Shown piece after piece: positions 1 to 64,000 of a stretch of DNA of 64,000 bases (the first letter of the stretch is position 1; each line of letters opens with the position of its first letter). The stretch is from the NCBI RefSeq assembly GCF_036226765.1, contig NZ_CP109017.1, forward strand, positions 5,829,001-5,893,000, read 5' to 3'. This stretch comes from Streptomyces sp. NBC_00670. Lineage in GTDB: Bacteria; Actinomycetota; Actinomycetes; Streptomycetales; Streptomycetaceae. The position numbers and the translations under genes were made by a program. Under the pieces are notes generated by a model. It searched no databases. It was not told where the DNA came from and saw nothing but the letters and a program-made list of their open reading frames with translations.

Positions 1-913
1 TGGCGTCGTAGTCGAGGTCACCGGACGCCATCGAGGGGAAAATCCTGTACGACAACTGCGTGTTCCGCTCGACGCGCACGTTGACGTCGAAGACCTTGTT
101 GTACGAATACGCCCGGCCGTCCGCCTTGTGCCGGCCGGCGTACCGCAGCGCCCGCTTGCCGGTGAAGCCGGCGCCGGACTTGGCGGTGGGGGACCCGGTG
201 GGGCCCTGGTCCACGAGGCTCAGCATGTCCTCGGGCGTCGTGGCGACATGGCCGTCGGAGAACTGCACGTCGGCGAGTTGGAGGATGTCCGCACCGTGGT
301 TCTTGGTGAAGTCCAGCCGGAAGTGCTGGTACTCGGCCGGCGCGGCCAGGTCGTAGGTGTTGGTCGTCTGCCGGTCGGCGAAGGACTGACCCGTGCGGGT
401 GTCGACCGTCTTCCAGTCCTTGCCGTCCGTGGAGCCCTTCAGGGTCCAGTCGGCGGGGTCGCGCTCGACGACGTCGTTGGCGGAGGTGAGGGCATAGCTG
501 GTGAGCTTGACCGGGGCGTCCAGGTCGAACTCGACCCAGCCGGTCCTGTCGAACGTCAGCCACTTGGTGGTGGGCTCGGTGTCGACGAGGTTCTCCTTGA
601 CCTCGCCGCCCTGCGTGTTCTCGGCGCTGGCCCGCACGCCGGTGACGTGGTCGGTGACGCTGCCGGGAATGCCGGTGCTGTAGCCGCCGTCGACGCCCGA
701 GGCACGCTTGGCGCCGCCGGCCGTCGTGTCGACGGTGTTGACCCACGTCGGGGCCGGGTCCCCCGACTCGAAGGAGGAGCTGAACTCCCGGTCGGCCTTG
801 GCCGCTCCGGCGGGCCGGGCCACGGCGGCGCCCTGGGAGGCCACCACCAGAGCGAAGGCGGTCGCTGCCACGACCGCCGAGGGACCCCATCTGTGCCGAG
901 CTCTGTGCTGCAT
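1..913 (-). CDS. GH92 family exo-alpha-mannosidase, N-terminal part (runs off window)
   Basis: An open frame starts at an ATG at 913, preceded by GGAAGGG, and continues to the window edge, so only the first 304 residues are visible. Residues 1 to about 33 form a signal peptide (Arg/His-rich start, then a hydrophobic stretch ending AAVA), so the enzyme is secreted. The next ~270 residues resemble the galactose-binding-like/discoidin module that precedes the catalytic domain of Streptomyces GH92 proteins, with GWVEFDLD and DWTLKGSTDGKDWKTVD visible. GH92 enzymes are calcium-dependent exo-alpha-1,2-mannosidases acting on mannans and N-glycan-like chains. The catalytic domain lies outside the window, so the family call rests on the N-terminal architecture. 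It is divergent from the ngcEFG importer. Confidence 0.72.
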   Translation of the reverse strand, partial: MQHRARHRWGPSAVVAATAFALVVASQGAAVARPAGAAKADREFSSSFESGDPAPTWVNTVDTTAGGAKRASGVDGGYSTGIPGSVTDHVTGVRASAENTQGGEVKENLVDTEPTTKWLTFDRTGWVEFDLDAPVKLTSYALTSANDVVERDPADWTLKGSTDGKDWKTVDTRTGQSFADRQTTNTYDLAAPAEYQHFRLDFTKNHGADILQLADVQFSDGHVATTPEDMLSLVDQGPTGSPTAKSGAGFTGKRALRYAGRHKADGRAYSYNKVFDVNVRVERNTQLSYRIFPSMASGDLDYDA

Positions 914-953
914 GCGCGAGAACCCTTCCTGCGCGAATCGGTAAGAAGTAACG

Positions 954-965
954 GACAACGTTGTC
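954..965. promoter_or_regulatory. 12-bp perfect palindrome GACAACGTTGTC, candidate LacI-type operator
   Basis: GACAACGTTGTC is an exact palindrome 41 bp upstream of the mannosidase start, in the divergent region facing ngcE. The central AACGTT and the length suit LacI/GalR-family operators, which commonly control glycosidase genes in streptomycetes. The cognate regulator is not in the window. Between this site and the promoter at 1228 I see nothing else definable. Confidence 0.5.
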
Positions 966-1227
966 AACTTCGCGCGCAGAGACCAGTAGGGGTTCAAGTG
1001 GCCGCCGGTGTCAAGGGTGTTGCCTGCGGCATACGGGTCCCCTGCCACGCGGACCCGGCCGCGATTCCTGCAACGGACAAGGCCGGGGAGTTGTCGATCT
1101 TCGCATGGGGGCCGCACAGGAAGCGCATATTTCCGGCGGCTCGGCGTCCGCGCGCCACCCCGGGATCCGCTCACATTTCCGCGAGGTCTCAACTCGGAAA
1201 AGGCGTCCGTCAACCTTGCGTTCGATC

Positions 1228-1260
1228 TTGCTCCGCCGCGGGGAAGTGGACTATACCTGT
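1228..1260 (+). promoter_or_regulatory. ngcE promoter with overlapping DasR-like site (dre)
   Basis: TTGCTC (1228-1233) and TATACC (1252-1257) are separated by 18 bp and form a plausible vegetative promoter reading toward ngcE. Overlapping the -10 box, AGTGGACTATACCTGT (1245-1260) matches 13 of 16 positions of the dre consensus A(C/G)TGGTCTAGACCA(C/G)T bound by the GlcNAc-sensing repressor DasR. Position and content suggest repression of the importer when its sugar is absent. The leader to the ngcE start would be about 205 nt. Confidence 0.55.
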
Positions 1261-1471
1261 CGGCGTCCGGCTGGCCGTCACCTCGTGGTACGCGCCGACG
1301 GACACGCACGACCCGGGGGGAATCGGGGGGCGGCGGATCTCCAATGCGCACGAGTGAGTGCCGTATCGTCCCTTTCGGTTCCCTCGTGCACGACCCCAGC
1401 TTCACATCACCGCGGTGCCGGGGAAGGATCCGGTTCACCGCCTGAGTCCTGGAGAAGGCGAGGACTTGAGC

Positions 1472-2953
1472 ATGGGATCCACTTCCGCCGAGCACAGTTC
1501 CCCCAAGACCGGCACCGACGGGTACACCACCCCCTCGGGAGTCGGCCGCCGCGACCTGATCAGGCGCTCCGCGGCGCTCGGCCTCGTCTCCGTTCCCGCC
1601 ATGGGCTTCCTCTCCGCGTGTGCCAGCGGCGGCGGGGGCGGCGAGGAGAAGGCCAAGGCGGGCAAGAAGACCGACAAGAACCCGCTCGGCGTCAACGACA
1701 CCGCCCAGATGGAGTTCGTCCTCTTCGACGGCGGCTTCGGCAAGGAGTACGCCGAGGACGCGGTCAAGATCTACGAGAAGGACTTCCCGAAGGCGAAGGT
1801 CAAGTTCTCCGCCACCCAGAAGATCCAGTCCACCCTGCAGCCCCGCTTCAACGGCGGCACCCCGCCGGACCTCATCGACAACTCCGGCGCCGAGCAGATG
1901 GACATGGGCGTCCTCGTCGGCAAGAACCAGCTCGCCGACATCACCCCGCTGCTCGACGCCCCGTCCTACGACGACCCGAGCAAGAAGGTCCGCGACACGC
2001 TGCGCCCCGGCATCGTCGAGATGGGCCAGTTCGACGGCAAGCCGGTGTGGATCATGTACTACGCCTACACCGTCTACGGCGTCTGGTACTCCCAGAAGGC
2101 GCTGGACTCGCTCGACGCGACGTACCCGGAGACCTGGGACGACATGCTCGCGGTGTGTGCGAAGGCGAAGAAGAAGGGCATGGCCGGCTGGACCTACGCC
2201 GGCAAGTACCCCTACTACATTCCCTTCTCGCTCTACCCGATGATCGGCAAGGTCGGCGGCCGCGAGGTCCTGGACGCCATCGACAACCTGGAGCCCAACG
2301 CCTGGAAGCACCCGGCCGTCAAGGCCTGTTTCGAGGCGTACTACGAGCTCCAGCAGAAGGGCTACATCCTCAAGGGCACGCCCGGTCTGGACCACATCCA
2401 GTCGCAGACCGCCTGGGCCAAGGGCGAGGCGCTGTTCATCCCGAACGGCTCCTGGGTGGAGAACGAGTCCGCCAACGTCATCCCCAAGGACTTCGACCTC
2501 GCGGTCTCCGCGCCCACCGGCATCGACTCCTCCGACAAGATGCCCTTCGGCACCATCTGGGCCTCCGGCGGCGAGCCGTTCATCGTCCCGGCCAAGGCCA
2601 AGAACGGCGCGGGCGGCATGGAGCAGCTGCGCATCATGCTCAGCGAGGCCTCGTCGAAGAACTTCACCTCCAAGGTCAAGTCGCTCACCGCGTTCAACGG
2701 CGGCACCGACGGCATCTCCCTGACGCCGGGTCTGAAGTCCGGTGTCGCGGCGCTGGACAAGGCCGGCGACAACGTGGTGAACCCGCGGATGCAGGACTGG
2801 TACGTGAAGCTCCAGAAGGAGCAGATCGGCGTCTCCGGGCTCGGCGAGATGATGGCCGGCCGGGCCACCCCGGCGGAGACCATCAAGAAGATCCAGGGCT
2901 ACGCCGACGCCGCCGCCAAGGACGACTCGATCAAGCACTACAAGCACCAGTAA
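1472..2953 (+). CDS. ngcE: N-acetylglucosamine/chitobiose ABC transporter substrate-binding lipoprotein NgcE
   Basis: 493-residue extracellular sugar-binding lipoprotein. The ATG at 1472 follows AGGA by 7 nt and directly gives a twin-arginine type signal (GRRDLIRRS, residues 25-33) ending in lipobox LSAC with the lipidated Cys at 50; longer upstream starts would bury this signal. The mature part is a family-1 solute-binding protein of the NgcE type, rich in exposed aromatics (PVWIMYYAYTVYGVWY) as expected for sugar stacking. Permease genes ngcF and ngcG follow; no ATPase gene is present, as usual for such streptomycete importers, which share the MsiK ATPase encoded elsewhere. In S. olivaceoviridis NgcE binds GlcNAc and chitobiose. 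The promoter carries a DasR-like site. Confidence 0.88.
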   Translation: MGSTSAEHSSPKTGTDGYTTPSGVGRRDLIRRSAALGLVSVPAMGFLSACASGGGGGEEKAKAGKKTDKNPLGVNDTAQMEFVLFDGGFGKEYAEDAVKIYEKDFPKAKVKFSATQKIQSTLQPRFNGGTPPDLIDNSGAEQMDMGVLVGKNQLADITPLLDAPSYDDPSKKVRDTLRPGIVEMGQFDGKPVWIMYYAYTVYGVWYSQKALDSLDATYPETWDDMLAVCAKAKKKGMAGWTYAGKYPYYIPFSLYPMIGKVGGREVLDAIDNLEPNAWKHPAVKACFEAYYELQQKGYILKGTPGLDHIQSQTAWAKGEALFIPNGSWVENESANVIPKDFDLAVSAPTGIDSSDKMPFGTIWASGGEPFIVPAKAKNGAGGMEQLRIMLSEASSKNFTSKVKSLTAFNGGTDGISLTPGLKSGVAALDKAGDNVVNPRMQDWYVKLQKEQIGVSGLGEMMAGRATPAETIKKIQGYADAAAKDDSIKHYKHQ

Positions 2954-3047
2954 GCGGCACGCTCAGCACACCGGTGCCGCCGCCGGTGACACCCCTTCGC
3001 GGGCGTCACCGGCGGCGGCGCCCGCCCAGAGACCGAGGTCGGTGGCA

Positions 3048-3974
3048 ATGCAGCACGGCAAGTACCGGTTCATCGTGGGGTTCCTCGCGCTGCCCCTGGG
3101 GCTGTACGCGCTCTTCGTGATCTGGCCGTTCATCCAGTCCATCTACTACTCGTTCACGGACTGGACCGGCCTGAGTCCCGAGTTCAAGACCGTCGGCTTC
3201 GACAACTACACGAAGATGTTCCACGACGACATCTTCTGGAAGTCGCTGGAGCACAGCCTGCTCTTCGCGGTGCTGCTGCCGGTGGTGACGATCAGTCTGG
3301 CGCTGTTCCTCGCCTTCATGATCAACGTGGGCGGGCGGCGCCGCCGCGGCGGTCCGGCCATCACCGGGGTGCGCGGCTCCTCGTTCTACAAGATCGTGTA
3401 CTTCTTCCCGCAGGTGCTGTCCATCGCCATCGTGGCGTTGCTGTTCGCCTTCGCGTACAACCCGGACAGCGGGGCGATCAACTCGGTGTTCCGCGGCCTC
3501 GGGCTCGACAGCCTCCAGCCGCTCTGGCTGGGCGACCCCAACCTCGCGCTGTGGTGCGTGATGGCGGTGCTCGTCTGGTCCACCGTGGGCTTCTTCGTCG
3601 TCCTCTTCTCCGCCGGAATGGCCTCCATCCCGGCGGATCTCTACGAGGCGGCGCTGCTGGACGGGGCCGGCCGCGCGAGCACCTTCTTCCGGATCACCCT
3701 GCCGCTGCTGTGGGACACCGTGCAGTCCGGCTGGGTCTACATGGGCATCCTCGCGCTCGGCGCCGAATCGTTCGCGGTCGTACAGATCATGACGACCGGA
3801 CCGGGCGGTCCCGACTATTCGACCACCGTGCTGGTCCTGTACGTCTACCAGAAGGCCTTCCGTGACGGTCAGGCCGCCTACGCAACCACGATCGGTGTCG
3901 CCCTGCTCGTCGTCACGCTGCTGTTCGCGGCGGTCGTGATGCGGCTGGGCCGGCGCGAGCGGCTGGAGTTCTGA
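3048..3974 (+). CDS. ngcF: Sugar ABC transporter permease NgcF (MalF type)
   Basis: 308-residue inner-membrane permease with about six hydrophobic segments, the first at residues ~8-30. The coupling-loop EAA motif is seen as YEAALLDGAGRASTFFRITLP, typical of CUT1-family carbohydrate permeases. The ATG at 3048 is chosen because GAGG lies 10 nt upstream; an in-frame GTG at 3042 is too close to it. The gene sits 94 bp after ngcE and 5 bp before ngcG, so the three are one operon forming the membrane channel for GlcNAc/chitobiose uptake. Confidence 0.88.
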   Translation: MQHGKYRFIVGFLALPLGLYALFVIWPFIQSIYYSFTDWTGLSPEFKTVGFDNYTKMFHDDIFWKSLEHSLLFAVLLPVVTISLALFLAFMINVGGRRRRGGPAITGVRGSSFYKIVYFFPQVLSIAIVALLFAFAYNPDSGAINSVFRGLGLDSLQPLWLGDPNLALWCVMAVLVWSTVGFFVVLFSAGMASIPADLYEAALLDGAGRASTFFRITLPLLWDTVQSGWVYMGILALGAESFAVVQIMTTGPGGPDYSTTVLVLYVYQKAFRDGQAAYATTIGVALLVVTLLFAAVVMRLGRRERLEF

Positions 3975-3979
3975 GAGCC

Positions 3980-4903
3980 ATGAAGACGACCGAGACCCCC
4001 GCCCCCGTACCGGCCGAGTCCGGTGTCACCGTGACCAGGGCCGACCGCCCCGCCGCCAAGCCGCCCAAGGAGCGCAAGGAGGGCGGTGTCCTCAACGTCT
4101 TCTCGCACGGCATGCTCGTGCTGTGGGCGGTCATGGTGGTGATGCCGCTGCTCTGGGCGGTGATGACGTCCTTCAAGGACGACAAGTCCATCTTCTCCTC
4201 GCCCTGGGCGCTGCCGGACACGCTGCACTTCGACAACTGGTCGCGCGCCTGGACCGACGCCCACATGGGCGATTACTTCTTCAACACCATTCTGGTGGTG
4301 GGCGGTTCACTGATCGGCACGCTGGTGCTCGGCTCGATGGCGGCGTACGTGCTGGCCCGCTTCGAATTCCCGGGCAACCGGTTCATCTACTACCTGTTCA
4401 TCGGCGGCATGAGTTTCCCGATCATGCTCGCGCTGGTCCCGTTGTTCTACGTGGTGAACAACATGGGCCTGTTGAACACGATTCACGGACTGATCCTGGT
4501 CTACATCGCCTATTCGCTGCCGTTCACGGTCTTCTTCCTGACCGCGTTCTTCCGTACCCTGCCCACGTCGGTGGCGGAGGCGGCCTTCGTGGACGGTGCC
4601 TCGCACACCCGTACGTTCTTCCAGATCATGCTGCCGATGGCCAAGCCCGGCCTGGTCAGCGTGGGAATCTTCAACTTCCTGGGCCAGTGGAACCAGTACA
4701 TGCTGCCCACCGTGCTCAACACCGACCCCGACAAGCGGGTCCTCACCCAGGGGCTGGTCCAGCTCGCCGCGAGCCAGGGCTACAAGGGTGACTGGTCCGG
4801 ACTCTTCGCCGGCCTCGTGATGGCGATGCTGCCGGTCCTCGCGGCGTACATCGTCTTCCAGCGGCAGGTGGTACAGGGGCTGACGGCGGGTGCCCTGAAG
4901 TAG
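3980..4903 (+). CDS. ngcG: Sugar ABC transporter permease NgcG (MalG type)
   Basis: 307-residue permease partner of NgcF. A hydrophilic N-terminal tail of ~35 residues is followed by about six membrane segments; the EAA loop is visible as AEAAFVDGASHTRTFFQIMLP. Its start is 5 bp after the ngcF stop. CUT1 importers use one MalF-like and one MalG-like subunit, fitting NgcF/NgcG. A GC-rich hairpin follows and separates the operon from rok7B7. Confidence 0.88.
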   Translation: MKTTETPAPVPAESGVTVTRADRPAAKPPKERKEGGVLNVFSHGMLVLWAVMVVMPLLWAVMTSFKDDKSIFSSPWALPDTLHFDNWSRAWTDAHMGDYFFNTILVVGGSLIGTLVLGSMAAYVLARFEFPGNRFIYYLFIGGMSFPIMLALVPLFYVVNNMGLLNTIHGLILVYIAYSLPFTVFFLTAFFRTLPTSVAEAAFVDGASHTRTFFQIMLPMAKPGLVSVGIFNFLGQWNQYMLPTVLNTDPDKRVLTQGLVQLAASQGYKGDWSGLFAGLVMAMLPVLAAYIVFQRQVVQGLTAGALK

Positions 4904-4966
4904 CCGAACCCCCCTCTGAAGAGGGAGAACGCCGCCGAGCGCCCCGGCGCCCGACCGTCGTGACGC

Positions 4967-4991
4967 GCCGCCCCCGGCCCCCGGGGGCGGC
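4967..4991 (+). terminator. Hairpin after ngcG
   Basis: Eleven-base-pair stem GCCGCCCCCGG / CCGGGGGCGGC with a 3-nt loop, 64 bp after the ngcG stop and before the rok7B7 promoter region. No clear U-tract follows, which is common in streptomycetes. Confidence 0.55.
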
Positions 4992-5139
4992 TTCGCGGCG
5001 TGTCCCGCCCCGGTGGCCGGTCGCGTGTCGAAACGGTTCAACCTCTTGACGGGAGGCAACCCGAACGGCTCAGCTTAGAGTTCACTAGTTGGACACGGAC
5101 GGGGCCTCGCCGAAGCGGTCCCGCGCGCAGGAGGTCGTC

Positions 5140-6339
5140 GTGGAGACTCCAGGGTCGCAGTCGTCGCTGCACCGAGCCAACCTGGAGCGGGTCGTACGTG
5201 CCGTACGCCTGGCCGGGTCGCTCACGCAGGCGGAGATCGCGAGGACCACGGGTCTGTCCGCGGCGACGGTCTCCAACATCGTGCGGGAACTGAAGAACGG
5301 CGGCACGGTCGAGGTCACCCCCACCTCGGCCGGCGGCCGCCGGGCCCGCAGCGTCTCGCTCAGCGGGGACGCCGGCATCGTCATCGGCGTCGACTTCGGC
5401 CACACCCACCTGCGCGTCGCCATCGGCAACCTGGCCCACCAGGTGCTCGCCGAGGAGGCCGAACCGCTGGACGTGGACGCCTCCGCCCCCCAGGGCTTCG
5501 ACCGGGCCGAGGAGGTCGTCAGCAGGCTGATCGAGGCGACCGGCGTGGACCGCGCCAAGATCGCCGGCGTCGGCCTCGGCGTGCCCGGGCCGATCGACGT
5601 GGAGTCGGGCACCCTGGGCTCCACCGCCATCCTGCCGGGCTGGACCGGCGCCCGCCCCGCCGAGGAGCTCCGTGAGCGCCTCGGCGTGCCCGTGCACGTG
5701 GACAACGACGCCAACCTCGGCGCCCTGGGCGAGCTGGTCTGGGGCAGCGGACGGGGCGTGAAGGACCTCGCGTACATCAAGGTCGCCAGCGGCGTCGGGG
5801 CCGGCCTCGTGATCCAGGGGAAGATCTACCGGGGTCCGGGCGGCACGGCGGGCGAAATAGGACATATTACACTTGACGAGTCGGGTCCGGTCTGCCGCTG
5901 CGGCAACCGCGGCTGCCTGGAGACCTTCGCCTCGGCGCGCTACGTGCTGCCGCTGCTGAGGTCCAGCCACGGCACCGATCTCACGCTGGAGGGCGTCGTC
6001 CGGCTGGCACGGGACGGCGACCCGGGCTGCCGGCGGGTCATCGCCGATGTCGGCCGACACGTGGGCAGCGGAGTGGCCAATCTCTGTAATCTGCTGAACC
6101 CCAGCCGAGTGGTCCTCGGCGGCGATCTCGCCGAGGCCGGGGAGCTCGTCCTGGGGCCCATAAGGGAGTCCGTGGGGCGCTACGCCATCCCCAGTGCCGC
6201 CCGGCATCTGTCGGTGCTTCCGGGGGCCCTCGGGGGCCGTGCGGAGGTGCTCGGAGCGCTCGCTCTCGCGCTCAGTGAGATGGGTGATTCGACCCTTCTG
6301 GACGGGTCTGCCCCCGTGGCCACCCCTGCCTTCACTTAG
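5140..6339 (+). CDS. rok7B7: ROK-family transcriptional regulator Rok7B7
   Basis: 399-residue repressor: an N-terminal winged helix-turn-helix (residues ~10-75, LTQAEIARTTGLSAATVSNIV) joined to a ROK sugar-kinase-like domain with GVDFGHTHLRVAIG, the PGPID motif and a Cys/His zinc motif (CRCGNRGCLE). The GTG at 5140 is preferred because AGGAGG ends 5 nt before it; an upstream in-frame TTG at 5089 lacks a ribosome binding site. In S. coelicolor the orthologue SCO6008 represses the downstream xylFGH operon and affects carbon catabolite repression and antibiotic production. Its place between ngcEFG and xylFGH matches that arrangement exactly. Confidence 0.88.
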   Translation: METPGSQSSLHRANLERVVRAVRLAGSLTQAEIARTTGLSAATVSNIVRELKNGGTVEVTPTSAGGRRARSVSLSGDAGIVIGVDFGHTHLRVAIGNLAHQVLAEEAEPLDVDASAPQGFDRAEEVVSRLIEATGVDRAKIAGVGLGVPGPIDVESGTLGSTAILPGWTGARPAEELRERLGVPVHVDNDANLGALGELVWGSGRGVKDLAYIKVASGVGAGLVIQGKIYRGPGGTAGEIGHITLDESGPVCRCGNRGCLETFASARYVLPLLRSSHGTDLTLEGVVRLARDGDPGCRRVIADVGRHVGSGVANLCNLLNPSRVVLGGDLAEAGELVLGPIRESVGRYAIPSAARHLSVLPGALGGRAEVLGALALALSEMGDSTLLDGSAPVATPAFT

Positions 6340-6373
6340 AGAACGGATGGCACCGTTGCCATCTCGTTAAGGA

Positions 6374-6386
6374 TTTACTTCTTGAC
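6374..6386 (+). promoter_or_regulatory. Candidate Rok7B7 operator upstream of xylF
   Basis: TTTACTTCTTGAC fits all 13 positions of the Rok7B7 consensus as I recall it from the literature (TTKAMKHSTTSAV). It overlaps a TTGACG (6382-6387) that could be the -35 box of xylF. The site lies 35 bp after the rok7B7 stop and 75 bp before xylF. The consensus is quoted from memory and should be verified. Confidence 0.5.
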
Positions 6387-6460
6387 GCCGCACGTGTGGC
6401 CGAGTTGACTTCCAGCCACCTCGGCCGCAACGTCGCGGCCTCGTCAGGGAGGTTTCTGAA

Positions 6461-7579
6461 GTGAACACGCGTATGCGTCGCGCCGCCTTCGCGGTCGCCG
6501 CCGGTGCCATGGCCGTCTCTCTCGCGGCCTGTGGCAGCGCCAAGGAGTCCAAGGACAGCGACTCCTCCGACTCCTCGTCCGCGGCGAAGAAGGGCGACAA
6601 CATCACGGTCGGCCTGCTCCTGCCGGAGAACAAGACCGCGCGGTACGAGAAGTTCGACAAGCCCCTGATCGAGAAGAAGATCAAGGAGCTCACGAACAAC
6701 AAGGCCAAGGTCCTGTACAACAACGCGCGGCAGGACGCGAACCTGCAGTCGCAGCAGGTCGACACGATGATCACCAACAAGGTGGACGTCCTCATCGTCG
6801 ACGCGGTGGACTCCAAGGCCATCAAGAACTCGATCCAGAAGGCCGTGGACAACGGCATCAAGGTCGTCGCCTACGACCGCCTGGCCGAGGGCCCGATCAG
6901 CGGCTACACCTCGTTCGACAACGAGCAGGTCGGCAAGGCCCAGGGCGAGGCCCTGCTGAAGGGCATGGGCGACAAGGCCAAGAAGTCCTCCAAGATCGTC
7001 ATGATCAACGGCTCGGTCACCGACCCCAACGCCGCGCAGTTCAAGAAGGGCGCGCACTCCGCCCTGGACGGCAAGGTGACCATCGCCAAGGAGTACGACA
7101 CCAAGGAGTGGTCGCCGGACAACGCCAACTCCGAGATGGAGGCCGCGATCTCCGCCGTCGGCGCGAAGAACATCGCGGGCGTCTACTCCGCCAACGACGG
7201 CATGGCCGGCGGTGCCATCACCGCCCTCAAGGCCGCCGGCATCAAGGTCCCGGTCACGGGCCAGGACGCCGAGCTCGCCGGTGTGCAGCGCATCCTCACC
7301 GGTGACCAGTACATGAGCGTCTACAAGTCCTACCCGCAGGAGGCCAACGTCGTCGCCGAGCTGGCGGTCGCCGTGGCCAAGGGCGAGAGCACGGACTCCA
7401 TCGCCAAGACCAAGGTCGACAGCGACAGCGCCAAGGGCATCCCCGCGGCCATCATCCCGGTCGTCTCGCTGACCACCGAGAACATCAAGGACACCGTCAT
7501 CAAGGACGGCTACTACACGCTCGACGAGATCTGCACGGCCAAGTACAAGGACGCCTGCAACAAGGCCGGCCTCAAGTAA
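6461..7579 (+). CDS. xylF: Xylose-type ABC transporter substrate-binding lipoprotein XylF
   Basis: 372-residue lipoprotein; the signal ends in SLAAC with the lipidated Cys at residue 24. The GTG at 6461 follows GGGAGG by about 8 nt. The mature protein is a ribose/xylose-type (Peripla_BP_4) binding protein with two alternating lobes; a ligand-loop signature is NNARQDANLQSQQVDTMI and a second is VTGQDAELAGVQRIL. It is the first gene of xylFGH. In S. coelicolor the orthologous operon is the xylose transporter repressed by Rok7B7. Confidence 0.85.
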   Translation: MNTRMRRAAFAVAAGAMAVSLAACGSAKESKDSDSSDSSSAAKKGDNITVGLLLPENKTARYEKFDKPLIEKKIKELTNNKAKVLYNNARQDANLQSQQVDTMITNKVDVLIVDAVDSKAIKNSIQKAVDNGIKVVAYDRLAEGPISGYTSFDNEQVGKAQGEALLKGMGDKAKKSSKIVMINGSVTDPNAAQFKKGAHSALDGKVTIAKEYDTKEWSPDNANSEMEAAISAVGAKNIAGVYSANDGMAGGAITALKAAGIKVPVTGQDAELAGVQRILTGDQYMSVYKSYPQEANVVAELAVAVAKGESTDSIAKTKVDSDSAKGIPAAIIPVVSLTTENIKDTVIKDGYYTLDEICTAKYKDACNKAGLK

Positions 7580-7707
7580 CACCCGGCCGGCCGAGGGCCA
7601 CTGAGGACCGCCCCCGCGGTCCCACGGGCCCGACGCACAGCGCGCCCCACCCCGTACGAGGGTCCACCCCCGGACCGCCGTACGGGGACGGGCACGCCCC
7701 CGGTACT

Positions 7708-7762
7708 CCGTCCGGCGCCCCGTGATCAACAGCCCCGCAAGCTCGTGCGGGGCGCCGGACGG
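7708..7762 (+). other. Long inverted repeat between xylF and xylG
   Basis: A perfect 15-bp inverted repeat (7708-7722 and 7748-7762, CCGTCCGGCGCCCCG / its complement) encloses 25 nt. Within it GCCCCGC and GCGGGGC can pair instead, giving two mutually exclusive hairpins. It lies 129 bp after the xylF stop inside the operon and may act as a partial terminator or 3' RNA stabiliser giving excess binding protein over the membrane components. Confidence 0.5.
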
Positions 7763-7827
7763 ATCACAATCCCCCCAACTTCTGTACAACCTCTCCGCCG
7801 GGTCAGGCGGCGAAGGAGATGGTTCAC

Positions 7828-8610
7828 GTGTCCGCTACGCCCGTGCTGGCGTTGCGCGGGGTCTCCAAGCGGTTCGGTGCCGTCCAGGCGCTCACCGACG
7901 TAGAGCTTGAGGTCCACGCCGGTGAGGTGGTCGCCCTGGTGGGCGACAACGGCGCCGGAAAGTCCACGCTGGTCAAGACGATCGCCGGCGTGCACCCCAT
8001 CGACGACGGTGTCATCGAGTGGGACGGCAAGGCCGTGTCGATCGGCAAACCGCACGACGCCCAGGCGCTGGGCATCGCCACCGTCTACCAGGACCTGGCG
8101 CTGTGCGACAACATCGACGTCGTCGGCAACCTCTACCTCGGCCGCGAGGTCAAGAGGTTCGGCGTCCTGGACGAGGTCGAGATGGAGCGGCGCTCCCGGG
8201 AGCTGCTGGACACGCTGTCCATCCGCATCCCCAGCGTCCGTATCCCGATCGCCTCCCTCTCCGGCGGTCAGCGCCAGGTCGTGGCGATCGCCCGTTCGAT
8301 GCTCGGCGAGCCCAAGCTGGTCATCCTCGACGAGCCCACCGCCGCCCTCGGCGTCGAGCAGACCGCGCAGGTCCTCGACCTGGTCGAGCGGCTGCGCGAG
8401 CGCGGCCTCGCCGTGGTCCTCATCAGCCACAACATGGCCGACGTCAAGGCCGTCGCCGACAAGGTGGCCGTTCTCCGGCTCGGCCGCAACAACGGTGTCT
8501 TCGAGGTCAAGTCGACCTCGCAGGAGGAGATCATCTCCGCCATCACGGGCGCCACCGACAACGCCGTCACCCGTCGTGCGGCCCGCTCGAACGGGGAGGT
8601 CACCAAGTGA
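7828..8610 (+). CDS. xylG: Xylose-type ABC transporter ATP-binding protein XylG
   Basis: 260-residue cytoplasmic ATPase with Walker A GDNGAGKST, signature LSGGQRQ, Walker B VILDEP and switch His in LISHN. It is a single-ATPase-domain protein, whereas enterobacterial XylG has two fused domains; single-domain forms are usual in actinobacterial sugar importers of this class. AAGGAG lies 9 nt before the GTG at 7828; an in-frame ATG at 7819 directly abuts the ribosome binding site and is less likely. The stop overlaps the xylH start (GTGA). Confidence 0.83.
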   Translation: MSATPVLALRGVSKRFGAVQALTDVELEVHAGEVVALVGDNGAGKSTLVKTIAGVHPIDDGVIEWDGKAVSIGKPHDAQALGIATVYQDLALCDNIDVVGNLYLGREVKRFGVLDEVEMERRSRELLDTLSIRIPSVRIPIASLSGGQRQVVAIARSMLGEPKLVILDEPTAALGVEQTAQVLDLVERLRERGLAVVLISHNMADVKAVADKVAVLRLGRNNGVFEVKSTSQEEIISAITGATDNAVTRRAARSNGEVTK

Positions 8611-9908
8611 GCATCGACAAGACGTCCGCGACGGTGTCGAAGGACACCGCCGAAGCGGTCGAGAACCCCGAGGCGGCCGCCGGCGCCGATGTCGCCGTCG
8701 ACCCCCGCCTCCTCGTCCGCGAGCAGGGCCTGGCCGGTTACATCGGCGAGTTCAAGCGCAAGATCAAGGGCGGTGACCTGGGGTCCATCCCCGTCGTCAT
8801 CGGCCTGATCATCATCTGCATCGTCTTCCAGAGCCTGAACTCCAACTTCCTGTCCGCGCAGAACCTCAGTGACATCTCCGTCACGATGGTCGGCACGGGC
8901 ATGATCTCGGTCGGCATCGTCTTCGTGCTGCTGCTCGGCGAGATCGACCTGTCGGTCGGCTCGGTCAGCGGCGCGGCCAGCGCCATCGCGGCCGTCCTCG
9001 CGGTCAACCAGGGCTGGCCCGAGTGGGTCGCCGTCCTCTTCGCCGTCGCCGCCGGCGCGGCCATCGGCGCGGCGCACGGCTTCTTCTTCGCGGTGCTCGG
9101 CGCCCCCGCCTTCGCCGTCACCCTGGCCGGCCTGCTGTTCTGGCTCGGCTTCATGCTGAAGGTGCTCGGCGAGAACGGCACCATCAACCTCGACAGCGAC
9201 GGCTTCATCGGCAAGCTGACCACGTACTTCTTCTCGGACGTGGCCGCCGCCTACGGCCTGGCCATCGTCGTGGTCGTGCTGTTCTTCGTCAGCTCCTTCC
9301 TGGGCAACCGCCGCCGCGAGGCCGCGGGCGTTCCGTCCCGGCCGCTCAGCGACACCGTGCTGCGCACGGTCCTGCTCGCCGTGATCTCGTTCGCCGCGGC
9401 CGCGATGTACAACCAGTACAAGGGCCTGCCCCTGGCCACGGTGATCTTCCTGGCCTTCCTGGTGGGCAGCGACTTCCTGCTGCGCCGCACCGGCTACGGC
9501 CGCAAGGTGTTCGCGCTCGGCGGCAGCGTCGAGGCCTCCCGGCGTGCGGGCATCAACGTCACCTTCATCCGGATCTCGGTCTTCGCGATCGCCGGCGGGT
9601 TCTCCGCGATCGGCGGCCTCTTCCTGGCCTCCAAGATCGCCTCCGCCAACCAGAGCGCCGGTACCGGTGACCTGCTGATGAACGCGATCGCCGCGGCCGT
9701 CATCGGCGGCACGTCCCTCTTCGGCGGCCGCGGCCGCACGTGGAACGCGCTGCTCGGTGTGCTGGTGATCGTCTCGATCCAGTACGGCCTGCAGTTGGAG
9801 TCCATCGCGGAGCCGGTGAAGTACATGATCACGGCGGCGGTCCTGCTGACCACCGTGGTCATCGACTCGGTCACCCGCAAGACGCAGAAGACCGCCGGTC
9901 GCGCGTAG
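8607..9908 (+). CDS. xylH: Xylose-type ABC transporter permease XylH
   Basis: 433-residue integral membrane permease of the BPD_transp_2 (ribose/xylose) class. A hydrophilic N-terminus of ~60 residues is followed by about ten hydrophobic segments; family motifs include GMISVGIVFVLLLGEIDLSVG and the cytoplasmic loop KVFALGGSVEASRRAGIN. The GTG at 8607 overlaps the xylG stop by four bases with GGGGAGG just upstream, so translation is coupled. The open frame extends far upstream, but that part only shadows xylG. Confidence 0.85.
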   Translation: MSIDKTSATVSKDTAEAVENPEAAAGADVAVDPRLLVREQGLAGYIGEFKRKIKGGDLGSIPVVIGLIIICIVFQSLNSNFLSAQNLSDISVTMVGTGMISVGIVFVLLLGEIDLSVGSVSGAASAIAAVLAVNQGWPEWVAVLFAVAAGAAIGAAHGFFFAVLGAPAFAVTLAGLLFWLGFMLKVLGENGTINLDSDGFIGKLTTYFFSDVAAAYGLAIVVVVLFFVSSFLGNRRREAAGVPSRPLSDTVLRTVLLAVISFAAAAMYNQYKGLPLATVIFLAFLVGSDFLLRRTGYGRKVFALGGSVEASRRAGINVTFIRISVFAIAGGFSAIGGLFLASKIASANQSAGTGDLLMNAIAAAVIGGTSLFGGRGRTWNALLGVLVIVSIQYGLQLESIAEPVKYMITAAVLLTTVVIDSVTRKTQKTAGRA

Positions 9909-10082
9909 CGCGCGGCGTCGTCACCCCTCGTGCCCGGCACCCGCGCGGTGCCGGGCACAGGCATGTCCGGGGCGCGGCGGGGGTACCGCGTCGGGGGTGG
10001 GCGTCGGGTGGCCTTGGCGAACATTAGACTCGACGGGCCACACGAAGGCTGGAACTGCCGGCTCTACTGCAAGGAGGCACGG

Positions 10083-12014
10083 GTGCCGCTGCTGACCCGC
10101 ATCGGGGGACCGCGTGATCTGGACCGGCTCACCCTGGAGGAGCTGGACGAGCTGGCGGAGGAGATCCGCACCTTCCTGGTGGACGCCGTCTCCAAGACCG
10201 GCGGCCACCTGGGCCCGAACCTCGGTGTCGTCGAGCTCACCCTGGCCCTGCACCGCGTCTTCCAGTCGCCGAAGGACAAGGTCCTCTTCGACACCGGCCA
10301 CCAGTCCTACGTGCACAAGCTGCTCACCGGCCGCCAGGACTTCTCCAGGCTGAAGATGAAGGGCGGCCTGTCCGGCTACCCCTCGCAAGGAGAGTCCGAG
10401 CACGACGTCATCGAGAACAGCCACGCCTCCACCGTGCTGGGCTGGGCCGACGGCATCGCCAAGGCCAACCAGCTCAAGAAGCGCGACAGCCACGTCGTCG
10501 CGGTCATCGGCGACGGCGCCCTGACCGGCGGCATGGCCTGGGAGGCGCTCAACAACATCGCCGACGCCAAGGACCGCCCCCTCGTCATCGTCGTCAACGA
10601 CAACGAGCGCTCCTACGCCCCCACCATCGGGGGACTGGCCAACCACCTGGCCACCCTGCGCACCACCGACGGCTACGAGCGCTTCCTGGCCCGTACCCGC
10701 GAGGTCCTCGAGCGGACCCCGGTCGTCGGCCGGCCCCTGTACGAGACGCTGCACGGCGCCAAGAAGGGGCTGAAGGACTTCATCACCCCGCAGGGCATGT
10801 TCGAGGACCTGGGCCTGAAGTACGTCGGCCCGATCGACGGCCACGACATCGAGGCCCTGGAGTCCGCGCTGACCCGCGCCAAGCGGTTCAACGGCCCCGT
10901 CATCGTGCACTGCCTCACCGAGAAGGGCCGCGGCTACCAGCCCGCCCTGGCGGACGAGGCCGACCGCTTCCACGGCATCGGCCCCATCCACCCCGACACC
11001 GGCCTGCCGGTCAAGGCCGCCGGCGCCGACTGGACCTCCGTCTTCGGCGACGAGATGGTCCGGCTCGGCACCGAGCGCGACGACATCGTCGCCATCACGG
11101 CCGCCATGCTCCAGCCCGTCGGCCTGAAGAAGTTCGCGGACGCCTTCCCCGACCGCATCTACGACGTCGGCATCGCCGAGCAGCACGGCGCCGTCTCCGC
11201 GGCCGGCCTCGCGCACGCGGGCGCCCACCCGGTCTTCGCCGTCTACGCCACCTTCCTCAACCGCGCCTTCGACCAGGTGCTGATGGACGTCGCGCTGCAC
11301 AAGTGCGGCGTGACCTTCGTCCTGGACCGGGCCGGCATCACCGGCACCGACGGCGCCTCCCACAACGGCATGTGGGACATGTCCATCCTCCAGGTCGTCC
11401 CCGGGCTGCGGCTCGCCGCCCCGCGCGACGCCGACCAGGTCCGCGCCCAGCTCCGCGAGGCCGTCGCCGTCGAGGACGCGCCCACCGTGGTCCGCTTCTC
11501 CAAGGGCGCCGTCGGCCCCGCCGTGCCCGCCGTGGGCCGCGTCGGCGGCATGGACGTGCTGCGCGAGCCCGGCACCGACCGGCCCGACGTGCTGCTGGTC
11601 TCCGTCGGCGCGCTCGCCCCGATGTGCCTGGAGATCGCCGGGCTCCTCGACAAGCAGGGCATCTCCACCACCGTCGTCGACCCCCGCTGGGTCAAGCCGG
11701 TCGACGAGGCCATGGCCCCGCTCGCCGAGCGCCACCGGGTCGTCGTCACCGTCGAGGACAACTCCCGCGTCGGTGGCGTCGGCTCCACGATCGCCCAGGC
11801 ACTGCGCGACGCGGGCGTCGACGTGCCGCTGCGCGACTTCGGCATCCCGCCGCGCTTCCTCGACCACGCCTCGCGCGCCGAGGTCATGGCCGAGATCGGG
11901 CTGACGGCGCCGGACATCGCCCGCCAGGTCACCGGGCTCGTCTCCAAGCTCGACGGCCGCTTCGAACGGCCCACCGCCGAGGCCGAGCCGGTGGAGGAAC
12001 CGGCACGGGACTGA
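10083..12014 (+). CDS. dxs: 1-deoxy-D-xylulose-5-phosphate synthase
   Basis: 643-residue thiamine-diphosphate enzyme that condenses pyruvate and glyceraldehyde 3-phosphate, the first step of the MEP isoprenoid pathway. The cofactor motif runs from [17 protein letters not shown] to VVNDN (about residues 140-178), with [12 protein letters not shown] upstream; the transketolase-like pyrimidine-binding and C-terminal domains follow ([15 protein letters not shown]). The GTG at 10083 has AAGGAGG ending 5 nt upstream; the frame is open further up but without a good start. It is monocistronic and ends at a strong hairpin. Confidence 0.95.
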
Positions 12015-12062
12015 CCCGCGCACCAGGGCAGACCCCACGCGAACGACCCACGCACGAGGAGC

Positions 12063-12101
12063 GAGCCGGTCTCCCCGCCTTTACGGTGGGGAGACCGGCT
12101 C
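12063..12101 (+). terminator. Strong hairpin terminator after dxs
   Basis: A perfect 14-bp stem, GAGCCGGTCTCCCC (12063-12076) with its complement at 12088-12101, extended inward by G-T and G-C pairs to a short TTTA-containing loop. It lies 48 bp past the dxs stop. Confidence 0.8.
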
Positions 12102-12202
12102 CTTCGCGTGAATCCGGCCACACCGGGGCATACGCATGTACGCCCCGCCCCGATCAGTGCATGCCGGGCGGACCGGGGACGACGAGTGTGGGAGGTATGC
12201 CA

Positions 12203-13687
12203 GTGAGCAACACCCTCTTCCGGACGAAGAACATCGAGCAGTCCATCAAGGACACCGAGGAACCCGAGCACGCACTCAGAAAATCCCTCTCCGCCCTCGA
12301 TCTGACCGTCTTCGGCGTCGGGGTCATCATCGGCACCGGCATCTTCGTCCTGACCGGCACGGCGGCGAAGAACACCGCGGGCCCCGCGGTCTCCCTCTCC
12401 TTCGTCGTGGCCGGAATCGTCTGCGCGCTCGCCGCGCTCTGTTACGCCGAGTTCGCCTCCACGGTCCCGGTCGCGGGTTCCGCGTACACCTTCTCCTACG
12501 CCTCCCTCGGCGAGTTCCCCGCCTGGATCATCGGCTGGGACCTCGTCCTGGAGCTCGCCCTTGGCACGGCGGTGGTGGCCGTCGGCTGGTCGGGTTACAT
12601 CCACTCACTGCTGGACAACGCCGGCTGGCACCTGCCGGAGGCGCTCAGCGGGCGGGACGGGGCCTCCGGATTCGGCTTCGACATCCTCGCCGCGCTGCTC
12701 GTGCTCGTCCTCACCGCCATCCTCGTGCTCGGCATGAAGCTCTCGGCGCGCGTCACCACGGTCGTCGTCGCCATCAAGGTCGCCGTCGTCCTCGTCGTCA
12801 TCATCGCGGGCGCCTTCTTCATCCACGGCGGCAACTACGACCCGTTCGTGCCGCCGGAGCAGCCGGTGGAGGCGGGCGGCAACCTCAAGGCGCCACTCAT
12901 CCAGCTCATCTTCGGCTGGGCGCCCTCGAACTTCGGCGTCATGGGCATCTTCACCGCCGCGTCCGTCGTCTTCTTCGCCTTCATCGGCTTCGACGTCGTC
13001 GCCACCGCCGCCGAGGAGACCCGGGTGCCCCAGCGTGACGTGCCGCGCGGCATCCTCGGCTCCCTGATCATCTGCACCACGCTGTACGTCGCCGTGTCGA
13101 TCGTCGTCACCGGCATGCAGAAGTACACCAAGCTCTCCATCGACGCCCCGCTCGCCGACGCCTTCAAGGCCACCGGGCACCCCTGGTTCGCGGGCCTGAT
13201 CAGCTTCGGCGCCGCCGTCGGCCTGACCACCGTGTGCATGATCCTGCTGCTCGGCCAGGCCCGGGTGTTCTTCGCGATGAGCCGCGACGGCCTGCTGCCG
13301 CGTTTCTTCTCGCACACCCACCCGCGTTTCAAGACGCCCTACCGGCCGACCATCCTGCTCGGCGTGATCATCGCGATCGTCGCGGGCTTCACCAGCCTGA
13401 GCGAACTGGCCGAGCTGGTGAACATCGGCACCCTGTTCGCGTTCATCGTCGTCGCGATCAGCGTCGTCATCCTGCGCCGCACCCGCCCGGACCTGGAGCG
13501 CTCCTTCCGCACCCCGCTGGTCCCGATCGTCCCCATCCTCTCGGTGCTGGCCTCCCTCTGGCTGATGCTCAACCTCCCCGCGGAAACCTGGCTCCGCTTC
13601 GCCATCTGGATGGTCATCGGCTTCGCGGTCTACTTCCTCTACGGCCGCAGCCACAGCCGCTTGGCACAGGCGAAGCGGGAGGGTTAG
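12203..13687 (+). CDS. APC-family amino acid permease
   Basis: 494-residue integral membrane transporter of the amino acid-polyamine-organocation superfamily, cationic-amino-acid-transporter-like subgroup. About twelve membrane segments begin at residue ~32 with LTVFGVGVIIGTGIFVLTG, where GxGIF is the substrate-backbone-binding turn of the family. A further motif is FFAFIGFDVVATAAEETRVP. The GTG at 12203 lies 7 nt after GGGAGG; an ATG at 12197 is only 1 nt from it. Substrate cannot be read from sequence. It is convergent with the NYN-domain gene and probably transcribed alone. Confidence 0.88.
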   Translation: MSNTLFRTKNIEQSIKDTEEPEHALRKSLSALDLTVFGVGVIIGTGIFVLTGTAAKNTAGPAVSLSFVVAGIVCALAALCYAEFASTVPVAGSAYTFSYASLGEFPAWIIGWDLVLELALGTAVVAVGWSGYIHSLLDNAGWHLPEALSGRDGASGFGFDILAALLVLVLTAILVLGMKLSARVTTVVVAIKVAVVLVVIIAGAFFIHGGNYDPFVPPEQPVEAGGNLKAPLIQLIFGWAPSNFGVMGIFTAASVVFFAFIGFDVVATAAEETRVPQRDVPRGILGSLIICTTLYVAVSIVVTGMQKYTKLSIDAPLADAFKATGHPWFAGLISFGAAVGLTTVCMILLLGQARVFFAMSRDGLLPRFFSHTHPRFKTPYRPTILLGVIIAIVAGFTSLSELAELVNIGTLFAFIVVAISVVILRRTRPDLERSFRTPLVPIVPILSVLASLWLMLNLPAETWLRFAIWMVIGFAVYFLYGRSHSRLAQAKREG

Positions 13688-13689
13688 GG

Positions 13690-13757
13690 GCGCCCGGGGG
13701 CAGGGGCGCGGGGAACCGCGCGAAAGGACGGGAAGGGCAGGGGCGGCGGGGGCGGAG
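13690..13757. repeat. Degenerate copy of the composite intergenic repeat
   Basis: Between two convergent genes lies GGGGCGCGGGGAACCGCGCG followed by GGACGGGAAGGGCAGGGG and GGCGGGGGCGG. The first part is half of the palindromic module seen intact at 18771; the second is the G-rich module also found at 18856, 47697 and, reversed, 53548 and 22170. Confidence 0.6.
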
Positions 13758-13759
13758 AA

Positions 13760-14155
13760 CTACCCGGCGCCCCCACCCCGCACCGCCCGCGGCCCCACCA
13801 CCTCCGCCCCGAGCACCCCCACCCGCCGCCGCAACTCCCGGTCCGCCGTGACGACCAGACACGGCCGCCCGGGAGCCACCCCCGCCACCACCTCCACGAT
13901 CGCGTCGTCCCCACTGCCCGCCGCCGCCTCCACCCGCACCCCCGGCACGGACGCGACCCCCCGCGCCGCCCCCTCCACCACCAACACGACCTCCACCGGT
14001 CCCGCCCACCCCGCGACCCCCGCCTCCGCACACCCCACCAGCCGGTCCCGCAACCGCTCAGCCGCTCCCCGCCGATCCCGCCACCACCCGTCCGGCACGG
14101 ACCCGACGACATTCGCGGCATCGATGACAACAAGGGGCACACTCAACTCGGCCAT
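13760..14155 (-). CDS. NYN/PIN-like domain protein, putative RNase-fold
   Basis: 131-residue cytoplasmic protein. The start is taken at the ATG at 14155, giving MAELSVPLVVIDAANVVGS; the frame is open further upstream without conserved-looking sequence. Acidic residues are spaced as in NYN/PIN nucleases: D-A-x-N near the start, GDD in the middle and VVTADRELRR near the end, where the last motif is close to the YacP-like pattern. Streptomyces orthologues are often labelled NTP pyrophosphohydrolase, but no Nudix or MazG motif is visible. No clear ribosome binding site is seen. Function is inferred from fold only. Confidence 0.6.
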   Translation of the reverse strand: MAELSVPLVVIDAANVVGSVPDGWWRDRRGAAERLRDRLVGCAEAGVAGWAGPVEVVLVVEGAARGVASVPGVRVEAAAGSGDDAIVEVVAGVAPGRPCLVVTADRELRRRVGVLGAEVVGPRAVRGGGAG

Positions 14156-14235
14156 GGGAGAAGCGTCGCACGCGCCCCCCACCACCACCGGCCCCTCCCA
14201 CCGGCCCCCACCCCCGCACGTCATAAAGTGAGTCC

Positions 14236-15255
14236 GTGAACGGCGACTGGCTCCTCCGCGGCCGCGACGGCCGGCTCAGCGTCTACCAACTCTCCGACGA
14301 CTCCGTCCTCTGCCGGGCGGAAACCGTCCCCTCCGGCACCTGGGACGCCCCTCGCCGGGTCGGCGGCGACCAGAAACTGCACCGCGTCCTCGCCGTGGGG
14401 CAGGGCGACGACCGCTACGCCCACCTCGTCTCCTGGCGCCCCACCGTCCGCGGCGAGTCCGGCCTCGTGCACTCCACGCACTTCCGGCCCGCGCTGGCCG
14501 CCCTGGACTGGACGCCGATCGGCCACCCCAACAAGAACGGCAAGGTCACCGGAGTGCCCGCCGTGGCCGTCGACGCGCAGGGCCGTGCGCACGTCTTCGT
14601 CCGCAACAAGGGCGGCGGGCTGAGCATGGTCGCCCAGAAGGAGAAGGGTGGCTGGGACCCGTGGCGCGACCTCAAGGGCCGCGAGCTGCACGACGACCTG
14701 GTGGCGGTGACCACGCGGGCGGGGCTCGTGGAGGCGTACGGCACCGTGCCGGGCGGGATCGTGTGCTGGCGGCAGCCGAAGGCGGGGGCGCGGCCGGTGC
14801 CGGACGACTCGCTGCGGATTCCGGTGCGGCCGGGGACGCTGCGGGCGCTCGCGACCTCCGACGAGCACGTCACCGTGTTCTTCGGGGACGAGCACGGGAA
14901 TCTGTGCGCGTGGCGTTCCGGGGGGAAGCCGAGGGTGTTGTTGCCGGCGGTGGGGCCGGGGCCGGTGGCGGCGGTGGGATGTGAACTCGACGGTCACCCC
15001 TGCACATTGCTGGCGCAGCGGGCGGCGGGGAGCGGGCGGGTGGCCTTCGCGGCGTATCCGGCGGAGGAGGAGTCGGCGGGGGCGTGGTGGACGGAGTCGG
15101 GGGACGCGGTGGGGGCGGACGCGGAGGTCGCGCTCGCGGAGGACGAGGCGGGACGGGTCGTCGCGGCGACGTTGTCGCCGGCGACGGGGGAGTTGCGGGT
15201 GACGCGTCGCAAGGCGGAGGCGGGGCTTGCGTTGGAGGCATGGCGGACGTTCTAG
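14236..15255 (+). CDS. Hypothetical protein, probable beta-propeller (lectin-like repeats)
   Basis: 339 residues, no signal peptide and no membrane segment. Short blade-like units recur: LLRGRDGRLSVYQL, GRAHVFVRNKGGGLSMV and VFFGDEHGNLCAW, each with a small-residue turn then a Phe/Val-aromatic strand, as in PLL-like or tachylectin-like propellers. I do not recognise a named family. The start is the GTG at 14236. It is divergent from the NYN-domain gene by only 80 bp and lies upstream of the fadA promoter. Codon choice loosens toward the 3' end (G-rich GCG/GGG runs), suggesting weaker constraint there. Confidence 0.55.
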   Translation: MNGDWLLRGRDGRLSVYQLSDDSVLCRAETVPSGTWDAPRRVGGDQKLHRVLAVGQGDDRYAHLVSWRPTVRGESGLVHSTHFRPALAALDWTPIGHPNKNGKVTGVPAVAVDAQGRAHVFVRNKGGGLSMVAQKEKGGWDPWRDLKGRELHDDLVAVTTRAGLVEAYGTVPGGIVCWRQPKAGARPVPDDSLRIPVRPGTLRALATSDEHVTVFFGDEHGNLCAWRSGGKPRVLLPAVGPGPVAAVGCELDGHPCTLLAQRAAGSGRVAFAAYPAEEESAGAWWTESGDAVGADAEVALAEDEAGRVVAATLSPATGELRVTRRKAEAGLALEAWRTF

Positions 15256-15326
15256 ACAGCCCCGCGCCCCTTGGCGCCCGCCGGTGTGACCTTTGACGCT
15301 CGTGGCGAGGGGGCTGGGCAGGTGGG

Positions 15327-15364
15327 TTACCGGTAAGTAGCATAGAGTCTGAGCGCACGCTCAG
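15327..15364 (+). promoter_or_regulatory. Two palindromes in the fadA promoter, candidate TetR-type operators
   Basis: TTACCGGTAA (15327-15336) is a perfect palindrome; CTGAGCGCACGCTCAG (15349-15364) has 7-bp perfect arms around CA. A possible -10 box TAGAGT (15343-15348) lies between them. TetR-family repressors of fatty-acid degradation in actinobacteria bind palindromes of this style. No regulator gene is adjacent. Confidence 0.5.
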
Positions 15365-15407
15365 CGTGCCGCGGCAGTGCCATCACGCACCCTGGAGGAG
15401 AGCCATC

Positions 15408-16634
15408 GTGCCTCGTACCGTCAGGGACGTCGTCTTCGTCGACGGCGTCCGCACCCCGTTCGGCAAGGCGGGCCCGAAGGGCATCTACCACGAGACCCGC
15501 GCCGACGACCTCGTCGTGAAGGCGATCCGGGAGCTGCTGCGCCGCAACCCCGGCCTGGACCCGCAGAAGGTCGACGAGGTCGCCGTCGCCGCCACCACGC
15601 AGATCGGCGACCAGGGCCTCACCATCGGCCGTACCGCCGGCATCCTGGCCGGGCTGCCCACCTCGGTGCCCGGTTACTCCATCGACCGCATGTGCGCCGG
15701 CGCGCTGACCGCCGTCACCACGGTGGCCGGCTCGGTCGCGTTCGGCGCGTACGACGTCGCCATCGCCGGCGGCGTCGAGCACATGGGCCGCCACCCGATG
15801 GGCGAGGGCGTCGACCCCAACCCGCGGTTCGTGAGCGAGAAGCTGGTCGACGAGTCCGCCCTGTTCATGGGCATGACCGCGGAGAACCTGCACGACCGCT
15901 ACCCGAGCATCACCAAGCAGCGCGCCGACGAGTACGCCGTGCGCTCCCAGGAGAAGGCCGCCAAGGCGTACGCCAACGGCAAGATCCAGGCCGACCTGGT
16001 GCCGATCTCCGTACGCCGCACCAGCCCTGAAGGCGGCGAGACCGGCTGGGGCCTGGTCACCGCCGACGAGCCGATGCGCCCGGGCACCACGCTGGAGAAC
16101 CTGGCGAACCTCAAGACCCCGTTCCGCGTGCACGGCCGGGTCACCGCCGGCAACGCGGCAGGTCTGAACGACGGCGCCACCGCCTCCGTCATCGCGAGCG
16201 AGGAGTTCGCCCGCGGACACGACCTCCCCGTCAAGATGCGTCTCGTCTCCTACGCCTTCGCGGGCGTCGAGCCCGAGGTCATGGGCTACGGCCCCATCCC
16301 GGCCACCGAGAAGGCGCTCGCCAAGGCGGGCCTGTCCATCTCCGACATCGGCCTGTTCGAGATCAACGAGGCCTTCGCCGTCCAGGTCCTCGCCTTCCTG
16401 GAGCACTACGGCATCGCCGACGACGACGCCCGCGTCAACCAGTACGGCGGCGCCATCGCCTTCGGCCACCCGCTGGCCTCCTCCGGCGTCCGGCTGATGA
16501 CCCAGCTGGCCCGCCAGTTCGAGGACCAGCCGCACGTCCGCTACGGCCTGACCACCATGTGTGTCGGCTTCGGCATGGGCGCGACGGTCGTCTGGGAGAA
16601 CCCGCACTTCGAGAACGCCGGAGGCGACAAGTGA
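15408..16634 (+). CDS. fadA: Acetyl-CoA acetyltransferase / 3-ketoacyl-CoA thiolase
   Basis: 408-residue thiolase that cleaves 3-ketoacyl-CoA in beta-oxidation. The acyl-accepting Cys is in SIDRMCAGALTAV (~residue 90), the histidine motif is GGAIAFGHPLASSGVR, and the C-terminal catalytic Cys is in TTMCVGFGMG; NEAFA is also present. The GTG at 15408 follows GGAGGAG by 7 nt. The stop overlaps the start of fadB (GTGA), so the two subunits are probably made in equal amounts as a trifunctional-type complex. Confidence 0.92.
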   Translation: MPRTVRDVVFVDGVRTPFGKAGPKGIYHETRADDLVVKAIRELLRRNPGLDPQKVDEVAVAATTQIGDQGLTIGRTAGILAGLPTSVPGYSIDRMCAGALTAVTTVAGSVAFGAYDVAIAGGVEHMGRHPMGEGVDPNPRFVSEKLVDESALFMGMTAENLHDRYPSITKQRADEYAVRSQEKAAKAYANGKIQADLVPISVRRTSPEGGETGWGLVTADEPMRPGTTLENLANLKTPFRVHGRVTAGNAAGLNDGATASVIASEEFARGHDLPVKMRLVSYAFAGVEPEVMGYGPIPATEKALAKAGLSISDIGLFEINEAFAVQVLAFLEHYGIADDDARVNQYGGAIAFGHPLASSGVRLMTQLARQFEDQPHVRYGLTTMCVGFGMGATVVWENPHFENAGGDK

Positions 16635-18760
16635 GCACCACCGCCGACCTGTTGAAGCGCGCCGCCGAGCTCTTCCCGGACGAGGTCGTCACGCAGGCGC
16701 ACGTACGCCACTTCGACCTGCCCCTCGGCGCCGGCCGTTTCGCGCTCATCACGCTCGACAACGGGCACGACCACACCAAGCCGACCACCCTCGGCCCCCA
16801 GTCGCTCGCGCACTTCGACGCGGCGATCGACCAGGTCGAGAAGGAGGCCGCGGACGGCGAGATCGTCGGCGTCGGCGTCACGGGCAAGCCGTTCATCTTC
16901 GCCGTCGGCGCCGACCTCAAGGGCGTCGAACTGCTCGGCAGCCACGAGGACGCGCTCGCCATCGGCAAGGGCGGCCACGACGTCTTCAAGCGGCTCTCCC
17001 AGCTCGCCGTGCCGACCTTCGCGTACTACAACGGCGCGGCGATGGGCGGCGGCGTGGAGATCGGCCTGCACTGCTCGTACCGCACGGTCTCCGCGGCCCT
17101 CCCCGCGTTCTCCCTCCCCGAGGTCTTCCTCGGCCTGGTCCCCGGCTGGGGCGGCTGCACCCTGCTGCCGAACCTGATCGGCGCCGACAAGGCCGTTTCC
17201 GTCATCATCGAGAACAGCCTCAACCAGAACAAGCAGCTCAAGGGTGCCCAGGTCTACGAACTCGGCATCGCGGACGCGCTGTTCGAGGGCGCCGACTTCC
17301 TGGAGCAGTCGCTGATCTGGACGGCGGCCGTCCTCAAGGGCGAGATCGCCGTCGACCGCCCGGTGATCGACCGCGGCGAGGGCTGGGACCAGGCCGTCGC
17401 CAAGGGCCGGTTCATCGCCGACTCCAAGGTGCACGGTGCCGCCCCGGCCGCCTACCGCGCCCTCGACATCATCGCCGCCGCCAAGAACGGCGACCTCCAG
17501 CAGGGCTACGACGCCGAGGACCAGGCGCTCGCCGACCTCATCATGAGCGGCGAACTGCGTTCCGGCATCTACGCGTTCAACCTCGTCCAGAAGCGCGGCA
17601 AGCGCCCCGCGGGCGCCCCGGACAAGAACCTGGCCCGCCCGGTCACCAAGGTGGGCGTGGTCGGCGCCGGCCTGATGGCCAGCCAGCTCGCGCTGCTGTT
17701 CCTGCGCCGCCTGGAGGTGCCGGTCGTACTGACCGACATCGACCAGGAGCGCGTCGACAAGGGCGTCGGCTACGTCCACGCCGAGATCGACAAGCTGCTC
17801 GGCAAGGGCCGCATCAACCAGGACAAGGCCAACCGGCTCAAGGCCCTGGTCACCGGCGTCCTCGACAAGGCCGAGGGCTTCGCGGACGCGGACTTCGTCA
17901 TCGAGGCGGTGTTCGAGGAGATCGGCGTCAAGCAGCAGGTGTTCGCCGAGGTCGAGGCGGTCGCCCCGGCGCACGCGATCCTGGCGACCAACACCTCCTC
18001 CCTCTCGGTGACGGAGATGGCGTCGAAGCTGAAGAACCCCGAGCGGGTCGTCGGCTTCCACTTCTTCAACCCCGTCGCCGTCCTGCCGCTCCTGGAGATC
18101 GTCCGCGGCGAGCAGACGGACGACGCCTCGCTGGCGACGGCGTTCGCGGTGGCCAAGAAGCTGAAGAAGACGGCCGTCCTGGTCAAGGACGCCCCGGCGT
18201 TCGTCGTCAACCGGATCCTGACCCGCTTCATGGGCGAGATCCAGAACGTCATCGACGAGGGCACGCCGGTGCCGGTGGCGGAGAAGGCGGTGGAGCCGCT
18301 CGGCCTGCCGATGTCCCCGCTGGTCCTGCTGGAGCTGGTCGGCCCGGCGATCGGTCTGCACGTCTCGGAAACCCTGAACCGGGCCTTCCCCGAGCGCTTC
18401 ACGGTCTCCCCGAACCTGAAGGCGGTCGTCGAGGCGGGCAAGCGCGGCTTCTACGTCTACGACAGCGGCAAGCCGGAGCTGGACCCGGAGGTCGCCGCGC
18501 TGCTCAAGCAGGGTGACGTCGTGCTGACGGAGGAGCAGGTGCGGGCGCGGGTCCTGGACGCGGTGGCCCAGGAGATCGGGCTGATGCTGAAGGAGGGTGT
18601 CGTGGCCGAGGCGCAGGACATCGACCTCTGCCTGATCACGGGCGCGGGCTGGCCCTTCCACCTGGGCGGCATCACCCCGTACCTGGACCGCGAGGGCGTC
18701 TCCGCCCGGGTCAACGGCGCGCGCTTCCTCGCCCCGGGCCTGGCCAGCGTCCCGGCGTAA
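16631..18760 (+). CDS. fadB: 3-hydroxyacyl-CoA dehydrogenase / enoyl-CoA hydratase fusion
   Basis: 709-residue bifunctional beta-oxidation enzyme. The N-terminal crotonase domain (about residues 30-230) shows FAVGADLK and PEVFLGLVPGWGGCTLLPNL with the catalytic Glu. The NAD-binding dehydrogenase domain starts near 335 with VGVVGAGLMASQLALL; it continues with LATNTSSLSVTEMA and VVGFHFFNPVAVLPLLEIV, which carries the catalytic His. The glycine motif reads GAGLMA where most homologues have GxGxMG. It overlaps fadA by four bases. A palindromic repeat that can act as terminator follows 10 bp after the stop. Confidence 0.92.
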   Translation: MSTTADLLKRAAELFPDEVVTQAHVRHFDLPLGAGRFALITLDNGHDHTKPTTLGPQSLAHFDAAIDQVEKEAADGEIVGVGVTGKPFIFAVGADLKGVELLGSHEDALAIGKGGHDVFKRLSQLAVPTFAYYNGAAMGGGVEIGLHCSYRTVSAALPAFSLPEVFLGLVPGWGGCTLLPNLIGADKAVSVIIENSLNQNKQLKGAQVYELGIADALFEGADFLEQSLIWTAAVLKGEIAVDRPVIDRGEGWDQAVAKGRFIADSKVHGAAPAAYRALDIIAAAKNGDLQQGYDAEDQALADLIMSGELRSGIYAFNLVQKRGKRPAGAPDKNLARPVTKVGVVGAGLMASQLALLFLRRLEVPVVLTDIDQERVDKGVGYVHAEIDKLLGKGRINQDKANRLKALVTGVLDKAEGFADADFVIEAVFEEIGVKQQVFAEVEAVAPAHAILATNTSSLSVTEMASKLKNPERVVGFHFFNPVAVLPLLEIVRGEQTDDASLATAFAVAKKLKKTAVLVKDAPAFVVNRILTRFMGEIQNVIDEGTPVPVAEKAVEPLGLPMSPLVLLELVGPAIGLHVSETLNRAFPERFTVSPNLKAVVEAGKRGFYVYDSGKPELDPEVAALLKQGDVVLTEEQVRARVLDAVAQEIGLMLKEGVVAEAQDIDLCLITGAGWPFHLGGITPYLDREGVSARVNGARFLAPGLASVPA

Positions 18761-18770
18761 CCCCGGCCAA

Positions 18771-18885
18771 GGATTGCGCAGTTCCCCGCGCCCCTGACAG
18801 GGGCGCGGGGAACTGCGCAATCCTTTCGGGGGTCCGGGGGCTTGCCCCCGGGTTGGGACGGGAAGGGGCGGCGGGGGCGAAAACC
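18771..18885. repeat. Intact palindromic repeat (24-bp stem) plus G-rich module
   Basis: A perfect 24-bp inverted repeat (18771-18794 and 18800-18823) flanks a 5-nt loop; its core is AGTTCCCCGCGCCCCT. It is followed by a small hairpin GGGGGCTTGCCCCC and by GGGACGGGAAGGGGCGGCGG (from 18856). Partial or rearranged copies occur at six other places in the window. Here it probably also terminates fadAB and the convergent RNase D gene. Confidence 0.8.
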
Positions 18886-18965
18886 GCCCACGCGCACCCC
18901 CACCCTCCCGGTCAAAGATCTTGGCGTGATCTCGTCGGTCGGATGCGGGCCGGCAAGGGACCCGC

Positions 18966-20252
18966 TCAACCCGCGGAGCGCAGCGCCTCCACCAGCACCG
19001 GCCCCACCAACCCCACCTGCCACGCCCGCGCCCCATACCCCGCGAGCGCCCCCGCAACGGACTCCCCGTCCACCACCCGCGGCGGCTCCCAGCACACCCG
19101 CCGCACCGTATCCGGAGTGATCAGATTCTCCGGCGGCAGATTCAGCTCCTCGGCCCGCGCCGAGACAGCCGCCCGCGCCGCACTCAGCCGCGCGGCCGCC
19201 GCCGGATCCTTGTCCGCCCACGCCCGCGGCGGCGGCGGCCCCGTCACCGCCTGCCCCGGCTGCGGCAACTCCGCCTCCGGCAACGCCCGTGCCCGGTCCA
19301 CCGCGCTCTGCCACTGCTCCAGCTGCCGCCGCCCCATCCGGTGCCCGAACCCGTTCAGCCCGGCCAGCGCGTGCACGTTCGGCGGCAGGGCGAGCGCCGC
19401 CTCGACGATCGCCGCGTCCCCGAGCACCTTGCCCGGCGACACGTCCCGCCGCTGCGCGATCCGGTCCCGCGTCTGCCACAGCTCCCGCACCACCGCCATC
19501 TGCCGGCGCCGGCGCACCTTGTGCATCCCGGACGTCCGCCGCCAGGGGTCCTTGCGCGGCTCGGCGGGCGGCGCGGAGGCGATCGCGTCGAACTCCTCCA
19601 ACGCCCACTCCAGCTTGCCCTGGCGGTCCAGCTCCTTCTCCAGCGCGTCGCGCAGGTCGACCAGCAGCTCGACGTCGAGCGCGGCGTACCGCAGCCAGGG
19701 CTCGGGCAGCGGGCGGGTCGACCAGTCGACGGCGGAGTGGCCCTTCTCCAGGACGAAGCCGAGGACGTTCTCCACCATGGCGCCGAGCCCGACCCGGGGG
19801 AAACCGGCCAGCCGTCCGGCCAGCTCCGTGTCGAACAGACGGGTGGGGCGCATGCCTATGTCGCGGAGACAGGGCAGGTCCTGGGTGGCGGCGTGCAGAA
19901 CCCATTCGGCGTCGGCGATCGCCGCGCCGAACGCGGAGAGGTCGGGGCAGGCCACGGGGTCGATCAGGGCGCTCCCGGCGCCCTCGCGGCGCAGCTGGAC
20001 CAGATAGGCCCGCTGGCCGTAGCGGTAGCCGGAGGCGCGCTCGGCGTCGACGGCCACGGGACCGCTGCCGGCGGCGAAGGCGGCGACCACCTCGGCGAGC
20101 GCGGCCTCGTCGGCGATCACCGGCGGAATGCCCTCGCGGGGCTCGAGCAAGGGGACCGGTGCCTGAGCCGCAGCGGCTCCGTCGGTGTCCGGAGGGGCGC
20201 CCTCCGCGGTGCGCAGGGGGCTGTCTGCTGCGGTCTCTTGGGCGTCGGTCAC
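18966..20252 (-). CDS. Ribonuclease D-like 3'-5' exonuclease with HRDC domain
   Basis: 428-residue cytoplasmic nuclease. A disordered N-terminus (~45 residues) precedes a DEDD exonuclease domain with DAERASGYRYGQRAYLVQL (Exo I, Asp/Glu), HAATQDLPCL (Exo II) and RYAALDVELLVDL (Exo III, Tyr variant). An HRDC helical domain lies at ~235-315 (RRRRQMAVVRELWQTRDRIAQ). It is likely involved in maturation or decay of structured RNA. The start is the GTG at 20252. In S. coelicolor the orthologue is also next to whiI. Confidence 0.85.
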   Translation of the reverse strand: MTDAQETAADSPLRTAEGAPPDTDGAAAAQAPVPLLEPREGIPPVIADEAALAEVVAAFAAGSGPVAVDAERASGYRYGQRAYLVQLRREGAGSALIDPVACPDLSAFGAAIADAEWVLHAATQDLPCLRDIGMRPTRLFDTELAGRLAGFPRVGLGAMVENVLGFVLEKGHSAVDWSTRPLPEPWLRYAALDVELLVDLRDALEKELDRQGKLEWALEEFDAIASAPPAEPRKDPWRRTSGMHKVRRRRQMAVVRELWQTRDRIAQRRDVSPGKVLGDAAIVEAALALPPNVHALAGLNGFGHRMGRRQLEQWQSAVDRARALPEAELPQPGQAVTGPPPPRAWADKDPAAAARLSAARAAVSARAEELNLPPENLITPDTVRRVCWEPPRVVDGESVAGALAGYGARAWQVGLVGPVLVEALRSAG

Positions 20253-20276
20253 CTGTCAAGGGTATCCGTGGATGCA

Positions 20277-20314
20277 CCGCACCCGCCGACGGAACGTTCC
20301 GTCGGCGGGTGCGG
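20277..20314. terminator. 38-bp perfect palindrome after whiI
   Basis: The sequence around CCGACGGAACGTTCCGTCGG is self-complementary over 19 bp on each side (centre 20295/20296). It lies 94 bp beyond the whiI stop and just upstream of the RNase D start (both on the minus strand), so it fits a terminator for whiI. Confidence 0.7.
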
Positions 20315-20407
20315 GAGGGGCGTAAACCGGTCAGGTACGGGACGGGACCGGTCCTCCGGGTGACTTTCCGGTCGGGGGTCCGGGTGGCCGTGCCGTCGGT
20401 CGGCCGG

Positions 20408-21064
20408 TCAGTGGATGATCCCGGTGCGCAGGGCCACCGCCACCATGCCGGCCCGGTCGCCCGTGCCGAGCTTGCGGGCGATGCGGGCCAGATGGCTCTT
20501 GACGGTGAGCGCGGACAGGCCCATGGAGACGCCGATCGCCTTGTTCGACTGGCCCTCCGCGACCAGCCGCAGCACCTCCACCTCACGCCCGGACAGCTCG
20601 CGGTAGCCGCCCGGGTGGCTCGGGGCGCCCGGGGGCCGGCGGTGCATACGGGTGGCGCCGAGGGGGGAGACGCCGGGCCGGGCGGGGAGCCCGAGGTTGG
20701 TGCGCGTGCCGGTGACGACGTAGCCCTTGACGCCCCCGGCCAGGGCGTTGCGGACGGCGCCGATGTCGTCGGCGGCGGACAGGGCGAGGCCGTTGGGCCA
20801 GCCGGCGGCGCGGGTCTCCGACAGCAGTGTCAGGCCGGAGCCGTCGGGGAGGTGGACGTCGGCGACGCAGATGTCGCGCGGGTTGCCGATTCTGGGACGG
20901 GCCTCCGCCACGGACGACGCCTCGATGACGTCACGCACTCCGAGCGCCCACAGATGGCGGGTGACGGTGGAACGGACCCGGGGGTCGGCCACGACCACCA
21001 TGGCGGTCGGCTTGTTGGGGCGGTAGGCGACCAGGCTTGCGGGCTGCTCGAGGAGAACGGACAC
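20408..21064 (-). CDS. whiI: WhiI, atypical orphan response regulator for sporulation
   Basis: 218 residues: an N-terminal receiver-like domain (~20-125), a variable linker and a LuxR/FixJ-type helix-turn-helix (~155-215, LSGREVEVLRLVAEGQSNKAI). In S. coelicolor WhiI is needed for aerial hyphae to complete sporulation septation and depends on sigma-WhiG. The phosphorylation pocket is incomplete: D69 and S96 are present, the first acidic residue of the usual pair is Ala (A26-D27), and the conserved Lys is Thr (T118 in GYVVT). No kinase gene is adjacent. The GTG at 21064 lies 4 nt after AGGAGG. A sigma-WhiG-like promoter is at 21150-21177. Confidence 0.93.
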   Translation of the reverse strand: MSVLLEQPASLVAYRPNKPTAMVVVADPRVRSTVTRHLWALGVRDVIEASSVAEARPRIGNPRDICVADVHLPDGSGLTLLSETRAAGWPNGLALSAADDIGAVRNALAGGVKGYVVTGTRTNLGLPARPGVSPLGATRMHRRPPGAPSHPGGYRELSGREVEVLRLVAEGQSNKAIGVSMGLSALTVKSHLARIARKLGTGDRAGMVAVALRTGIIH

Positions 21065-21149
21065 CAGGCCTCCTGGGAGGTGGGGGGTGGGGACGGGGCC
21101 GGCTTCGGGGTTTAAGCCGGGACGAACCGTGCTTTCAGGGTCACAGTCG

Positions 21150-21177
21150 TCTTCGGCAGTGACGGGGGGTTCCTTTA
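21150..21177 (-). promoter_or_regulatory. Sigma-WhiG-type promoter of whiI
   Basis: On the minus strand, TAAA (21177-21174) and GCCGAAGA (21157-21150) are separated by 16 bp. This matches the sigma-WhiG consensus TAAA-N15/16-GCCGATAA at all but the last positions. It lies about 86 bp upstream of the whiI start, and whiI is a known sigma-WhiG-dependent gene. Confidence 0.7.
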
Positions 21178-21285
21178 GAGAATGATCACGATGTGGTGAG
21201 TAACAATCCGTGCAATTCGGACGCGCGATCGATCACCCGAAGATCGAATCGGGTCGCTGGCGAGTCGATAGCTGTCGGAAAGTGG

Positions 21286-21329
21286 TCGTATCGACAAAAC
21301 GTGAGGTGTCATATCGACAAATTGAGGTG
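21286..21329. repeat. Tandem imperfect direct repeat upstream of whiI
   Basis: Two adjacent copies, 21286-21308 and 21309-21329, share the pattern TC(G/A)TATCGACAAA followed by TGAGGTG. A third GTCGATA occurs at 21264. They lie 110-150 bp upstream of the WhiG promoter and downstream of the DUF3000 terminator. They may be a regulator-binding array. Nothing else definable is seen between 21178 and 21378. Confidence 0.5.
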
Positions 21330-21378
21330 CCGGGTGGGGTGACGTGACGTGCCGACGGTGCGCGGGCGCACACGAAAG

Positions 21379-21406
21379 AAGAGCCGCACGAAAGCGTGCG
21401 GCTCTT
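21379..21406 (-). terminator. Hairpin terminator after the DUF3000 gene
   Basis: Perfect 12-bp stem AAGAGCCGCACG / CGTGCGGCTCTT with a 4-nt loop, 22 bp beyond the stop of the minus-strand gene at 21429. T-rich sequence follows on the minus strand. Confidence 0.75.
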
Positions 21407-21428
21407 TTCGGGGGCGGAGCGGTGGGCG

Positions 21429-22097
21429 TCAGCGGGGCTGGGGGCCCCGGCGCTGCGGGAGGGTCACCACGGAGGCGTCGGACGGCCCGGCCGGCGGCAG
21501 GCCGGCGACCTGGCAGAGCAGATCGCCCCAGGCGGCGAGGTGCGCGGCGGTGTCCGGGACCCCGCCGAGGCCCTCGCGGGGCGTCCAGGAGGCACGAATC
21601 TCGATCTGCGAGGCGGCGGGACGCTGTCCCAGGCCGCCGAAGTAGTGCGAGCTCGCCCGGGTGACCGTGCCGCTGGGCTCGCCGTACGACAGGCCGCGGC
21701 CCTGGAGCGCGCCGGTCAGCCAGGTCCAGCAGACGTCCGGGAGCAGCGGGTCGGCGGCCATCTCCGGTTCCAGTTCCGCGCGGACGAGGGTCACCAGGCG
21801 GAAGGTGCCCTGCCAGGCGTCGTGGCCCGCGGGGTCGTGGAGGAGGACGAGGCGGCCGTCGGCCAGGTCGTCGTCGCCCTCGACGACGGCGGCCTCCAGG
21901 GCGTGGGCGTGGGGGGCGAGCCGGCGGGGGGCCGGGGTCGCGGAGAGCTCGATCTCCGGTCGCAGCCGGGCGGTGCGCAGGGCCTCGACGGCCGCGCGGA
22001 AGGGGGGCGGGGCCGTCTGCATCGCTTTACGGTTCTCCTCCGTCGCGTCGTCCCTTCCGCCAGCGTCGTCCGACAGTCGTCCCTGAGCCGCAGCCAT
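21429..22097 (-). CDS. DUF3000 family protein
   Basis: 222-residue soluble protein conserved in actinobacteria, function unknown. After a polar N-terminus (~25 residues) the DUF3000 core shows FRAAVEALRTARLRPEIEL, GRLVLLHDPAGHDAWQGTFR and ASSHYFGGLGQRPA. The start is the ATG at 22097. It is divergent from hemE across a 203-bp gap that holds a repeat copy, and convergent with nothing: whiI follows on the same strand. Its fixed place beside hemE in Streptomyces is suggestive, but nothing in the sequence ties it to haem. Confidence 0.8.
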   Translation of the reverse strand: MAAAQGRLSDDAGGRDDATEENRKAMQTAPPPFRAAVEALRTARLRPEIELSATPAPRRLAPHAHALEAAVVEGDDDLADGRLVLLHDPAGHDAWQGTFRLVTLVRAELEPEMAADPLLPDVCWTWLTGALQGRGLSYGEPSGTVTRASSHYFGGLGQRPAASQIEIRASWTPREGLGGVPDTAAHLAAWGDLLCQVAGLPPAGPSDASVVTLPQRRGPQPR

Positions 22098-22169
22098 GCG
22101 GGGAAGATTAAGGGGAAGTGCGGGCTCGTGCCGGGAGGGACACCCGGGCGGCGGTGTCCTACGGCGCTT

Positions 22170-22225
22170 TTGCGCCCCCGCCGCCCTCGCCCTTCCCGTC
22201 CACCAGGGGCTCCGCCCCTTCGATC
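22170..22225. repeat. Reversed copy of the G-rich module of the composite repeat
   Basis: GCGCCCCCGCCGCCCTCGCC followed by CTTCCCGTCC and the small hairpin AGGGGCTCCGCCCCT. The order matches the module at 53548-53602, read on the same strand, and is the reverse of those at 18856 and 47697. Confidence 0.6.
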
Positions 22226-22300
22226 CCGGACGTGCGCGTGGGCGGGTGGGGGCGCGGCCCCCGGCGTTCCGCGGGAGCCGCGCATGGGAGACTGGGGCGT

Positions 22301-23386
22301 GTGAGTGCCATGGACGAACGCCCCGTGACGGGCGGCCAGCCGTCAGTGACCGACCCCGCCGTCAAGGAGTCCGCCTTCCTGAAGGCGTGCCGGCGGGAGC
22401 CCGTGCCGCACACCCCCGTGTGGTTCATGCGGCAGGCCGGCCGGTCCCTGCCGGAGTACCGCAAGGTGCGCGAGGGCATCCCGATGCTGGAGTCCTGCAC
22501 GCGGCCCGAGCTGGTCGCGGAGATCACCCTCCAGCCGGTCCGCAGGCACCACGTCGACGCGGCGATCTACTTCAGCGACATCGTCGTCCCGCTGAAGGCG
22601 ATCGGCATCGACCTCGACATCAAGCCCGGCGTCGGCCCCGTCGTCGCCCAGCCGATCCGCACCCGCGCGGACCTCGCCCAGCTGCGCGACCTCACTCCCG
22701 AGGACGTCTCCTACGTCACCGAGGCCGTCGGCATCCTCGTCCGCGAGCTCGGCCCGACCCCGCTCATCGGCTTCGCCGGCGCGCCCTTCACCCTCGCCAG
22801 CTACCTCGTCGAGGGCGGCCCGTCCCGCAACCACGAGCACACCAAGGCGCTCATGTACGGCGACCCGCAGCTCTGGGCCGACCTCCTCGACCGCCTCGCG
22901 GTGATCACCTCCGCCTTCCTGAAGGTGCAGATCGAGGCCGGCGCCTGTGCCGTCCAGCTGTTCGACTCCTGGGCCGGCGCCCTCGCCCCCGCCGACTACC
23001 GCCGCTCCGTGCTGCCCGCCTCCGCCAAGGTGCTCGAGGCCGTCGCCGGGTACGGCGTCCCGCGCATCCACTTCGGCGTCGGCACCGGTGAGCTGCTCGG
23101 CCTGATGGGCGAGGCCGGCGCGGACGTCGTCGGCGTCGACTGGCGGGTCCCGCTCGACGAGGCCGCCCGCCGCGTCGGCCCCGGCAAGGCGCTCCAGGGC
23201 AACCTGGACCCCGCGGCCCTGTTCGCCACGCCGCAGGCCGTGGAGGCCAGGACCCAGGAGGTGCTGGACGCGGCCGCCGGCCTGGAGGGCCACGTCTTCA
23301 ACCTCGGCCACGGTGTGCCCCCGACCACCGACCCGGACGCGCTCACCCGCGTCGTGGACTACGTGCACACCCACACCGCACGCTGA
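22301..23386 (+). CDS. hemE: Uroporphyrinogen decarboxylase
   Basis: 361-residue cytoplasmic enzyme converting uroporphyrinogen III to coproporphyrinogen III. Family motifs are complete: [16 protein letters not shown] (substrate-binding Arg pair), [12 protein letters not shown] and [14 protein letters not shown] near the end. The GTG at 22301 lies 10 nt after GGGAG; an ATG at 22310 is an alternative. It is a few kilobases from the coproporphyrinogen oxidase and HemQ genes, so this strand carries three steps of one pathway. Confidence 0.95.
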
Positions 23387-23417
23387 CCCCGCGCCCACAC
23401 CCCAGGGACGGAACGGC

Positions 23418-24236
23418 TCACCACGTGTGCCGCGCCTGTCTGCCGAACAGCAGCCGGCGCGGCTCCGGCGGTGGCGGGGTGCCCGGCCGCAGCGGCCAGG
23501 CCAGCGCCATGCCGACGAGGAAGCCGACCACGTGGGCCGCGTACGCCACCGTGCCCGCGTCGGAGACGCCGCCGCCCGACGAGTACACCGCCTGCAGCAC
23601 GAACCAGAAGCCCAGCACCAGCCACGCGGGCAGCCGCAGCGGCAGGAAGATCAGGAACGGCACCAGGACCCACACCCTGGCCTTCGGATACAGCACCAGA
23701 TAGGCGCCGAGCACCCCCGCGATCGCCCCCGACGCCCCGATCAGCGGATCGCCCGAGCTCTCGTTGACCAGCGCGTAGCCGTACGCCGCCGCATAACCGC
23801 ACACCAGGTAGAACAGCGTGAACCTGACGTGCCCGAGGCGGTCCTCGATGTTGTTGCCGAAGATGTACAGGAACAGCATGTTGCCCAGCAGGTGCAGCCA
23901 GCTGCCGTGCAGGAACATCGCCGTGAACACCGACAGCGGCGGCGACTTGTCGTAGTCCGGCGGCGCCGCCAGACACGCCGTGCCGTGCGGCCCCCCGGCC
24001 ACCTCGCCCGTCGGCACGAGATGCGGCATCTGGTGGTGGATCAGCTCTCTGGGCACCGCCGCGTAGTGGTCCAGGAACGCCTGCAGATGGCACAGCTGCG
24101 CCACGTCGCTCTGCCCGACCACCGAGCCCGACAGGCCGGGGGTGAACAGGAACACCAGGAAGTTGACCGCGATGAGCGCATACGTCACATAGGGCGTGCG
24201 GCGCGCCGGGTTGACGTCATGGACGGGGATCACCAC
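23418..24236 (-). CDS. Rhomboid-family intramembrane serine protease
   Basis: 272-residue membrane protein with about six or seven hydrophobic segments. The catalytic dyad is visible: Ser in GASGAIAGVLG and His in AAHVVGFLVGMALA; the oxyanion Asn is in HLLGNMLFLYIFGNN. A ~75-residue loop after the first membrane segment holds several His and Cys. The start is taken at the GTG pair at 24236/24233, giving MVIPVHDVNPARRTPYVTYA just before membrane segment 1; longer starts overlap the divergent gene. No good ribosome binding site is seen. Confidence 0.85.
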   Translation of the reverse strand: MVIPVHDVNPARRTPYVTYALIAVNFLVFLFTPGLSGSVVGQSDVAQLCHLQAFLDHYAAVPRELIHHQMPHLVPTGEVAGGPHGTACLAAPPDYDKSPPLSVFTAMFLHGSWLHLLGNMLFLYIFGNNIEDRLGHVRFTLFYLVCGYAAAYGYALVNESSGDPLIGASGAIAGVLGAYLVLYPKARVWVLVPFLIFLPLRLPAWLVLGFWFVLQAVYSSGGGVSDAGTVAYAAHVVGFLVGMALAWPLRPGTPPPPEPRRLLFGRQARHTW

Positions 24237-24338
24237 AGGTAAGTTCTGCCCGGGATGGGCCCGGCGAACCGGTGAACGCGGCCGTCCGCCCGTGCGTATG
24301 ACTCCTCGACCGTCCAGGGACGACGTGAGGAACGAACG

Positions 24339-24689
24339 ATGAACGACCGAGCCATCCCGGCGATGCACGCCCTGCCCGACGGCGAGGCGGAGATCGCGCT
24401 CGTGCTGCGTCTGCCGTGGGAGGACGTCGCCCGGCTCGGCCAGGAGGCGGGGCGGCTCGCCGCGCAGACGCAGCGGCCGGTGACGCTGGACGAGGCGGTC
24501 AGCCATCGGTTGCGGTCGGTGCGGGGGGCGGCGCATGCGCGCACCACGTCGGCGGCGGCGCCGGCCGCGTCTTCCGCTTCCGCGGCGCCCGTCTCCTCCG
24601 CGTCCGTGTCCTCGCTGCCGCCGAGGCCGCCGGCGGAGCCGGTGCGGACGGGCGGCGAGCGGGTGAACGGGAGCGGGGAGTCCGCGTAG
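24339..24689 (+). CDS. Small hypothetical protein
   Basis: 116 residues: a charged helical half (residues 1-65, DGEAEIALVLRLPWEDVARLGQEAGRLA) followed by an Ala/Ser/Pro-rich low-complexity tail. The helical part contains VTLDEAVSHRLRS, reminiscent of small antitoxin-like or ribbon-helix-helix proteins, but I cannot assign a family. The ATG at 24339 follows GAGGA. It is divergent from the rhomboid gene by 102 bp and ends at a nested hairpin. Confidence 0.6.
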   Translation: MNDRAIPAMHALPDGEAEIALVLRLPWEDVARLGQEAGRLAAQTQRPVTLDEAVSHRLRSVRGAAHARTTSAAAPAASSASAAPVSSASVSSLPPRPPAEPVRTGGERVNGSGESA

Positions 24690-24740
24690 GGCGCCTTGGA
24701 GCTCGGGGGCGCGCGGGGAACCGCGCGCTCTCAGGCGCCC
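24689..24740. terminator. Nested bidirectional hairpin
   Basis: An outer 8-bp stem GGGCGCCT/AGGCGCCC (24689-24696, 24733-24740) encloses an inner 8-bp stem GCGCGCGG/CCGCGCGC with a GGAA loop (24709-24728). It sits between two convergent genes and overlaps the stop of the minus-strand gene. Confidence 0.65.
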
Positions 24741-26140
24741 TGCTCCCGGACCGCCGTCGTCGCCCTGCGGGCTGCTACCAGGACCGGGTCCCAGACCGGG
24801 GAGAACGGTGGGGCGTAGCCCAGATCCAGCGCCGTCATCTGTTCGACCGTCATGCCCGCGGTGAGGGCGACCGCGGCGACGTCCACCCGCTTCGCGGCCC
24901 CCTCGCGGCCGACGATCTGCGTGCCGAGGAGCCGGCCCGTGCGGCGCTCGGCGAGCATCTTCACCGTCATGGGGGCCGCGCCCGGGTAGTAGCCCGCGCG
25001 GCTGGACGACTCGATGGTGACCGCCACGTACCGCAGCCCCGCCCGCCGCGCGTCCTTCTCCCGCAGCCCGGTGCGGGCGATCTCCAGCGCGCAGACCTTG
25101 CTCACGGCCGTGCCGACGACCCCCGGGAACGTGGCGTAGCCGCCGCCCGCGTTGGTGCCGATGACCTGGCCCTGCTTGTTGGCGTGGGTGCCCAGCGCGA
25201 TGTGCCGCTCGCTGCCCGAGACCAGGTCGAGGACCTCGACGCAGTCGCCGCCCGCCCAGATGTTCTCGTATCCGCGCACCCGCATCGCGAGGTCGGTGAG
25301 CAGCCCGCCGTGCGCACCCAGCGGCAGCCCGGCCGCCCGCGCCAGCGCCGTCTCGGGGCGCACGCCGATGCCCAGCACCACGACGTCCGCCGGGTACTCC
25401 GTGCCCCCGGCCACCACGGCCCGCGCCCGGCCGTCGTCACCGGTGAGCACCTCGGTGACCTCGGCGTCGTTCACCATGGTGATGCCCATGCCCGCCATGG
25501 CGTCGTGCACCATGCGGCCCATGTCGGGGTCGAGCGTGGCCATCGGTTCCGCGCCCCGGTTGAGGACGGTCACCTCGTAGCCGCGGTTGAGGAGCGCCTC
25601 CGCCATCTCCACGCCGATGTACCCGGCGCCGACCACCACCGCGCGCCGGCCCTTCGTCGCGGCGAGCGTGTCGAGGAGGGCCTGGCCGTCGTCCAGGGTC
25701 TGCACGCCGTGCACCCCGGGGGCGTCGATGCCGGGCAGTTCGGGGCGGACGGGGCGGGCGCCCGTGGCGATCACCAGCTTGTCGTACGACGTCCAGGACT
25801 CGGCCCCGGAGTCCGCGTCCCGTGCGCGGACCCTGCCGCCCGTGACGTCGATCTCCGTGACCTCGGTACGCATCCGCAGGTCGATGTCGCGGGCCCGGTG
25901 CTCCTCGGGGGTCCGGGCGATCAGGTCGTCCCGGTCGGTGACGTCGCCGCCGACCCAGTACGGGATGCCGCACGCCGAGAACGAGGTGAAGTGGCCGCGC
26001 TCGAACGCCACGATCTCCAGGCGGTCCGGGTCCCGCAGGCGGCGCGCCTGCGACGCGGCGGACATGCCCGCCGCGTCGCCGCCGATCACGACCAGTCGTT
26101 CCCTGCCGCCGCCGTCCGGGCGCGTGCCACTCATGCTCAT
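24731..26140 (-). CDS. FAD-dependent NAD(P)-disulfide oxidoreductase, CoA-disulfide-reductase-like
   Basis: 469-residue flavoprotein. An N-terminal FAD-binding motif (VVIGGDAAGMSAASQARR, ~16-33), the single redox Cys in SFSACGIPYWVGG (~57), a central NAD(P) motif VVVGAGYIGVEMAEALLNRG and a C-terminal dimerisation domain identify the CoA-disulfide reductase / NADH oxidase / peroxide reductase group. GGDAAGMSAA is typical of that group. The likely role is thiol-disulfide or oxygen detoxification; streptomycetes use mycothiol as main thiol, so the physiological substrate is uncertain. The start is the ATG at 26140, with a second ATG two codons on. Confidence 0.82.
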   Translation of the reverse strand: MSMSGTRPDGGGRERLVVIGGDAAGMSAASQARRLRDPDRLEIVAFERGHFTSFSACGIPYWVGGDVTDRDDLIARTPEEHRARDIDLRMRTEVTEIDVTGGRVRARDADSGAESWTSYDKLVIATGARPVRPELPGIDAPGVHGVQTLDDGQALLDTLAATKGRRAVVVGAGYIGVEMAEALLNRGYEVTVLNRGAEPMATLDPDMGRMVHDAMAGMGITMVNDAEVTEVLTGDDGRARAVVAGGTEYPADVVVLGIGVRPETALARAAGLPLGAHGGLLTDLAMRVRGYENIWAGGDCVEVLDLVSGSERHIALGTHANKQGQVIGTNAGGGYATFPGVVGTAVSKVCALEIARTGLREKDARRAGLRYVAVTIESSSRAGYYPGAAPMTVKMLAERRTGRLLGTQIVGREGAAKRVDVAAVALTAGMTVEQMTALDLGYAPPFSPVWDPVLVAARRATTAVREQGA

Positions 26141-26219
26141 GCGAACACGCTACGGGGGCGGGGGAGTCGGCCGTGCGGCGGGCCGGACGGCCGGTCCCCC
26201 TCCGCGGGATGCGCGGGCG

Positions 26220-27227
26220 TCAGTCGCCGTCGCCGGGGACGGGCGGCGCCGTCGGCAGGGTGCCCGGGGCGGTGGCGGGGGCCGCCGCCGGGGCGGGGCG
26301 GCGGGGGAGGCGCGGGCGGACGAGCCGCGTCCAGACCAGCGCCCCCAGGGCGATCACCGCGGCGAACGGCAGCAGCGCGCCGACGGCGAGCGCGATCCAG
26401 CGCAGCAGGGTCAGGAAGACGTCCCAGCCGCCGGCGAGCGCGTCCAGGAACCCGGGGTCGTCGTCCGCGGCCGCCTTCTGGGCCGCCGCCGGGGCCTCGG
26501 TGAGGGAGAGCGTGATGGTGGCGAGGCCGACCCGGTCCTTCAGGGAGGCCTGCTGGGCGAGGAGCGCCTCCAGATCGGCCTCGCGGCTGCTGAGTTCGCT
26601 CTCCAGGGTGACGACGTCGCTCAGCTCGTCCGCCCGGTCCATCAGCTCGCGGATCCGGGCGACGCTGGCGCGCTGCGACTTCACCCGGCTGTCCACGTCG
26701 ACGACCTGGTCGGTGACGTCCTCCGCCTTGGCGGTGCGGTGGAGCAGGACGCCCGTGCCCTGGAGGTCGCCGAGGACCTCGTCGTACTTCTCGGTCGGCA
26801 CGCGGAGCACGACGCGGGTGTGCTCGTGACCGTCGCCGTCCCGGCGTGTGGTCTCGTCGCCGACGTAGCCGCCCGCGTCCTCGGCGGCCGTACGGGCGGT
26901 GCCGAGCGCCTTGGACACGTCCTTGACCCGGACGGTGAGGGAGGCGGTGCGGACGATGCTGCCGGCGGTGAGCTTCGGTGCCTTGGGGGCGGCGGTGCCG
27001 GCGCCCGCCGCGTCGCCCTTGGCGGCGCCGCTGCCGGCCGCGCCCTGCCGCTGCGCCTCCGCGCCGGACGCGGCGGCCTTGTCGCCGGCCGCGCCCGCGC
27101 CGGAGTCGCCGGAGCCGGCGCTGCACCCGGCCAGCGCGAGCGCGGCAGCCAGCAGCGCCACCGCCGGCAGCCGGCGAGGGCGCCGGGCACGCTGGTGTGC
27201 GGAACGTGAACGTGAGCTGGTACGCAT
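26220..27227 (-). CDS. DUF4349 domain lipoprotein
   Basis: 335-residue membrane-anchored protein. An Arg-rich N-terminus and hydrophobic run end in lipobox LAGC (Cys 35). A low-complexity Ala/Gly linker (~36-80) precedes the DUF4349 domain (~80-260), which has a coiled-coil section (SQRASVARIRELMDRADEL) and a conserved RVPTEKYDEVL. A membrane segment (~275-300) and a Pro/Ala-rich cytoplasmic tail follow. The family is of unknown function and found at the cell surface. The start is set at the ATG at 27227, since earlier codons would displace the signal peptide. Confidence 0.8.
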   Translation of the reverse strand: MRTSSRSRSAHQRARRPRRLPAVALLAAALALAGCSAGSGDSGAGAAGDKAAASGAEAQRQGAAGSGAAKGDAAGAGTAAPKAPKLTAGSIVRTASLTVRVKDVSKALGTARTAAEDAGGYVGDETTRRDGDGHEHTRVVLRVPTEKYDEVLGDLQGTGVLLHRTAKAEDVTDQVVDVDSRVKSQRASVARIRELMDRADELSDVVTLESELSSREADLEALLAQQASLKDRVGLATITLSLTEAPAAAQKAAADDDPGFLDALAGGWDVFLTLLRWIALAVGALLPFAAVIALGALVWTRLVRPRLPRRPAPAAAPATAPGTLPTAPPVPGDGD

Positions 27228-27706
27228 CTGGGAGCCCCCCGGGGGTGTCGACGTGCCGGTTGCTACTTCGACGTACGTCCCCCCGCGAACGTTGGCCGCC
27301 CGGCGTACCGAACCCATCACGGTCCGGCCTCGACCCGGACACCGGGGCGGATGACGGTGGCATCGGCCCCCGGGCCCCGCCCGGGGACGGGGCCCGGGCC
27401 GGGCTCCGCCGATGGACCCTGGCCGGGCGCCGGGCGGGGCCGGGCCAGATGGCGGGTCGGCCGGTGAACGGGTACTGCCCGGCGGTCAGCGGGCCGGGGG
27501 CGCCGGTGGCGGTCGGGGGCCGCCCCCGGGGCCGCCGGTACTGGGGTGGCCGGGCCCCCGGCGCGGGGCCCAAGGGCCGGACGGGCGCGCTCCGTGGGGC
27601 CGAGCGGCCCCGGTGCCGCGGGCCGGCCGGCCCCTTCCCCGCGCGGAACGGCCCCGCGGCGAAGGGGGCGGACCGGGTTGTCGGTGGGGTCTGAGAGGGT
27701 GGAGGC
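27228..27706. other. 479-bp gene-free gap, extremely GC-rich
   Basis: Between the divergent DUF4349 and hemY genes lies a stretch rich in GGCCGG and GGCCCC runs. Frames here look like composition artefacts. I see no confident promoter, hairpin or repeat, apart from a GGTGGAGG ribosome binding site just before hemY. Confidence 0.6.
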
Positions 27707-29167
27707 ATGAGCGCAGAGGAGGCCCGTGCGCAGGCCGGGCATGTCGTCGTCATAGGGGGCGGGATCGCCGGACTGGCCGCCGCGCACCGGCTGCTGGACC
27801 GCGGCGCGCGGGTGACGGTCCTGGAGGCCGCGGGCCGTGTCGGCGGCAAGCTGCTGCCCGGCCAGATCGCCGGCGTCCGGGTCGACCTCGGCGCCGAGTC
27901 GATACTGGCCCGCCGCCCCGAGGCGGTCACCCTCGCCCGCGAGGTCGGCCTCGGCGGCCGCCTGACACCGCCCGCCACCGCCTCCGCGTCGATCTGGACC
28001 CGCGACGCCCTGCGCCCCATGCCCAAGGGCCACGTCATGGGCGTCCCCGGCACGGCCGCCGCGCTGTCCGGGCTCCTCTCCCCGGAGGGCCTCGCCCGCA
28101 TCGAACGGGACGCCGACCTGCCGCCCACGGAGATCGGCGACGACGTGGCCGTCGGGGAGTACGTGGCGGCCCGCCTCGGCCGCGAGGTCGTCGACCGCCT
28201 GGTGGAACCGCTCCTCGGCGGGGTCTACGCGGGCGACGCCTACCGGCTGTCGATGCGCTCCGCCGTCCCCCAGCTCTTCGACGCCGCCCGCACCCACACC
28301 TCCCTGACGGCGGCCGTCCGCGAGATCCAGGACCGTACGACCGCCGCCCCGAAGCAGGGCGGCCCGGTGTTCACCGGCATCGAGGGCGGGGTCGGCCGGC
28401 TGCCGCTCGCCGTCGCCGAGTCGGTACGGGCCCGCGGCGGCGAGATCGCCACCCACACTCCCGCCACCGCGCTGCGCCGCACCGCCGACGGCTGGCGGGT
28501 CACCGCGGGGGAGCGGGAACTGGCCGCCGACGCCGTGGTGGTGGCCCTGCCCGCCGGACCCGCCGCCACGCTGCTGCGCGCCGAGGCGCCCGCCGCCGCG
28601 GCCGAGCTGTCCGGCGTCGAGTACGCCTCCATGGCGCTGATCACCCTCGCCTACCGCCGCCGGGACACCGCACTGCCCGAGGGCAGCGGCTTCCTGGTGC
28701 CCCCGGTCGACGGCCGCGCCATCAAGGCCGCCACCTTCGCCTCCCGCAAGTGGGGCTGGATCGCCGAGGAGGACCCCGAACTGCTGGTGCTGCGCACCTC
28801 GGTGGGGCGCTACGGCGAGACGGAGATCCTCGGCCGGGACGACACCGGCCTCGTCGAGCTCTCCCGGCGCGACCTGCGCGCGGCGACCGGCCTCGCGGCC
28901 GAGCCCGTCGCCACCCGGGTCACCCGCTGGGACGACGGCCTGCCGCAGTACCCGGTCGGCCACCACGCGCGCGTGGCCCGCGTCCGCGCGCGCCTCGCCG
29001 CCCTGCCCGGCCTCGCGGTCTGCGGAGCGGCGTACGACGGCGTCGGCATCCCGGCGTGCGTCGCGAGCGCCCACGCCGCCGTGGAGCGGCTCGGCGCCCA
29101 TCTCGCAGGAGTGCGGGAACTCACCGCGCACCCGGTGCCGAGTGCCCGGGCAGGAGCAGGAGAATAG
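27707..29167 (+). CDS. hemY: Coproporphyrinogen III oxidase (HemY/CgoX; annotated protoporphyrinogen oxidase)
   Basis: 486-residue FAD enzyme oxidising coproporphyrinogen III to coproporphyrin III in the actinobacterial/firmicute haem route. The dinucleotide motif is [19 protein letters not shown] (residues 12-30); other family features are EAAGRVGGK and the C-terminal [16 protein letters not shown] that closes the FAD site. The ATG at 27707 is preceded by GGTGGAGG. hemQ begins 5 bp after the stop, so the two are one operon covering successive steps around ferrochelatase. Confidence 0.92.
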
Positions 29168-29171
29168 GCCC

Positions 29172-29903
29172 ATGAGTGACGACGCACCCACCACCGAGCA
29201 CGCCCGGATCCCGAACAAGGGCAAGCTGGCCAAGGACCTCAACGAGGTCATCCGCTACACCCTGTGGTCCGTCTTCAAGCTGAAGGACGTGCTCCCCGAG
29301 GACCGCGCCGGGTACGCCGACGAGGTCCAGGAACTGTTCGACCAGCTCGCCGCGAAGGACGTGACCATCCGCGGCACGTACGACGTCTCCGGCCTGCGCG
29401 CCGACGCCGACGTCCTGATCTGGTGGCACGCCGAGACCGCCGACCAGCTCCAGGAGGCGTACAACCTCTTCCGCCGCACGAAGCTGGGCCGCGCGCTGGA
29501 GCCGGTGTGGTCGAACATGGCGCTGCACCGCCCCGCCGAGTTCAACCGCGCGCACATCCCGGCGTTCCTCGCCGACGAGACCCCGCGCGACTACGTCGCC
29601 GTCTACCCGTTCGTGCGCTCCTACGAGTGGTACCTGCTGGCCGACGAGGAGCGCCGCCGGCTGCTCGCCGAGCACGGCAGGATGGCCCGCGACTACCCGG
29701 ACGTGCGCGCCAACACCGTGGCGTCCTTCGCCCTCGGCGACTACGAGTGGGTCCTCGCCTTCGAGGCCGACGAACTGCACCGCATCGTCGACCTCATGCG
29801 CCACCTGCGCGGCTCGGAGACCCGCCGCCACGTGCGCGAGGAGGTCCCGTTCTACACGGGGCGTCGCAAGGATGTCGCGGAGCTGGTGGCGGGGCTGGCC
29901 TGA
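29172..29903 (+). CDS. hemQ: Coproheme decarboxylase HemQ (chlorite-dismutase family)
   Basis: 243 residues, the usual actinobacterial HemQ length. HemQ converts iron-coproporphyrin III to haem b, the last step of the coproporphyrin-dependent pathway. The family core is clear: [18 protein letters not shown], the catalytic-Tyr region [13 protein letters not shown] with Y145 in YPxxR, and [17 protein letters not shown]. The ATG at 29172 follows GGAG at 9 nt; a GTG at 29142 would overlap hemY. The frame ends just before a bidirectional hairpin. Confidence 0.93.
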
Positions 29904-29932
29904 CGGCGGGCATCAGGGGGCGGCGTGTTCCG

Positions 29933-29955
29933 GGCCCCGCGACTTCCGCGGGGCC
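29933..29955. terminator. Hairpin between convergent hemQ and the TIGR04222-type gene
   Basis: Perfect 9-bp stem GGCCCCGCG/CGCGGGGCC with an ACTTC loop, 30 bp after the hemQ stop and 6 bp from the stop of the minus-strand gene. Confidence 0.6.
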
Positions 29956-29960
29956 GGGGG

Positions 29961-30755
29961 CTACCGGTGGGTGAACGCCGCCCTCAGTTCCGGTTCGCCG
30001 AGCGCCCGGGTGCCGCGGACGGCGACCAGTGCCAGTTCCTGGTCCGTCCCCTCGGCGGCGACGGCCGCGGCGAGCAGCTGCTGACCGGCCGGTGAGGCCC
30101 ACCGGGCGTACGGATGGGCCTCCACCCGGGCGATCGCCAGACAGCTGACGCTCAGCAGCAGCGGCAGCGCGAACCAGAGCGCGACCAGCCAGTCGGCCGC
30201 GCCGCCGTCCTCCGGCATCAGCAGCGCGACGACGCCCAGCGCCACCACGGCCGCGGCGGCGGCCCGCACCTGGCGCACCGCACCCGCCACCGTCGTCCGC
30301 GCCCCGCCCCCGTCCGGCACCGCGAGCCCCGCGGCGGTCAGCCGGGCGGCGAGTCCGCGCACGGCCTCCGTGGCGGCCGCCGCCCTGCGCACCGGCGTGA
30401 TCCTGGACTGGCCCTGTGGCCCTATGGCCGCCAGCACCGACCGCTCCAGCTCGTTCTCGGGCTCCGGGTCCACGACCGTGACCCAGCCGGTGTGCGCCAG
30501 CAGCAGCCGGCGCCCACGCGCCATGGAGACCAGCGTCAGATCGACGACCCTCGTGGGGCCGCCGGACAGGAACGCGGCCTCGTAGAGGGTGAGTTGCCGC
30601 GTCTCGTCCCCTTCCCGGCCGGCGGTGCCGGTGCTCCCGGCGGTCTCGGCAGAGGTGACGACGGCGGTGGCCGCGCGGACCGCGGCGAGGCAGAGCCGTG
30701 CGCAGGCCGTGCCGGCGGCGCACCAGGCCAGAAGCAGCAGGAGGACCGAGACCAT
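29961..30755 (-). CDS. TIGR04222-type membrane protein
   Basis: 264 residues. An N-terminal membrane segment (MVSVLLLLLAWCAAGTACA) precedes a soluble domain containing LTLYEAAFLSGGPTRVVDLTLVSM, the recognisable signature of the TIGR04222 domain, and GWVTVVDPE. Two further hydrophobic segments lie at ~165-215 (VVALGVVALLM, LVALWFALPLLLSVSCLAI). Some members of the family end in a low-complexity tail; this one ends plainly in ELRAAFTHR. It is 128 bp downstream of a DUF692 gene on the same strand, a recurring pairing in actinobacteria as I recall it. Function unknown. Confidence 0.72.
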   Translation of the reverse strand: MVSVLLLLLAWCAAGTACARLCLAAVRAATAVVTSAETAGSTGTAGREGDETRQLTLYEAAFLSGGPTRVVDLTLVSMARGRRLLLAHTGWVTVVDPEPENELERSVLAAIGPQGQSRITPVRRAAAATEAVRGLAARLTAAGLAVPDGGGARTTVAGAVRQVRAAAAAVVALGVVALLMPEDGGAADWLVALWFALPLLLSVSCLAIARVEAHPYARWASPAGQQLLAAAVAAEGTDQELALVAVRGTRALGEPELRAAFTHR

Positions 30756-30883
30756 GGCGTTGATCCAAGACCAACCGGCCGGTCACCGCCATGGGGTTCT
30801 CACGATGCGGACGACATGGGTGGTGCGGGTGTGCGGGATGGGGCGTTCTTGTGCGGGGGGCCTCGGGCGGAGGCGAAGGAACG

Positions 30884-32209
30884 TCAGTGGGGGAGGAGGA
30901 GGCGGGTCGCGCGGGTGAGGCGGGTCGGTGGGGTGGGGCCCGCGCGCTCCAGCCACCAGCGACGCAACCGGCGGCGCGCCCGCGCGCTCACCACTGCGCC
31001 CCCGTCCAGCACGTGCCCCGCGAAGTCCAGCGCGTCCCGCCGGTATCCCCCGCCCATCGGCCGCACCTGCGCATACGCCAGGAATGCCGCCCGATAGCCC
31101 TCCCCCAGGATCTCCGGCAGCTCCGGTGCCACCTTGGCCACCACCCCCGCCCGCTTCGCCGCCAACGCCCGCGCCTGTACCCCGACCCGCACCGCGTCGA
31201 ACCCCTCCGGCACCACCGCCCCCGCGACGAGCGCGGCCAGCAGCGCGGTCTCCGCATGCCCGACCCGCTCCCGGGCGGCGTCGGACGCGGCATCGGACGC
31301 GGCGTCGGACGCGGGGGCGGACACGGCGACGGGACCGGTGACGGTACCGGCGGCCTTGGTCTTCGCAGCTGCCGTCCCCGCTGCCGCGCCCCTCTCCACC
31401 GCCTCCCCGATCGCCCGCAGTTCCCCCTCCAGCTCCGCCCCCGACGGAAAGTCCTCGTCCCGCTCCAGCAACACCCCCGGCGGCCGCACCCGCCCCGCGA
31501 GGTCGGCTAGGATGTCGAGGACCCGCGCGGGCACCGGGTGCGCATGGCTGTCGTGCCAGACACCGTCCCGCTCGTAGCCGCCCGCCACATGCACGTACGC
31601 GATCGCCTCGACCGGCAGCTCGTCGAGCGCCCGTGCCGGATCCTCGCCCCGGTTGACGTGATTGGTGTGCAGATTGGCCACGTCGATCAGCAGCCGCACC
31701 CCCGTGCGGTCGACGAGGTCGTACAGGAACTGGCCCTCCGTCATCTCCTCGCCGGGCCAGGCGAGCAGCGCGGCGATGTTCTCCACCGCGAGCGGCACCG
31801 GCAGCGCGGCCTGCGCGATGCGTACGTTCGCGCACAGCACGTCCAGCGCGTCCCGGGTACGCGGCACCGGCAGCAGATGGCCCGCCTCCAGCAGCGGGGA
31901 ACCGGTGCCGGGGCCGCCCGCGCGGACGAACGCGATGTGCTCGGTGACCAGCGGCGAGCCCAGCGCCTCGGCGCGCTCGGCGAGGGCGGTCAGCCGGGCC
32001 TCGTCGGGGCGGTCGGCGCCGCCGAGGCCGAGGGAGACGCCGTGCGGTACGACGGTCACCCCGCGCTCGCGCAGCCGCAGCAGCGAGTCGGGCAGATGGC
32101 CGGGGCAGAGGTTCTCCGCCACGGCCTCGACCCAGTCGATGCCCGGCATCCGCTCCACGGCCTCCGCGATCTCCGGCCGCCAGCCGATCCCCGTCCCCAG
32201 CCGCTCCAT
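30884..32209 (-). CDS. DUF692 multinuclear-iron-type enzyme with extra C-terminal domain
   Basis: 441 residues. Residues 1-~275 are a DUF692 TIM barrel, the family of the iron oxygenases MbnB and TglH that modify Cys in peptide precursors. Expected metal ligands appear in order: [58 protein letters not shown] and LLERDEDFP. After an Ala/Ser/Asp-repeat linker (~295-325) comes a ~110-residue helical domain ([38 protein letters not shown]) resembling DUF2063, the usual separate partner of DUF692 enzymes. The ATG at 32209 follows GGAGGAGG. The TIGR04222 gene is downstream. Substrate unknown. Confidence 0.78.
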
Positions 32210-32328
32210 CCCCGGCCCCCTCCTCCCGTAGGTGACGGTGTCATCGCCCCGGAGGACCCGGCCGAACCGCCCACGGGGACCCTTCAGAGCAACATTTGAG
32301 GTTGCCCGGCCGCGCTTGCGATGCGCCC

Positions 32329-33138
32329 TCAGCCCCGCCGCAGCGCCGGGTGCTCCGCGACCACCGTGGCCGAGCCGGGCGCGATCTCCGTGAAGCCCGC
32401 GTCCCGCACCAACGGCAGCCCGGACGCGGTGAGTTCCGCCCACCGGGACGCCGGCGCCGTACGCACCGCCAGTGGGAAACCGGCCGCCCGCCAGTCGGCG
32501 CGCTGCGCGTCGGACAGCTCCCACCAGGCCAGTTGCGCGCCGTGCCCCGCCTGGGCCATGGCCTTGCCCGCCGACATCTCCAGCTCCGGGTTGAGCCACA
32601 GCACCGGCAGGCCGGCCCCGGCGGCGGGCGGCGGCTCCGGGTCGTCGAGGTCGGTGCCGGAGACCTGCAACCGGGCCAGGTCCTTGGGCCAGCCGTCCAG
32701 CGGTACGGGAGGGAAGACCCGCACCTCGGCGGAGCCGCCGGTGACCGTGAGGCCGTCGAGCGCCTCGGCCCGCCGCCACTCCGCGCCGCGCGCCCGCCGC
32801 ACCACCTTGCGGATGCGGGCGTCCTGCCAGTCCCGCATCGCCCGCGCCCAGGGCCCGTCGCCGAGCGACCGCTCGTCGCTCAGCATCACCAGCACCGCCC
32901 GGGCGGCCGTCTCCAGCGCGTCCGTACGGGCCGGCGGTGCGGCCCGCTCGATGCGGACGACCAGCGGCAGGACAAACTGCCGTGCGGTGTCGCGGGCGGT
33001 CGGCTCGGTGCGGAAGGGGCTGTCCTGCTCGCGCGCGGACGGCGGCGGCACCTCGGCGCCGGCGGGGGCGGGGGCGCTTTCCGGCGCGGCGCTGCTTCCC
33101 GGGGAGGCTGCGGTGTCGGGGGTCGGGTCGGTCGTCAC
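32329..33138 (-). CDS. Peptidyl-tRNA hydrolase 2-like protein
   Basis: 269 residues. The last ~110 resemble Pth2: [21 protein letters not shown] corresponds to the GKxAAQxxHA helix, and [22 protein letters not shown] to the C-terminal strand-turn of that fold. The N-terminal ~150 residues (Pro/Ala-rich then helical, [22 protein letters not shown]) are an actinobacterial addition without an obvious function. True Pth2 is archaeal/eukaryotic; catalytic activity here is not established. It is 119 bp upstream of the DUF692 gene on the same strand, with an open gap and no hairpin. Confidence 0.65.
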
Positions 33139-33177
33139 GGTCCCCAGTCTGCCAGGGGCGCGATCACGGCCGTCCGG

Positions 33178-33429
33178 TCAGCCCGAGCAGGCGGTCCGCT
33201 GGGCCTCCTGCCACTCGCAGACGGGGCACAGGGTTGTCCCCTTCCGCGACTCCGGGTACTCCGTCGGCTCCCGGCACAGCACGCACTCGGCGTACGGCGG
33301 CCGGTCGGCCTTCGGCACCGACCCCGCCGTGGCCCCGGCGGGCGCGCAGTAGCCGTCCGTGTCCGCCGCGGACTCCACCGGCTGCCGCGGCTCCCGTGTC
33401 TGCCGCGCTTCCCCTGTCTTCTCCACCAT
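33178..33429 (-). CDS. Small protein with paired CxxC motifs
   Basis: 83 residues. The C-terminal half holds CVLCREPTEYPESRKGTTLCPVCEWQEA, i.e. C-x2-C-x15-C-x2-C, a probable zinc ribbon; the N-terminal half is polar and probably disordered. It ends 39 bp upstream of the Pth2-like start. No family is recognised. Small zinc-ribbon proteins often bind nucleic acid or act as adaptors; this is inference only. Confidence 0.6.
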   Translation of the reverse strand: MVEKTGEARQTREPRQPVESAADTDGYCAPAGATAGSVPKADRPPYAECVLCREPTEYPESRKGTTLCPVCEWQEAQRTACSG

Positions 33430-33481
33430 GACACCAGCGTAGAGCCGCCCACCGACAGTCGCGGTCCGGTGCGGGTCCGGC

Positions 33482-34366
33482 TCAGTGCCGCCCCGTCGAG
33501 GCGCCGATGAGCTCCGAGACCCGGACGAACCGGTAGCCGCGCTCGCGCAGCTTTGGGACGACCTTCCGCACCGCCTGCTCGGTCGCCGGGGCCGCGCTGC
33601 GGGTGCAGTGCAGGACGACCACGGAACCGGGGCGGACGCCGTCGAGCACCTGCCGCGCCACGGCGTCGGCGTCCGTCGCGAAGGCGTCCCCGCCGACCAC
33701 GTCCCACTGCACCGCCGTGACCCCGAGCGCGTTGACCGCGTGCAGCGACCGCCGGTCGTGGCAGCCGCCCGGGAAGCGGAAGTACGGCATCGGACGGTCC
33801 ACTCCCGCCGTGCGGATCGCGGTGAACGCGCGTTCGACCTCGGTGCGCATGCGGTCCGTGTCGCCGTCCAGCGTCGGCAGCCCGTAGCAGTCGGCGGTGA
33901 AGGAGTAGTGGCTGTAGGAGTGGTTGGCGATCTCGAAGAGCGGGTCCCGGCCGATGGCCTTGGCCTCGCCCGGGTACTCCTCGGCCCATCGGCCCGTCAT
34001 GAACACGGTCGCCGGGACCTTCAGCGCGCGCAGGGTGTCGATCAGCCCAGGGTTGTCGAAGTGCTCCCCGGCGGCGGCGCGCGGTCCCTCGTCGGCGGTC
34101 ATGTCGGCGTCGAAGGTGAGGGCGACCGTCTTGTGCGCGGCGTCGCGCGGCCCGTGCGAGAAGACGGGGGCGAGACCGCCCGGCCCTGGGGCCAGGGTGG
34201 GCGGCTTCGGGGAGGCGGTCGGCGAGGAGTGGGCGGACGGGGCGGCGGTGGAGGGGCGGGGCCCGGGGTGCGCGCCGGTGGCGGTGCCGCAGCCGGCCAG
34301 GGCGGCGACGGGGAGGAGGCAGAGGGCGGGGACGAGGGCGAGGTGACGAAGGCGTCGAGAGATCAC
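33482..34366 (-). CDS. Polysaccharide deacetylase family lipoprotein
   Basis: 294 residues. Signal peptide and lipobox ALAGC (Cys 26), Pro/Ser-rich linker (~30-60), then a NodB-type deacetylase domain. Motif 1 reads TFDADMT where TFDDG is usual, motif 2 is NHSYSHYS with both metal His, motif 3 is RFPGGCHD, and the C-terminal motifs are WDVVGGDAF and VVLHC. It should be extracellular and act on N- or O-acetyl groups of cell-wall glycan or chitin-like polymers. The changed motif 1 keeps the second metal Asp but alters the base neighbourhood. Confidence 0.85.
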   Translation of the reverse strand: MISRRLRHLALVPALCLLPVAALAGCGTATGAHPGPRPSTAAPSAHSSPTASPKPPTLAPGPGGLAPVFSHGPRDAAHKTVALTFDADMTADEGPRAAAGEHFDNPGLIDTLRALKVPATVFMTGRWAEEYPGEAKAIGRDPLFEIANHSYSHYSFTADCYGLPTLDGDTDRMRTEVERAFTAIRTAGVDRPMPYFRFPGGCHDRRSLHAVNALGVTAVQWDVVGGDAFATDADAVARQVLDGVRPGSVVVLHCTRSAAPATEQAVRKVVPKLRERGYRFVRVSELIGASTGRH

Positions 34367-34515
34367 CGCATGAAGATAAGCGGATAAATGTGACGAATCG
34401 GGCAGTGAAGGCGGCGTCGGCCGCAGTGGAGGGGGGACGTCACCCGACGGCGGTAGTCCCCAGCCTCTCGGTAGCCTCTCGGTCCCCCCTTCAGCCCCCT
34501 ACGGCTCCTCGGGGC

Positions 34516-35622
34516 CTACTCCGCCACGAGACCCTTCGCGTCGCGTGCCAGGGCCGTGAGGCGGGAGATCGCGCGGAAGTACTTCTTGCGGTAGCCGCCG
34601 TTCAGCATCTCCTCGCTGAACAGCCGGTCGAACGGCAGCCCCGAGGCAAGTACCGGCACCTCGCGGTCGTACAGCCGGTCGGCGAGGACGACGAGCCGCA
34701 GCGCCGTCGACTGGTCCGGCACCGGACGCACGTCGGTGAGGCAGACCGCCCGCAGTCCGTCGGTCAGCGCGCCGTAGCGGCTGGGATGGACCCGGGCGAG
34801 GTGGTCCAGGAGGGCGGGGAAGGCGTCGAGCGAGGCGCCCGGGGTCGCCTGCGCGGCCTTCGTGACCTGCGCGTCGGTGAACGGGGCCGGCGCCTCGGGC
34901 AGTCCCCGGTGGCGGTAGTCCTCGCCGTCGATCCGCAGGGCGCGGAAGTGGGCGGACAGGCCCTGGATCTCGCGCAGGAAGTCGGCGGCGGCGAACCGGC
35001 CCTCGCCGAGCTTGCCCGGCAGGGTGTTCGAGGTGGCGGCGAGCGCGACCCCGGCGTCGACCAGCCGGCCCAGCAGGGTGGAGACGAGGACGGTGTCCCC
35101 CGGGTCGTCCAGTTCGAATTCGTCGATGCAGAGCAGCCGGTGCCCGGAAAGCGTCTTCACGGTCTGCTGGAAACCGAGGGCGCCGACCAGGTTCGTCAGC
35201 TCCACGAAGGTGCCGAACGCCTTGCGGGCGGGCTCGGCGGGGGTGGCGTGCCAGAGGGAGGCCAGCAGGTGGGTCTTGCCGACGCCGTACCCGCCGTCGA
35301 GGTAGACGCCGCGGGGGCCGACCGGGGCCTTGGCCTTCCGGGAGCCCTTCCCGAAGCCGAGGAACGAGCGCTTCCCGGCGCTCTGCGGGCCGCCGCCGTC
35401 GAGTCCGGCGGCGAAGCCCTCCAGGACGCGGACGGCCTCGGTCTGGCTGGGCTGGTTCGGGTCCGGGAGGTACGTGGCGAAGCGGACCGAGTCGAAGCGC
35501 GGCGGCGGCACCATTTCGGCGACCAGCCGGTCGGCCGGGACGTGGGGTTCGCGGGCGCACAGCGAGAGCGGGGCCGTGTCGGCCATCGGTTCTATGCCGG
35601 CGGCGGGGGTGGAGGAGGGCAC
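34516..35622 (-). CDS. zapE: ZapE/AFG1-family ATPase
   Basis: 368-residue AAA-like P-loop ATPase. Walker A is GGYGVGKTHLLASLWH, Walker B is LLCIDEFELDD, and sensor region ATSNTLPG follows. ZapE in E. coli destabilises the Z-ring under stress; mitochondrial AFG1 assists turnover of respiratory subunits. The frame is open upstream to 35688, but the GTG at 35622 is chosen because it leaves a 37-bp gap to the divergent reductase gene. A later ATG at 35586 is possible. The role in streptomycete division is inferred from homology only. Confidence 0.82.
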   Translation of the reverse strand: MPSSTPAAGIEPMADTAPLSLCAREPHVPADRLVAEMVPPPRFDSVRFATYLPDPNQPSQTEAVRVLEGFAAGLDGGGPQSAGKRSFLGFGKGSRKAKAPVGPRGVYLDGGYGVGKTHLLASLWHATPAEPARKAFGTFVELTNLVGALGFQQTVKTLSGHRLLCIDEFELDDPGDTVLVSTLLGRLVDAGVALAATSNTLPGKLGEGRFAAADFLREIQGLSAHFRALRIDGEDYRHRGLPEAPAPFTDAQVTKAAQATPGASLDAFPALLDHLARVHPSRYGALTDGLRAVCLTDVRPVPDQSTALRLVVLADRLYDREVPVLASGLPFDRLFSEEMLNGGYRKKYFRAISRLTALARDAKGLVAE

Positions 35623-35659
35623 GGTTCCCCATGGTAGGCGCCGTGCCAGACTGCACCGC

Positions 35660-36475
35660 ATGCGACGCCTGCTGCCTGTGACCGACACGACACCTGGAGC
35701 TTCCGGCGCGAGGGGCGGCTCCGGGCCCGCCTCCGCCGCCGTCGACCGTGAGTGGACGTTCGACGAGCTCGCCGCCGCGTACGCCTATCCCGAGCCGGAG
35801 GGCGGGGAGCCGCGGCCGTGGCTGCGGGCCAACATGGTCTCCACGCTCGACGGGGCCGCGCAGCACGAGGGCCAGACGAAGCCGATCTCCAGCGCGGCCG
35901 ACATGCGGATCTTCGGGATGCTGCGGGCGCTGGCGGACGTGGTGGTCGTCGGCGCGGAGACGGTACGGCAGGAGGGGTACCGGCCGGCCCGGGCGGTGGC
36001 CGAGGCCGCGGCGCTGCGGGAGGCCGCCGGGCAGGGACCCGCGCCGGCGATCGCCGTGGTCAGCGCGGGACTCGAGCTGGACTTCTCGCTGCCCTTGTTC
36101 ACGTCGCCGCTGGTGCCGACGTTGCTGCTGACGGGGGCGGCGGCGGATCCGGGGCGGGTGGCGGAGGCGGAGCGGGCGGGGGTGCGGGTGGTGGTCGCGG
36201 GGGACGGGATGGGCGTGGATCCGGTGCGGGTGGTGCGGGCGCTGGCGGAGCGAGGGCTGACGCGGCTGCTCACGGAGGGCGGGCCGCGGTTGTTGGGGCA
36301 GTTCGTGGCGGGGGGTGTGCTGGACGAGTTGTGTCTGACGGTGGCGCCGGTGGTGGTGGCGGGGGGTGCGCAGCGGATCGCCGGGGGGCCGGGGGTGACG
36401 GTTCCGGAGCGGTTCCGGCCGGCGTCGGTGCTGGAGGAGGAGGGGTTCCTCTTCACGCGCTACCGGCGGGGGTGA
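35660..36475 (+). CDS. Pyrimidine reductase family protein (RibD C-terminal domain)
   Basis: 271 residues with one RibD-C/DHFR-like domain: RANMVSTLDGAAQ, FGMLRALADVVVVGAETVRQEGY (NADPH-binding region) and LTRLLTEGGPRLLGQFVAGGVLDELCLTVAPVV. It resembles the reductase half of RibD but lacks the deaminase domain, so it may reduce a riboflavin-pathway or deazaflavin-type pyrimidine intermediate. The ATG at 35660 is used; upstream codons overlap zapE. Part of a repeat-like CCCCGCGCCCCTGTCACGGG follows at 36496. Confidence 0.8.
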   Translation: MRRLLPVTDTTPGASGARGGSGPASAAVDREWTFDELAAAYAYPEPEGGEPRPWLRANMVSTLDGAAQHEGQTKPISSAADMRIFGMLRALADVVVVGAETVRQEGYRPARAVAEAAALREAAGQGPAPAIAVVSAGLELDFSLPLFTSPLVPTLLLTGAAADPGRVAEAERAGVRVVVAGDGMGVDPVRVVRALAERGLTRLLTEGGPRLLGQFVAGGVLDELCLTVAPVVVAGGAQRIAGGPGVTVPERFRPASVLEEEGFLFTRYRRG

Positions 36476-36604
36476 GCGCGACGTCTGTTCCGTTCCCCGC
36501 GCCCCTGTCACGGGCGCGCGCCTGAACCCACCCCGGGTGGGAAGACGGGGCAGGATGGTAAGGGACCGGGTTCGGGTCCGAGTGGGAGAAGAGGGGCAGG
36601 CGGC

Positions 36605-37078
36605 GTGTTTTCGAGTGTGCTGATGATTGAGAAGGCCCTGACATCGGCCGACGTGGAGTTCGTGACCACCTTGCACGGGGAGGAGGCCGTCGCCTTCCAC
36701 GTCCTGCTCCAGCCCCGCGGGGATCAGGCGGACCGCCTGTTGCGCGCGCTGGACGACGTCGCCCTCGGGGAGCTCGACGAGGCCGCGCGGGAGGGGGAGA
36801 CGCCCGAGGGGGACGAGGCACTCGGCCCCGGCCGGCGTGCGCTCGACGTCTCCCTGCGCGCCCTGCACGCGGCCGGCAGCGAGGCGGACGGCAGACTCAT
36901 CGAGGCGCATCCCCTGGACGCGCTCAAGGCGCTCGTCGCCGAGGTCGGCGCGGACGAGGTGATCGTGCTGACCGATCCGCACTACGTGGAGGAGTTCTTC
37001 CACCGGGACTGGGCCTCCCGGGCGCGGCACAAGGTCGGCGTCCCGGTGCTCAAGCTGTTCAGCCACAGCAAGGACTGA
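36605..37078 (+). CDS. Conserved actinobacterial protein of unknown function
   Basis: 157 residues, alpha/beta in appearance. The second half, LIEAHPLDALKALVAEVGADEVIVLTDPHYVEEFFHRDW, looks like the strand-helix-strand of universal-stress-protein-type folds, and the first half is acidic (LGELDEAAREGETPEGDEAL). Orthologues are sometimes labelled indole-3-glycerol phosphate synthase, but no TIM-barrel motifs of TrpC are present and the protein is far too short. The start is the GTG at 36605. It lies 112 bp before murC, same strand. Confidence 0.6.
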   Translation: MFSSVLMIEKALTSADVEFVTTLHGEEAVAFHVLLQPRGDQADRLLRALDDVALGELDEAAREGETPEGDEALGPGRRALDVSLRALHAAGSEADGRLIEAHPLDALKALVAEVGADEVIVLTDPHYVEEFFHRDWASRARHKVGVPVLKLFSHSKD

Positions 37079-37190
37079 GCCGAGGCAGGGACTGAGCGTG
37101 CGGCGGGCGCCGGGCACCGACGGGCACCGCATAGGCTGTGCCCGCGCCCCCGGCGCGTTCACCGTCGTACCGCATCTGGGAGAGACACGT

Positions 37191-38579
37191 ATGGCACCCG
37201 GCCTTCCCCCCGCCATGGACCGACCGCACTTCATCGGCATCGGCGGCGCCGGAATGTCGGGCATCGCCAAGATCCTCGCCCAGCGCGGCGCGAAGGTCGC
37301 CGGCAGCGACGCCAAGGACTCGCCGACGGCGGACGCGCTGCGCGCGCTCGGCGTCACCGTGCACCTCGGCCACGCCGCCGAGCACCTCGCCGACGACGCG
37401 AGCTGCGTCGTCGTCTCCTCCGCGATCCGCGCCGACAACCCCGAGCTCGCCCGCGCGGCCGAGCGCGGCATCCCGGTCGTCCACCGTTCGGACGCACTCG
37501 CCCGGCTGATGGACGGGCTGCGTCCGATCGCCGTCGCCGGGACGCACGGCAAGACGACCACCACCTCCATGCTCGCCGTCTCGCTCACCGAGCTGGGCCG
37601 CCGGCCCTCGTACGCGATCGGCGGCGACCTGGACGCCCCCGGCTCCAACGCCCTGCACGGCGAGGGCGAGGTCTTCGTCGCCGAGGCCGACGAGAGCGAC
37701 CGCAGCTTCCACAAGTACGCCCCCGAGGTCGCGATCGTCCTCAACGTCGAACTCGACCACCACGCCAACTACGCCTCCATGGACGAGATTTACGAGTCCT
37801 TCGAGACGTTCGCCGGACGGATCGTGCCCGGCGGCACCCTCGTCGTCAGCGCCGACCACGAGGGCGCCCGCGAGCTGACCCGACGGCTGGCCGGGTCCGT
37901 GCGGACGGTGACGTACGGGGAGGCGGCGGACGCCGACGTGCGCGTGCTGTCCGTCGTGCCGCACGGGCTGACCAGCGAGGTCACGATCGACCTGGACGGC
38001 GCCCCGCTCACCTTCACGGTCTCCGTCCCCGGCCGGCACTACGCGCACAACGCGGTCGCCGCACTCGTGGCCGGCCGGGCGCTCGGCATCCCGGCCGCCG
38101 AGCTGGCCCCCGCGCTCGCCGCCTACCGGGGTGTCAAGCGGCGCCTCCAGCTCAAGGGCGAGGCGGCCGGTGTCCAGGTCGTCGACTCCTACGCGCACCA
38201 CCCCACCGAGATGACCGCCGACCTGGAGGCCATGCGCGCCGGGACCGACGGCCGCATCCTGGTCGTCTTCCAGCCGCACCTGTTCTCCCGCACGCAGGAG
38301 CTGGGCAAGGAGATGGGGCAGGCGCTCGCCCTCGCGGACGCCTCCCTCGTCCTCGACATCTATCCCGCGCGCGAGGACCCGATCCCCGGCGTCACCAGCG
38401 AGCTGATCCTCGACGCGGCCCGGGCCGCCGGCGCCGGCGTACGGGCCGTGCACGGCATGGACGGGGTGCCCGAGGCCGTCGCGGGAATGGCGGAGCCCGG
38501 TGATCTCGTTCTCACCATGGGCGCGGGAGACGTGACCGATCTCGGTCCGCGGATCCTGGAGCGCCTGGCGCAGCGGTAG
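37191..38579 (+). CDS. murC: UDP-N-acetylmuramate--L-alanine ligase
   Basis: 462-residue cytoplasmic ligase adding the first amino acid of the peptidoglycan stem peptide. The N-terminal UDP-binding motif is HFIGIGGAGMSGIAKIL (from residue ~10), ATP-binding GTHGKTTTTSML (~118), and the C-terminal domain has DSYAHHPTEM. Length matches the family. The ATG at 37191 follows GGGAGAG. It is distant from the main mur/fts cluster, as is common for a murC copy in streptomycetes, so a second murC elsewhere is possible. msrB follows 53 bp downstream. Confidence 0.92.
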   Translation: MAPGLPPAMDRPHFIGIGGAGMSGIAKILAQRGAKVAGSDAKDSPTADALRALGVTVHLGHAAEHLADDASCVVVSSAIRADNPELARAAERGIPVVHRSDALARLMDGLRPIAVAGTHGKTTTTSMLAVSLTELGRRPSYAIGGDLDAPGSNALHGEGEVFVAEADESDRSFHKYAPEVAIVLNVELDHHANYASMDEIYESFETFAGRIVPGGTLVVSADHEGARELTRRLAGSVRTVTYGEAADADVRVLSVVPHGLTSEVTIDLDGAPLTFTVSVPGRHYAHNAVAALVAGRALGIPAAELAPALAAYRGVKRRLQLKGEAAGVQVVDSYAHHPTEMTADLEAMRAGTDGRILVVFQPHLFSRTQELGKEMGQALALADASLVLDIYPAREDPIPGVTSELILDAARAAGAGVRAVHGMDGVPEAVAGMAEPGDLVLTMGAGDVTDLGPRILERLAQR

Positions 38580-38632
38580 CCGCGCCGAAGACAAGCGGTT
38601 CAAGCGGTTCGAGTGGGTAAGGGGTGGCAGTC

Positions 38633-39040
38633 GTGGCGTACGACGTCGACAAGCCGGACGAGCAGTGGCGCGCGGAGCTGAACCAGGCGGAGTACGCGGT
38701 GCTGCGCCAGGCCGCCACGGAGCCGGCGTTCACCGGTGAGTACACCGACACCAAGACCAAGGGCGTGTACTCCTGTCGCGCCTGTGGTGCCGAGCTGTTC
38801 ACCTCCGGCACCAAGTTCGAGTCCCACTGCGGGTGGCCGTCCTTCTACGACCCGAAGGACACGGACGCGGTGGAGCTGATCCAGGACCGCTCCCACGGGA
38901 TGGTCCGCACCGAGGTGCGCTGCGCCCGTTGCGGCTCCCACCTCGGGCACGTGTTCGAGGGTGAGGGGTATGCGACCCCCACGGATCAGCGGTACTGCAT
39001 CAACAGCATCTCGCTGCGGCTGACGCCCGACGAGAGCTGA
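38633..39040 (+). CDS. msrB: Peptide-methionine (R)-S-oxide reductase
   Basis: 135-residue repair enzyme reducing the R-form of methionine sulfoxide. Structural zinc Cys pairs are CRACGAELF and CARCGSHLGH; the catalytic Cys is in RYCINSISL near the C-terminus, and the GWPSF substrate motif is present. AAGGGG lies 8 nt before the GTG at 38633, which is preferred over the GTG at 38624. It ends at a strong hairpin and is probably co-transcribed with murC. Confidence 0.93.
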   Translation: MAYDVDKPDEQWRAELNQAEYAVLRQAATEPAFTGEYTDTKTKGVYSCRACGAELFTSGTKFESHCGWPSFYDPKDTDAVELIQDRSHGMVRTEVRCARCGSHLGHVFEGEGYATPTDQRYCINSISLRLTPDES

Positions 39041-39051
39041 GCCGGACCAGG

Positions 39052-39087
39052 ACCGACCGCCGGGGGCTTCGTCCCCCGGCGGTCGGT
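39052..39087 (+). terminator. Hairpin terminator after msrB
   Basis: Perfect 15-bp stem ACCGACCGCCGGGGG with its complement and a 6-nt CTTCGT loop, 11 bp after the msrB stop. It also faces the convergent TPR gene. Confidence 0.8.
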
Positions 39088-39126
39088 TCCGTCATGCCGA
39101 CCGGCCCCGCCCGTCGTTCCGGCCGG

Positions 39127-41249
39127 TCAGCCCTCCCAGCCGGTCCAGCCGTCCGCCTCGTCCGCCTCCACCTCGTGCTCGGCCATCAGCCGCTCGGCCT
39201 CCGTGAGGGCGCCGCGGGCCCGCAGGATCCGGACGAGGACCACGGCCGCGTGCCACCGGGACTCGTTCCAGGGGTCGGCCTCGGTCCCGGCCAGCACGTC
39301 CAGGGCGGCGCGGGCCGCCGCCTCGGCCGCGTCCGGGGCGTCGAGGAGCAGCCGGACGCTCGCGAGCCCGGCCAGTACGCAGCCGAGCAGGTCCCTGGCC
39401 GCGCCGGACCGTCCGCCGTCCGGCGTCCCGGCGGTGAGCAGCGTGCGGGCGCCTGCTCCAGCTGGTCCGCCGTCTCGGCCGTCCGGCCGGTGTCGTAGAG
39501 CGCGCGGGCGCCGGTGAACCGGAGCCCGGCCCGGTCCTCGGCCGCGGCCTTCGCCGCCTCGGGTCCGGTCAGTGCCGCTTCCACCTCGGCCAGCAGTCCG
39601 TCCACCGCCGCCGGGTCCGGGCCGCACAGCAGCGCCCGCCGCAGCGCGGCCAGCTTCTCCTCGGTGCGGCCGAGGCCGGCGAAGCCGCGGGCCGCCGCCG
39701 CATGGCGGCGCGACGCCTCCGGCCCGTGGCCCAGCCAACGCCCGAGCTGATCCTCCAACTCGGCGCGCGGGGGCAGCCCGGGTATCTCCGTCTCCCCAGC
39801 CCCAGCCCCAGCCCCGTCGCCCGCCCCGCGGTCCAGCAGTTCCCGCAGGCGGCGGGCCGCCTCCGCCCGGTGGCCGTCGTTCGCGGAGGCGTGGGCCAGG
39901 AGCAGTCGGCAGCGGTCGGCGTCCTCGGCCAGGCCGAGGCGGGCCAGTTCGCGGACCGCCTCCTCCGCGGCCTCCTGCGCCTCCATGGGCCGCCGGGCCT
40001 CCAGCAGTGCCTCGGCGACGGCGAACCGGGTGCGCGCGGCGGTCTCGGCGTCGCCCGCGGCCGTCGCGGCGGCCACCTGTTCGACCAGCGTCCTGACCCG
40101 TGCCGCGCCCGGCTTGCGGTCCGCGTGGGCGGCGGTGGAGAACACGGACAGCTCCACCGGCTCGCCGATCCGCCCGGCCGCCATCCACCGCCCGAGCCGG
40201 GTGCTCTGGTAGTCGTTGCCGTTGCGGGCGTCGAACCGGGCCGCGATCGCCCCCGCCCGCTCCCGCAGTTCGACGGCGAGCCCGGCGACCGTGGTGTCCG
40301 GGCGGCGCCGCCCCTCCACCGTCGGGAACCGCAGCGTCAGCCCGCCCTCGCCGCGCCGCTCCAGCTCGCTCAGCACGGCCACCGCCGCGGCCGCGAACTC
40401 GGCCTCCGCCAGCGGTGTCCGGGCGTTGTCCAGCCAGGACAGATGGCGCTCGACGAGGTCCAGGCCCCGCCGCGCGTTCCCGGTGTGCACGCAGAACAGC
40501 AGGTGCAGGGCCAGCTCGGCCAGGTGGTGCGGGTTGTCGCGGATCCGCCGGTAGGCGGTGCGGTGGGCCTCCGCCGCCTGCGCGCCCCGCCCGGTGCGCA
40601 CGTACGGCAGCAGCAGCTCGGAGTTGATCCACTGCGGCTGCTCGCTGCACCCCGAGGTGCGGGCCGGCTCCCCGACCCGTATCGCCTCCTCGTCCCGGCC
40701 CAGCGCGACCAGCGTGCGCACCTGGCTGCTCGGCACGCAGCCGGAGCAGTCCGACAGCGCGTCGCGCCGGGTGCGGGACATCTGCTCGTAGAACTCCTGC
40801 GCCCGGGCCGGCTCGCCCACGCTCTCCGCGATCAGCCCCCGGTGCTGGAGCACGGCGTGCATGCTGTGGCCGCCGCGCCGGTAGCGGCGCTCCATGTCCT
40901 CCAGCAGGTCCGTGGCGCGCTGGAGCGGGATCTCCGGGAACTGGTGGACGCTGTAGATCATCCACTTGATGGCCCACAGCAGCCGGTGCTCGGCGCCCGC
41001 GCCGAACCGCTCCGGCTCGCGGTCGTACGCCGCCAGGCACCAGGAGTAGGAGAGGAACGCCTTGGCCGGGACCCAGCTGTGCTGGAACACCGACGTGGCG
41101 TTCATCCGTACGTCGAAGGCGAACTCGACCAGGCCGAGCGCGTCCGCGTGGCGCATCACCTCCTCCAGCGCCGCGAACTTCGCGGGCCCCTTCGGCATGG
41201 CGAACGTCTTCTGGTAGAGCGCGCGCAGCTCCTGTTCGGTGTGGCTCAT
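39127..41249 (-). pseudogene. TPR-repeat protein, interrupted by a one-base frameshift
   Basis: Starting at the ATG at 41249, ~600 codons read as a helical-repeat protein (EFAFDVRMNATSVFQHSW, TLVALGRDEEAIRVGE, AVAEALLEARRPMEAQEAAEEAV), typical of tetratricopeptide solenoids. At about 39447-39452 the sensible reading jumps frame: upstream sequence ends TAETADQLEQA, and downstream sequence resumes one frame over as ARTLLTAGTPDGG and runs to a stop at 39127 (EADEADGWTGWEG). Adding one base restores a 707-residue protein. The unshifted frame gives only Pro/Arg/Gly-rich nonsense beyond this point. Four-base overlap with the upstream HSP90 gene indicates coupled translation. Sequencing error and real mutation cannot be separated here. 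Confidence 0.75.
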
Positions 41250-43063
41250 CGGGCACCCCCGGCGACGGCCCGGCCGATGAGGCCGAGGAAGGACTGGTTG
41301 AGCGCGGCGGTGTCGGCCGGGCGCAGGGGATGGTGGCCGAGCAGCAGGGCCTGCACGTACAGGCCCTCCAGGCAGGTCGCGCGCAGTTCGGCGTCCGCCA
41401 GCGCGAGCACCTGGCGGGCCAGCGCGTTGCGGTGGTTGAGGACCAGGCGGGGGCGCGGCTCCTCGGCGGTCTCGAAGCTGCCGAGGATCGACGCCCACAC
41501 GTCGTCCGCCGCTTCCCTGGCCTCCCGCAGGTCGACCTGGAACGCGGTGTCGTCGTCGAGCAGATACAGCGCCGGGAGCCCGGACGGCTCGAAGGACCGT
41601 ACGAGCAGATCGCAGCCGAGACGGGACAGGACCCGGTCGCAGGCGGCGAGGGCGGGGGCGAGCGCCTGTTCCTCCGCGGCGCTCAGCCGTTCCAGATGGG
41701 TGGTCAGGTCGGCTGCGCGCAGCGGCTCCGCCTCCACCGTGCCGTCCACGGTGGCCATCCGGTCGATGAGCTGCGCGTCGTACACATAGCCGGCGTTGAC
41801 GACGGCGAGGCCCTGGGCGGCGGCCACGGGGGCGAGCTGGCGGAACTCGTCGACCAGCGGGGTGAAGCGGACGACCCCGTACCGCTCCCGGAACTCGGCC
41901 AGGGTCAGCGGGCCGACGTTGGTCTCCATCGGCCAGAAGTCCGTGACCAGCCGCAGCATCTCGTCGTCGTGCAGGGCGAGGGCCTTCACGCCCAGGTGGT
42001 GGACGCGCAGGAACTCGCGCAGCCGGGCGGGATCGCTCCGGCTGAGCCGGACCAGCCATGCGCGCAGGCCCGCGCCGAGCGCGTCCCGGGTGCTCTCCAG
42101 CAGGGAGTCCTCGTAGAGCGCCTCCCGGCTCGCGGTGGGGCGCAGCTCGGAGGTGTCGGCGACGCAGCGGACGAAGAAGGCCCACTCCGGCAGCAGCCGC
42201 TCGGCGCCCTCGGAGAGCAGCATCTGCTTGAGGTAGACGCGGTGCCGGGCGGGGACCGCCGGGTTGGCGGGCATCGGCAGCACGAAGGCGACACCGCGCA
42301 GCCCGGACTCCGCGGCCTCCAGGTCGACCACGTCGAAGGGGACGAAGCCGAACACCCGCTCGCAGTACGCCTCCAGGCGGGCCCGGCGGCGGCCCGGGTC
42401 CTCGTCCGCCGGGCGGTCCCAGGGGGCGGGGCCACCGGTCACCCCTTCGCCGTCGACCGTGACGGTGTGCGGCAGATGGGCGCCGTAGTGGGTCACCAGT
42501 TCGGTGACGGCGTCCCGGGTGAGGAGGTGCTCGCAGCCGGGGCGCGGGCGCAGCGTGACCGTGGTGCCGGGCTCGGCGCGCTGGGCGTCGGCGGGGGCCG
42601 GGCGCACCGTGTAGCTGCCGTCGGAGCGGCCGTGCCACAGCACCGTGGGCTCGCCGGCGCGGCGGGTGGTCACCTCGATGGAGTCGGAGACCATGAAGCA
42701 GGACAGCAGGCCGATGCCGAACTGGCCGAGGAACTCGTGCCGCTGGAAGCCCAGTTCGTCCCGCTTGGAGCTGCGGCCGATGGTGGCGAGCAGTTCGTGG
42801 ACCTGCGCCTCCGTCAGGCCGATGCCGTTGTCCTCGACCGTCAGGGAGCCGTCGCCGGTGGCGTCCCCGGACGTCAGGGCTATCCGGCCGGGGGCGTCCG
42901 TGGCGCCGGCAGCCGTGGTGCCGGTGTCCGCACCGCGCGCGGCGGTGATCGCGTCCACCGCGTTCTGCAGCAGCTCGCGGGTGTACACCTGCGGGCTGGT
43001 GTAGAGGTGATGGCTCAGCAGGTCGACGATCCCGCGCAGATCGACACGGAAGGTTTGGCTCAC
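41246..43063 (-). CDS. HSP90-family (HtpG-like) chaperone
   Basis: 605 residues. The GHKL ATPase domain is intact: YTRELLQNAVDAI with the catalytic Glu (E30), VEDNGIGLTEAQ, IGRSSK and HEFLGQFGIGLLSCFMVSD. The middle domain (~210-430) includes PRHRVYLKQMLLSEGAERLLPEWAFFVRCVAD, with the ELRPTASRE segment typical of HtpG. The C-terminal part is divergent and lacks an MEEVD-type end. The GTG at 43063 follows GGGGAG; the frame extends upstream without conserved residues. It overlaps the TPR gene by four bases, suggesting a dedicated chaperone/co-chaperone pair. Confidence 0.85.
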   Translation of the reverse strand: MSQTFRVDLRGIVDLLSHHLYTSPQVYTRELLQNAVDAITAARGADTGTTAAGATDAPGRIALTSGDATGDGSLTVEDNGIGLTEAQVHELLATIGRSSKRDELGFQRHEFLGQFGIGLLSCFMVSDSIEVTTRRAGEPTVLWHGRSDGSYTVRPAPADAQRAEPGTTVTLRPRPGCEHLLTRDAVTELVTHYGAHLPHTVTVDGEGVTGGPAPWDRPADEDPGRRRARLEAYCERVFGFVPFDVVDLEAAESGLRGVAFVLPMPANPAVPARHRVYLKQMLLSEGAERLLPEWAFFVRCVADTSELRPTASREALYEDSLLESTRDALGAGLRAWLVRLSRSDPARLREFLRVHHLGVKALALHDDEMLRLVTDFWPMETNVGPLTLAEFRERYGVVRFTPLVDEFRQLAPVAAAQGLAVVNAGYVYDAQLIDRMATVDGTVEAEPLRAADLTTHLERLSAAEEQALAPALAACDRVLSRLGCDLLVRSFEPSGLPALYLLDDDTAFQVDLREAREAADDVWASILGSFETAEEPRPRLVLNHRNALARQVLALADAELRATCLEGLYVQALLLGHHPLRPADTAALNQSFLGLIGRAVAGGAR

Positions 43064-43161
43064 GGACTCTCCCCGGACACGGATACCGCCCCGGAAGAAC
43101 GGCTCCCCAGGGCTGATCAGCACTTTAGAGCCGGGCACCGACAACGCCGAGCGAATATCGT

Positions 43162-44151
43162 TCACTCGTTCGGCTGCGGGCAGTACGGCGGGGCCAGGTC
43201 CGTGTTGTCCTTGGTGAGCAGGCGGATCGGCAGGGTGGTGATCCGCTTGGTCGTGCCGCCGTCGTCGTCGCCGCGGAGCAGGGAGACCGCGTTGTCCACC
43301 GCCAGTTCGCCCAGCTGCTCGGCCGAGTTGGTGACGGTCGCGGAGATCCGGCCGTCCTTGAGCGCGGCCAGCCCCTCGTCGGTGCCGTTGACCGTCGCGA
43401 TCCGCACGCCGTCCGCGCCGGCCGCGGTGAACGCCTTGCGGGCGGCCAGCGCCATCTCCTCGTTGGCGACGAAGACGTAGTCCAGGTCCGGATGTGCCGC
43501 GATCATCCTCGCGGCGACCCCGCGCGCCACGTCCGGCTCGTACATACCGGGCTCGTTCGCCACCACGCGCGCGGTGCCGGGCAGCCGCCCGGTGAAACCC
43601 GAGACGAGCAGGTCGGAGGCGCCGCCGGGGGCGCCGGCGAGGACACCGACGCTCACCCGCGCGCCGTCGGCGTCCCGGGCCACCCAGTCAGCGTCCAGCC
43701 TGCCGACCGCCGCCTGGTCCACGACCACCGCGCCCAGCAGGCCGTCGGTGTCCTCGGGGGCGACCGAGGTGAGGAAGAGCGGGATGCCGGCCTCGTCGGC
43801 CTTCTCGATGTCGCTCTTCAGCGCGGTCACGTCGACGGTCTGCAGGATGATCGCGTCGACCCCGCGCGCGATCATGTCCTTGATGTTCGCCAGCTCGGTC
43901 GACGCCTTCTGCCGGGAGTCGGCCGTGTGCAGCACGATCCCGTTGTCCGCCGCCCGCTCCGCCACCGCCTTCGCCAGACAGGCGTGGAACTCGGTGTCCG
44001 AGCCGTTGACGAACCCGAACTCCAGAGGACCGTGCCGGGAGCTCCCGGCACCCGCCTGCGCGCCGCAGCCGGCGAGCACCCACGCGGTGCCGAGGGCGGC
44101 CGCGACCGCCGTGGCTCTTCGGAAACGTGGAGAACGTGCGGAAAAGGGCAC
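43162..44151 (-). CDS. Sugar-binding lipoprotein (Peripla_BP_4), orphan
   Basis: 329-residue lipoprotein with lipobox VLAGC (Cys 29 from the chosen GTG at 44151). The mature sequence is a ribose/LacI-type binding protein: FGFVNGSDTEFHACLAKAVAERA, IIARGVDAIILQTVDVTALKSDI-like region and DYVFVANEEMALAARKAF. No permease or ATPase gene is near, so it may feed a transporter encoded elsewhere or act in signalling. The frame is open further upstream into a tandem-repeat region, which looks non-coding. It lies 98 bp upstream of the HSP90 gene on the same strand. Confidence 0.78.
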   Translation of the reverse strand: MPFSARSPRFRRATAVAAALGTAWVLAGCGAQAGAGSSRHGPLEFGFVNGSDTEFHACLAKAVAERAADNGIVLHTADSRQKASTELANIKDMIARGVDAIILQTVDVTALKSDIEKADEAGIPLFLTSVAPEDTDGLLGAVVVDQAAVGRLDADWVARDADGARVSVGVLAGAPGGASDLLVSGFTGRLPGTARVVANEPGMYEPDVARGVAARMIAAHPDLDYVFVANEEMALAARKAFTAAGADGVRIATVNGTDEGLAALKDGRISATVTNSAEQLGELAVDNAVSLLRGDDDGGTTKRITTLPIRLLTKDNTDLAPPYCPQPNE

Positions 44152-44243
44152 GGGGGACCGCCTTTCGACAACCGTGCGGAGGGCGGCCGACGCTACCTCC
44201 GGACGAAACGCGATCACCCCGCCACGGAGCGCAACGTAATCCT

Positions 44244-44302
44244 GCGCGTGCCGTCGACGTCGCCCCGCGCGTGCCGTCGACGTCGCCCCGCGCGTGCCGT
44301 CG
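44244..44302. repeat. 23-bp tandem repeat, 2.6 copies
   Basis: Two exact 23-bp copies (44244-44266 and 44267-44289), beginning GCGCGTGCCGTCGACG, are followed by 13 bases of a third (44290-44302). Further GTGCCGTCG fragments are scattered to 44370. The repeat lies between the orphan binding-protein gene and the DUF4232 gene. Confidence 0.85.
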
Positions 44303-44365
44303 GGCGTCGTCCAGCGCCGGCGTCGCCGGTCGTGCCGCACGTGCCGTCGTGCGTCGGGTGTGCCG

Positions 44366-45130
44366 TCAGTCGCCCGTGCCGGCGCGCAGTGCCGTGAGCT
44401 TCACCGACGAGGAGTTGCCGGACACCGGAACCTCACCCCCGGTCCACTTCACCGACAGGTGGTCCCGCTCGTCGGGCGGCGTGACCAGCAGCGACGCGGG
44501 CGTCGCGGTCCGGGCCTCGCTGATCTCCGGGTTGGAGAACGACAGCCCCGCCCACGCGCTGTGCCCCGGCGTCAGCTTGATCGTCTTCGCCGTGTCGCCG
44601 GTGCGCACGGGGTCCGGTCCCAGCTGCTTGCCCGAGGCGTCCACGAAGGCGGCGCCCGGGTAGCCGCGCAGGGTGCAGGTGCGGTGCGAGGTGTTGGTCA
44701 GCACGACGGCGAAGTTCTCCTGCCCGGCACCGGGGTGGTTGGGGCCGAGGGAGGCGTCCAGCTCCGAGGTGTGGCAGCGGGTGCTCTTCGCGGCCGACGA
44801 GTCGCCGTCCGAGGTGCCCTTGGTCCCGCCCGTTTTCCCGGGGTCCGCGGAGGCGGACGCGGAGCCCGCCGAGTCGTTCCCGCCGCCCGGGCTCGCCGTG
44901 GTGCCCTCGCCGTCCGGCGCCGTACTGCCGTCCCCGGAGGCCGGTCCCGCCGTGCCGGACAGGGTCTGCGGGCTGCTCGCGGAACCGTCGTCCGTACCGC
45001 AGGCGGCGACCAGGCCGAGCGCCCCGGCCATCGCGACGAGGGCCGCGGCCCGGCGGACGGCGGCGGACCGCCGGGTGGGGGAGGAGGAACCGTCGGGGGA
45101 AGCGGAGGAGGTGGGGGGAAGGATGGCCAT
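44366..45130 (-). CDS. DUF4232 domain lipoprotein
   Basis: 254 residues. Signal with lipobox VAAC (Cys 44), a long Ser/Gly/Asp-rich linker (~48-110), then a DUF4232 domain (~115-254) with CHTSELDASLG, VVLTNTSHRTCTLRGYPG (two conserved Cys likely forming a disulfide) and SWAG-like LTPGHSAWAGLSF. The family is abundant on the streptomycete surface and of unknown function. The ATG at 45130 is preferred because it gives a compact signal peptide with AGGAG 10 nt upstream. Confidence 0.8.
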   Translation of the reverse strand: MAILPPTSSASPDGSSSPTRRSAAVRRAAALVAMAGALGLVAACGTDDGSASSPQTLSGTAGPASGDGSTAPDGEGTTASPGGGNDSAGSASASADPGKTGGTKGTSDGDSSAAKSTRCHTSELDASLGPNHPGAGQENFAVVLTNTSHRTCTLRGYPGAAFVDASGKQLGPDPVRTGDTAKTIKLTPGHSAWAGLSFSNPEISEARTATPASLLVTPPDERDHLSVKWTGGEVPVSGNSSSVKLTALRAGTGD

Positions 45131-45346
45131 GTCGACAACACTCCTGGGGTCGCATCGCGCGTGCTCGGCGAGCCCGCGGACGGCGGCAGGCTGCCCCGTC
45201 ACAGAGATCCGATGCGGGGTCGGGCGGGAAAGTTCGGCAAGCGTGAGGTTTTTTGGCGGGGCGCTTTCGGGGCCGTCCGGGCGGGGCCCGGTTCGGATCG
45301 GTCGTGGTCGGGTCGTGGCTGTGGTCGCGGTACGTGTTCCCGGTGC

Positions 45347-45390
45347 GTGCGGTCGTACGACAGGCCGCACGGTCCGTCGTACGACCGCAC
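45347..45390 (-). terminator. 15-bp inverted repeat downstream of the kinase gene
   Basis: GTGCGGTCGTACGAC (45347-45361) and its exact complement (45376-45390) flank a 14-nt loop; a third, imperfect TTGTACGACCG follows at 45393. It starts 35 bp beyond the minus-strand kinase stop, so it suits a terminator; the internal GTCGTACGAC is itself palindromic, so an operator role is possible. Confidence 0.55.
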
Positions 45391-45398
45391 GGTTGTAC

Positions 45399-45438
45399 GA
45401 CCGCCTCGGGAGGTGACCGACCGCCTCAGGAGGTGACC
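45399..45438. repeat. 20-bp tandem duplication spanning the kinase stop codon
   Basis: GACCGCCTCGGGAGGTGACC (45399-45418) and GACCGCCTCAGGAGGTGACC (45419-45438) differ at one base. The second contains the stop codon of the kinase gene (45426-45428) and its last codons; in the first copy the stop triplet has changed. Confidence 0.8.
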
Positions 45439-46901
45439 CGTACGGAGTCCAGCACCCGGTCGGCCGCGTCGGCGCCGTCGGACTCCCGGATCTGCACGTA
45501 CAGCTGCGGCTGCGCGGTGCCGTCGGCCGGGGTGAGGGCGGCCTCGGTGAGCGAGCCGTCGTCGCCGGGGCAGCCGCTCCAGGTGCGGACCTCGCCGTGC
45601 CAGTCGTCGCCGGACCAGGCGTGGTCGCCGTCGTAGTGGCAGCCGGAGTGCTTGAGGGCCTCGACCTCGGCGGTGACGTCGCCGTGCTCGCTCAGACCGA
45701 GGAAGACGCCGTTGACGGGGGAGCCCAGGTCCTGCCACCGGGAGAGGCCGTCGGCGACGGCCAGCCCGGGTTCCTTCCCGGCCCGCAGCCCCAGCACCGC
45801 CGGGTCCCAGCCGGAGGCGCGCACCTGGCCGCCCCACCCCGCGGGCACCTCGACGTGCAGCCGTCCGGAGGCGTCGGCGACGCGTACGCCGTCGTCCTTC
45901 GCGGGCGGCGACCGGTGCAGCAGCACGGCGGCGACGCTCCCGCCGACGACCACGGCGACGGCGGCGAGGACGGCGGGGAGGAGCAGCTTCCGGGGGCGGC
46001 GGGCGGCGGTGGTTACGGAGGGGGGTGCGGCCACGGACGTGGCCTCGGGTGTGGGCGCGGGGGGTGTTCCGGGGGCGGGCTCGGGGGCGGGCACGGCGCT
46101 CGCCGCTTCCGCCAGCCGGTCCAGTTCCTCCGCGAAGGCCAGCGCCGTGGGCCAGCGGTCCTCGCGGTCGGGGGAGAGGGCGCGCAGCAGGGCGTCGCAC
46201 ACCCCGGGGGCCAGGCCGGGGCACAGCCGGTCGGGGCGGACCACCCTGCCGGGCGGCCCGGGCACCGTACCGGTGACGAGGTGGTAGCCGAGGGCGCCCA
46301 GACCGTAGACGTCGGCGCGGGCGTCGATGCCGGCGCCGGGCTCGGCCTGCTCGGGCGGCCGGTACCCCTCCGACCCCGCGGCCATCGTCAGCCCGGACGC
46401 CTGCGCCAGGCTCTTGGCCAGGCCCAGATCGGCGAGGAGCAGCCGCTCGCTGCCGTCGGGGGAGGAGTGCAGCAGCACGTTGGACGGCTTGATGTCCCGG
46501 TGCACGATCCCGGCCGTGTGCAGCGCCTGGGCGCCGCGCGCCGCGAGCGCGGTGAGGCGCAGCGCCTCGGGTACGGGCACGGGGGCGCCCGCGCCCAGCG
46601 CGGGATGGTCCGCGAGGGTGCCGCCGTCGGCGTACTCCATGACGAAGTACGGCCTGCCGTCGGGGAGTTCGCCGATGTCGTAGACCTGGGCGACCCGGCT
46701 GGAGCCGGCCCGGCGCAGCAGCCGCGCCTCCTCCAGGAACCGTTCCCGGACGTCGAGCCGGCCGGCCCAGTTCTCGGCCAGTACCTTCACCGCGACGGGG
46801 GCTTCGAGCACGTCGTCCCGGGCGAGCCAGACCACCGCGAAGGCACCACTGCCGAGCCGTCGTTCGAGGCGGTACCGGCCGATCCGCTCCAACGAGTGCA
46901 T
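45426..46901 (-). CDS. Membrane Ser/Thr protein kinase (PASTA-less, extracellular sensor domain)
   Basis: 491 residues. The kinase domain (~5-265) shows LGSGAFAVVW, AVKVLAENW (Lys), HRDIKPSNVLL (catalytic loop), DLGLAK in place of DFG, and GSEGYRPPEQ activation segment. After a Pro-rich linker comes one membrane segment (KLLLPAVLAAVAVVVGG, ~318-340) and a ~150-residue extracellular domain with two Cys (SGCHYDGD, SGCPGDD). The start is the ATG at 46901; no ribosome binding site is visible. It is divergent from an ECF sigma gene with only 45 bp between starts, suggesting a regulatory pair. Confidence 0.87.
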   Translation of the reverse strand: MHSLERIGRYRLERRLGSGAFAVVWLARDDVLEAPVAVKVLAENWAGRLDVRERFLEEARLLRRAGSSRVAQVYDIGELPDGRPYFVMEYADGGTLADHPALGAGAPVPVPEALRLTALAARGAQALHTAGIVHRDIKPSNVLLHSSPDGSERLLLADLGLAKSLAQASGLTMAAGSEGYRPPEQAEPGAGIDARADVYGLGALGYHLVTGTVPGPPGRVVRPDRLCPGLAPGVCDALLRALSPDREDRWPTALAFAEELDRLAEAASAVPAPEPAPGTPPAPTPEATSVAAPPSVTTAARRPRKLLLPAVLAAVAVVVGGSVAAVLLHRSPPAKDDGVRVADASGRLHVEVPAGWGGQVRASGWDPAVLGLRAGKEPGLAVADGLSRWQDLGSPVNGVFLGLSEHGDVTAEVEALKHSGCHYDGDHAWSGDDWHGEVRTWSGCPGDDGSLTEAALTPADGTAQPQLYVQIRESDGADAADRVLDSVRVTS

Positions 46902-46946
46902 ACGACTATCATGCCTGGCGCCGATCGACGTCTGAGGAGGCACCCG

Positions 46947-47501
46947 GTGCAGGACACCGCACGGACCGAGGAACTCGCCCGGCGGGCGGCCGGGGGTGAC
47001 GGGGCGGCGCTGGAGGAGCTGCTCGCGGCGGTCCGGCCGGAGGTCGTACGGCGGTGCGGGCGTTTCCTGCCGTGCCGGGAGGACGCGGAGGAGGCGGCGC
47101 AGGACGTGCTGCTGCAGATCGCGCGGCGGATCTCGACGTTCGAGGGGCGCAGCCGGTTCGGGACGTGGCTGTACACGGTGGTGGCGAACTGCGCACGGCA
47201 GAAGTACCGGGAGCTGAAGCGGCGGGCGGCGGAGGGGGCGGCTCCGCCGGTGGAGACGGTGCAGGTGGCCGACCCGCGGACGACGAGCGTCATCGCGGGC
47301 TCGCGGATCGACCTCCTCGAGGCGCTGGAGCGGCTGGAACGGGAGGCTCCGCTGCTGGTGGAGCCACTGGTGTACCGGGATCTGTGCCAGCTGGAGTACG
47401 CGGAGGCGGCGGAGCGGGTGGGTGTGCCACTGGGCACGTTCAAGTCACGGCTCCATGAAGCACGGCGCCGCGTGCGGCCGTGGCTGATGGGCGCGTCATA
47501 G
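46947..47501 (+). CDS. ECF-type RNA polymerase sigma factor
   Basis: 184 residues. Region 2 covers ~15-85 (CREDAEEAAQDVLLQIARRI, FGTWLYTVVANCARQKYREL) and region 4 ~125-180 (LERLEREAPLLVEPLVYRDLCQLEYAEAAERVGVPLGTFKSRL-type helix-turn-helix). The GTG at 46947 follows GAGGAGG by 6 nt. No anti-sigma gene is adjacent; the divergent neighbour is a transmembrane Ser/Thr kinase. Such genomic pairing is known for ECF groups controlled by kinase phosphorylation. The DAEEAAQD acidic motif in region 2.2 is retained, unlike Vibrio EcfP. Confidence 0.88.
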   Translation: MQDTARTEELARRAAGGDGAALEELLAAVRPEVVRRCGRFLPCREDAEEAAQDVLLQIARRISTFEGRSRFGTWLYTVVANCARQKYRELKRRAAEGAAPPVETVQVADPRTTSVIAGSRIDLLEALERLEREAPLLVEPLVYRDLCQLEYAEAAERVGVPLGTFKSRLHEARRRVRPWLMGAS

Positions 47502-47539
47502 CTCGGGGGCACGGCTTGTCGGGCGGCTGCGGGTGCGCC

Positions 47540-47730
47540 GTGGCTGGTCGCGCCCGCGCGGCGGAGCCGCACATCGACACAGTCCCGCGCCCCTGAAAAG
47601 CAGGGGGCGCCCCACTGCTCTTTAGGGGCGCGGGGAACTGCGCGAGAAGTCCCACCCACCCGCGCGTTCGGGGTCCAAGGGGCAGCGCCCCTCGAAGGGA
47701 CGGGAAGGGTAGGGGCGGCGGGGGCGAAGA
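47540..47730. repeat. Composite intergenic repeat, full copy
   Basis: Order: GGTCGCGCCCGCGCGGCGGA and GCCGCACATCGACACAG; a long imperfect hairpin with arms starting CCCGCGCCCCT (47584-47634); GGAACTGCGCGA; a small AGGGGCAGCGCCCCT hairpin; then GGGACGGGAAGGGTAGGGGC and GGCGGGGGCGAA. The first two parts recur almost identically at 62009-62110. It sits between the convergent ECF sigma and MarR genes, touching the MarR 3' end. Confidence 0.75.
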
Positions 47731-47733
47731 ACC

Positions 47734-48180
47734 CTACGGGGCGTGTACCACCGGTGGGGAGCCCCATGAGGTCGTGAGCGCCGCGCGGAGCGCCGCCGCG
47801 GAAGCCACACCCACCCGCTCCGCCAGCACCCCCTCGATCACCCCCAACGTCGCCTGCGCCCGCCCATGCACCCGCTCCCCCTCCCCCGTCATCACGATCA
47901 ACCGACTCCGCCCCGACGCCGGATCCGGCCGCTGCTCCAGCAACCCCATCCCCACCAGTCCATGCACCGCCTGGTGCGCCGTCTGCCGCGTCACCCCCAT
48001 CCGCCGCGCCAGCTCCGCCACCGTCGTCCCCCCGGCGTCGAGGTTGGCGAACACCATCCCCTGCGCGCTGGTCACCGGCTGCTCCCCGGCCGCCCGCATG
48101 CTCGCGAACAGCGCCTCCTCGAACCAGCGCTTCGCACCGGTCAACAGCACGGGCATGTTGGGGGACGGGGCTTCGCTCAT
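47734..48180 (-). CDS. MarR-family transcriptional regulator
   Basis: 148 residues with a winged helix-turn-helix (TTVAELARRMGVTRQTAHQAVHGLVGMGLLEQRPDPASGRSRL-type region, ~55-105), including the wing DPASGRSR. The start is the ATG at 48180. It is divergent from a cupin gene, and the 90-bp gap holds a palindrome overlapping the cupin -10 box. This is the standard layout of a MarR repressor controlling its neighbour in response to a phenolic or other small ligand. Confidence 0.87.
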   Translation of the reverse strand: MSEAPSPNMPVLLTGAKRWFEEALFASMRAAGEQPVTSAQGMVFANLDAGGTTVAELARRMGVTRQTAHQAVHGLVGMGLLEQRPDPASGRSRLIVMTGEGERVHGRAQATLGVIEGVLAERVGVASAAALRAALTTSWGSPPVVHAP

Positions 48181-48234
48181 GGCCCCCGAGCATACGGTGC
48201 CGGTACACATCCTCCTCTGCCCCCGATCGCCCCC

Positions 48235-48265
48235 TTGCGACCTCACGAATGTCAGGTAGCCTGAC
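48235..48265 (+). promoter_or_regulatory. Cupin-gene promoter with overlapping palindromic operator
   Basis: TTGCGA (48235-48240), 16 bp, TAGCCT (48257-48262), and the ATG at 48271 only 8 nt further with no ribosome binding site: a leaderless promoter. GTCAGGTAGCCTGAC (48251-48265, 6-bp arms, 3-bp centre) overlaps the -10 box, the natural place for repression by the divergent MarR protein. Confidence 0.65.
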
Positions 48266-48270
48266 GTTTT

Positions 48271-48843
48271 ATGACCATCGAGTTCGCCCGCACCCACCAC
48301 CGCCCCGGCTCCCTCATCCCCACCGACCCGGGCAAGCCGTACTTCATCGAGAAGGGCGCCGGCGACCGCGCCCACCTCTTCGGCGACCTGTTCACCGTCT
48401 ACGCCGGCGGCCCGCAGACCGAGAACACCTTCAACTTCTTCACCTGTGAGGGCCCCAAGGGCGACATCATCCCGGCGCACTCCCACCCCGACACCTACGA
48501 GGTCTTCTTCCTCACCCAGGGCGCCGTCCGCCTCTTCGTCGAGGACACCGAGGGGGAGCAGTACGAGAAGCTGCTGACCGCCGGCGACTTCGGCTTCGTC
48601 CCCAAGAACTGCCCGCACGCCTACCGGATCGAGCGCCACCACAGCCAGATCGTCGGCGTGGCCGCGGGCCCCGGCGGCACCTTCGAGCGGTTCTTCGAGA
48701 CCCTCGGCACCCCCACCGACGAGCCCGGCCTGCCGCAGCGGCCGTTCATCCCCGAGCGGGAGAAGTTCGCCACCGTGCCGCAGACGTACGACGTCACGTT
48801 CCTCCCCGACCACAAGTGGCGCACAGGCACCCCGGACGCCTGA
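48271..48843 (+). CDS. Cupin protein, quercetin 2,3-dioxygenase type
   Basis: 190-residue cupin. The metal site is visible as HSHPDTYEVFFLTQG (two His and Glu of cupin motif 1) and NCPHAYRIE (His of motif 2). The family includes flavonol dioxygenases such as Streptomyces QueD, which open quercetin to a depside. The ATG at 48271 has no ribosome binding site and is probably translated as a leaderless mRNA. The lipase-like gene follows 41 bp on; a depside esterase would be a sensible partner, but this is inference. Confidence 0.82.
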   Translation: MTIEFARTHHRPGSLIPTDPGKPYFIEKGAGDRAHLFGDLFTVYAGGPQTENTFNFFTCEGPKGDIIPAHSHPDTYEVFFLTQGAVRLFVEDTEGEQYEKLLTAGDFGFVPKNCPHAYRIERHHSQIVGVAAGPGGTFERFFETLGTPTDEPGLPQRPFIPEREKFATVPQTYDVTFLPDHKWRTGTPDA

Positions 48844-48884
48844 CCAGCACCTCTCGCACTCCCTTCCCCGCTCAGGAGCTTCCC

Positions 48885-49772
48885 GTGCCCCCGTCCCCCG
48901 CACTCCGCCCCCACCTCGCGCCGCCCGACCCGGCCACCCTCCCCCTGCCGCCCGCCGCCGAGCCGGAGGACGGCGTACGGCTGCTGCGCGCCGTCCCGTA
49001 CGCCGTGCGCAGCGGGAGCCGGCCCCTCGCGCTCGACCTGTGGTTCCCGGCCGGGCCGCAGGCCGCGCCGCTCCCGGTGATCGTGTTCCTGCACGGCGGC
49101 GGCTGGCGCACCGGGCTGCGCGACCGGCTCGGCCCCCGGTTCCGGGACTGGCGGCCGGGCCCGTTCGCCCGGCTGGTCCGCGCCGGGTTCGCGGTCGCCT
49201 GCCCCGACTACCGGCTCAGCGGCGAGGCCACCCACCCCGCCCAGCTCGACGACGTCACCGCCGCGCTCGGCTGGCTGCGCGCCCGCGCCGGTGAACTCGG
49301 CCTGGACGAGCGGCGGGTCGTGACGTGGGGGGAGTCGGCGGGCGGTCACCTCGCCGCGCTGCTGGCCTTGACCGCACGGCCCGCCGTGGCCGGCTGCGTC
49401 GTCTGGTACGGCCCGGCCGACCTCGCCACCACGCCCGCCGACCCCACCGACCCGGGTACGCCGGAAGGCCTGCTCCTCGGCGCCGCCCCCGCCGACGTAC
49501 CCGAGCGGGCCCGCGCCGCCAGCCCCGTCGCCCATGTCACGGCCGACGCGCCCCCGTTCCTGATCCTGCACGGCACCGAGGACAGCGCCGTCCCCTTCGC
49601 GCAGGGCGAGGCCCTCGCCGCCGCACTGCACGCGGCCGGGGCCGAGGCCGACTTCCGGCCCGTACCCGGCGCCGACCACGTGTGGGTCGGACTGGCCGAG
49701 GAAGAAGTGGAGGAGGTGTTCGCGGCCTCCCTCGACTTCGCCCGCCGCCACACGGCTGAAATCCCCGCCTGA
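48885..49772 (+). CDS. Alpha/beta hydrolase (BD-FAE/lipase-like)
   Basis: 295 residues, no signal peptide. The oxyanion motif HGGGW, nucleophile elbow TWGESAGGHLAAL (Ser), acid in LHGTEDSAVPF and His in GADHVW complete the triad of hormone-sensitive-lipase/BD-FAE type esterases. The GTG at 48885 follows AGGAG by 6 nt. It is co-directional with and close to the cupin gene, so probably co-regulated by the MarR protein; it could hydrolyse the ester product of a flavonol dioxygenase. Confidence 0.83.
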   Translation: MPPSPALRPHLAPPDPATLPLPPAAEPEDGVRLLRAVPYAVRSGSRPLALDLWFPAGPQAAPLPVIVFLHGGGWRTGLRDRLGPRFRDWRPGPFARLVRAGFAVACPDYRLSGEATHPAQLDDVTAALGWLRARAGELGLDERRVVTWGESAGGHLAALLALTARPAVAGCVVWYGPADLATTPADPTDPGTPEGLLLGAAPADVPERARAASPVAHVTADAPPFLILHGTEDSAVPFAQGEALAAALHAAGAEADFRPVPGADHVWVGLAEEEVEEVFAASLDFARRHTAEIPA

Positions 49773-49775
49773 CGA

Positions 49776-49796
49776 GGGCGGCCCGCCCGGCCGCCC
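49776..49796 (+). terminator. Short hairpin after the hydrolase gene
   Basis: GGGCGGC and GCCGCCC (7-bp stem, 7-nt loop) lie 3 bp after the stop. It is weak but well placed. Confidence 0.4.
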
Positions 49797-49850
49797 GCCA
49801 TATCGCCGCAACAGGAGCCGTCTACACTCTCCCCCTACGGCCTGCTCGCC

Positions 49851-49874
49851 AGTGACCAGAAGAGTGACCAGAAC
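49851..49874. repeat. 12-bp tandem direct repeat upstream of the betaine transporter
   Basis: AGTGACCAGAAG (49851-49862) and AGTGACCAGAAC (49863-49874) sit about 25 bp downstream of a TACACT -10-like box (49823-49828) and 40 bp before the ATPase start. A direct-repeat operator is possible. Confidence 0.5.
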
Positions 49875-49913
49875 AAGGCAGTTCCCGGCCACACCCGAAG
49901 GGTTTGCGGCGTC

Positions 49914-51038
49914 TTGATACGCATAGATTCAGTCACCAAGCGGTACCCGGACGGCACGGTGGCGGTCGACCGGCTGTCGCTCGAGATCCCGGACCGCTCC
50001 ATCACGGTTCTCGTCGGGCCGTCCGGCTGCGGGAAGACGACGACCCTGCGGATGATCAACCGGATGATCGAGCCCAGCGAGGGCACCATCCTGATCGACG
50101 GCGCCGACATCCAGAAGCAGCCGGTCAACACGCTGCGCCGGGGCATGGGTTACGTCATCCAGAACGCGGGCCTCTTCCAGCACCGCACGATCGTCGACAA
50201 CATCGCGACCGTCCCCCGGCTGCTGGGCTGGAGCAAGGACCGGGCGCGCGGCCGGGCCCGCGAGCTGATGGCGCGGGTCGGCCTGGACGCCTCGCTCGCG
50301 AGCCGTTACCCGTACCAGCTCTCCGGCGGTCAGCAACAGCGCGTCGGCGTCGCCCGCGCACTCGCCGCGGACCCGCCGGTGCTGCTGATGGACGAGCCGT
50401 TCTCCGCCGTCGACCCGATCGTGCGCAAGGGCCTCCAGGAGGAACTGCTGCGTATCCAGGAGGAGTTGGGCAAGACCATCGTCTTCGTCACGCACGACAT
50501 CGACGAGGCGATCCGGCTCGGCACGATGGTCGCCGTGATGCGCACCGGCGGCCATCTCGCCCAGTTCGCGCCGCCCGCCGAACTGCTCTCCGCGCCCGCC
50601 GACGCCTTCGTCGAGGACTTCCTCGGCGCCGACCGCGGTATCCGCCGGCTGTCCTTCTTCACCTCCGCCGGGCTGGAGCTGACCACCGCGCCCGTCGTCG
50701 CCGTCGACACCACCGCCGGGCAGCTCGCCGCGCGAGAGACCGCCCACTCCGCCCCGTACCTCCTCGTCACCGACCTGGACGGCAGGCCGCTCGGCTGGTG
50801 CGCCCCGGAGGACTTCCCCGGCGCCGAACCCGGCCAACTCCTCTCTTACGGCAGGCCGTTCGAGTCCGGCAAGGACTCGCTGCGGGCCGCCCTGGACTGC
50901 GCGGTGCTCTCGCCCACCGGCTGGGCGGTCGCCGTCGACGCCGAGGGCCGGGCCGTCGGCGTCGCCTCCCAGGAGACCATCGGCGAGGCCATCCGCGCCG
51001 CGCACGCCGAGCGCCGGAAGGCGGACGTCGCCGGATGA
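49914..51038 (+). CDS. Glycine betaine/choline-type ABC transporter ATP-binding protein
   Basis: 374-residue ATPase of the OpuCA/ProV class. Walker A GPSGCGKTTTLR, signature LSGGQQQR, Walker B LLMDEPFSAVD and switch His in VFVTHDIDEAI are complete. After ~240 a degenerate CBS-like regulatory region follows (APYLLVTDLDGRPLGWC, GWAVAVDAEGRAVGV). The start is a TTG at 49914 giving MIRIDSVTKRYPDG; GAAGGG lies ~12 nt upstream. It overlaps the first permease gene by four bases. It imports compatible solutes for osmoprotection, or choline. Confidence 0.88.
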   Translation: MIRIDSVTKRYPDGTVAVDRLSLEIPDRSITVLVGPSGCGKTTTLRMINRMIEPSEGTILIDGADIQKQPVNTLRRGMGYVIQNAGLFQHRTIVDNIATVPRLLGWSKDRARGRARELMARVGLDASLASRYPYQLSGGQQQRVGVARALAADPPVLLMDEPFSAVDPIVRKGLQEELLRIQEELGKTIVFVTHDIDEAIRLGTMVAVMRTGGHLAQFAPPAELLSAPADAFVEDFLGADRGIRRLSFFTSAGLELTTAPVVAVDTTAGQLAARETAHSAPYLLVTDLDGRPLGWCAPEDFPGAEPGQLLSYGRPFESGKDSLRAALDCAVLSPTGWAVAVDAEGRAVGVASQETIGEAIRAAHAERRKADVAG

Positions 51039-51799
51039 ACGGCTTCTTCGACATCCCCAGCGACCTCCAGCACAGCTGGCTCGGCCTGATCGGGCTGCAT
51101 CTGCGCGAGGCGCTGATCCCGGTCCTGGCGGGGCTCGTCCTGGCGCTGCCCATCGGGCAGTTGTGCGTGCGGGTGCGCTGGCTGTACCCGCCGGTGCTGT
51201 GGGTGACGACGGTGCTGTACGCCGTCCCGTCGCTGGCGTTCTTCGTCGTCCTCATCGACTACACCGGTCAGAGCGAGACCACGGTGATGATCCCGCTCGC
51301 CGTCTACAGTCTGGTGGTGCTCGTCCCCGCCATCGTCGACGGCGTCCGCTCGGTCCCCCAGGAGACCCTCGCCGCCGCCACCGCCATGGGCTTCGGGCCC
51401 GTACGCCGCTATCTCCAGGTGCAGTTGCCGATCGCCGTGCCCGCGCTGATCGCGGGGCTGCGGGTGGCCACCGTCTCCAGCATCTCCCTGGTCAGCGTCG
51501 GCACCCTCATCGGCAACCAGGGCGCGCTCGGCAACCTGCTCGCCGACGCGATGTTCTACCACCGGCCCGTGCTCGCGGTGAACTCCGTGGTCACCACCGC
51601 CGCCCTCGCCATCGTCATCGACGCCCTGCTGGTCCTCCTGCGCAAGGTGCTCACCCCCTGGGCGCCGCCCGCCTCCGGCCGCACCCGCCCCGCCCGCCGG
51701 CTCCTCGGCCGGCCCGCCAAGGAAGGGACGGCCCTGCGTCCCGAACCGGCCGCGCTCGCCGTGCAGGACACCGCACCCGTGAAGGACACCGCCCGATGA
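51035..51799 (+). CDS. Betaine-type ABC transporter permease 1
   Basis: 254-residue membrane protein of the OpuCB/ProW class with about five membrane segments. The EAA-like loop ETLAAATAMGFGPVRRYLQVQLP is clear. The ATG at 51035 overlaps the ATPase stop (ATGA). The C-terminal ~45 residues are polar and Pro/Arg-rich, probably cytoplasmic. It overlaps permease 2 in the same way, so three proteins are made from coupled frames. Confidence 0.87.
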   Translation: MNGFFDIPSDLQHSWLGLIGLHLREALIPVLAGLVLALPIGQLCVRVRWLYPPVLWVTTVLYAVPSLAFFVVLIDYTGQSETTVMIPLAVYSLVVLVPAIVDGVRSVPQETLAAATAMGFGPVRRYLQVQLPIAVPALIAGLRVATVSSISLVSVGTLIGNQGALGNLLADAMFYHRPVLAVNSVVTTAALAIVIDALLVLLRKVLTPWAPPASGRTRPARRLLGRPAKEGTALRPEPAALAVQDTAPVKDTAR

Positions 51800-52461
51800 A
51801 CGTCCTGAACTTCATCAACGCCTTCTTCAGCGACAGCGCCCACTGGCACGGCTACGACGGCATCCCGCACCGGCTCCTCGAACACGTCCAGTACTCGCTG
51901 ATCGCGCTCGCCATCGCCGCCGCGATCGGCCTCCCCGTCGGCCTGATCACCGGGCACACCGGGCGCGGCGGCACCACGCTCGCCCTCATCGCCACCGCGG
52001 CCCGCGCGCTGCCCAGCTTCGGCCTGCTGGTGCTGATGTTTGTCCTGCTCGGGCTCGGGCTGCTGCCGGTGATGATCCCGCTGGTGGTGCTCGCCATCCC
52101 GCCGATCCTCGTCACCACCTACGAGGCGGTCCGCACGGTGGAGCCGGCCCCCGTCGACGCGGCCCGCGGCATGGGCATGACCGAGCCGCGCATCCTCTTC
52201 CAGGTCGAACTGCCGGTCGCGCTCCCGCTGATCCTCAGCGGCCTGCGCTCGGCCGCCATCCAGATCGTCTCCACGGCCACGATCGCCGCGTACGTCAGCC
52301 TCGGCGGCCTCGGCCGGTACATCGTCGACGGCCTCTACCAGCGCAACTACGAGAAGGTCGTGGGCGGCGCCACCCTGGTGGCGGTCCTGGCCCTGGCCAC
52401 CCTCGGCCTGTTCTGGGCGGCGGCACGGGCGGCGGTCTCGCCGGGGGTGCGGCGGAGCTAA
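51796..52461 (+). CDS. Betaine-type ABC transporter permease 2
   Basis: 221-residue permease of the OpuCD class. Coupling-loop residues appear as APVDAARGMGMTEPRILFQVELP; the C-terminal SLGGLGRYIVDGLYQRNYEKVVGGA is characteristic. It overlaps permease 1 by four bases. The matching binding protein is not next; the best candidate is at 59129-60082. Confidence 0.87.
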   Translation: MNVLNFINAFFSDSAHWHGYDGIPHRLLEHVQYSLIALAIAAAIGLPVGLITGHTGRGGTTLALIATAARALPSFGLLVLMFVLLGLGLLPVMIPLVVLAIPPILVTTYEAVRTVEPAPVDAARGMGMTEPRILFQVELPVALPLILSGLRSAAIQIVSTATIAAYVSLGGLGRYIVDGLYQRNYEKVVGGATLVAVLALATLGLFWAAARAAVSPGVRRS

Positions 52462-52499
52462 GCGGGGGGTCCTTGGAGCTGGGCGGGGAGGGGCGGGCG

Positions 52500-53429
52500 T
52501 CAGAGGGTGTCCGCGTAGAAGGCCGCCAGCCGCTCGACCGCCCGGCCGACGTGCTCGGGCCGGTCGTAGAGGTCGTAGTGGCTCGCGCCCTCGACGACGA
52601 AGAGGTCCTTGCGCCCCCTCACCCTGTCGAACAGCTCCTGCCCGTCGCGGCGGGAGCCGAAGGAGCCCGTGCGGTCGCCGACCACGATCTGGAGGGGCTG
52701 GGTCAGCAGCTCCTCCACCAGGTGGAAGGCGTCGAACGCGAGCATCGGTGCGATGCTGCGGTGCGCCAGCCGGTTGACCGACCGCTCGTGCCGGCCGCGC
52801 GGTGTGAGGTAGTAGTCGACCGCCTCGATCAGATCGATGTCGGTGACACCGGCCGTCACCAGGTCCTGCGGGTCGTCGGGGAGCCACGCCGTGAGCGACG
52901 GCTCGCCGCCGCGGGCCTCGGCCGTGCGCCGCTTCCCCACCTCCGCGAGCCGCTCGGCCACGGACCCGCCCGCCCGGCGGGCCCGGCCGATGTTCACGGG
53001 CACGATCGTGCCCACCGCCCGGATGCGGTGCTCGGTCATGGCGGCGTTGACCGCGTAACCGCCGCCCGCGCACACGCCGAGCACGCCGATGCGCTCCTCG
53101 TCCACGAACGGCAGGGTGGTCAGGAAGTCGACGGCGGACCCGATGTCCTCGACCCGGGTGGCCGGATCCTCCAGATACCGGGGCTCGCCCCCGCTCTCGC
53201 CCTGGTGGGCGGCGTCGAACGCGAGCGTGACGTACCCCTTCTCCGCGAGGTGCCGGGCGTAGATCCCGGCCGTCTGCTCCTTCACGCCGTTGCCGGGGTG
53301 GACGCAGACGAGCGCCGGGTGGCGCCGGCCGGCGCCGGAGCCGGGCGGGAGACGGAGGTGGCCGGCGAGCGCGACGCCACGGCTGTCGAAGGTGACGGGG
53401 TCCGGGGCGGGGGATGCGGTGTTGTCCAT
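52500..53429 (-). CDS. Alpha/beta hydrolase with Cys at the nucleophile elbow
   Basis: 309 residues, dienelactone-hydrolase/YcjY-like. The nucleophile elbow reads GVLGVCAGGGYAVNAAM, so Cys takes the usual Ser place, as in dienelactone hydrolases; the His is in GASHYDLYDRPEHV. VCVHPGNGVKEQTAG forms the oxyanion region. The ATG at 53429 is used. It is convergent with the betaine permease operon. Substrate is unknown. Confidence 0.8.
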   Translation of the reverse strand: MDNTASPAPDPVTFDSRGVALAGHLRLPPGSGAGRRHPALVCVHPGNGVKEQTAGIYARHLAEKGYVTLAFDAAHQGESGGEPRYLEDPATRVEDIGSAVDFLTTLPFVDEERIGVLGVCAGGGYAVNAAMTEHRIRAVGTIVPVNIGRARRAGGSVAERLAEVGKRRTAEARGGEPSLTAWLPDDPQDLVTAGVTDIDLIEAVDYYLTPRGRHERSVNRLAHRSIAPMLAFDAFHLVEELLTQPLQIVVGDRTGSFGSRRDGQELFDRVRGRKDLFVVEGASHYDLYDRPEHVGRAVERLAAFYADTL

Positions 53430-53547
53430 ACGGGGGAGTCTGCCGAACCCGTGGTGGACGGCGCGTGCCGGCCCCTCGCCCGTGACCGGCGGGGTTCCTC
53501 CGAGGCGCTCAGGGGTTCCCGTCCGACATGGTCCCGCTCGCAGGGTT

Positions 53548-53675
53548 GCCGCCCCCGCCGCCCCTACCCTTCCCGTCCCTTCAAGGGGCTCCGCCCCTTG
53601 AACCCCGGAGGTTCGTCATCGGGTGCGGGCGGGTGGGGGCTGGTCGCGCAGTTCCCCGCGCCCCTTACGGGGGCA
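53548..53675. repeat. Composite intergenic repeat (reversed G-rich module, hairpin, half palindrome)
   Basis: GCCGCCCCCGCCGCCCCTAC with CTTCCCGTCCCT, then the perfect hairpin TTCAAGGGGC-TCC-GCCCCTTGAA (53580-53602), then GGTCGCGCAGTTCCCCGCGC and CCCTTACGGGGG. It runs directly up to the truncated AraC gene. Confidence 0.7.
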
Positions 53676-53681
53676 CGGTGA

Positions 53682-54167
53682 GTGCTCGAAGGGATCGTCG
53701 AGGAGACGGTCCGGTCCCTGCCGGGCGCCGCGTTCGCGCGGCGCCAGCACGCGCAGCTCCTGCTGCTGCACGCGCTGCGCCTCGGAGTGCGCGGCGGTGC
53801 GGGACTGCGTCCCGGCTGGCTGCGCCTGCTCGCCGACGCCCGGCTGCGGCTCGCCGTGGAGGCCGTGCACGCCGCTCCCGCGCACCCCTGGGGGCTGCGG
53901 GAGCCGGCCGCGGTGGCGGGCATGTCACGCAGTCACTTCGCCCAGCGGTTCCGCGAGGTCGCGGGGCAGACCCCGCTGGCGTACGTGTCCCACTGGCGCG
54001 TCCGGCTGGCCCGGCAGGCGCTGCGCGATTCCGACACGACGGTCGCCGCGCTGGGGGAGCGCCTCGGCTACGCCTCGGAGAGCTCCTTCAGCCACGCGTT
54101 CCGCCGGGTCGTCGGCACGCCCCCGAGCCGGTACCGGCGGAACGCCGCGGAAGGGGACGGACGGTGA
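53682..54167 (+). pseudogene. AraC-family regulator, N-terminally truncated remnant
   Basis: 161 residues that match only the C-terminal part of a cupin-type AraC regulator: a pre-DNA-binding helical piece (RRQHAQLLLLHALRLGVR, GWLRLLADARLRLAVEAVH) and two helix-turn-helix units (REPAAVAGMSRSHFAQRFREVAGQTP and VAALGERLGYASESSFSHAFRRVVG). Intact members are about 300 residues with an N-terminal cupin sensor. Here the reading begins at a GTG immediately after a composite intergenic repeat, so the first half was probably lost at the repeat. It may still bind DNA. It is divergent from the Cys-type hydrolase. Confidence 0.68.
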
Positions 54168-54178
54168 GAGGGCGGAAG

Positions 54179-54775
54179 TCACCCCTCCGTGCGGGCCAGG
54201 GCCAGTTCCAGGACCGTCAGCAGCGCGTCCCGCACCGAGCCGCGTTCGCGGGCGTCGAAGACCACGACCGGTACCTGGTCGGCCATGTCCAGGGCCCAGC
54301 GGACCTCGTCCAGCGAGTGCTCCACCGTGCCGTCGAAGGCGTTGAGCGCGACCGCGAACGGGATGCCGCGGTGCTCGAAGTAGTCGACGGCGGCGTAGCA
54401 GTCGTCGAGACGCCGGCTGTCGACGATGACCAGTCCGCCGACCGCGCCCTCGACCAGGTCGTCCCACATGAACCCGAACCGGTCCTGGCCGGGCGTGCCG
54501 AACAGGTACAGCTTCAGGGTCGGGTCGATGGTGATGCAGCCGAAGTCCATCGCGACCGTGGTGGTCGTCTTGGCCGGGGTGTGGCTGAGGTCGTCCACCC
54601 CCGCCGCCACCTCGGTGATGGCCGCCTCGGTGGTGAGCGGCTCGATCTCCGAGATGGAGCCGACGGCGGTGGTCTTGCCCACGCCGAAGCCGCCCGCGAT
54701 CACCAGCTTGACCGGCAGCGGCGGCCGTTCGGCGGTCACCGCGCCGCCGTGGGCGGCCGGTTCAGTCGGAGTCAC
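54179..54775 (-). CDS. cvnD: Conservon small GTPase-like protein CvnD
   Basis: 198-residue Ras-like GTPase of the actinobacterial conservon type. P-loop IAGGFGVGKTTAVGSISEIEP, switch T in TTTTVAMDFGCI, and FGTPGQDRFGFMW as Walker B/G3 variant; the NKxD element is changed to ALNAFDG. The GTG at 54775 follows GGGGGG by several nt; an ATG at 54814 behind AAGGG is an alternative. It overlaps cvnC. In S. coelicolor CvnD9 works with its partners at the membrane like a G-protein module. Confidence 0.88.
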   Translation of the reverse strand: MTPTEPAAHGGAVTAERPPLPVKLVIAGGFGVGKTTAVGSISEIEPLTTEAAITEVAAGVDDLSHTPAKTTTTVAMDFGCITIDPTLKLYLFGTPGQDRFGFMWDDLVEGAVGGLVIVDSRRLDDCYAAVDYFEHRGIPFAVALNAFDGTVEHSLDEVRWALDMADQVPVVVFDARERGSVRDALLTVLELALARTEG

Positions 54776-55202
54776 GGAGTACCCCCCGGGAGTCGGGGAT
54801 GGCACGGAGGCCATCGATAACCCTTCGCAGTACGGAAGCGTCGCGGACGATGTCGGTACGTGGTACGTGCACCGACAGCTGTCCGTCGGCGCGCAGGTCC
54901 TCGGCCAGGACGCGGACCACGTTGAGATGCAGCTTCAGCCGGGCCGCGATCTCGGCGAGGGACTGCGGCCGCCGGCAGGCGGCGACGATGTCGTGCTGCT
55001 CGAACGACAGCCGCTCCAGCGCCTCGATCCCCGCGGTGGTGGCCACCACCTGGGTCTCGACGGGGATCGGGCGGCCGGACGCGGTGCCCGCCACCCGGCC
55101 CGCGGTGACCAGGAACGGCCGGACCGCGGGGGCCGGGCCGACCGGGGTGCCGTCCGGGCCGGTGAAGCCGTGCGCGCCGGCGGGCGCGTGGCCGTCCGCC
55201 AT
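54762..55202 (-). CDS. cvnC: Conservon DUF742 protein CvnC
   Basis: 146 residues. The DUF742 domain has a degenerate helix-turn-helix (LSFEQHDIVAACRRPQSLAEIAARLKLHLNVVRVLAEDL) and the N-terminal VRPFLVTAGR typical of CvnC. It sits between cvnB (36 bp upstream) and cvnD (overlapping). The CvnB/C pair is thought to connect the sensor kinase-like CvnA with the GTPase CvnD. Confidence 0.88.
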   Translation of the reverse strand: MADGHAPAGAHGFTGPDGTPVGPAPAVRPFLVTAGRVAGTASGRPIPVETQVVATTAGIEALERLSFEQHDIVAACRRPQSLAEIAARLKLHLNVVRVLAEDLRADGQLSVHVPRTDIVRDASVLRRVIDGLRAIPDSRGVLRDSD

Positions 55203-55238
55203 CGGTGATTCTTCCTCCCTCGACCCGGCGGCGACCGG

Positions 55239-55715
55239 TCATCCCGCCGACGCGGCGCCGACGCTGTTCTTCAGTTCGAGTACGAGCTGCGGACTCAGCG
55301 CGGCGCCGGCGCGGTTGGCGAACAGCGTCATCTCGTAGGCGATGTTGCCCAGCTTGGCCTCCTTGTCGGTGACCACGCCGAGGACGGCGCCGCTGCCGAT
55401 CGCGGAGACCAGCACGTGGCCGCCCTCCAGATCGATGATGACCTTGTTGAGACCGCCCAGACCGTAGTTCCCGGAAGCGCCCGAGGCCAGGCTCGTGATG
55501 CCGGAGACGATCGCGGCGAGCCGCTCCGAATCCGCGTGCTCGCGCAGTTCGGAGACGGCGATGAGCAGACCGTCGGAGGACACGGCGATGGCGTCGACGA
55601 CGCCGGCGGTCTCGGTGGCGAAACGGTTCAGGAGCCAGGTGAAGTCGGCCGCGGCAGCCCGCAGGTCCGTCGGCGAGGCCCCGCCCATGGAGGTGTCACC
55701 TGTCGACGTTGTCAC
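55239..55715 (-). CDS. cvnB: Conservon roadblock/LC7 protein CvnB
   Basis: 158 residues with one roadblock/LC7 domain: FTWLLNRFATETAGVVDAIAVSSDGLLIAVS and GHVLVSAIGSGAVLGVVTDKEAKLGNIAYEM. Bacterial roadblock proteins act on Ras-like GTPases, here presumably CvnD. The GTG at 55715 follows AAGGAG by 7 nt and overlaps the cvnA stop by four bases. Confidence 0.9.
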   Translation of the reverse strand: MTTSTGDTSMGGASPTDLRAAAADFTWLLNRFATETAGVVDAIAVSSDGLLIAVSELREHADSERLAAIVSGITSLASGASGNYGLGGLNKVIIDLEGGHVLVSAIGSGAVLGVVTDKEAKLGNIAYEMTLFANRAGAALSPQLVLELKNSVGAASAG

Positions 55716-58672
55716 TGCTCCGCTCCTTCCGGGAGGTGGTTCTGGTCGTGCGTGGCGCGGGGGGTGGCTGAGGACGTGGGGGATACGGAGGGAAGCGTAC
55801 GTGGGCCGTCGGCGGGCTCGGCCCCCGCGTCGCGGTTGGCGCGGGCGACGGCGGCCTCGAACTCGTCGAGCGCGTCGCGGACGGCCTCGGCGTCGGCGGG
55901 CCGCAGCGGCTCCGCGGCCCTCCCCGCGCCCGCGTCCCCGAGGGTCGTCCGCAGGGTCGCCCCCCGCACCCGCCGCCGCAACGGCCGGACACCGCCGGCC
56001 ACGGCCTCGCCGTCGGGGGCGGGCGGTACGCCGGGGTCGGTCCGGCGCGGCGAGCCGCTGCCACCGGGCACCTCGTCGTCGCGGTGCGGGGCGGGGCCCG
56101 GCTCCGTTCCGTACCCGGCGCCCTCCGTCAGATACGGCCGGTCCCGCTCGGCCCGCAGGGGGGTCTCGGTGCGCGGTCGCGGTACGAGCGGCGCCCGGGT
56201 GCCGTGACCGGCGGGCTCCGGGCCGGGCCCGGCGGAACCGGTCCGTCCGGTGGGGCGTGCTTCTTCCGGTGCCCGCCGCGAGGTGCCCGGCCGGGCCGGG
56301 AGGCGGCCCGGGCCGTCGGCCTCGGGCGCCCGCTCGGCGGGGGCCGCCTCCTCCGCGTCCCGGCGCCGGACACGGCGGGGGAGCGGGACGAGCGGGTCCC
56401 CGTCGGCCGGCACCGGCTCGGCGGGACCGGCGTCCGCGGCCTCCGCCGCGCGGCGGGCGGCCCACGTCGGGGTGCGGCCGGTGTGCTCTCCGGCTCCCGA
56501 GGAGGCGGGGTCCGCGGGCCGTGCGGCCCGCGACGCCGCCGGCAGGGCCTTGCGGGGCTCGGCGGGCGCGACCGCGGGGGCGTCCGCCGGGCTTCCGGCG
56601 ACCGCGCGCGCACCGTCCGGGGCCGCCGTCCGCGTGCCCGCAGGCCGTCCGCCGTCGGCGGACGCCGACGGTGCCGGCGCGTCCGCCGACAGCGGACTCA
56701 GCGTCAGCAGCAGTGCGGACGGGAGCGCGATGCGGGAGGTGACGCCGCCGCCCGGGGTGCGGGAGAGCGTCACCGTCACACCCCAGCGGCGCGCCAGCGT
56801 GCCGACCACGAACAGACCCAGCACCTTCGTCGGCACCAGGTCGAGCCGCTCGCGGCGCACCAGCCGCGCGTTCTCCTCGGCGAGCCGCTCCGCGCTCATG
56901 CCCAGACCGTGGTCCGCGATCTCGATGTGCGCGCCGTCGCCGTCCGTCCGCACCGCCACCTCGACGGGGCTGCGCGCGGGCGAGAACGCCACCGCGTTCT
57001 CGATCAGTTCGGCCACCATCAGCGTCAGGTCGCCGATGATGTCCGGCTCGACCATGACCTCCGTGTCGGCCCGCAGCACCACCCGCTGGTAGCCCTCGAT
57101 CTGCCCCAGCGCGGCGCGTACGACGTTGGTGAGCGCGGTCGGCCCCGAGTCCAGCACGGTCTCGCGGATGCCGGCCAGCAGCATCAGGCTGTCGGCGTTG
57201 CGGCGCAGGCGCACGGCGATGTGGTCGATGCGGTAGAGCCGGTCGAGCAGCGCGGGATCGGTCTCGCCGCGCTCGACGGCGTCGATCAGCGCGAGCTGAC
57301 GTGCCGTCAGGTTGCTGACCCGGCGCCCCACGTTGCCGAACATCTCGGCGACGTTGCGCCGGCTGAGCACCTGCCGCTCCAGCAGCGCCGCCGCCGTGCC
57401 CTGCACATGGTTGAACGCCTCGGCGAGCTCGCCGATCTCGTCGCGCACGGCCACCGGCACCTCGCTCAGCCGCGGCGACCCCGCGTCCTCCGCGTCGTCG
57501 TCGGCCACCCGGGCGAGCTCGCGGCCCGCCACCTCGGCGACCTGTTTCGCCGCCCCGGTCAGCGCCGTCACCGGCCGCACCACGGACCGCCGTACGGCGA
57601 CCGAGAAGCCGAGCCAGAGCACGAAGCCGAGCAGCGCCGCGGCGAGCAGCCAGCCGGCCCGCCACCAGGCGTCGGAGGAGGCGTCGTCGGCCCGGCCGGC
57701 GATCTGGTCGGTCAGCGAGGTGGTGATCTTCAGCCGGGACTCGGCCTGGGCGCGGTAGTCCGGGTAGGTGCCGAGCGCCGAGGTGAACGCGCGGCGCAGC
57801 TGGGCGGGGCCCTTGGCCTGGAGCGCGCTCGGATCGACCTGGAGTTCGGCGTACTGCTGGGCGATCGTGGCCTGCGGCCCGTCGCGCTCCATGCCGCCGA
57901 GCTCGTCGGCCTGCGCCTCGGTGGCGAAGCGGCCGAAGCGGTCGGCCTGGTACGTGTACAGCTGGTAGGCGCCGACGGCGCTGTTGAACTGGATCAGCGC
58001 GTTGCTGTCACCCGTGGTCGCGGAGAACACGTTGGTCTCGAACGCGCTGTGCGCGGCGTCGGCACGCAGCAGCGACTCCAGCATGTTGCCGGTGAACGTG
58101 GCGGCGAGCGCGGCGTTGCGGTCCAGGCCGAGTCCGTCGATCAGGCCCTTGGCGACGCTGGTGTACGTGGGGTCGATGTTGTCGGCGGGCAGATAGCCGG
58201 CCTCGACGTTCTCCCGGAGGCTGGTGAGACCGTTGACCTCGCGCAGGGCCTGCGCCTCGGTGTCGGGGAGCCGGTCGCCGAACGCCTCGCGCACCTTCTC
58301 CACCTGCGCGTCCACGGCCGCCTGCGCCTTGCGGTACCCCGTGGTGGACGGCTTCTCGCCGCTGCCGGCGGCCTCGTACCTTACGGAGAGCAGGATCGCC
58401 TGCTGGTACTCGTTCTGCACCTGGTCGACGAGGGCGGCCACCTGCACGCTGTCCCGTACGAGCTGTGCCGCGTCCGCCGCGTCGCGGGCCTGCCCCACCT
58501 GGTCGGCGATGAGGTACGACAGCAGCAACGCGACCACCGCGAGCGGGACACCGACGAGGGCGTTCAGCTTGCGCCGGAACGGCCACCGGTCGGCGAATCG
58601 ACGGATACCGCTCGGCGGCGGCGATGGCGGTGCCGGCGCGGGGGTGGGCGAGTCCACCACGTTCGTGGACAC
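55712..58672 (-). CDS. cvnA: Conservon sensor histidine-kinase-like protein CvnA
   Basis: 986 residues. Membrane segment 1 (~37-57), a large extracellular nitrate-sensor-like (NIT) domain (~60-335), membrane segment 2 (~343-362), HAMP (~365-430), a helical region without a clear phospho-His, and a GHKL ATPase fold with LMVAELIENAVAFSP (N box) and IADHGLGMSAERLAEEN (G1 box), GLFVVGTLARRWG. The last ~300 residues are a Pro/Ala/Arg-rich disordered tail. The GTG at 58672 lies 4 nt after AAGGAGG. It heads cvnABCD; no P450 gene follows, unlike some conservons. Confidence 0.88.
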   Translation of the reverse strand: MSTNVVDSPTPAPAPPSPPPSGIRRFADRWPFRRKLNALVGVPLAVVALLLSYLIADQVGQARDAADAAQLVRDSVQVAALVDQVQNEYQQAILLSVRYEAAGSGEKPSTTGYRKAQAAVDAQVEKVREAFGDRLPDTEAQALREVNGLTSLRENVEAGYLPADNIDPTYTSVAKGLIDGLGLDRNAALAATFTGNMLESLLRADAAHSAFETNVFSATTGDSNALIQFNSAVGAYQLYTYQADRFGRFATEAQADELGGMERDGPQATIAQQYAELQVDPSALQAKGPAQLRRAFTSALGTYPDYRAQAESRLKITTSLTDQIAGRADDASSDAWWRAGWLLAAALLGFVLWLGFSVAVRRSVVRPVTALTGAAKQVAEVAGRELARVADDDAEDAGSPRLSEVPVAVRDEIGELAEAFNHVQGTAAALLERQVLSRRNVAEMFGNVGRRVSNLTARQLALIDAVERGETDPALLDRLYRIDHIAVRLRRNADSLMLLAGIRETVLDSGPTALTNVVRAALGQIEGYQRVVLRADTEVMVEPDIIGDLTLMVAELIENAVAFSPARSPVEVAVRTDGDGAHIEIADHGLGMSAERLAEENARLVRRERLDLVPTKVLGLFVVGTLARRWGVTVTLSRTPGGGVTSRIALPSALLLTLSPLSADAPAPSASADGGRPAGTRTAAPDGARAVAGSPADAPAVAPAEPRKALPAASRAARPADPASSGAGEHTGRTPTWAARRAAEAADAGPAEPVPADGDPLVPLPRRVRRRDAEEAAPAERAPEADGPGRLPARPGTSRRAPEEARPTGRTGSAGPGPEPAGHGTRAPLVPRPRTETPLRAERDRPYLTEGAGYGTEPGPAPHRDDEVPGGSGSPRRTDPGVPPAPDGEAVAGGVRPLRRRVRGATLRTTLGDAGAGRAAEPLRPADAEAVRDALDEFEAAVARANRDAGAEPADGPRTLPSVSPTSSATPRATHDQNHLPEGAEQ

Positions 58673-59128
58673 CGAGCCTCCTTGTGGGCGTCATCACGGC
58701 GCGCAGGGTTCACGAAACCGCTGTTCGGATGTTGATCGGCTGCTGATCGGTTCGGGCAGGGGCACCTGGGGCACCGCGGATCCCCACCGGGCGACCCCCG
58801 CGCGCCCATGCCGGCCACACCGCTCCCCGTGGTCAACTTCGGTGAGACTACCGCCTCTTGTGATCCTTGACGGGCACGCTATGTCAAGAATCCGTTACAA
58901 CCCCATCAGTCCCACCGGGGAACACACACCACATCTTCACAACAAGTCACCCACAGAAGTCACGTGTTGACCGGAAGACACTTGACTGATGAAGAAGCGG
59001 CTGGATTGGATCAGTCAGGTGCGGTGCCGGAATGACGCGTACCGTCGTCCTCGGCATGTGCCCCGGGTCCCGCCCGCGCGGCCGTGCCGTCCCTCCACCC
59101 TCCACCCCCGAGTTCCGGAACGGGAATT
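58673..59128. other. Divergent regulatory region between cvnA and the betaine-binding protein gene
   Basis: This 456-bp gap holds less GC-rich sequence than its surroundings. On the minus strand TTGACA (58887-58882) could be the cvnA -35 box. CTTGAC and GTCAAG (58866, 58883) form a small inverted repeat. TGACTGAT (58983-58990) and ATCAGTCA (59010-59017) form an 8-bp inverted repeat around 19 nt, near TTGACT (58982), upstream of the binding-protein gene. No RNA gene is recognised. Confidence 0.5.
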
Positions 59129-60082
59129 GTGACTACCGCGAAGAGCAGCAGGTCCAGCACGAGACGATCCGGAGCGGCTGCCGTAGCGCTCGCCGCCGCC
59201 ACGGCCCTCCTGGCGGCGGGGTGCGGCTCCGACGACAAGAGCGACGATCCGCTCGCGGGCGAGAAGTCGGGCGACACGGTCGTCGTCGGCTCCAACAACT
59301 TCGCCGAGAGCATCCTCATCGCCGACATCTACGGCGAGGCGCTGAAGGCCAAGGGCGTCAAGGTCAGCTACAAGCCCAACATCGGCAGCCGCGAGACGAC
59401 GTACGGGCTGCTGAAGAACGGCTCCATCACGGTGCTGCCCGAGTACAACGGCGCGCTGCTGGCGTACCTCGACGCCAAGGCCACGCCGAAGACGGTCGCC
59501 GAGACGACCGCCGCGATCAACGCGAAGCTCGACAAGAAGCTGGAGCTCCTGGAGCCGGCCGCCGCGCAGGACAAGGACTCCGTCACCGTCAACGCGGACA
59601 CCGCGAAGAAGCACGGGCTGACCGACAAGTCCACCATCGCCGACCTCAAGGACATCGCGTCCGACCTGGTCATCGGTGGCTCGCCGGAGTTCCAGACCCG
59701 CCAGCAGGGCCTCAAGGGCCTGAAGTCGGTGTACGGCGTGGAGTTCAAGTCCTTCAAGGCGCTCGACGCGGGTGGTCCGCTCACCCAGGCGGCGCTGAAG
59801 AAGAACACGGTCCAGGCGGCCGACCTCTTCACCACCGACCCGACCATCACCAAGGAGAAGTTCGTCGTCCTCCAGGACCCGGAGAACCTCTTCGGGTTCG
59901 AGAACGTCCAGCCGCTCGTCTACAAGGGCGGGCTCTCCAAGGAGGGCGCGGACGCGCTGAACGCGGTGTCGGCCAAGCTCGACACGGCCGCGCTCCTCGA
60001 CCTGGACGCGCAGGTGCAGCTCGAGAACAAGGACCCGCTGGACGTCGCCAAGGCATGGCTGAAGTCCGCGGGCCTCGACTGA
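59129..60082 (+). CDS. Glycine betaine-type ABC transporter substrate-binding lipoprotein
   Basis: 317 residues. Signal and lipobox LAAGC (Cys 32), then an OpuAC/OsmX-type binding domain: VVVGSNNFAESILIADIYGEALKAKG, KPNIGSRETTYGLL, LPEYNGALLAYL and AADLFTTDPTITKEKFVVLQDPENLFG. NFxES and LPEY are hallmarks of the family. The GTG at 59129 is preferred, with GGGAA just upstream. It probably serves the permease/ATPase genes at 49.9-52.5 kb, from which it is separated by the conservon. The lyase-like gene follows 13 bp on. Confidence 0.87.
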   Translation: MTTAKSSRSSTRRSGAAAVALAAATALLAAGCGSDDKSDDPLAGEKSGDTVVVGSNNFAESILIADIYGEALKAKGVKVSYKPNIGSRETTYGLLKNGSITVLPEYNGALLAYLDAKATPKTVAETTAAINAKLDKKLELLEPAAAQDKDSVTVNADTAKKHGLTDKSTIADLKDIASDLVIGGSPEFQTRQQGLKGLKSVYGVEFKSFKALDAGGPLTQAALKKNTVQAADLFTTDPTITKEKFVVLQDPENLFGFENVQPLVYKGGLSKEGADALNAVSAKLDTAALLDLDAQVQLENKDPLDVAKAWLKSAGLD

Positions 60083-60095
60083 CGGCCCACCACCG

Positions 60096-61922
60096 GTGAG
60101 CACGACCGCCGACGAGCCGACCCGGGTGCCCTCCGCGGAGGGCACCCGGGCGGTGCCGGACGCGGGCGCCTCCGCCTCCCCGGCCGGGGCCCGCGTCGTC
60201 CTGGACGGTGCCGGGCTGGACGTCGGCGGTGTGGTGCGGCTCGCCGACAACGATGCCGCGCCGGTCGTCACGGCCGAGGCGCTGGCCCGGGTCCGGCGGG
60301 CCTGGGAGGCGGCCGAGCGGCTCGCCGCGCGCGGCCGGCTGTACGGGCGCGGGACCGGCGTCGGCGCGCACCGGCAGGTCGCCGTCGACGACGGGGACCA
60401 GGCCACCCACGGCCTGCGGCTGCTGCGCAGCCACGCGGGCGGCGGGGGAGCGGTACTGCCGGCCCGGCAGGCGCGCGCGATGCTCGCCGTCCGCACCAAC
60501 CAGCTGCTGGCCGGCGGCTCCGGCATCCACCCCGATTTCGTCGAGGCCCTCGCCGAGGCGCTGCGGCTGGGTGTCCACCCGTCGATCAGCGAGTACGGCT
60601 CGGTCGGCACGGGCGACCTGACGGCCCTGGCCCAGACGGCGCTCACCCTGCTGGGCGAACGCCCGTGGCTGGGCGGTGACCGGACCGCCGAAACGGCGAC
60701 CGGCCGGGCGGCGGCCCCGGCGGCGCCTCCGTCCGCGCGCACCGACGGGGGCGGGCCCTCGTGGGCAACGGGCGGGCACCCGTCGTCGCCGTACCGGGAC
60801 GGTTCCCCGATACCGGTGCCGCGCAGGCCGCGGAATGGCGCGGGCAGCCCGGAGGCGCCGAACGTCCCGGAACTGCCGGCGGGTGTCCCGCCCGTGGCGC
60901 AGTCGACCGGTGCTGCGGGGCCGTCGTCCCCGTCCGTCCCGCCGGAGGCCGCCGCCTCGGGTGTTCCGGGGGCGGGTCTGCCTACCCCCGTGACGTTGCG
61001 GCCCGGGGACGCGCTCGCGTTGCTCAGCAGCAACGCGCTCGCGCTCGGGCAGGCCGCGCTCGCCTGCCATGAGCTGGACGTCCTGCTGCGGGCCGCGCAC
61101 GCCGTGGCCGCGCTGTCGCTCGTCGCCGTCTCCGGGGCGACGGAGGCGTACGCCGCGCCCGTGCACGCCGTGCGCCCCTACCCCGGCCCCGCCCGCGCGG
61201 CCGCCGAGGTGCGGCGGCTGCTCGGGCTGCCCGACCGGCCGTCGCGCGGTGGCGGGCGGCGCATCCAGGACCCGTTCGGCTTCCGCGCCTTCCCGCAGGT
61301 GCACGGCGCCGCGCTCGACGCCGCCGACCGGCTGCGGCACGTCGTCGAGACCGAGATCAACTGCCCCACCGAGAACCCCCTCATCGCCCCGGCGGACGAC
61401 GCCGCGTACCACCACGGCGGCTTCTACGCCGCGCCCCTCGGCCTCGCCCTCGACGGGGCGGACCTCGCGCTGCTGGGCACCGCCCAGCTGTCCGCCGCGC
61501 GGCTGTCCGCGCTCGGGCGCGCGGACCTCACCGGGCTGCCGGCCTTCCTCGCGCAGGGCCCGGCGGGCAGCTCCGGGACGATGATCCTGGAGTACACCGC
61601 GCACTCCGCCCTCGCCGAGCTGCGCGCGTCGGCGGCTCCCGCGTCGGCGGGCCACGCCGTGCTCTCGCAGGGTCTGGAGGAGGCGGCCGGGTTCGCGTCC
61701 CAGGCCGCCCGTCAGGCGCTGCGGGCGGTGGACGCGTACCGGACAGTGCTGGCGTGCGAGCTGGTCGTGGCGGTGCGGGCGCTGCGGCTGAGCGGAGCGG
61801 GGCGGGAGGTGCCGGCCTTCGCCCTCGCGTCCGCGGGGCTGCCGGCCGCGACGGAGGATCGTCCGCTGACGGCGGACGTCTCCGCGGCGGCGGAGCGGCT
61901 ACGGCATCTGGCCGCGCTGTAG
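60096..61922 (+). CDS. Aromatic amino acid lyase homologue with disrupted MIO motif
   Basis: 608 residues, histidine/phenylalanine ammonia-lyase superfamily. Conserved features: catalytic-Tyr loop RLYGRGTGVG (Y83), RTNQLLAGGSG, ETEINCPTENPLI, and ILEYTAHSALAEL. The segment that should read GSVGASGDLAPL is GSVGTGDLTAL (168-178): ASG, whose cyclisation makes the MIO cofactor, is replaced by TG and the central Ser is missing. A Pro/Ala/Ser-rich insert of about 105 residues (~191-296) follows directly. It is likely an inactive or repurposed lyase. Start GTG at 60096, 13 bp after the binding-protein gene; no clear ribosome binding site. Confidence 0.8.
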   Translation: MSTTADEPTRVPSAEGTRAVPDAGASASPAGARVVLDGAGLDVGGVVRLADNDAAPVVTAEALARVRRAWEAAERLAARGRLYGRGTGVGAHRQVAVDDGDQATHGLRLLRSHAGGGGAVLPARQARAMLAVRTNQLLAGGSGIHPDFVEALAEALRLGVHPSISEYGSVGTGDLTALAQTALTLLGERPWLGGDRTAETATGRAAAPAAPPSARTDGGGPSWATGGHPSSPYRDGSPIPVPRRPRNGAGSPEAPNVPELPAGVPPVAQSTGAAGPSSPSVPPEAAASGVPGAGLPTPVTLRPGDALALLSSNALALGQAALACHELDVLLRAAHAVAALSLVAVSGATEAYAAPVHAVRPYPGPARAAAEVRRLLGLPDRPSRGGGRRIQDPFGFRAFPQVHGAALDAADRLRHVVETEINCPTENPLIAPADDAAYHHGGFYAAPLGLALDGADLALLGTAQLSAARLSALGRADLTGLPAFLAQGPAGSSGTMILEYTAHSALAELRASAAPASAGHAVLSQGLEEAAGFASQAARQALRAVDAYRTVLACELVVAVRALRLSGAGREVPAFALASAGLPAATEDRPLTADVSAAAERLRHLAAL

Positions 61923-62278
61923 CGGCCGGCCGCGCGTGCGGGGCTCCGCCCCTGCGCCCCGGGGAGGGGAGCTTGGGTCGCGTTGTCGACTGACACCGGT
62001 GGGGGCTGGTCGCGCCCCGCGGCGGAGCCGCACATCAGACACAGCCCCGCGCCCCTTGAAGCCAGGGGGTGCCCCCTGCTTTCAAGGGGCGCGGGGAACT
62101 GCGCGAGCAACCACACTCCACCCGCACCCGAGAACGCACGGCACCGCCCGCAAGGGCGCGGGGCCGGGTCGGCCCCGAGTCACCAGCGCCCCGGAGGGGC
62201 CCCGCCCCGCCCGTCCGTCCGCCGGGGCGGTGGCCGGGGGCCGGCCCGCGCGCCGTCCCCCGCCCCGCCCGGAAGGGG
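61923..62278. repeat. 356-bp gap dominated by the composite intergenic repeat
   Basis: GGTCGCGCCCCGCGGCGGAG and CCGCACATCAGACACAG (from 62010) lead into a long nested hairpin (62045-62096): outer arms CCCCGCGCCCCTTGAA with perfect complement, inner CAGGGGG/CCCCCTG. GGAACTGCGCGA follows. This parallels the copy at 47547-47645. The rest (to 62278) is GC-rich without recognisable features. Confidence 0.75.
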
Positions 62279-63094
62279 CTAGCCCTTTCGGGCGACCGCG
62301 CCGTACATCGCGATGTCCTCGTCGCGGATCCCCTGCTCGCCCAACCCGTCCGGATGCCACTTGTGGACCTGGACGATCCCGGGATCGACCAGGTCGAGCC
62401 CCGTGAAGAACTCGTGCGCCTCGTCGATCGTCCGCAACCGCATCGGCATGTTCCGCGCCGCGTACTCGCGGGCCACCCGCCCGACCTCCTGCGGAGCGAA
62501 CTCCGCCGTGCCGATCGACATCGCCAGATAGCTCCCGGACGGCAGCGGCTCCAGCAGCCGCCGTACGACGCCCACCGCGTCGTCCGCGTCCAGCATGAAG
62601 TGGACGATCGCGATGACCGTCAGGGCGACCGGCTGCGACAGGTCCAGCGTCTCCCGCAGTTCCGGCGCGTCCAGGATGCTCCCCGGATCCCGCATGTCCG
62701 CCTCGACGTACGCCGTCTTCCCCTCGGGCGCGCTGGCCAGCAGTCCCTGGGAGAGCGTGAGCACGATCGGGTCGTTGTCGACGTAGACCACCCGTGACGC
62801 GGGCGCCACCGACTGGGCGATCTCGTGCAGATTGGGGGAGGTCGGGATGCCGGTGCCGATGTCGAGGAACTGCCGGATCCCGGCCTCCTCCGCCAGCCAC
62901 CGCACCGCGCGGTTCATCCAGTCGCGGTTGGCACGCATGTGGATCGGGAGCGCGGGCCACTCCCGCGACATCGCGTCGCCCGCCTCCTTGTCGGCCGGGT
63001 AGTAGTCCTTACCGCCCAGGATGTAGTCGTAGATGCGCGCCGAGTGCGCGCTCTCGGTGTCGATACGGTCGGCAGGCCATCCGTTGTCGGGCAA
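62279..63094 (-). CDS. SAM-dependent methyltransferase, DUF574 family
   Basis: 271 residues. The family-specific start DTESAHSARIYDYILGGKDYYPADK precedes the SAM-binding motif FLDIGTGIPTSPNLHEIA and VVYVDNDPIVLTLS. The TTG at 63094 is chosen since GGGGAGG lies 6 nt before it; the frame is open to another TTG at 63130. DUF574 genes are multi-copy in streptomycetes and usually sit next to XRE/DUF5753 regulators, as here (95 bp apart, same strand). Substrate unknown. Confidence 0.87.
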   Translation of the reverse strand: MPDNGWPADRIDTESAHSARIYDYILGGKDYYPADKEAGDAMSREWPALPIHMRANRDWMNRAVRWLAEEAGIRQFLDIGTGIPTSPNLHEIAQSVAPASRVVYVDNDPIVLTLSQGLLASAPEGKTAYVEADMRDPGSILDAPELRETLDLSQPVALTVIAIVHFMLDADDAVGVVRRLLEPLPSGSYLAMSIGTAEFAPQEVGRVAREYAARNMPMRLRTIDEAHEFFTGLDLVDPGIVQVHKWHPDGLGEQGIRDEDIAMYGAVARKG

Positions 63095-63189
63095 CGCGGC
63101 CCTCCCCTCACGTCGTAGGTGCAGTGACAACGACCACAGGAGACCAGGAGTTTCCGGAAACCCTCAAGTCCCCGGGGCAACAGCCGAGT

Positions 63190-64000
63190 TCACAGCTCCT
63201 TGCGGATCTCGCGGAGCACCGACTCCGTCTTCCGGGCCGGCGCCGCCTGCGCCCCGAGCCGGTCGAGCGCCTCGCGGTACACCACCACGTCGTCCTGCTT
63301 GTCCAGATACACCGCGCCCACCAGCCCGTTCAGGTACACGATGTCCGGCAGCTCCCGCGCCCGGAACCGGAAGACATGGAACGCGCCCGCCCGCATCGCC
63401 GGGTGCGGACCGTTGGCGAACGGCATGATCTGCACCGTCACCTGCGGCAGCCGGTTGACCTCGGTCAGATGGTCGAGCTGCTCCCGCATCACCTCCGGAC
63501 CGCCCACCGGCCACCGCAGCACCGTCTCGTCCAGCACCACCCATACCCGCGGCGGCGCCGGCCGCGACAGCAGCTCCTGGCGCCGCATCCGCAGCTGCAC
63601 CCGCCGCTCGGTCGCCTCGGCCGACGCGTGCGGGTTCCCCGCGGTCAGCAGCGCCCGTGCGTACGCCTCCGTCTGCAACAGCCCCGGCACGAACTGCGGC
63701 TCGTACGCGCGGATCTGCAACGCCGCCTGCTCCAGGCTCAGATACGCCGCGAACCAGTCCGGCAGCACATCGCGGTAGGTGTGCCACCAGCCGCGCTTGT
63801 TGGCCTCCCGCGCGGACTTCAGGAACGTGTCGATCTCCTGCTGGTCGGTGACGCCGTACGTCTGCAACAGCTTCTCGACGTCCGGCAGCCGCAGCCGGGC
63901 CACCTTCGCGGACTCCATCCGCCGGATCGTCGAATGGCTGACGCCGATCGCCTCACCGGCCTCCTCGAAGGTGAGCCCGGCCCGGCTGCGCAACTCCTCC
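63190..64000 (-). CDS. XRE-family regulator with DUF5753 domain (5' end outside window)
   Basis: About 270 residues visible. An N-terminal XRE helix-turn-helix is partly present (LRSRAGLTFEEAGEAIGVSHSTIRRMES), followed by the DUF5753 domain (~95-265) with AYEPQFVPGLLQTEAYARALL, VVLDETVLRWPVGG and VTVQIMPFANGPHPAM. The frame remains open through the window edge with GAG GAG codons before LRS, so the true start lies outside. These regulators are abundant in streptomycetes, often paired with short DUF397 or DUF574 genes. Confidence 0.9.
   Translation of the reverse strand, partial: EELRSRAGLTFEEAGEAIGVSHSTIRRMESAKVARLRLPDVEKLLQTYGVTDQQEIDTFLKSAREANKRGWWHTYRDVLPDWFAAYLSLEQAALQIRAYEPQFVPGLLQTEAYARALLTAGNPHASAEATERRVQLRMRRQELLSRPAPPRVWVVLDETVLRWPVGGPEVMREQLDHLTEVNRLPQVTVQIMPFANGPHPAMRAGAFHVFRFRARELPDIVYLNGLVGAVYLDKQDDVVVYREALDRLGAQAAPARKTESVLREIRKEL

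Follow-up and report, generated by a model that had tools for sequence, protein, structure and literature searches.

A Streptomyces MNIO fused to a partner-like domain, and a candidate membrane-anchored client encoded in trans

The window analyzed here, a 64,000-nucleotide stretch of the Streptomyces sp. NBC_00670 chromosome, encodes a 441-residue protein in which a DUF692 catalytic domain (MNIO) is followed by a helical C-terminal domain, next to a membrane protein of the TIGR04222 family. The locus raises two questions: whether the C-terminal domain is an MNIO partner joined to its enzyme, and which protein the enzyme would modify, given a neighbor that has no C-proximal Cys-rich Gly/Ser tail. 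Drawing on sequence comparison, we consider it somewhat probable that an MNIO–partner fusion oxidizes Cys residues in membrane-anchored tails marked by a W motif, with a client encoded in trans in the window’s clade.

A fused MNIO and its locus

The sequence-only reading of this DNA had placed an MNIO beside a TIGR04222 gene, and both ORF ends proved exact (Table 1). On the minus strand, the 83-aa Cys ORF, the PTH2-like gene, the MNIO fusion and the TIGR04222 gene follow one another, after which come convergent genes for HemQ and protoporphyrinogen oxidase. The host chromosome is a single 7.58-Mb, Streptomyces-like contig with one PF05114 and one TIGR04222 match in the whole genome; judged by the MNIO fusion protein, the closest named relatives are Streptomyces sp. 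NRRL F-6676 and S. griseoaurantiacus. The earlier account omitted the PTH2-like gene directly upstream of the MNIO, and its statement that no short Cys-rich precursor lies nearby was slightly off: the six-Cys ORF is two genes upstream, yet it occurs in 41 of 62 genomes and thus does not track the MNIO, so that it is probably not a client. Neither gene is tied to the MNIO, and both were dropped as obligate members of the locus. In many congeners, proteins of the DUF4142 cluster stand to one or both sides of the MNIO (L031, L033, L034, L037, L040, L042, L043, L064 and others); these paralogues are absent at the window locus. A PHROGs search gave no match.

Table 1 Features of the MNIO locus, its split relatives and the candidate client gene
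Feature	Location	Strand	Basis
MNIO fusion ORF, 441 aa	32209->30884	-	ATG start
MNIO (DUF692, PF05114) TIM-barrel catalytic domain, residues 1-270	31400..32209	-	Pfam, Foldseek, invariant candidate ligands
Linker, variable, low-complexity, residues 271-311	31277..31399	-	Alignment; block pLDDT 46-64 at residues 281-310
C-terminal helical domain, most likely a partner (PME-type 2-like), residues 312-441	30884..31276	-	Separate frame in relatives; model; MbnC match
TIGR04222 membrane protein, tail-less paralogue (T42b), 264 aa	30755->29961	-	ATG start; TIGR04222 E 2.4e-38
PTH2-fold hydrolase-like protein (‘adjamnio-II’-like), 269 aa	32329..33138	-	PF01981 E 8e-9
83-aa ORF, six Cys (CxxC...CxxC)	33178..33429	-	Weak Cys_rich_CPCC resemblance, PF14206 E 0.14, below cut-off
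Split MNIO/partner pairs	L073, L079, L080, L083, L085-L087, L135-L138, L377, L378, L380-L384		
Unannotated one-TM protein, ~106 aa (~100)	C1:3946531-3946848 = L248:5032-5349	+	WWAG + Cys/His/Gly/Ser tail

The catalytic domain matches PF05114 over residues 6–270 (E 6.7e-75; 252 bits against a gathering score of 25), and AP_endonuc_2 is the only other Pfam match of the protein. In line with the full set of DUF692 metal-ligand motifs noted earlier, H56, H91, E143, N144, D176, H207, D220, H222 and E249 are invariant in an alignment of 69 homologues, and H181 is kept in at least 90%; as in MbnB and TglH, these conserved residues are the candidate metal ligands. The top Foldseek matches in the PDB were TglH (8hci/8hi7, E 4e-16), the DUF692 protein 3bww and MbnB. 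An AlphaFold model built with 69 sequences showed a TIM barrel followed by helices at a mean pLDDT of 78, with values below 50 at residues 91–93 and 95–111, among others, in parts of the barrel near H91. The best NCBIfam score was that for the bufferin maturase BufB (NF050167; 171.5 bits, below the curated cut-off of 310). All NCBIfam MNIO equivalogs fell under their cut-offs for this enzyme, and because it lies below that of BufB, other MNIO chemistries are possible. In seven pairs from the window’s clade, which share members, dN/dS of the MNIO part was 0.07–0.12, indicating purifying selection, and pN/pS of the partner part was 0.20–0.39. The family is widespread, with a PF05114 match in 376 of 393 Streptomyces genomes.

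The C-terminal domain had been read as an MbnC/DUF2063-like partner, and gene order in relatives upholds this in its PME-type 2-like form. Among 74 MNIO loci, the domain is in frame with the MNIO in 57, forms a separate frame directly after it in 11 and has no match in six. Eleven further loci, nine of them chosen for short MNIO frames, added seven split, two fused and two without a partner match, and all 80 nearest named Streptomyces loci, a sample picked for nearness, are fused. Among the split pairs of near relatives, seven in all, the two genes overlap by 8–14 bases in six and lie 19 bases apart in one. The C-terminal domain is thus most likely an MNIO partner, a status argued mainly from this gene order. 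The split partners of L380–L384 score like the fused type and possibly reflect later fission.

Structural comparison points the same way with less force. Residues 311–420 of the full-length model are helical (block pLDDT 78–96), and the domain modeled alone forms five helices (mean pLDDT 86) with no strands and hence no RRE-like part. Its best VIA match was MbnC (7dz9_C; Z 5.4, rmsd 3.8, 82 residues aligned; next Z 3.4, 72 chains), a modest match that, for a helical bundle, is no more than suggestive; the Foldseek E of MbnC was 3.7, no Foldseek match fell under 0.001, TglI and NGO1945 were absent from the fold-comparison matches, and a sequence search of the domain against the PDB returned nothing relevant. 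A partner directly after the MNIO in relatives and bearing no DUF2063 Pfam signature, here fused, fits PME-type 2; a PME-type 1 (DUF2063-RRE) assignment does not fit a domain that has no DUF2063 Pfam match and no strands in its model. Among loci lacking a partner match, two divergent MNIOs (L089:8000-10900 and L139:7133-10120) each have downstream ORFs that appear to resemble ferritin-like iminophenyl-pyruvate dimer synthases, and the second MNIO of G060 (L090) is followed by a Cys-tailed TIGR04222 gene.

TIGR04222 neighbors with and without a Cys tail

The window’s TIGR04222 protein is a clear family member, scoring 132 bits where the cut-off is 43. A Cys-tailed sister, with a tail such as SCGGGSSCGSSS, adjoins the MNIO in 26 of the 57 fused loci and is accompanied by the tail-less form in 15 of these, and the outgroup loci L088 and L135–L138 have a TIGR04222-like frame with a Cys/Gly tail ahead of the MNIO. 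In the window’s clade (SH-aLRT 93 on an MNIO tree of 69 sequences made by a quick method with no bootstrap), all 29 rows are untailed within the stretch read. The tailed and untailed states require two changes on this tree, where some loci stop at contig ends (L032, L035, L039) and the tail state of five outgroup rows was set by hand. Moreover, S. himalayensis (L210, one of the 80 nearest named loci and not on the tree) has an MNIO most like those of the window’s clade beside a Cys-tailed TIGR04222 that carries the W motif as WCGG. These points speak against a simple, single loss of the tailed protein in the window’s clade. Isolated Cys-tailed TIGR04222 genes also lie far from the MNIO locus in the clade member G009 (L124) and in G006 (L132).

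The base of these tails carries a short motif, W[WC][AVTSG][GADSN], that was defined after inspection of the data. Of the 26 tailed TIGR04222 proteins next to a fused MNIO, 24 have it and two read WCAM and WCGT; among eight next to split MNIOs of the first sample, none has it and one reads WCDS. Three of four further tailed proteins from the added split/short-frame sample have it, the exception being that of G618, a genome without the trans gene described below. The motif is missing from the last 130 residues of all 42 untailed TIGR04222 proteins. Its background is low, with two occurrences in 270,346 residues of other called proteins, none in 17,975 residues of aminotransferase fragments and one in 2,446 residues of eight window proteins.

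A WWAG-tail protein in trans and its co-variation with the MNIO

A codon-repeat pattern for Cys-Gly, applied to ten genomes, gave counts that were chance-like overall (13 in G000 against 10 in a reversed control). One of the matches is found again in seven other genomes, where it marks the end of a short gene that mostly has a clear ribosome-binding site. In the encoded protein, a single hydrophobic helix is followed by a basic stretch, then WWAG and a tail such as HSCGGGHSCGGGSSCGSSCGGGCGGG; the protein has no Pfam or NCBIfam family above cut-off, and the basic residues after the helix suggest, by the positive-inside rule, that the tail is cytoplasmic. The gene is 1.9 Mb from the MNIO, beside DUF2617 and a spermidine-synthase-like gene. 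In the eight loci first read, its neighbors are a divergent aminotransferase gene on one side and genes for DUF2617, a spermidine-synthase-like and a CoxG-like protein on the other; three of these loci have small or inserted ORFs in between. DUF2617 is accompanied by a DUF4247 protein in a related variant of the operon (PMC11237479). A profile of the protein found members in 34 of 76 genomes among the best 66 candidates each; many that it missed were later found by synteny, probably because the tail is of low complexity and scoring was confined to those candidates, and the gene was accordingly located by synteny with DUF2617. Two small TM/tail ORFs, one of them Cys-poor, stand in tandem upstream of DUF2617 in G002 (L336), G021 (L334) and G043 (L338).

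In 88 genomes, we examined the region that precedes DUF2617. All 53 fused-MNIO genomes with a full region contain the trans gene, with at least three tail Cys, a threshold picked after inspection of the data, in 52 (median 5; G053 has only 2) and WW in 48. The region is also full in 15 MNIO-less genomes, four of which (G050, G426, G635, G715) are fragmented and reported apart. None of the other 11 has at least three tail Cys: eight of them, with at most 110 contigs (G047, G504, G429, G414, G266, G458, G465, G521), have 0–2 and no WW, and in three with at most 90 contigs (G588, G644, G658) the gene was not found in the regional scan. As for the fragmented genomes, G050 has 2 tail Cys, and G426, G635 and G715 have 6, 4 and 6 with WW intact; in these three assemblies of about 750–1500 contigs, the MNIO was possibly missed. 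The motif itself is present in 54 of 60 trans proteins from genomes with an MNIO and in three of 12 from genomes without, all three fragmented. The tail counts exclude genomes whose region is cut by contig ends (G008, G014, G017, G028, G709), those with no DUF2617 match (G001, G488) and those whose DUF2617 region was not included (G062, G067, G299); for G002, G021, G043, G003 and G010, Cys were counted by direct reading of the locus, the automatic pick having taken a second small ORF or none.

Split-MNIO genomes are more varied. The gene was present in one of seven in the first sample (G043). Among eight further genomes with short MNIO frames (seven split, and G476 with no partner match), six have it with 3–6 Cys and two, G476 and G618, do not. 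Seven split genomes (G018, G035, G037, G051, G060, G061, G618) thus keep the MNIO without the trans gene, and six of the further genomes have both (G514, G511, G495, G626, G679, G613), so that a tie of the trans gene to the fusion as such was rejected. In five of these six, all except G613, the partner scores 206–215 bits, like the fused type; that of G613 scores 150, like the older split type.

On a co-variation tree with 61 of the 88 rows (for the others, the aminotransferase fragment was too short or missing, or the tail state unknown), at least three tail Cys were found in 44 of 45 genomes with an MNIO versus none of eight without, counting unfragmented genomes that have the gene (Fisher 1e-8). 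With fragmented genomes included, the figures are 44 of 45 versus three of 12 (2e-7), and scoring absences as low gives 44 of 49 versus three of 12 (2e-5); these tests ignore phylogeny. Among gene-bearing, unfragmented genomes there are four independent contrasts on the best tree and one on starred branches; here a pair can miss the expected way only through G053, because all eight MNIO-less genomes are low and G053 alone is low among the 45 others. With all genomes, starred branches give three contrasts; averaged, 0.8 of them run as expected, 2.2 show no difference and none is reversed. The pairs are too few for significance in a sign test. The cleanest sister contrast sets G613 (MNIO, 4 Cys, WWAG) against G266 and G458 (no MNIO, 0 Cys, Asp-rich). 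The co-variation is thus correlational, with few independent contrasts. The two kinds of tail also resemble each other in Ser/Gly make-up across 27 genomes, with a rho of 0.56 for the whole tail (p 0.0025) and of 0.49 after Cys (p 0.009), phylogeny not being taken into account. In sum, as a putative RiPP-like precursor the trans protein shows a conserved Cys tail, the motif and co-variation with the MNIO, from an unlinked gene and with few contrasts.

The earlier reading had named the adjacent TIGR04222 protein as the only obvious candidate client. On this view the tail-less protein would be modified at its membrane Cys C18, C22 and C205. Its gene adjoins the MNIO, and these Cys are kept in 33, 33 and 35 of 36 aligned untailed proteins; however, enzyme and neighbor each occur without the other. 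Four fused-MNIO genomes (G013, G023, G032, G045) yielded no TIGR04222 match at E 0.001 among the best 25 candidates per genome, the MNIO-less G047 has an untailed TIGR04222 that retains two of the three Cys, eight of the 80 named loci, each complete on both flanks, show no TIGR04222 gene within 8 kb, and in G051 the untailed protein is at the HemQ locus, far from an MNIO that stands beside a tailed one. With the W motif also missing from untailed proteins, the neighbor was rejected as an obligate client and is unlikely to be the dedicated one, and we regard this explanation as quite improbable. The MNIO of the window’s clade might instead act on a third substrate, on the PTH2-like protein or on the 83-aa Cys ORF, which seems to us rather unlikely. 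The PTH2-like gene is directly upstream, and the order adjamnio-II (peptidyl-tRNA hydrolase), MNIO, TIGR04222 has been published (PMC12452194). Against this, the window’s PTH2-like protein has no Cys at all, its gene is found in 57 of 62 genomes, MNIO-less G047 included, but not in MNIO-bearing G022 and G037, and the 83-aa ORF is as patchy as noted above.

A more serious competitor, though one we still doubt, holds that the WWAG/Cys-tail protein has nothing to do with the MNIO and that the co-variation reflects shared ancestry; its tail would, for instance, serve the DUF2617/spermidine-synthase block unmodified, in metal binding or redox. The gene for this protein is unlinked to the MNIO and conserved beside DUF2617 and Spermine_synth genes, a block that may have its own role; independent losses are few, and the protein is intact in three fragmented MNIO-less genomes. 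Set against these points, low Cys and missing WW coincide in MNIO-less lineages while the TM helix and the Gly-rich tail persist, and TIGR04222 proteins next to fused MNIOs have a similar motif where their tails begin. On these sequence grounds, the distant Cys-tailed small membrane protein appears to be a better client candidate than the adjacent TIGR04222 protein.

Proposed mechanism and comparison with known systems

We propose a plausible mechanism for MNIO action on membrane-anchored tails. Related loci carry three genes, one each for a Gly/Ser/Cys-tailed TIGR04222 protein, the enzyme and a stand-alone partner; most Streptomyces loci examined have the partner joined to the enzyme through the variable linker. 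The partner domain may read the W-[W/C]-[small]-[G/A/S/D/N] motif at the tail base and present the tail Cys, most of which precede Gly or Ser, to the iron site, where they would be oxidized. By analogy with bufferins and captophorins, the products could be 5-thiooxazoles able to bind Cu(I). This is our leading guess for the product because FonBC acts preferentially on Cys with a small residue after it, with a loss of 8 Da from a two-repeat peptide and a product that binds copper (PMC13097082). In the window’s clade, where the MNIO has no Cys-tailed TIGR04222 next to it, the enzyme would most likely serve the trans-encoded WWAG/Cys-tail protein. A broader version, which we hold to be evenly balanced, is that in most Streptomyces the fusion or split pair recognizes W-[W/C] and converts the Cys of Gly/Ser/Cys tails both in cis (TIGR04222) and in trans (the WWAG-tail protein), yielding membrane-bound thiooxazole metal sites, and that loss of the enzyme leads the tail to lose its Cys and motif.

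If true, this would help to explain why many TIGR04222–MNIO clusters seem to have no partner gene, the partner often being fused in Streptomyces, and would provide a single-chain MNIO holoenzyme that is handy for structural and chemical work. It would also mean that MNIOs can have unlinked clients invisible to neighborhood mining, supply a concrete candidate client sequence for a widely conserved Streptomyces enzyme, and widen MNIO chemistry beyond peptides to include membrane-anchored proteins.

Several elements have precedents. The association of MNIOs with TIGR04222 and separate PME-type 2 partners, the latter in at least 10% of TIGR04222 clusters, is published, as is mention of an MNIO|nitroreductase, and modification of bufferin precursors by MNIOs from a different locus has been raised (PMC12452194). 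The portions of that paper covered here do not describe an MNIO–partner fusion, a clade that has lost the tailed protein or an unlinked TIGR04222-type client, and searches of openly accessible literature found no account of the fusion or the WWAG-tail protein.

The arrangement is reminiscent of TglHI and MbnBC (8hci, 8hi7, 7dz9), which have in common a TIM-barrel MNIO and a helical partner that recruits the substrate (PMC10880893). In those systems the partner is separate, whereas the window’s enzyme is a single chain with no RRE-like part in its C-terminal domain model and with candidate substrates that appear membrane-anchored. Bufferin and captophorin systems (BufBC, FonBC; PMC13097082) share Cys-Gly sites with the candidates described here, and BufB gives the window’s enzyme its best, sub-threshold NCBIfam score; however, bufferin systems use PME-type 1 partners and Sec signal peptides (PMC12452194), while the window’s protein has no DUF2063 match and its candidate clients are TM-anchored. 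A third comparison is with the TIGR04222–MNIO clusters with PME-type 2 partners described by Antoine et al. in 2025 (PMC12452194), with the same enzyme and client families and the same type of neighborhood, including a peptidyl-tRNA-hydrolase-like gene. That survey treats partners as separate genes and considers neighbors of the MNIO; in the window, the partner is most likely fused and the proposed client is unlinked.
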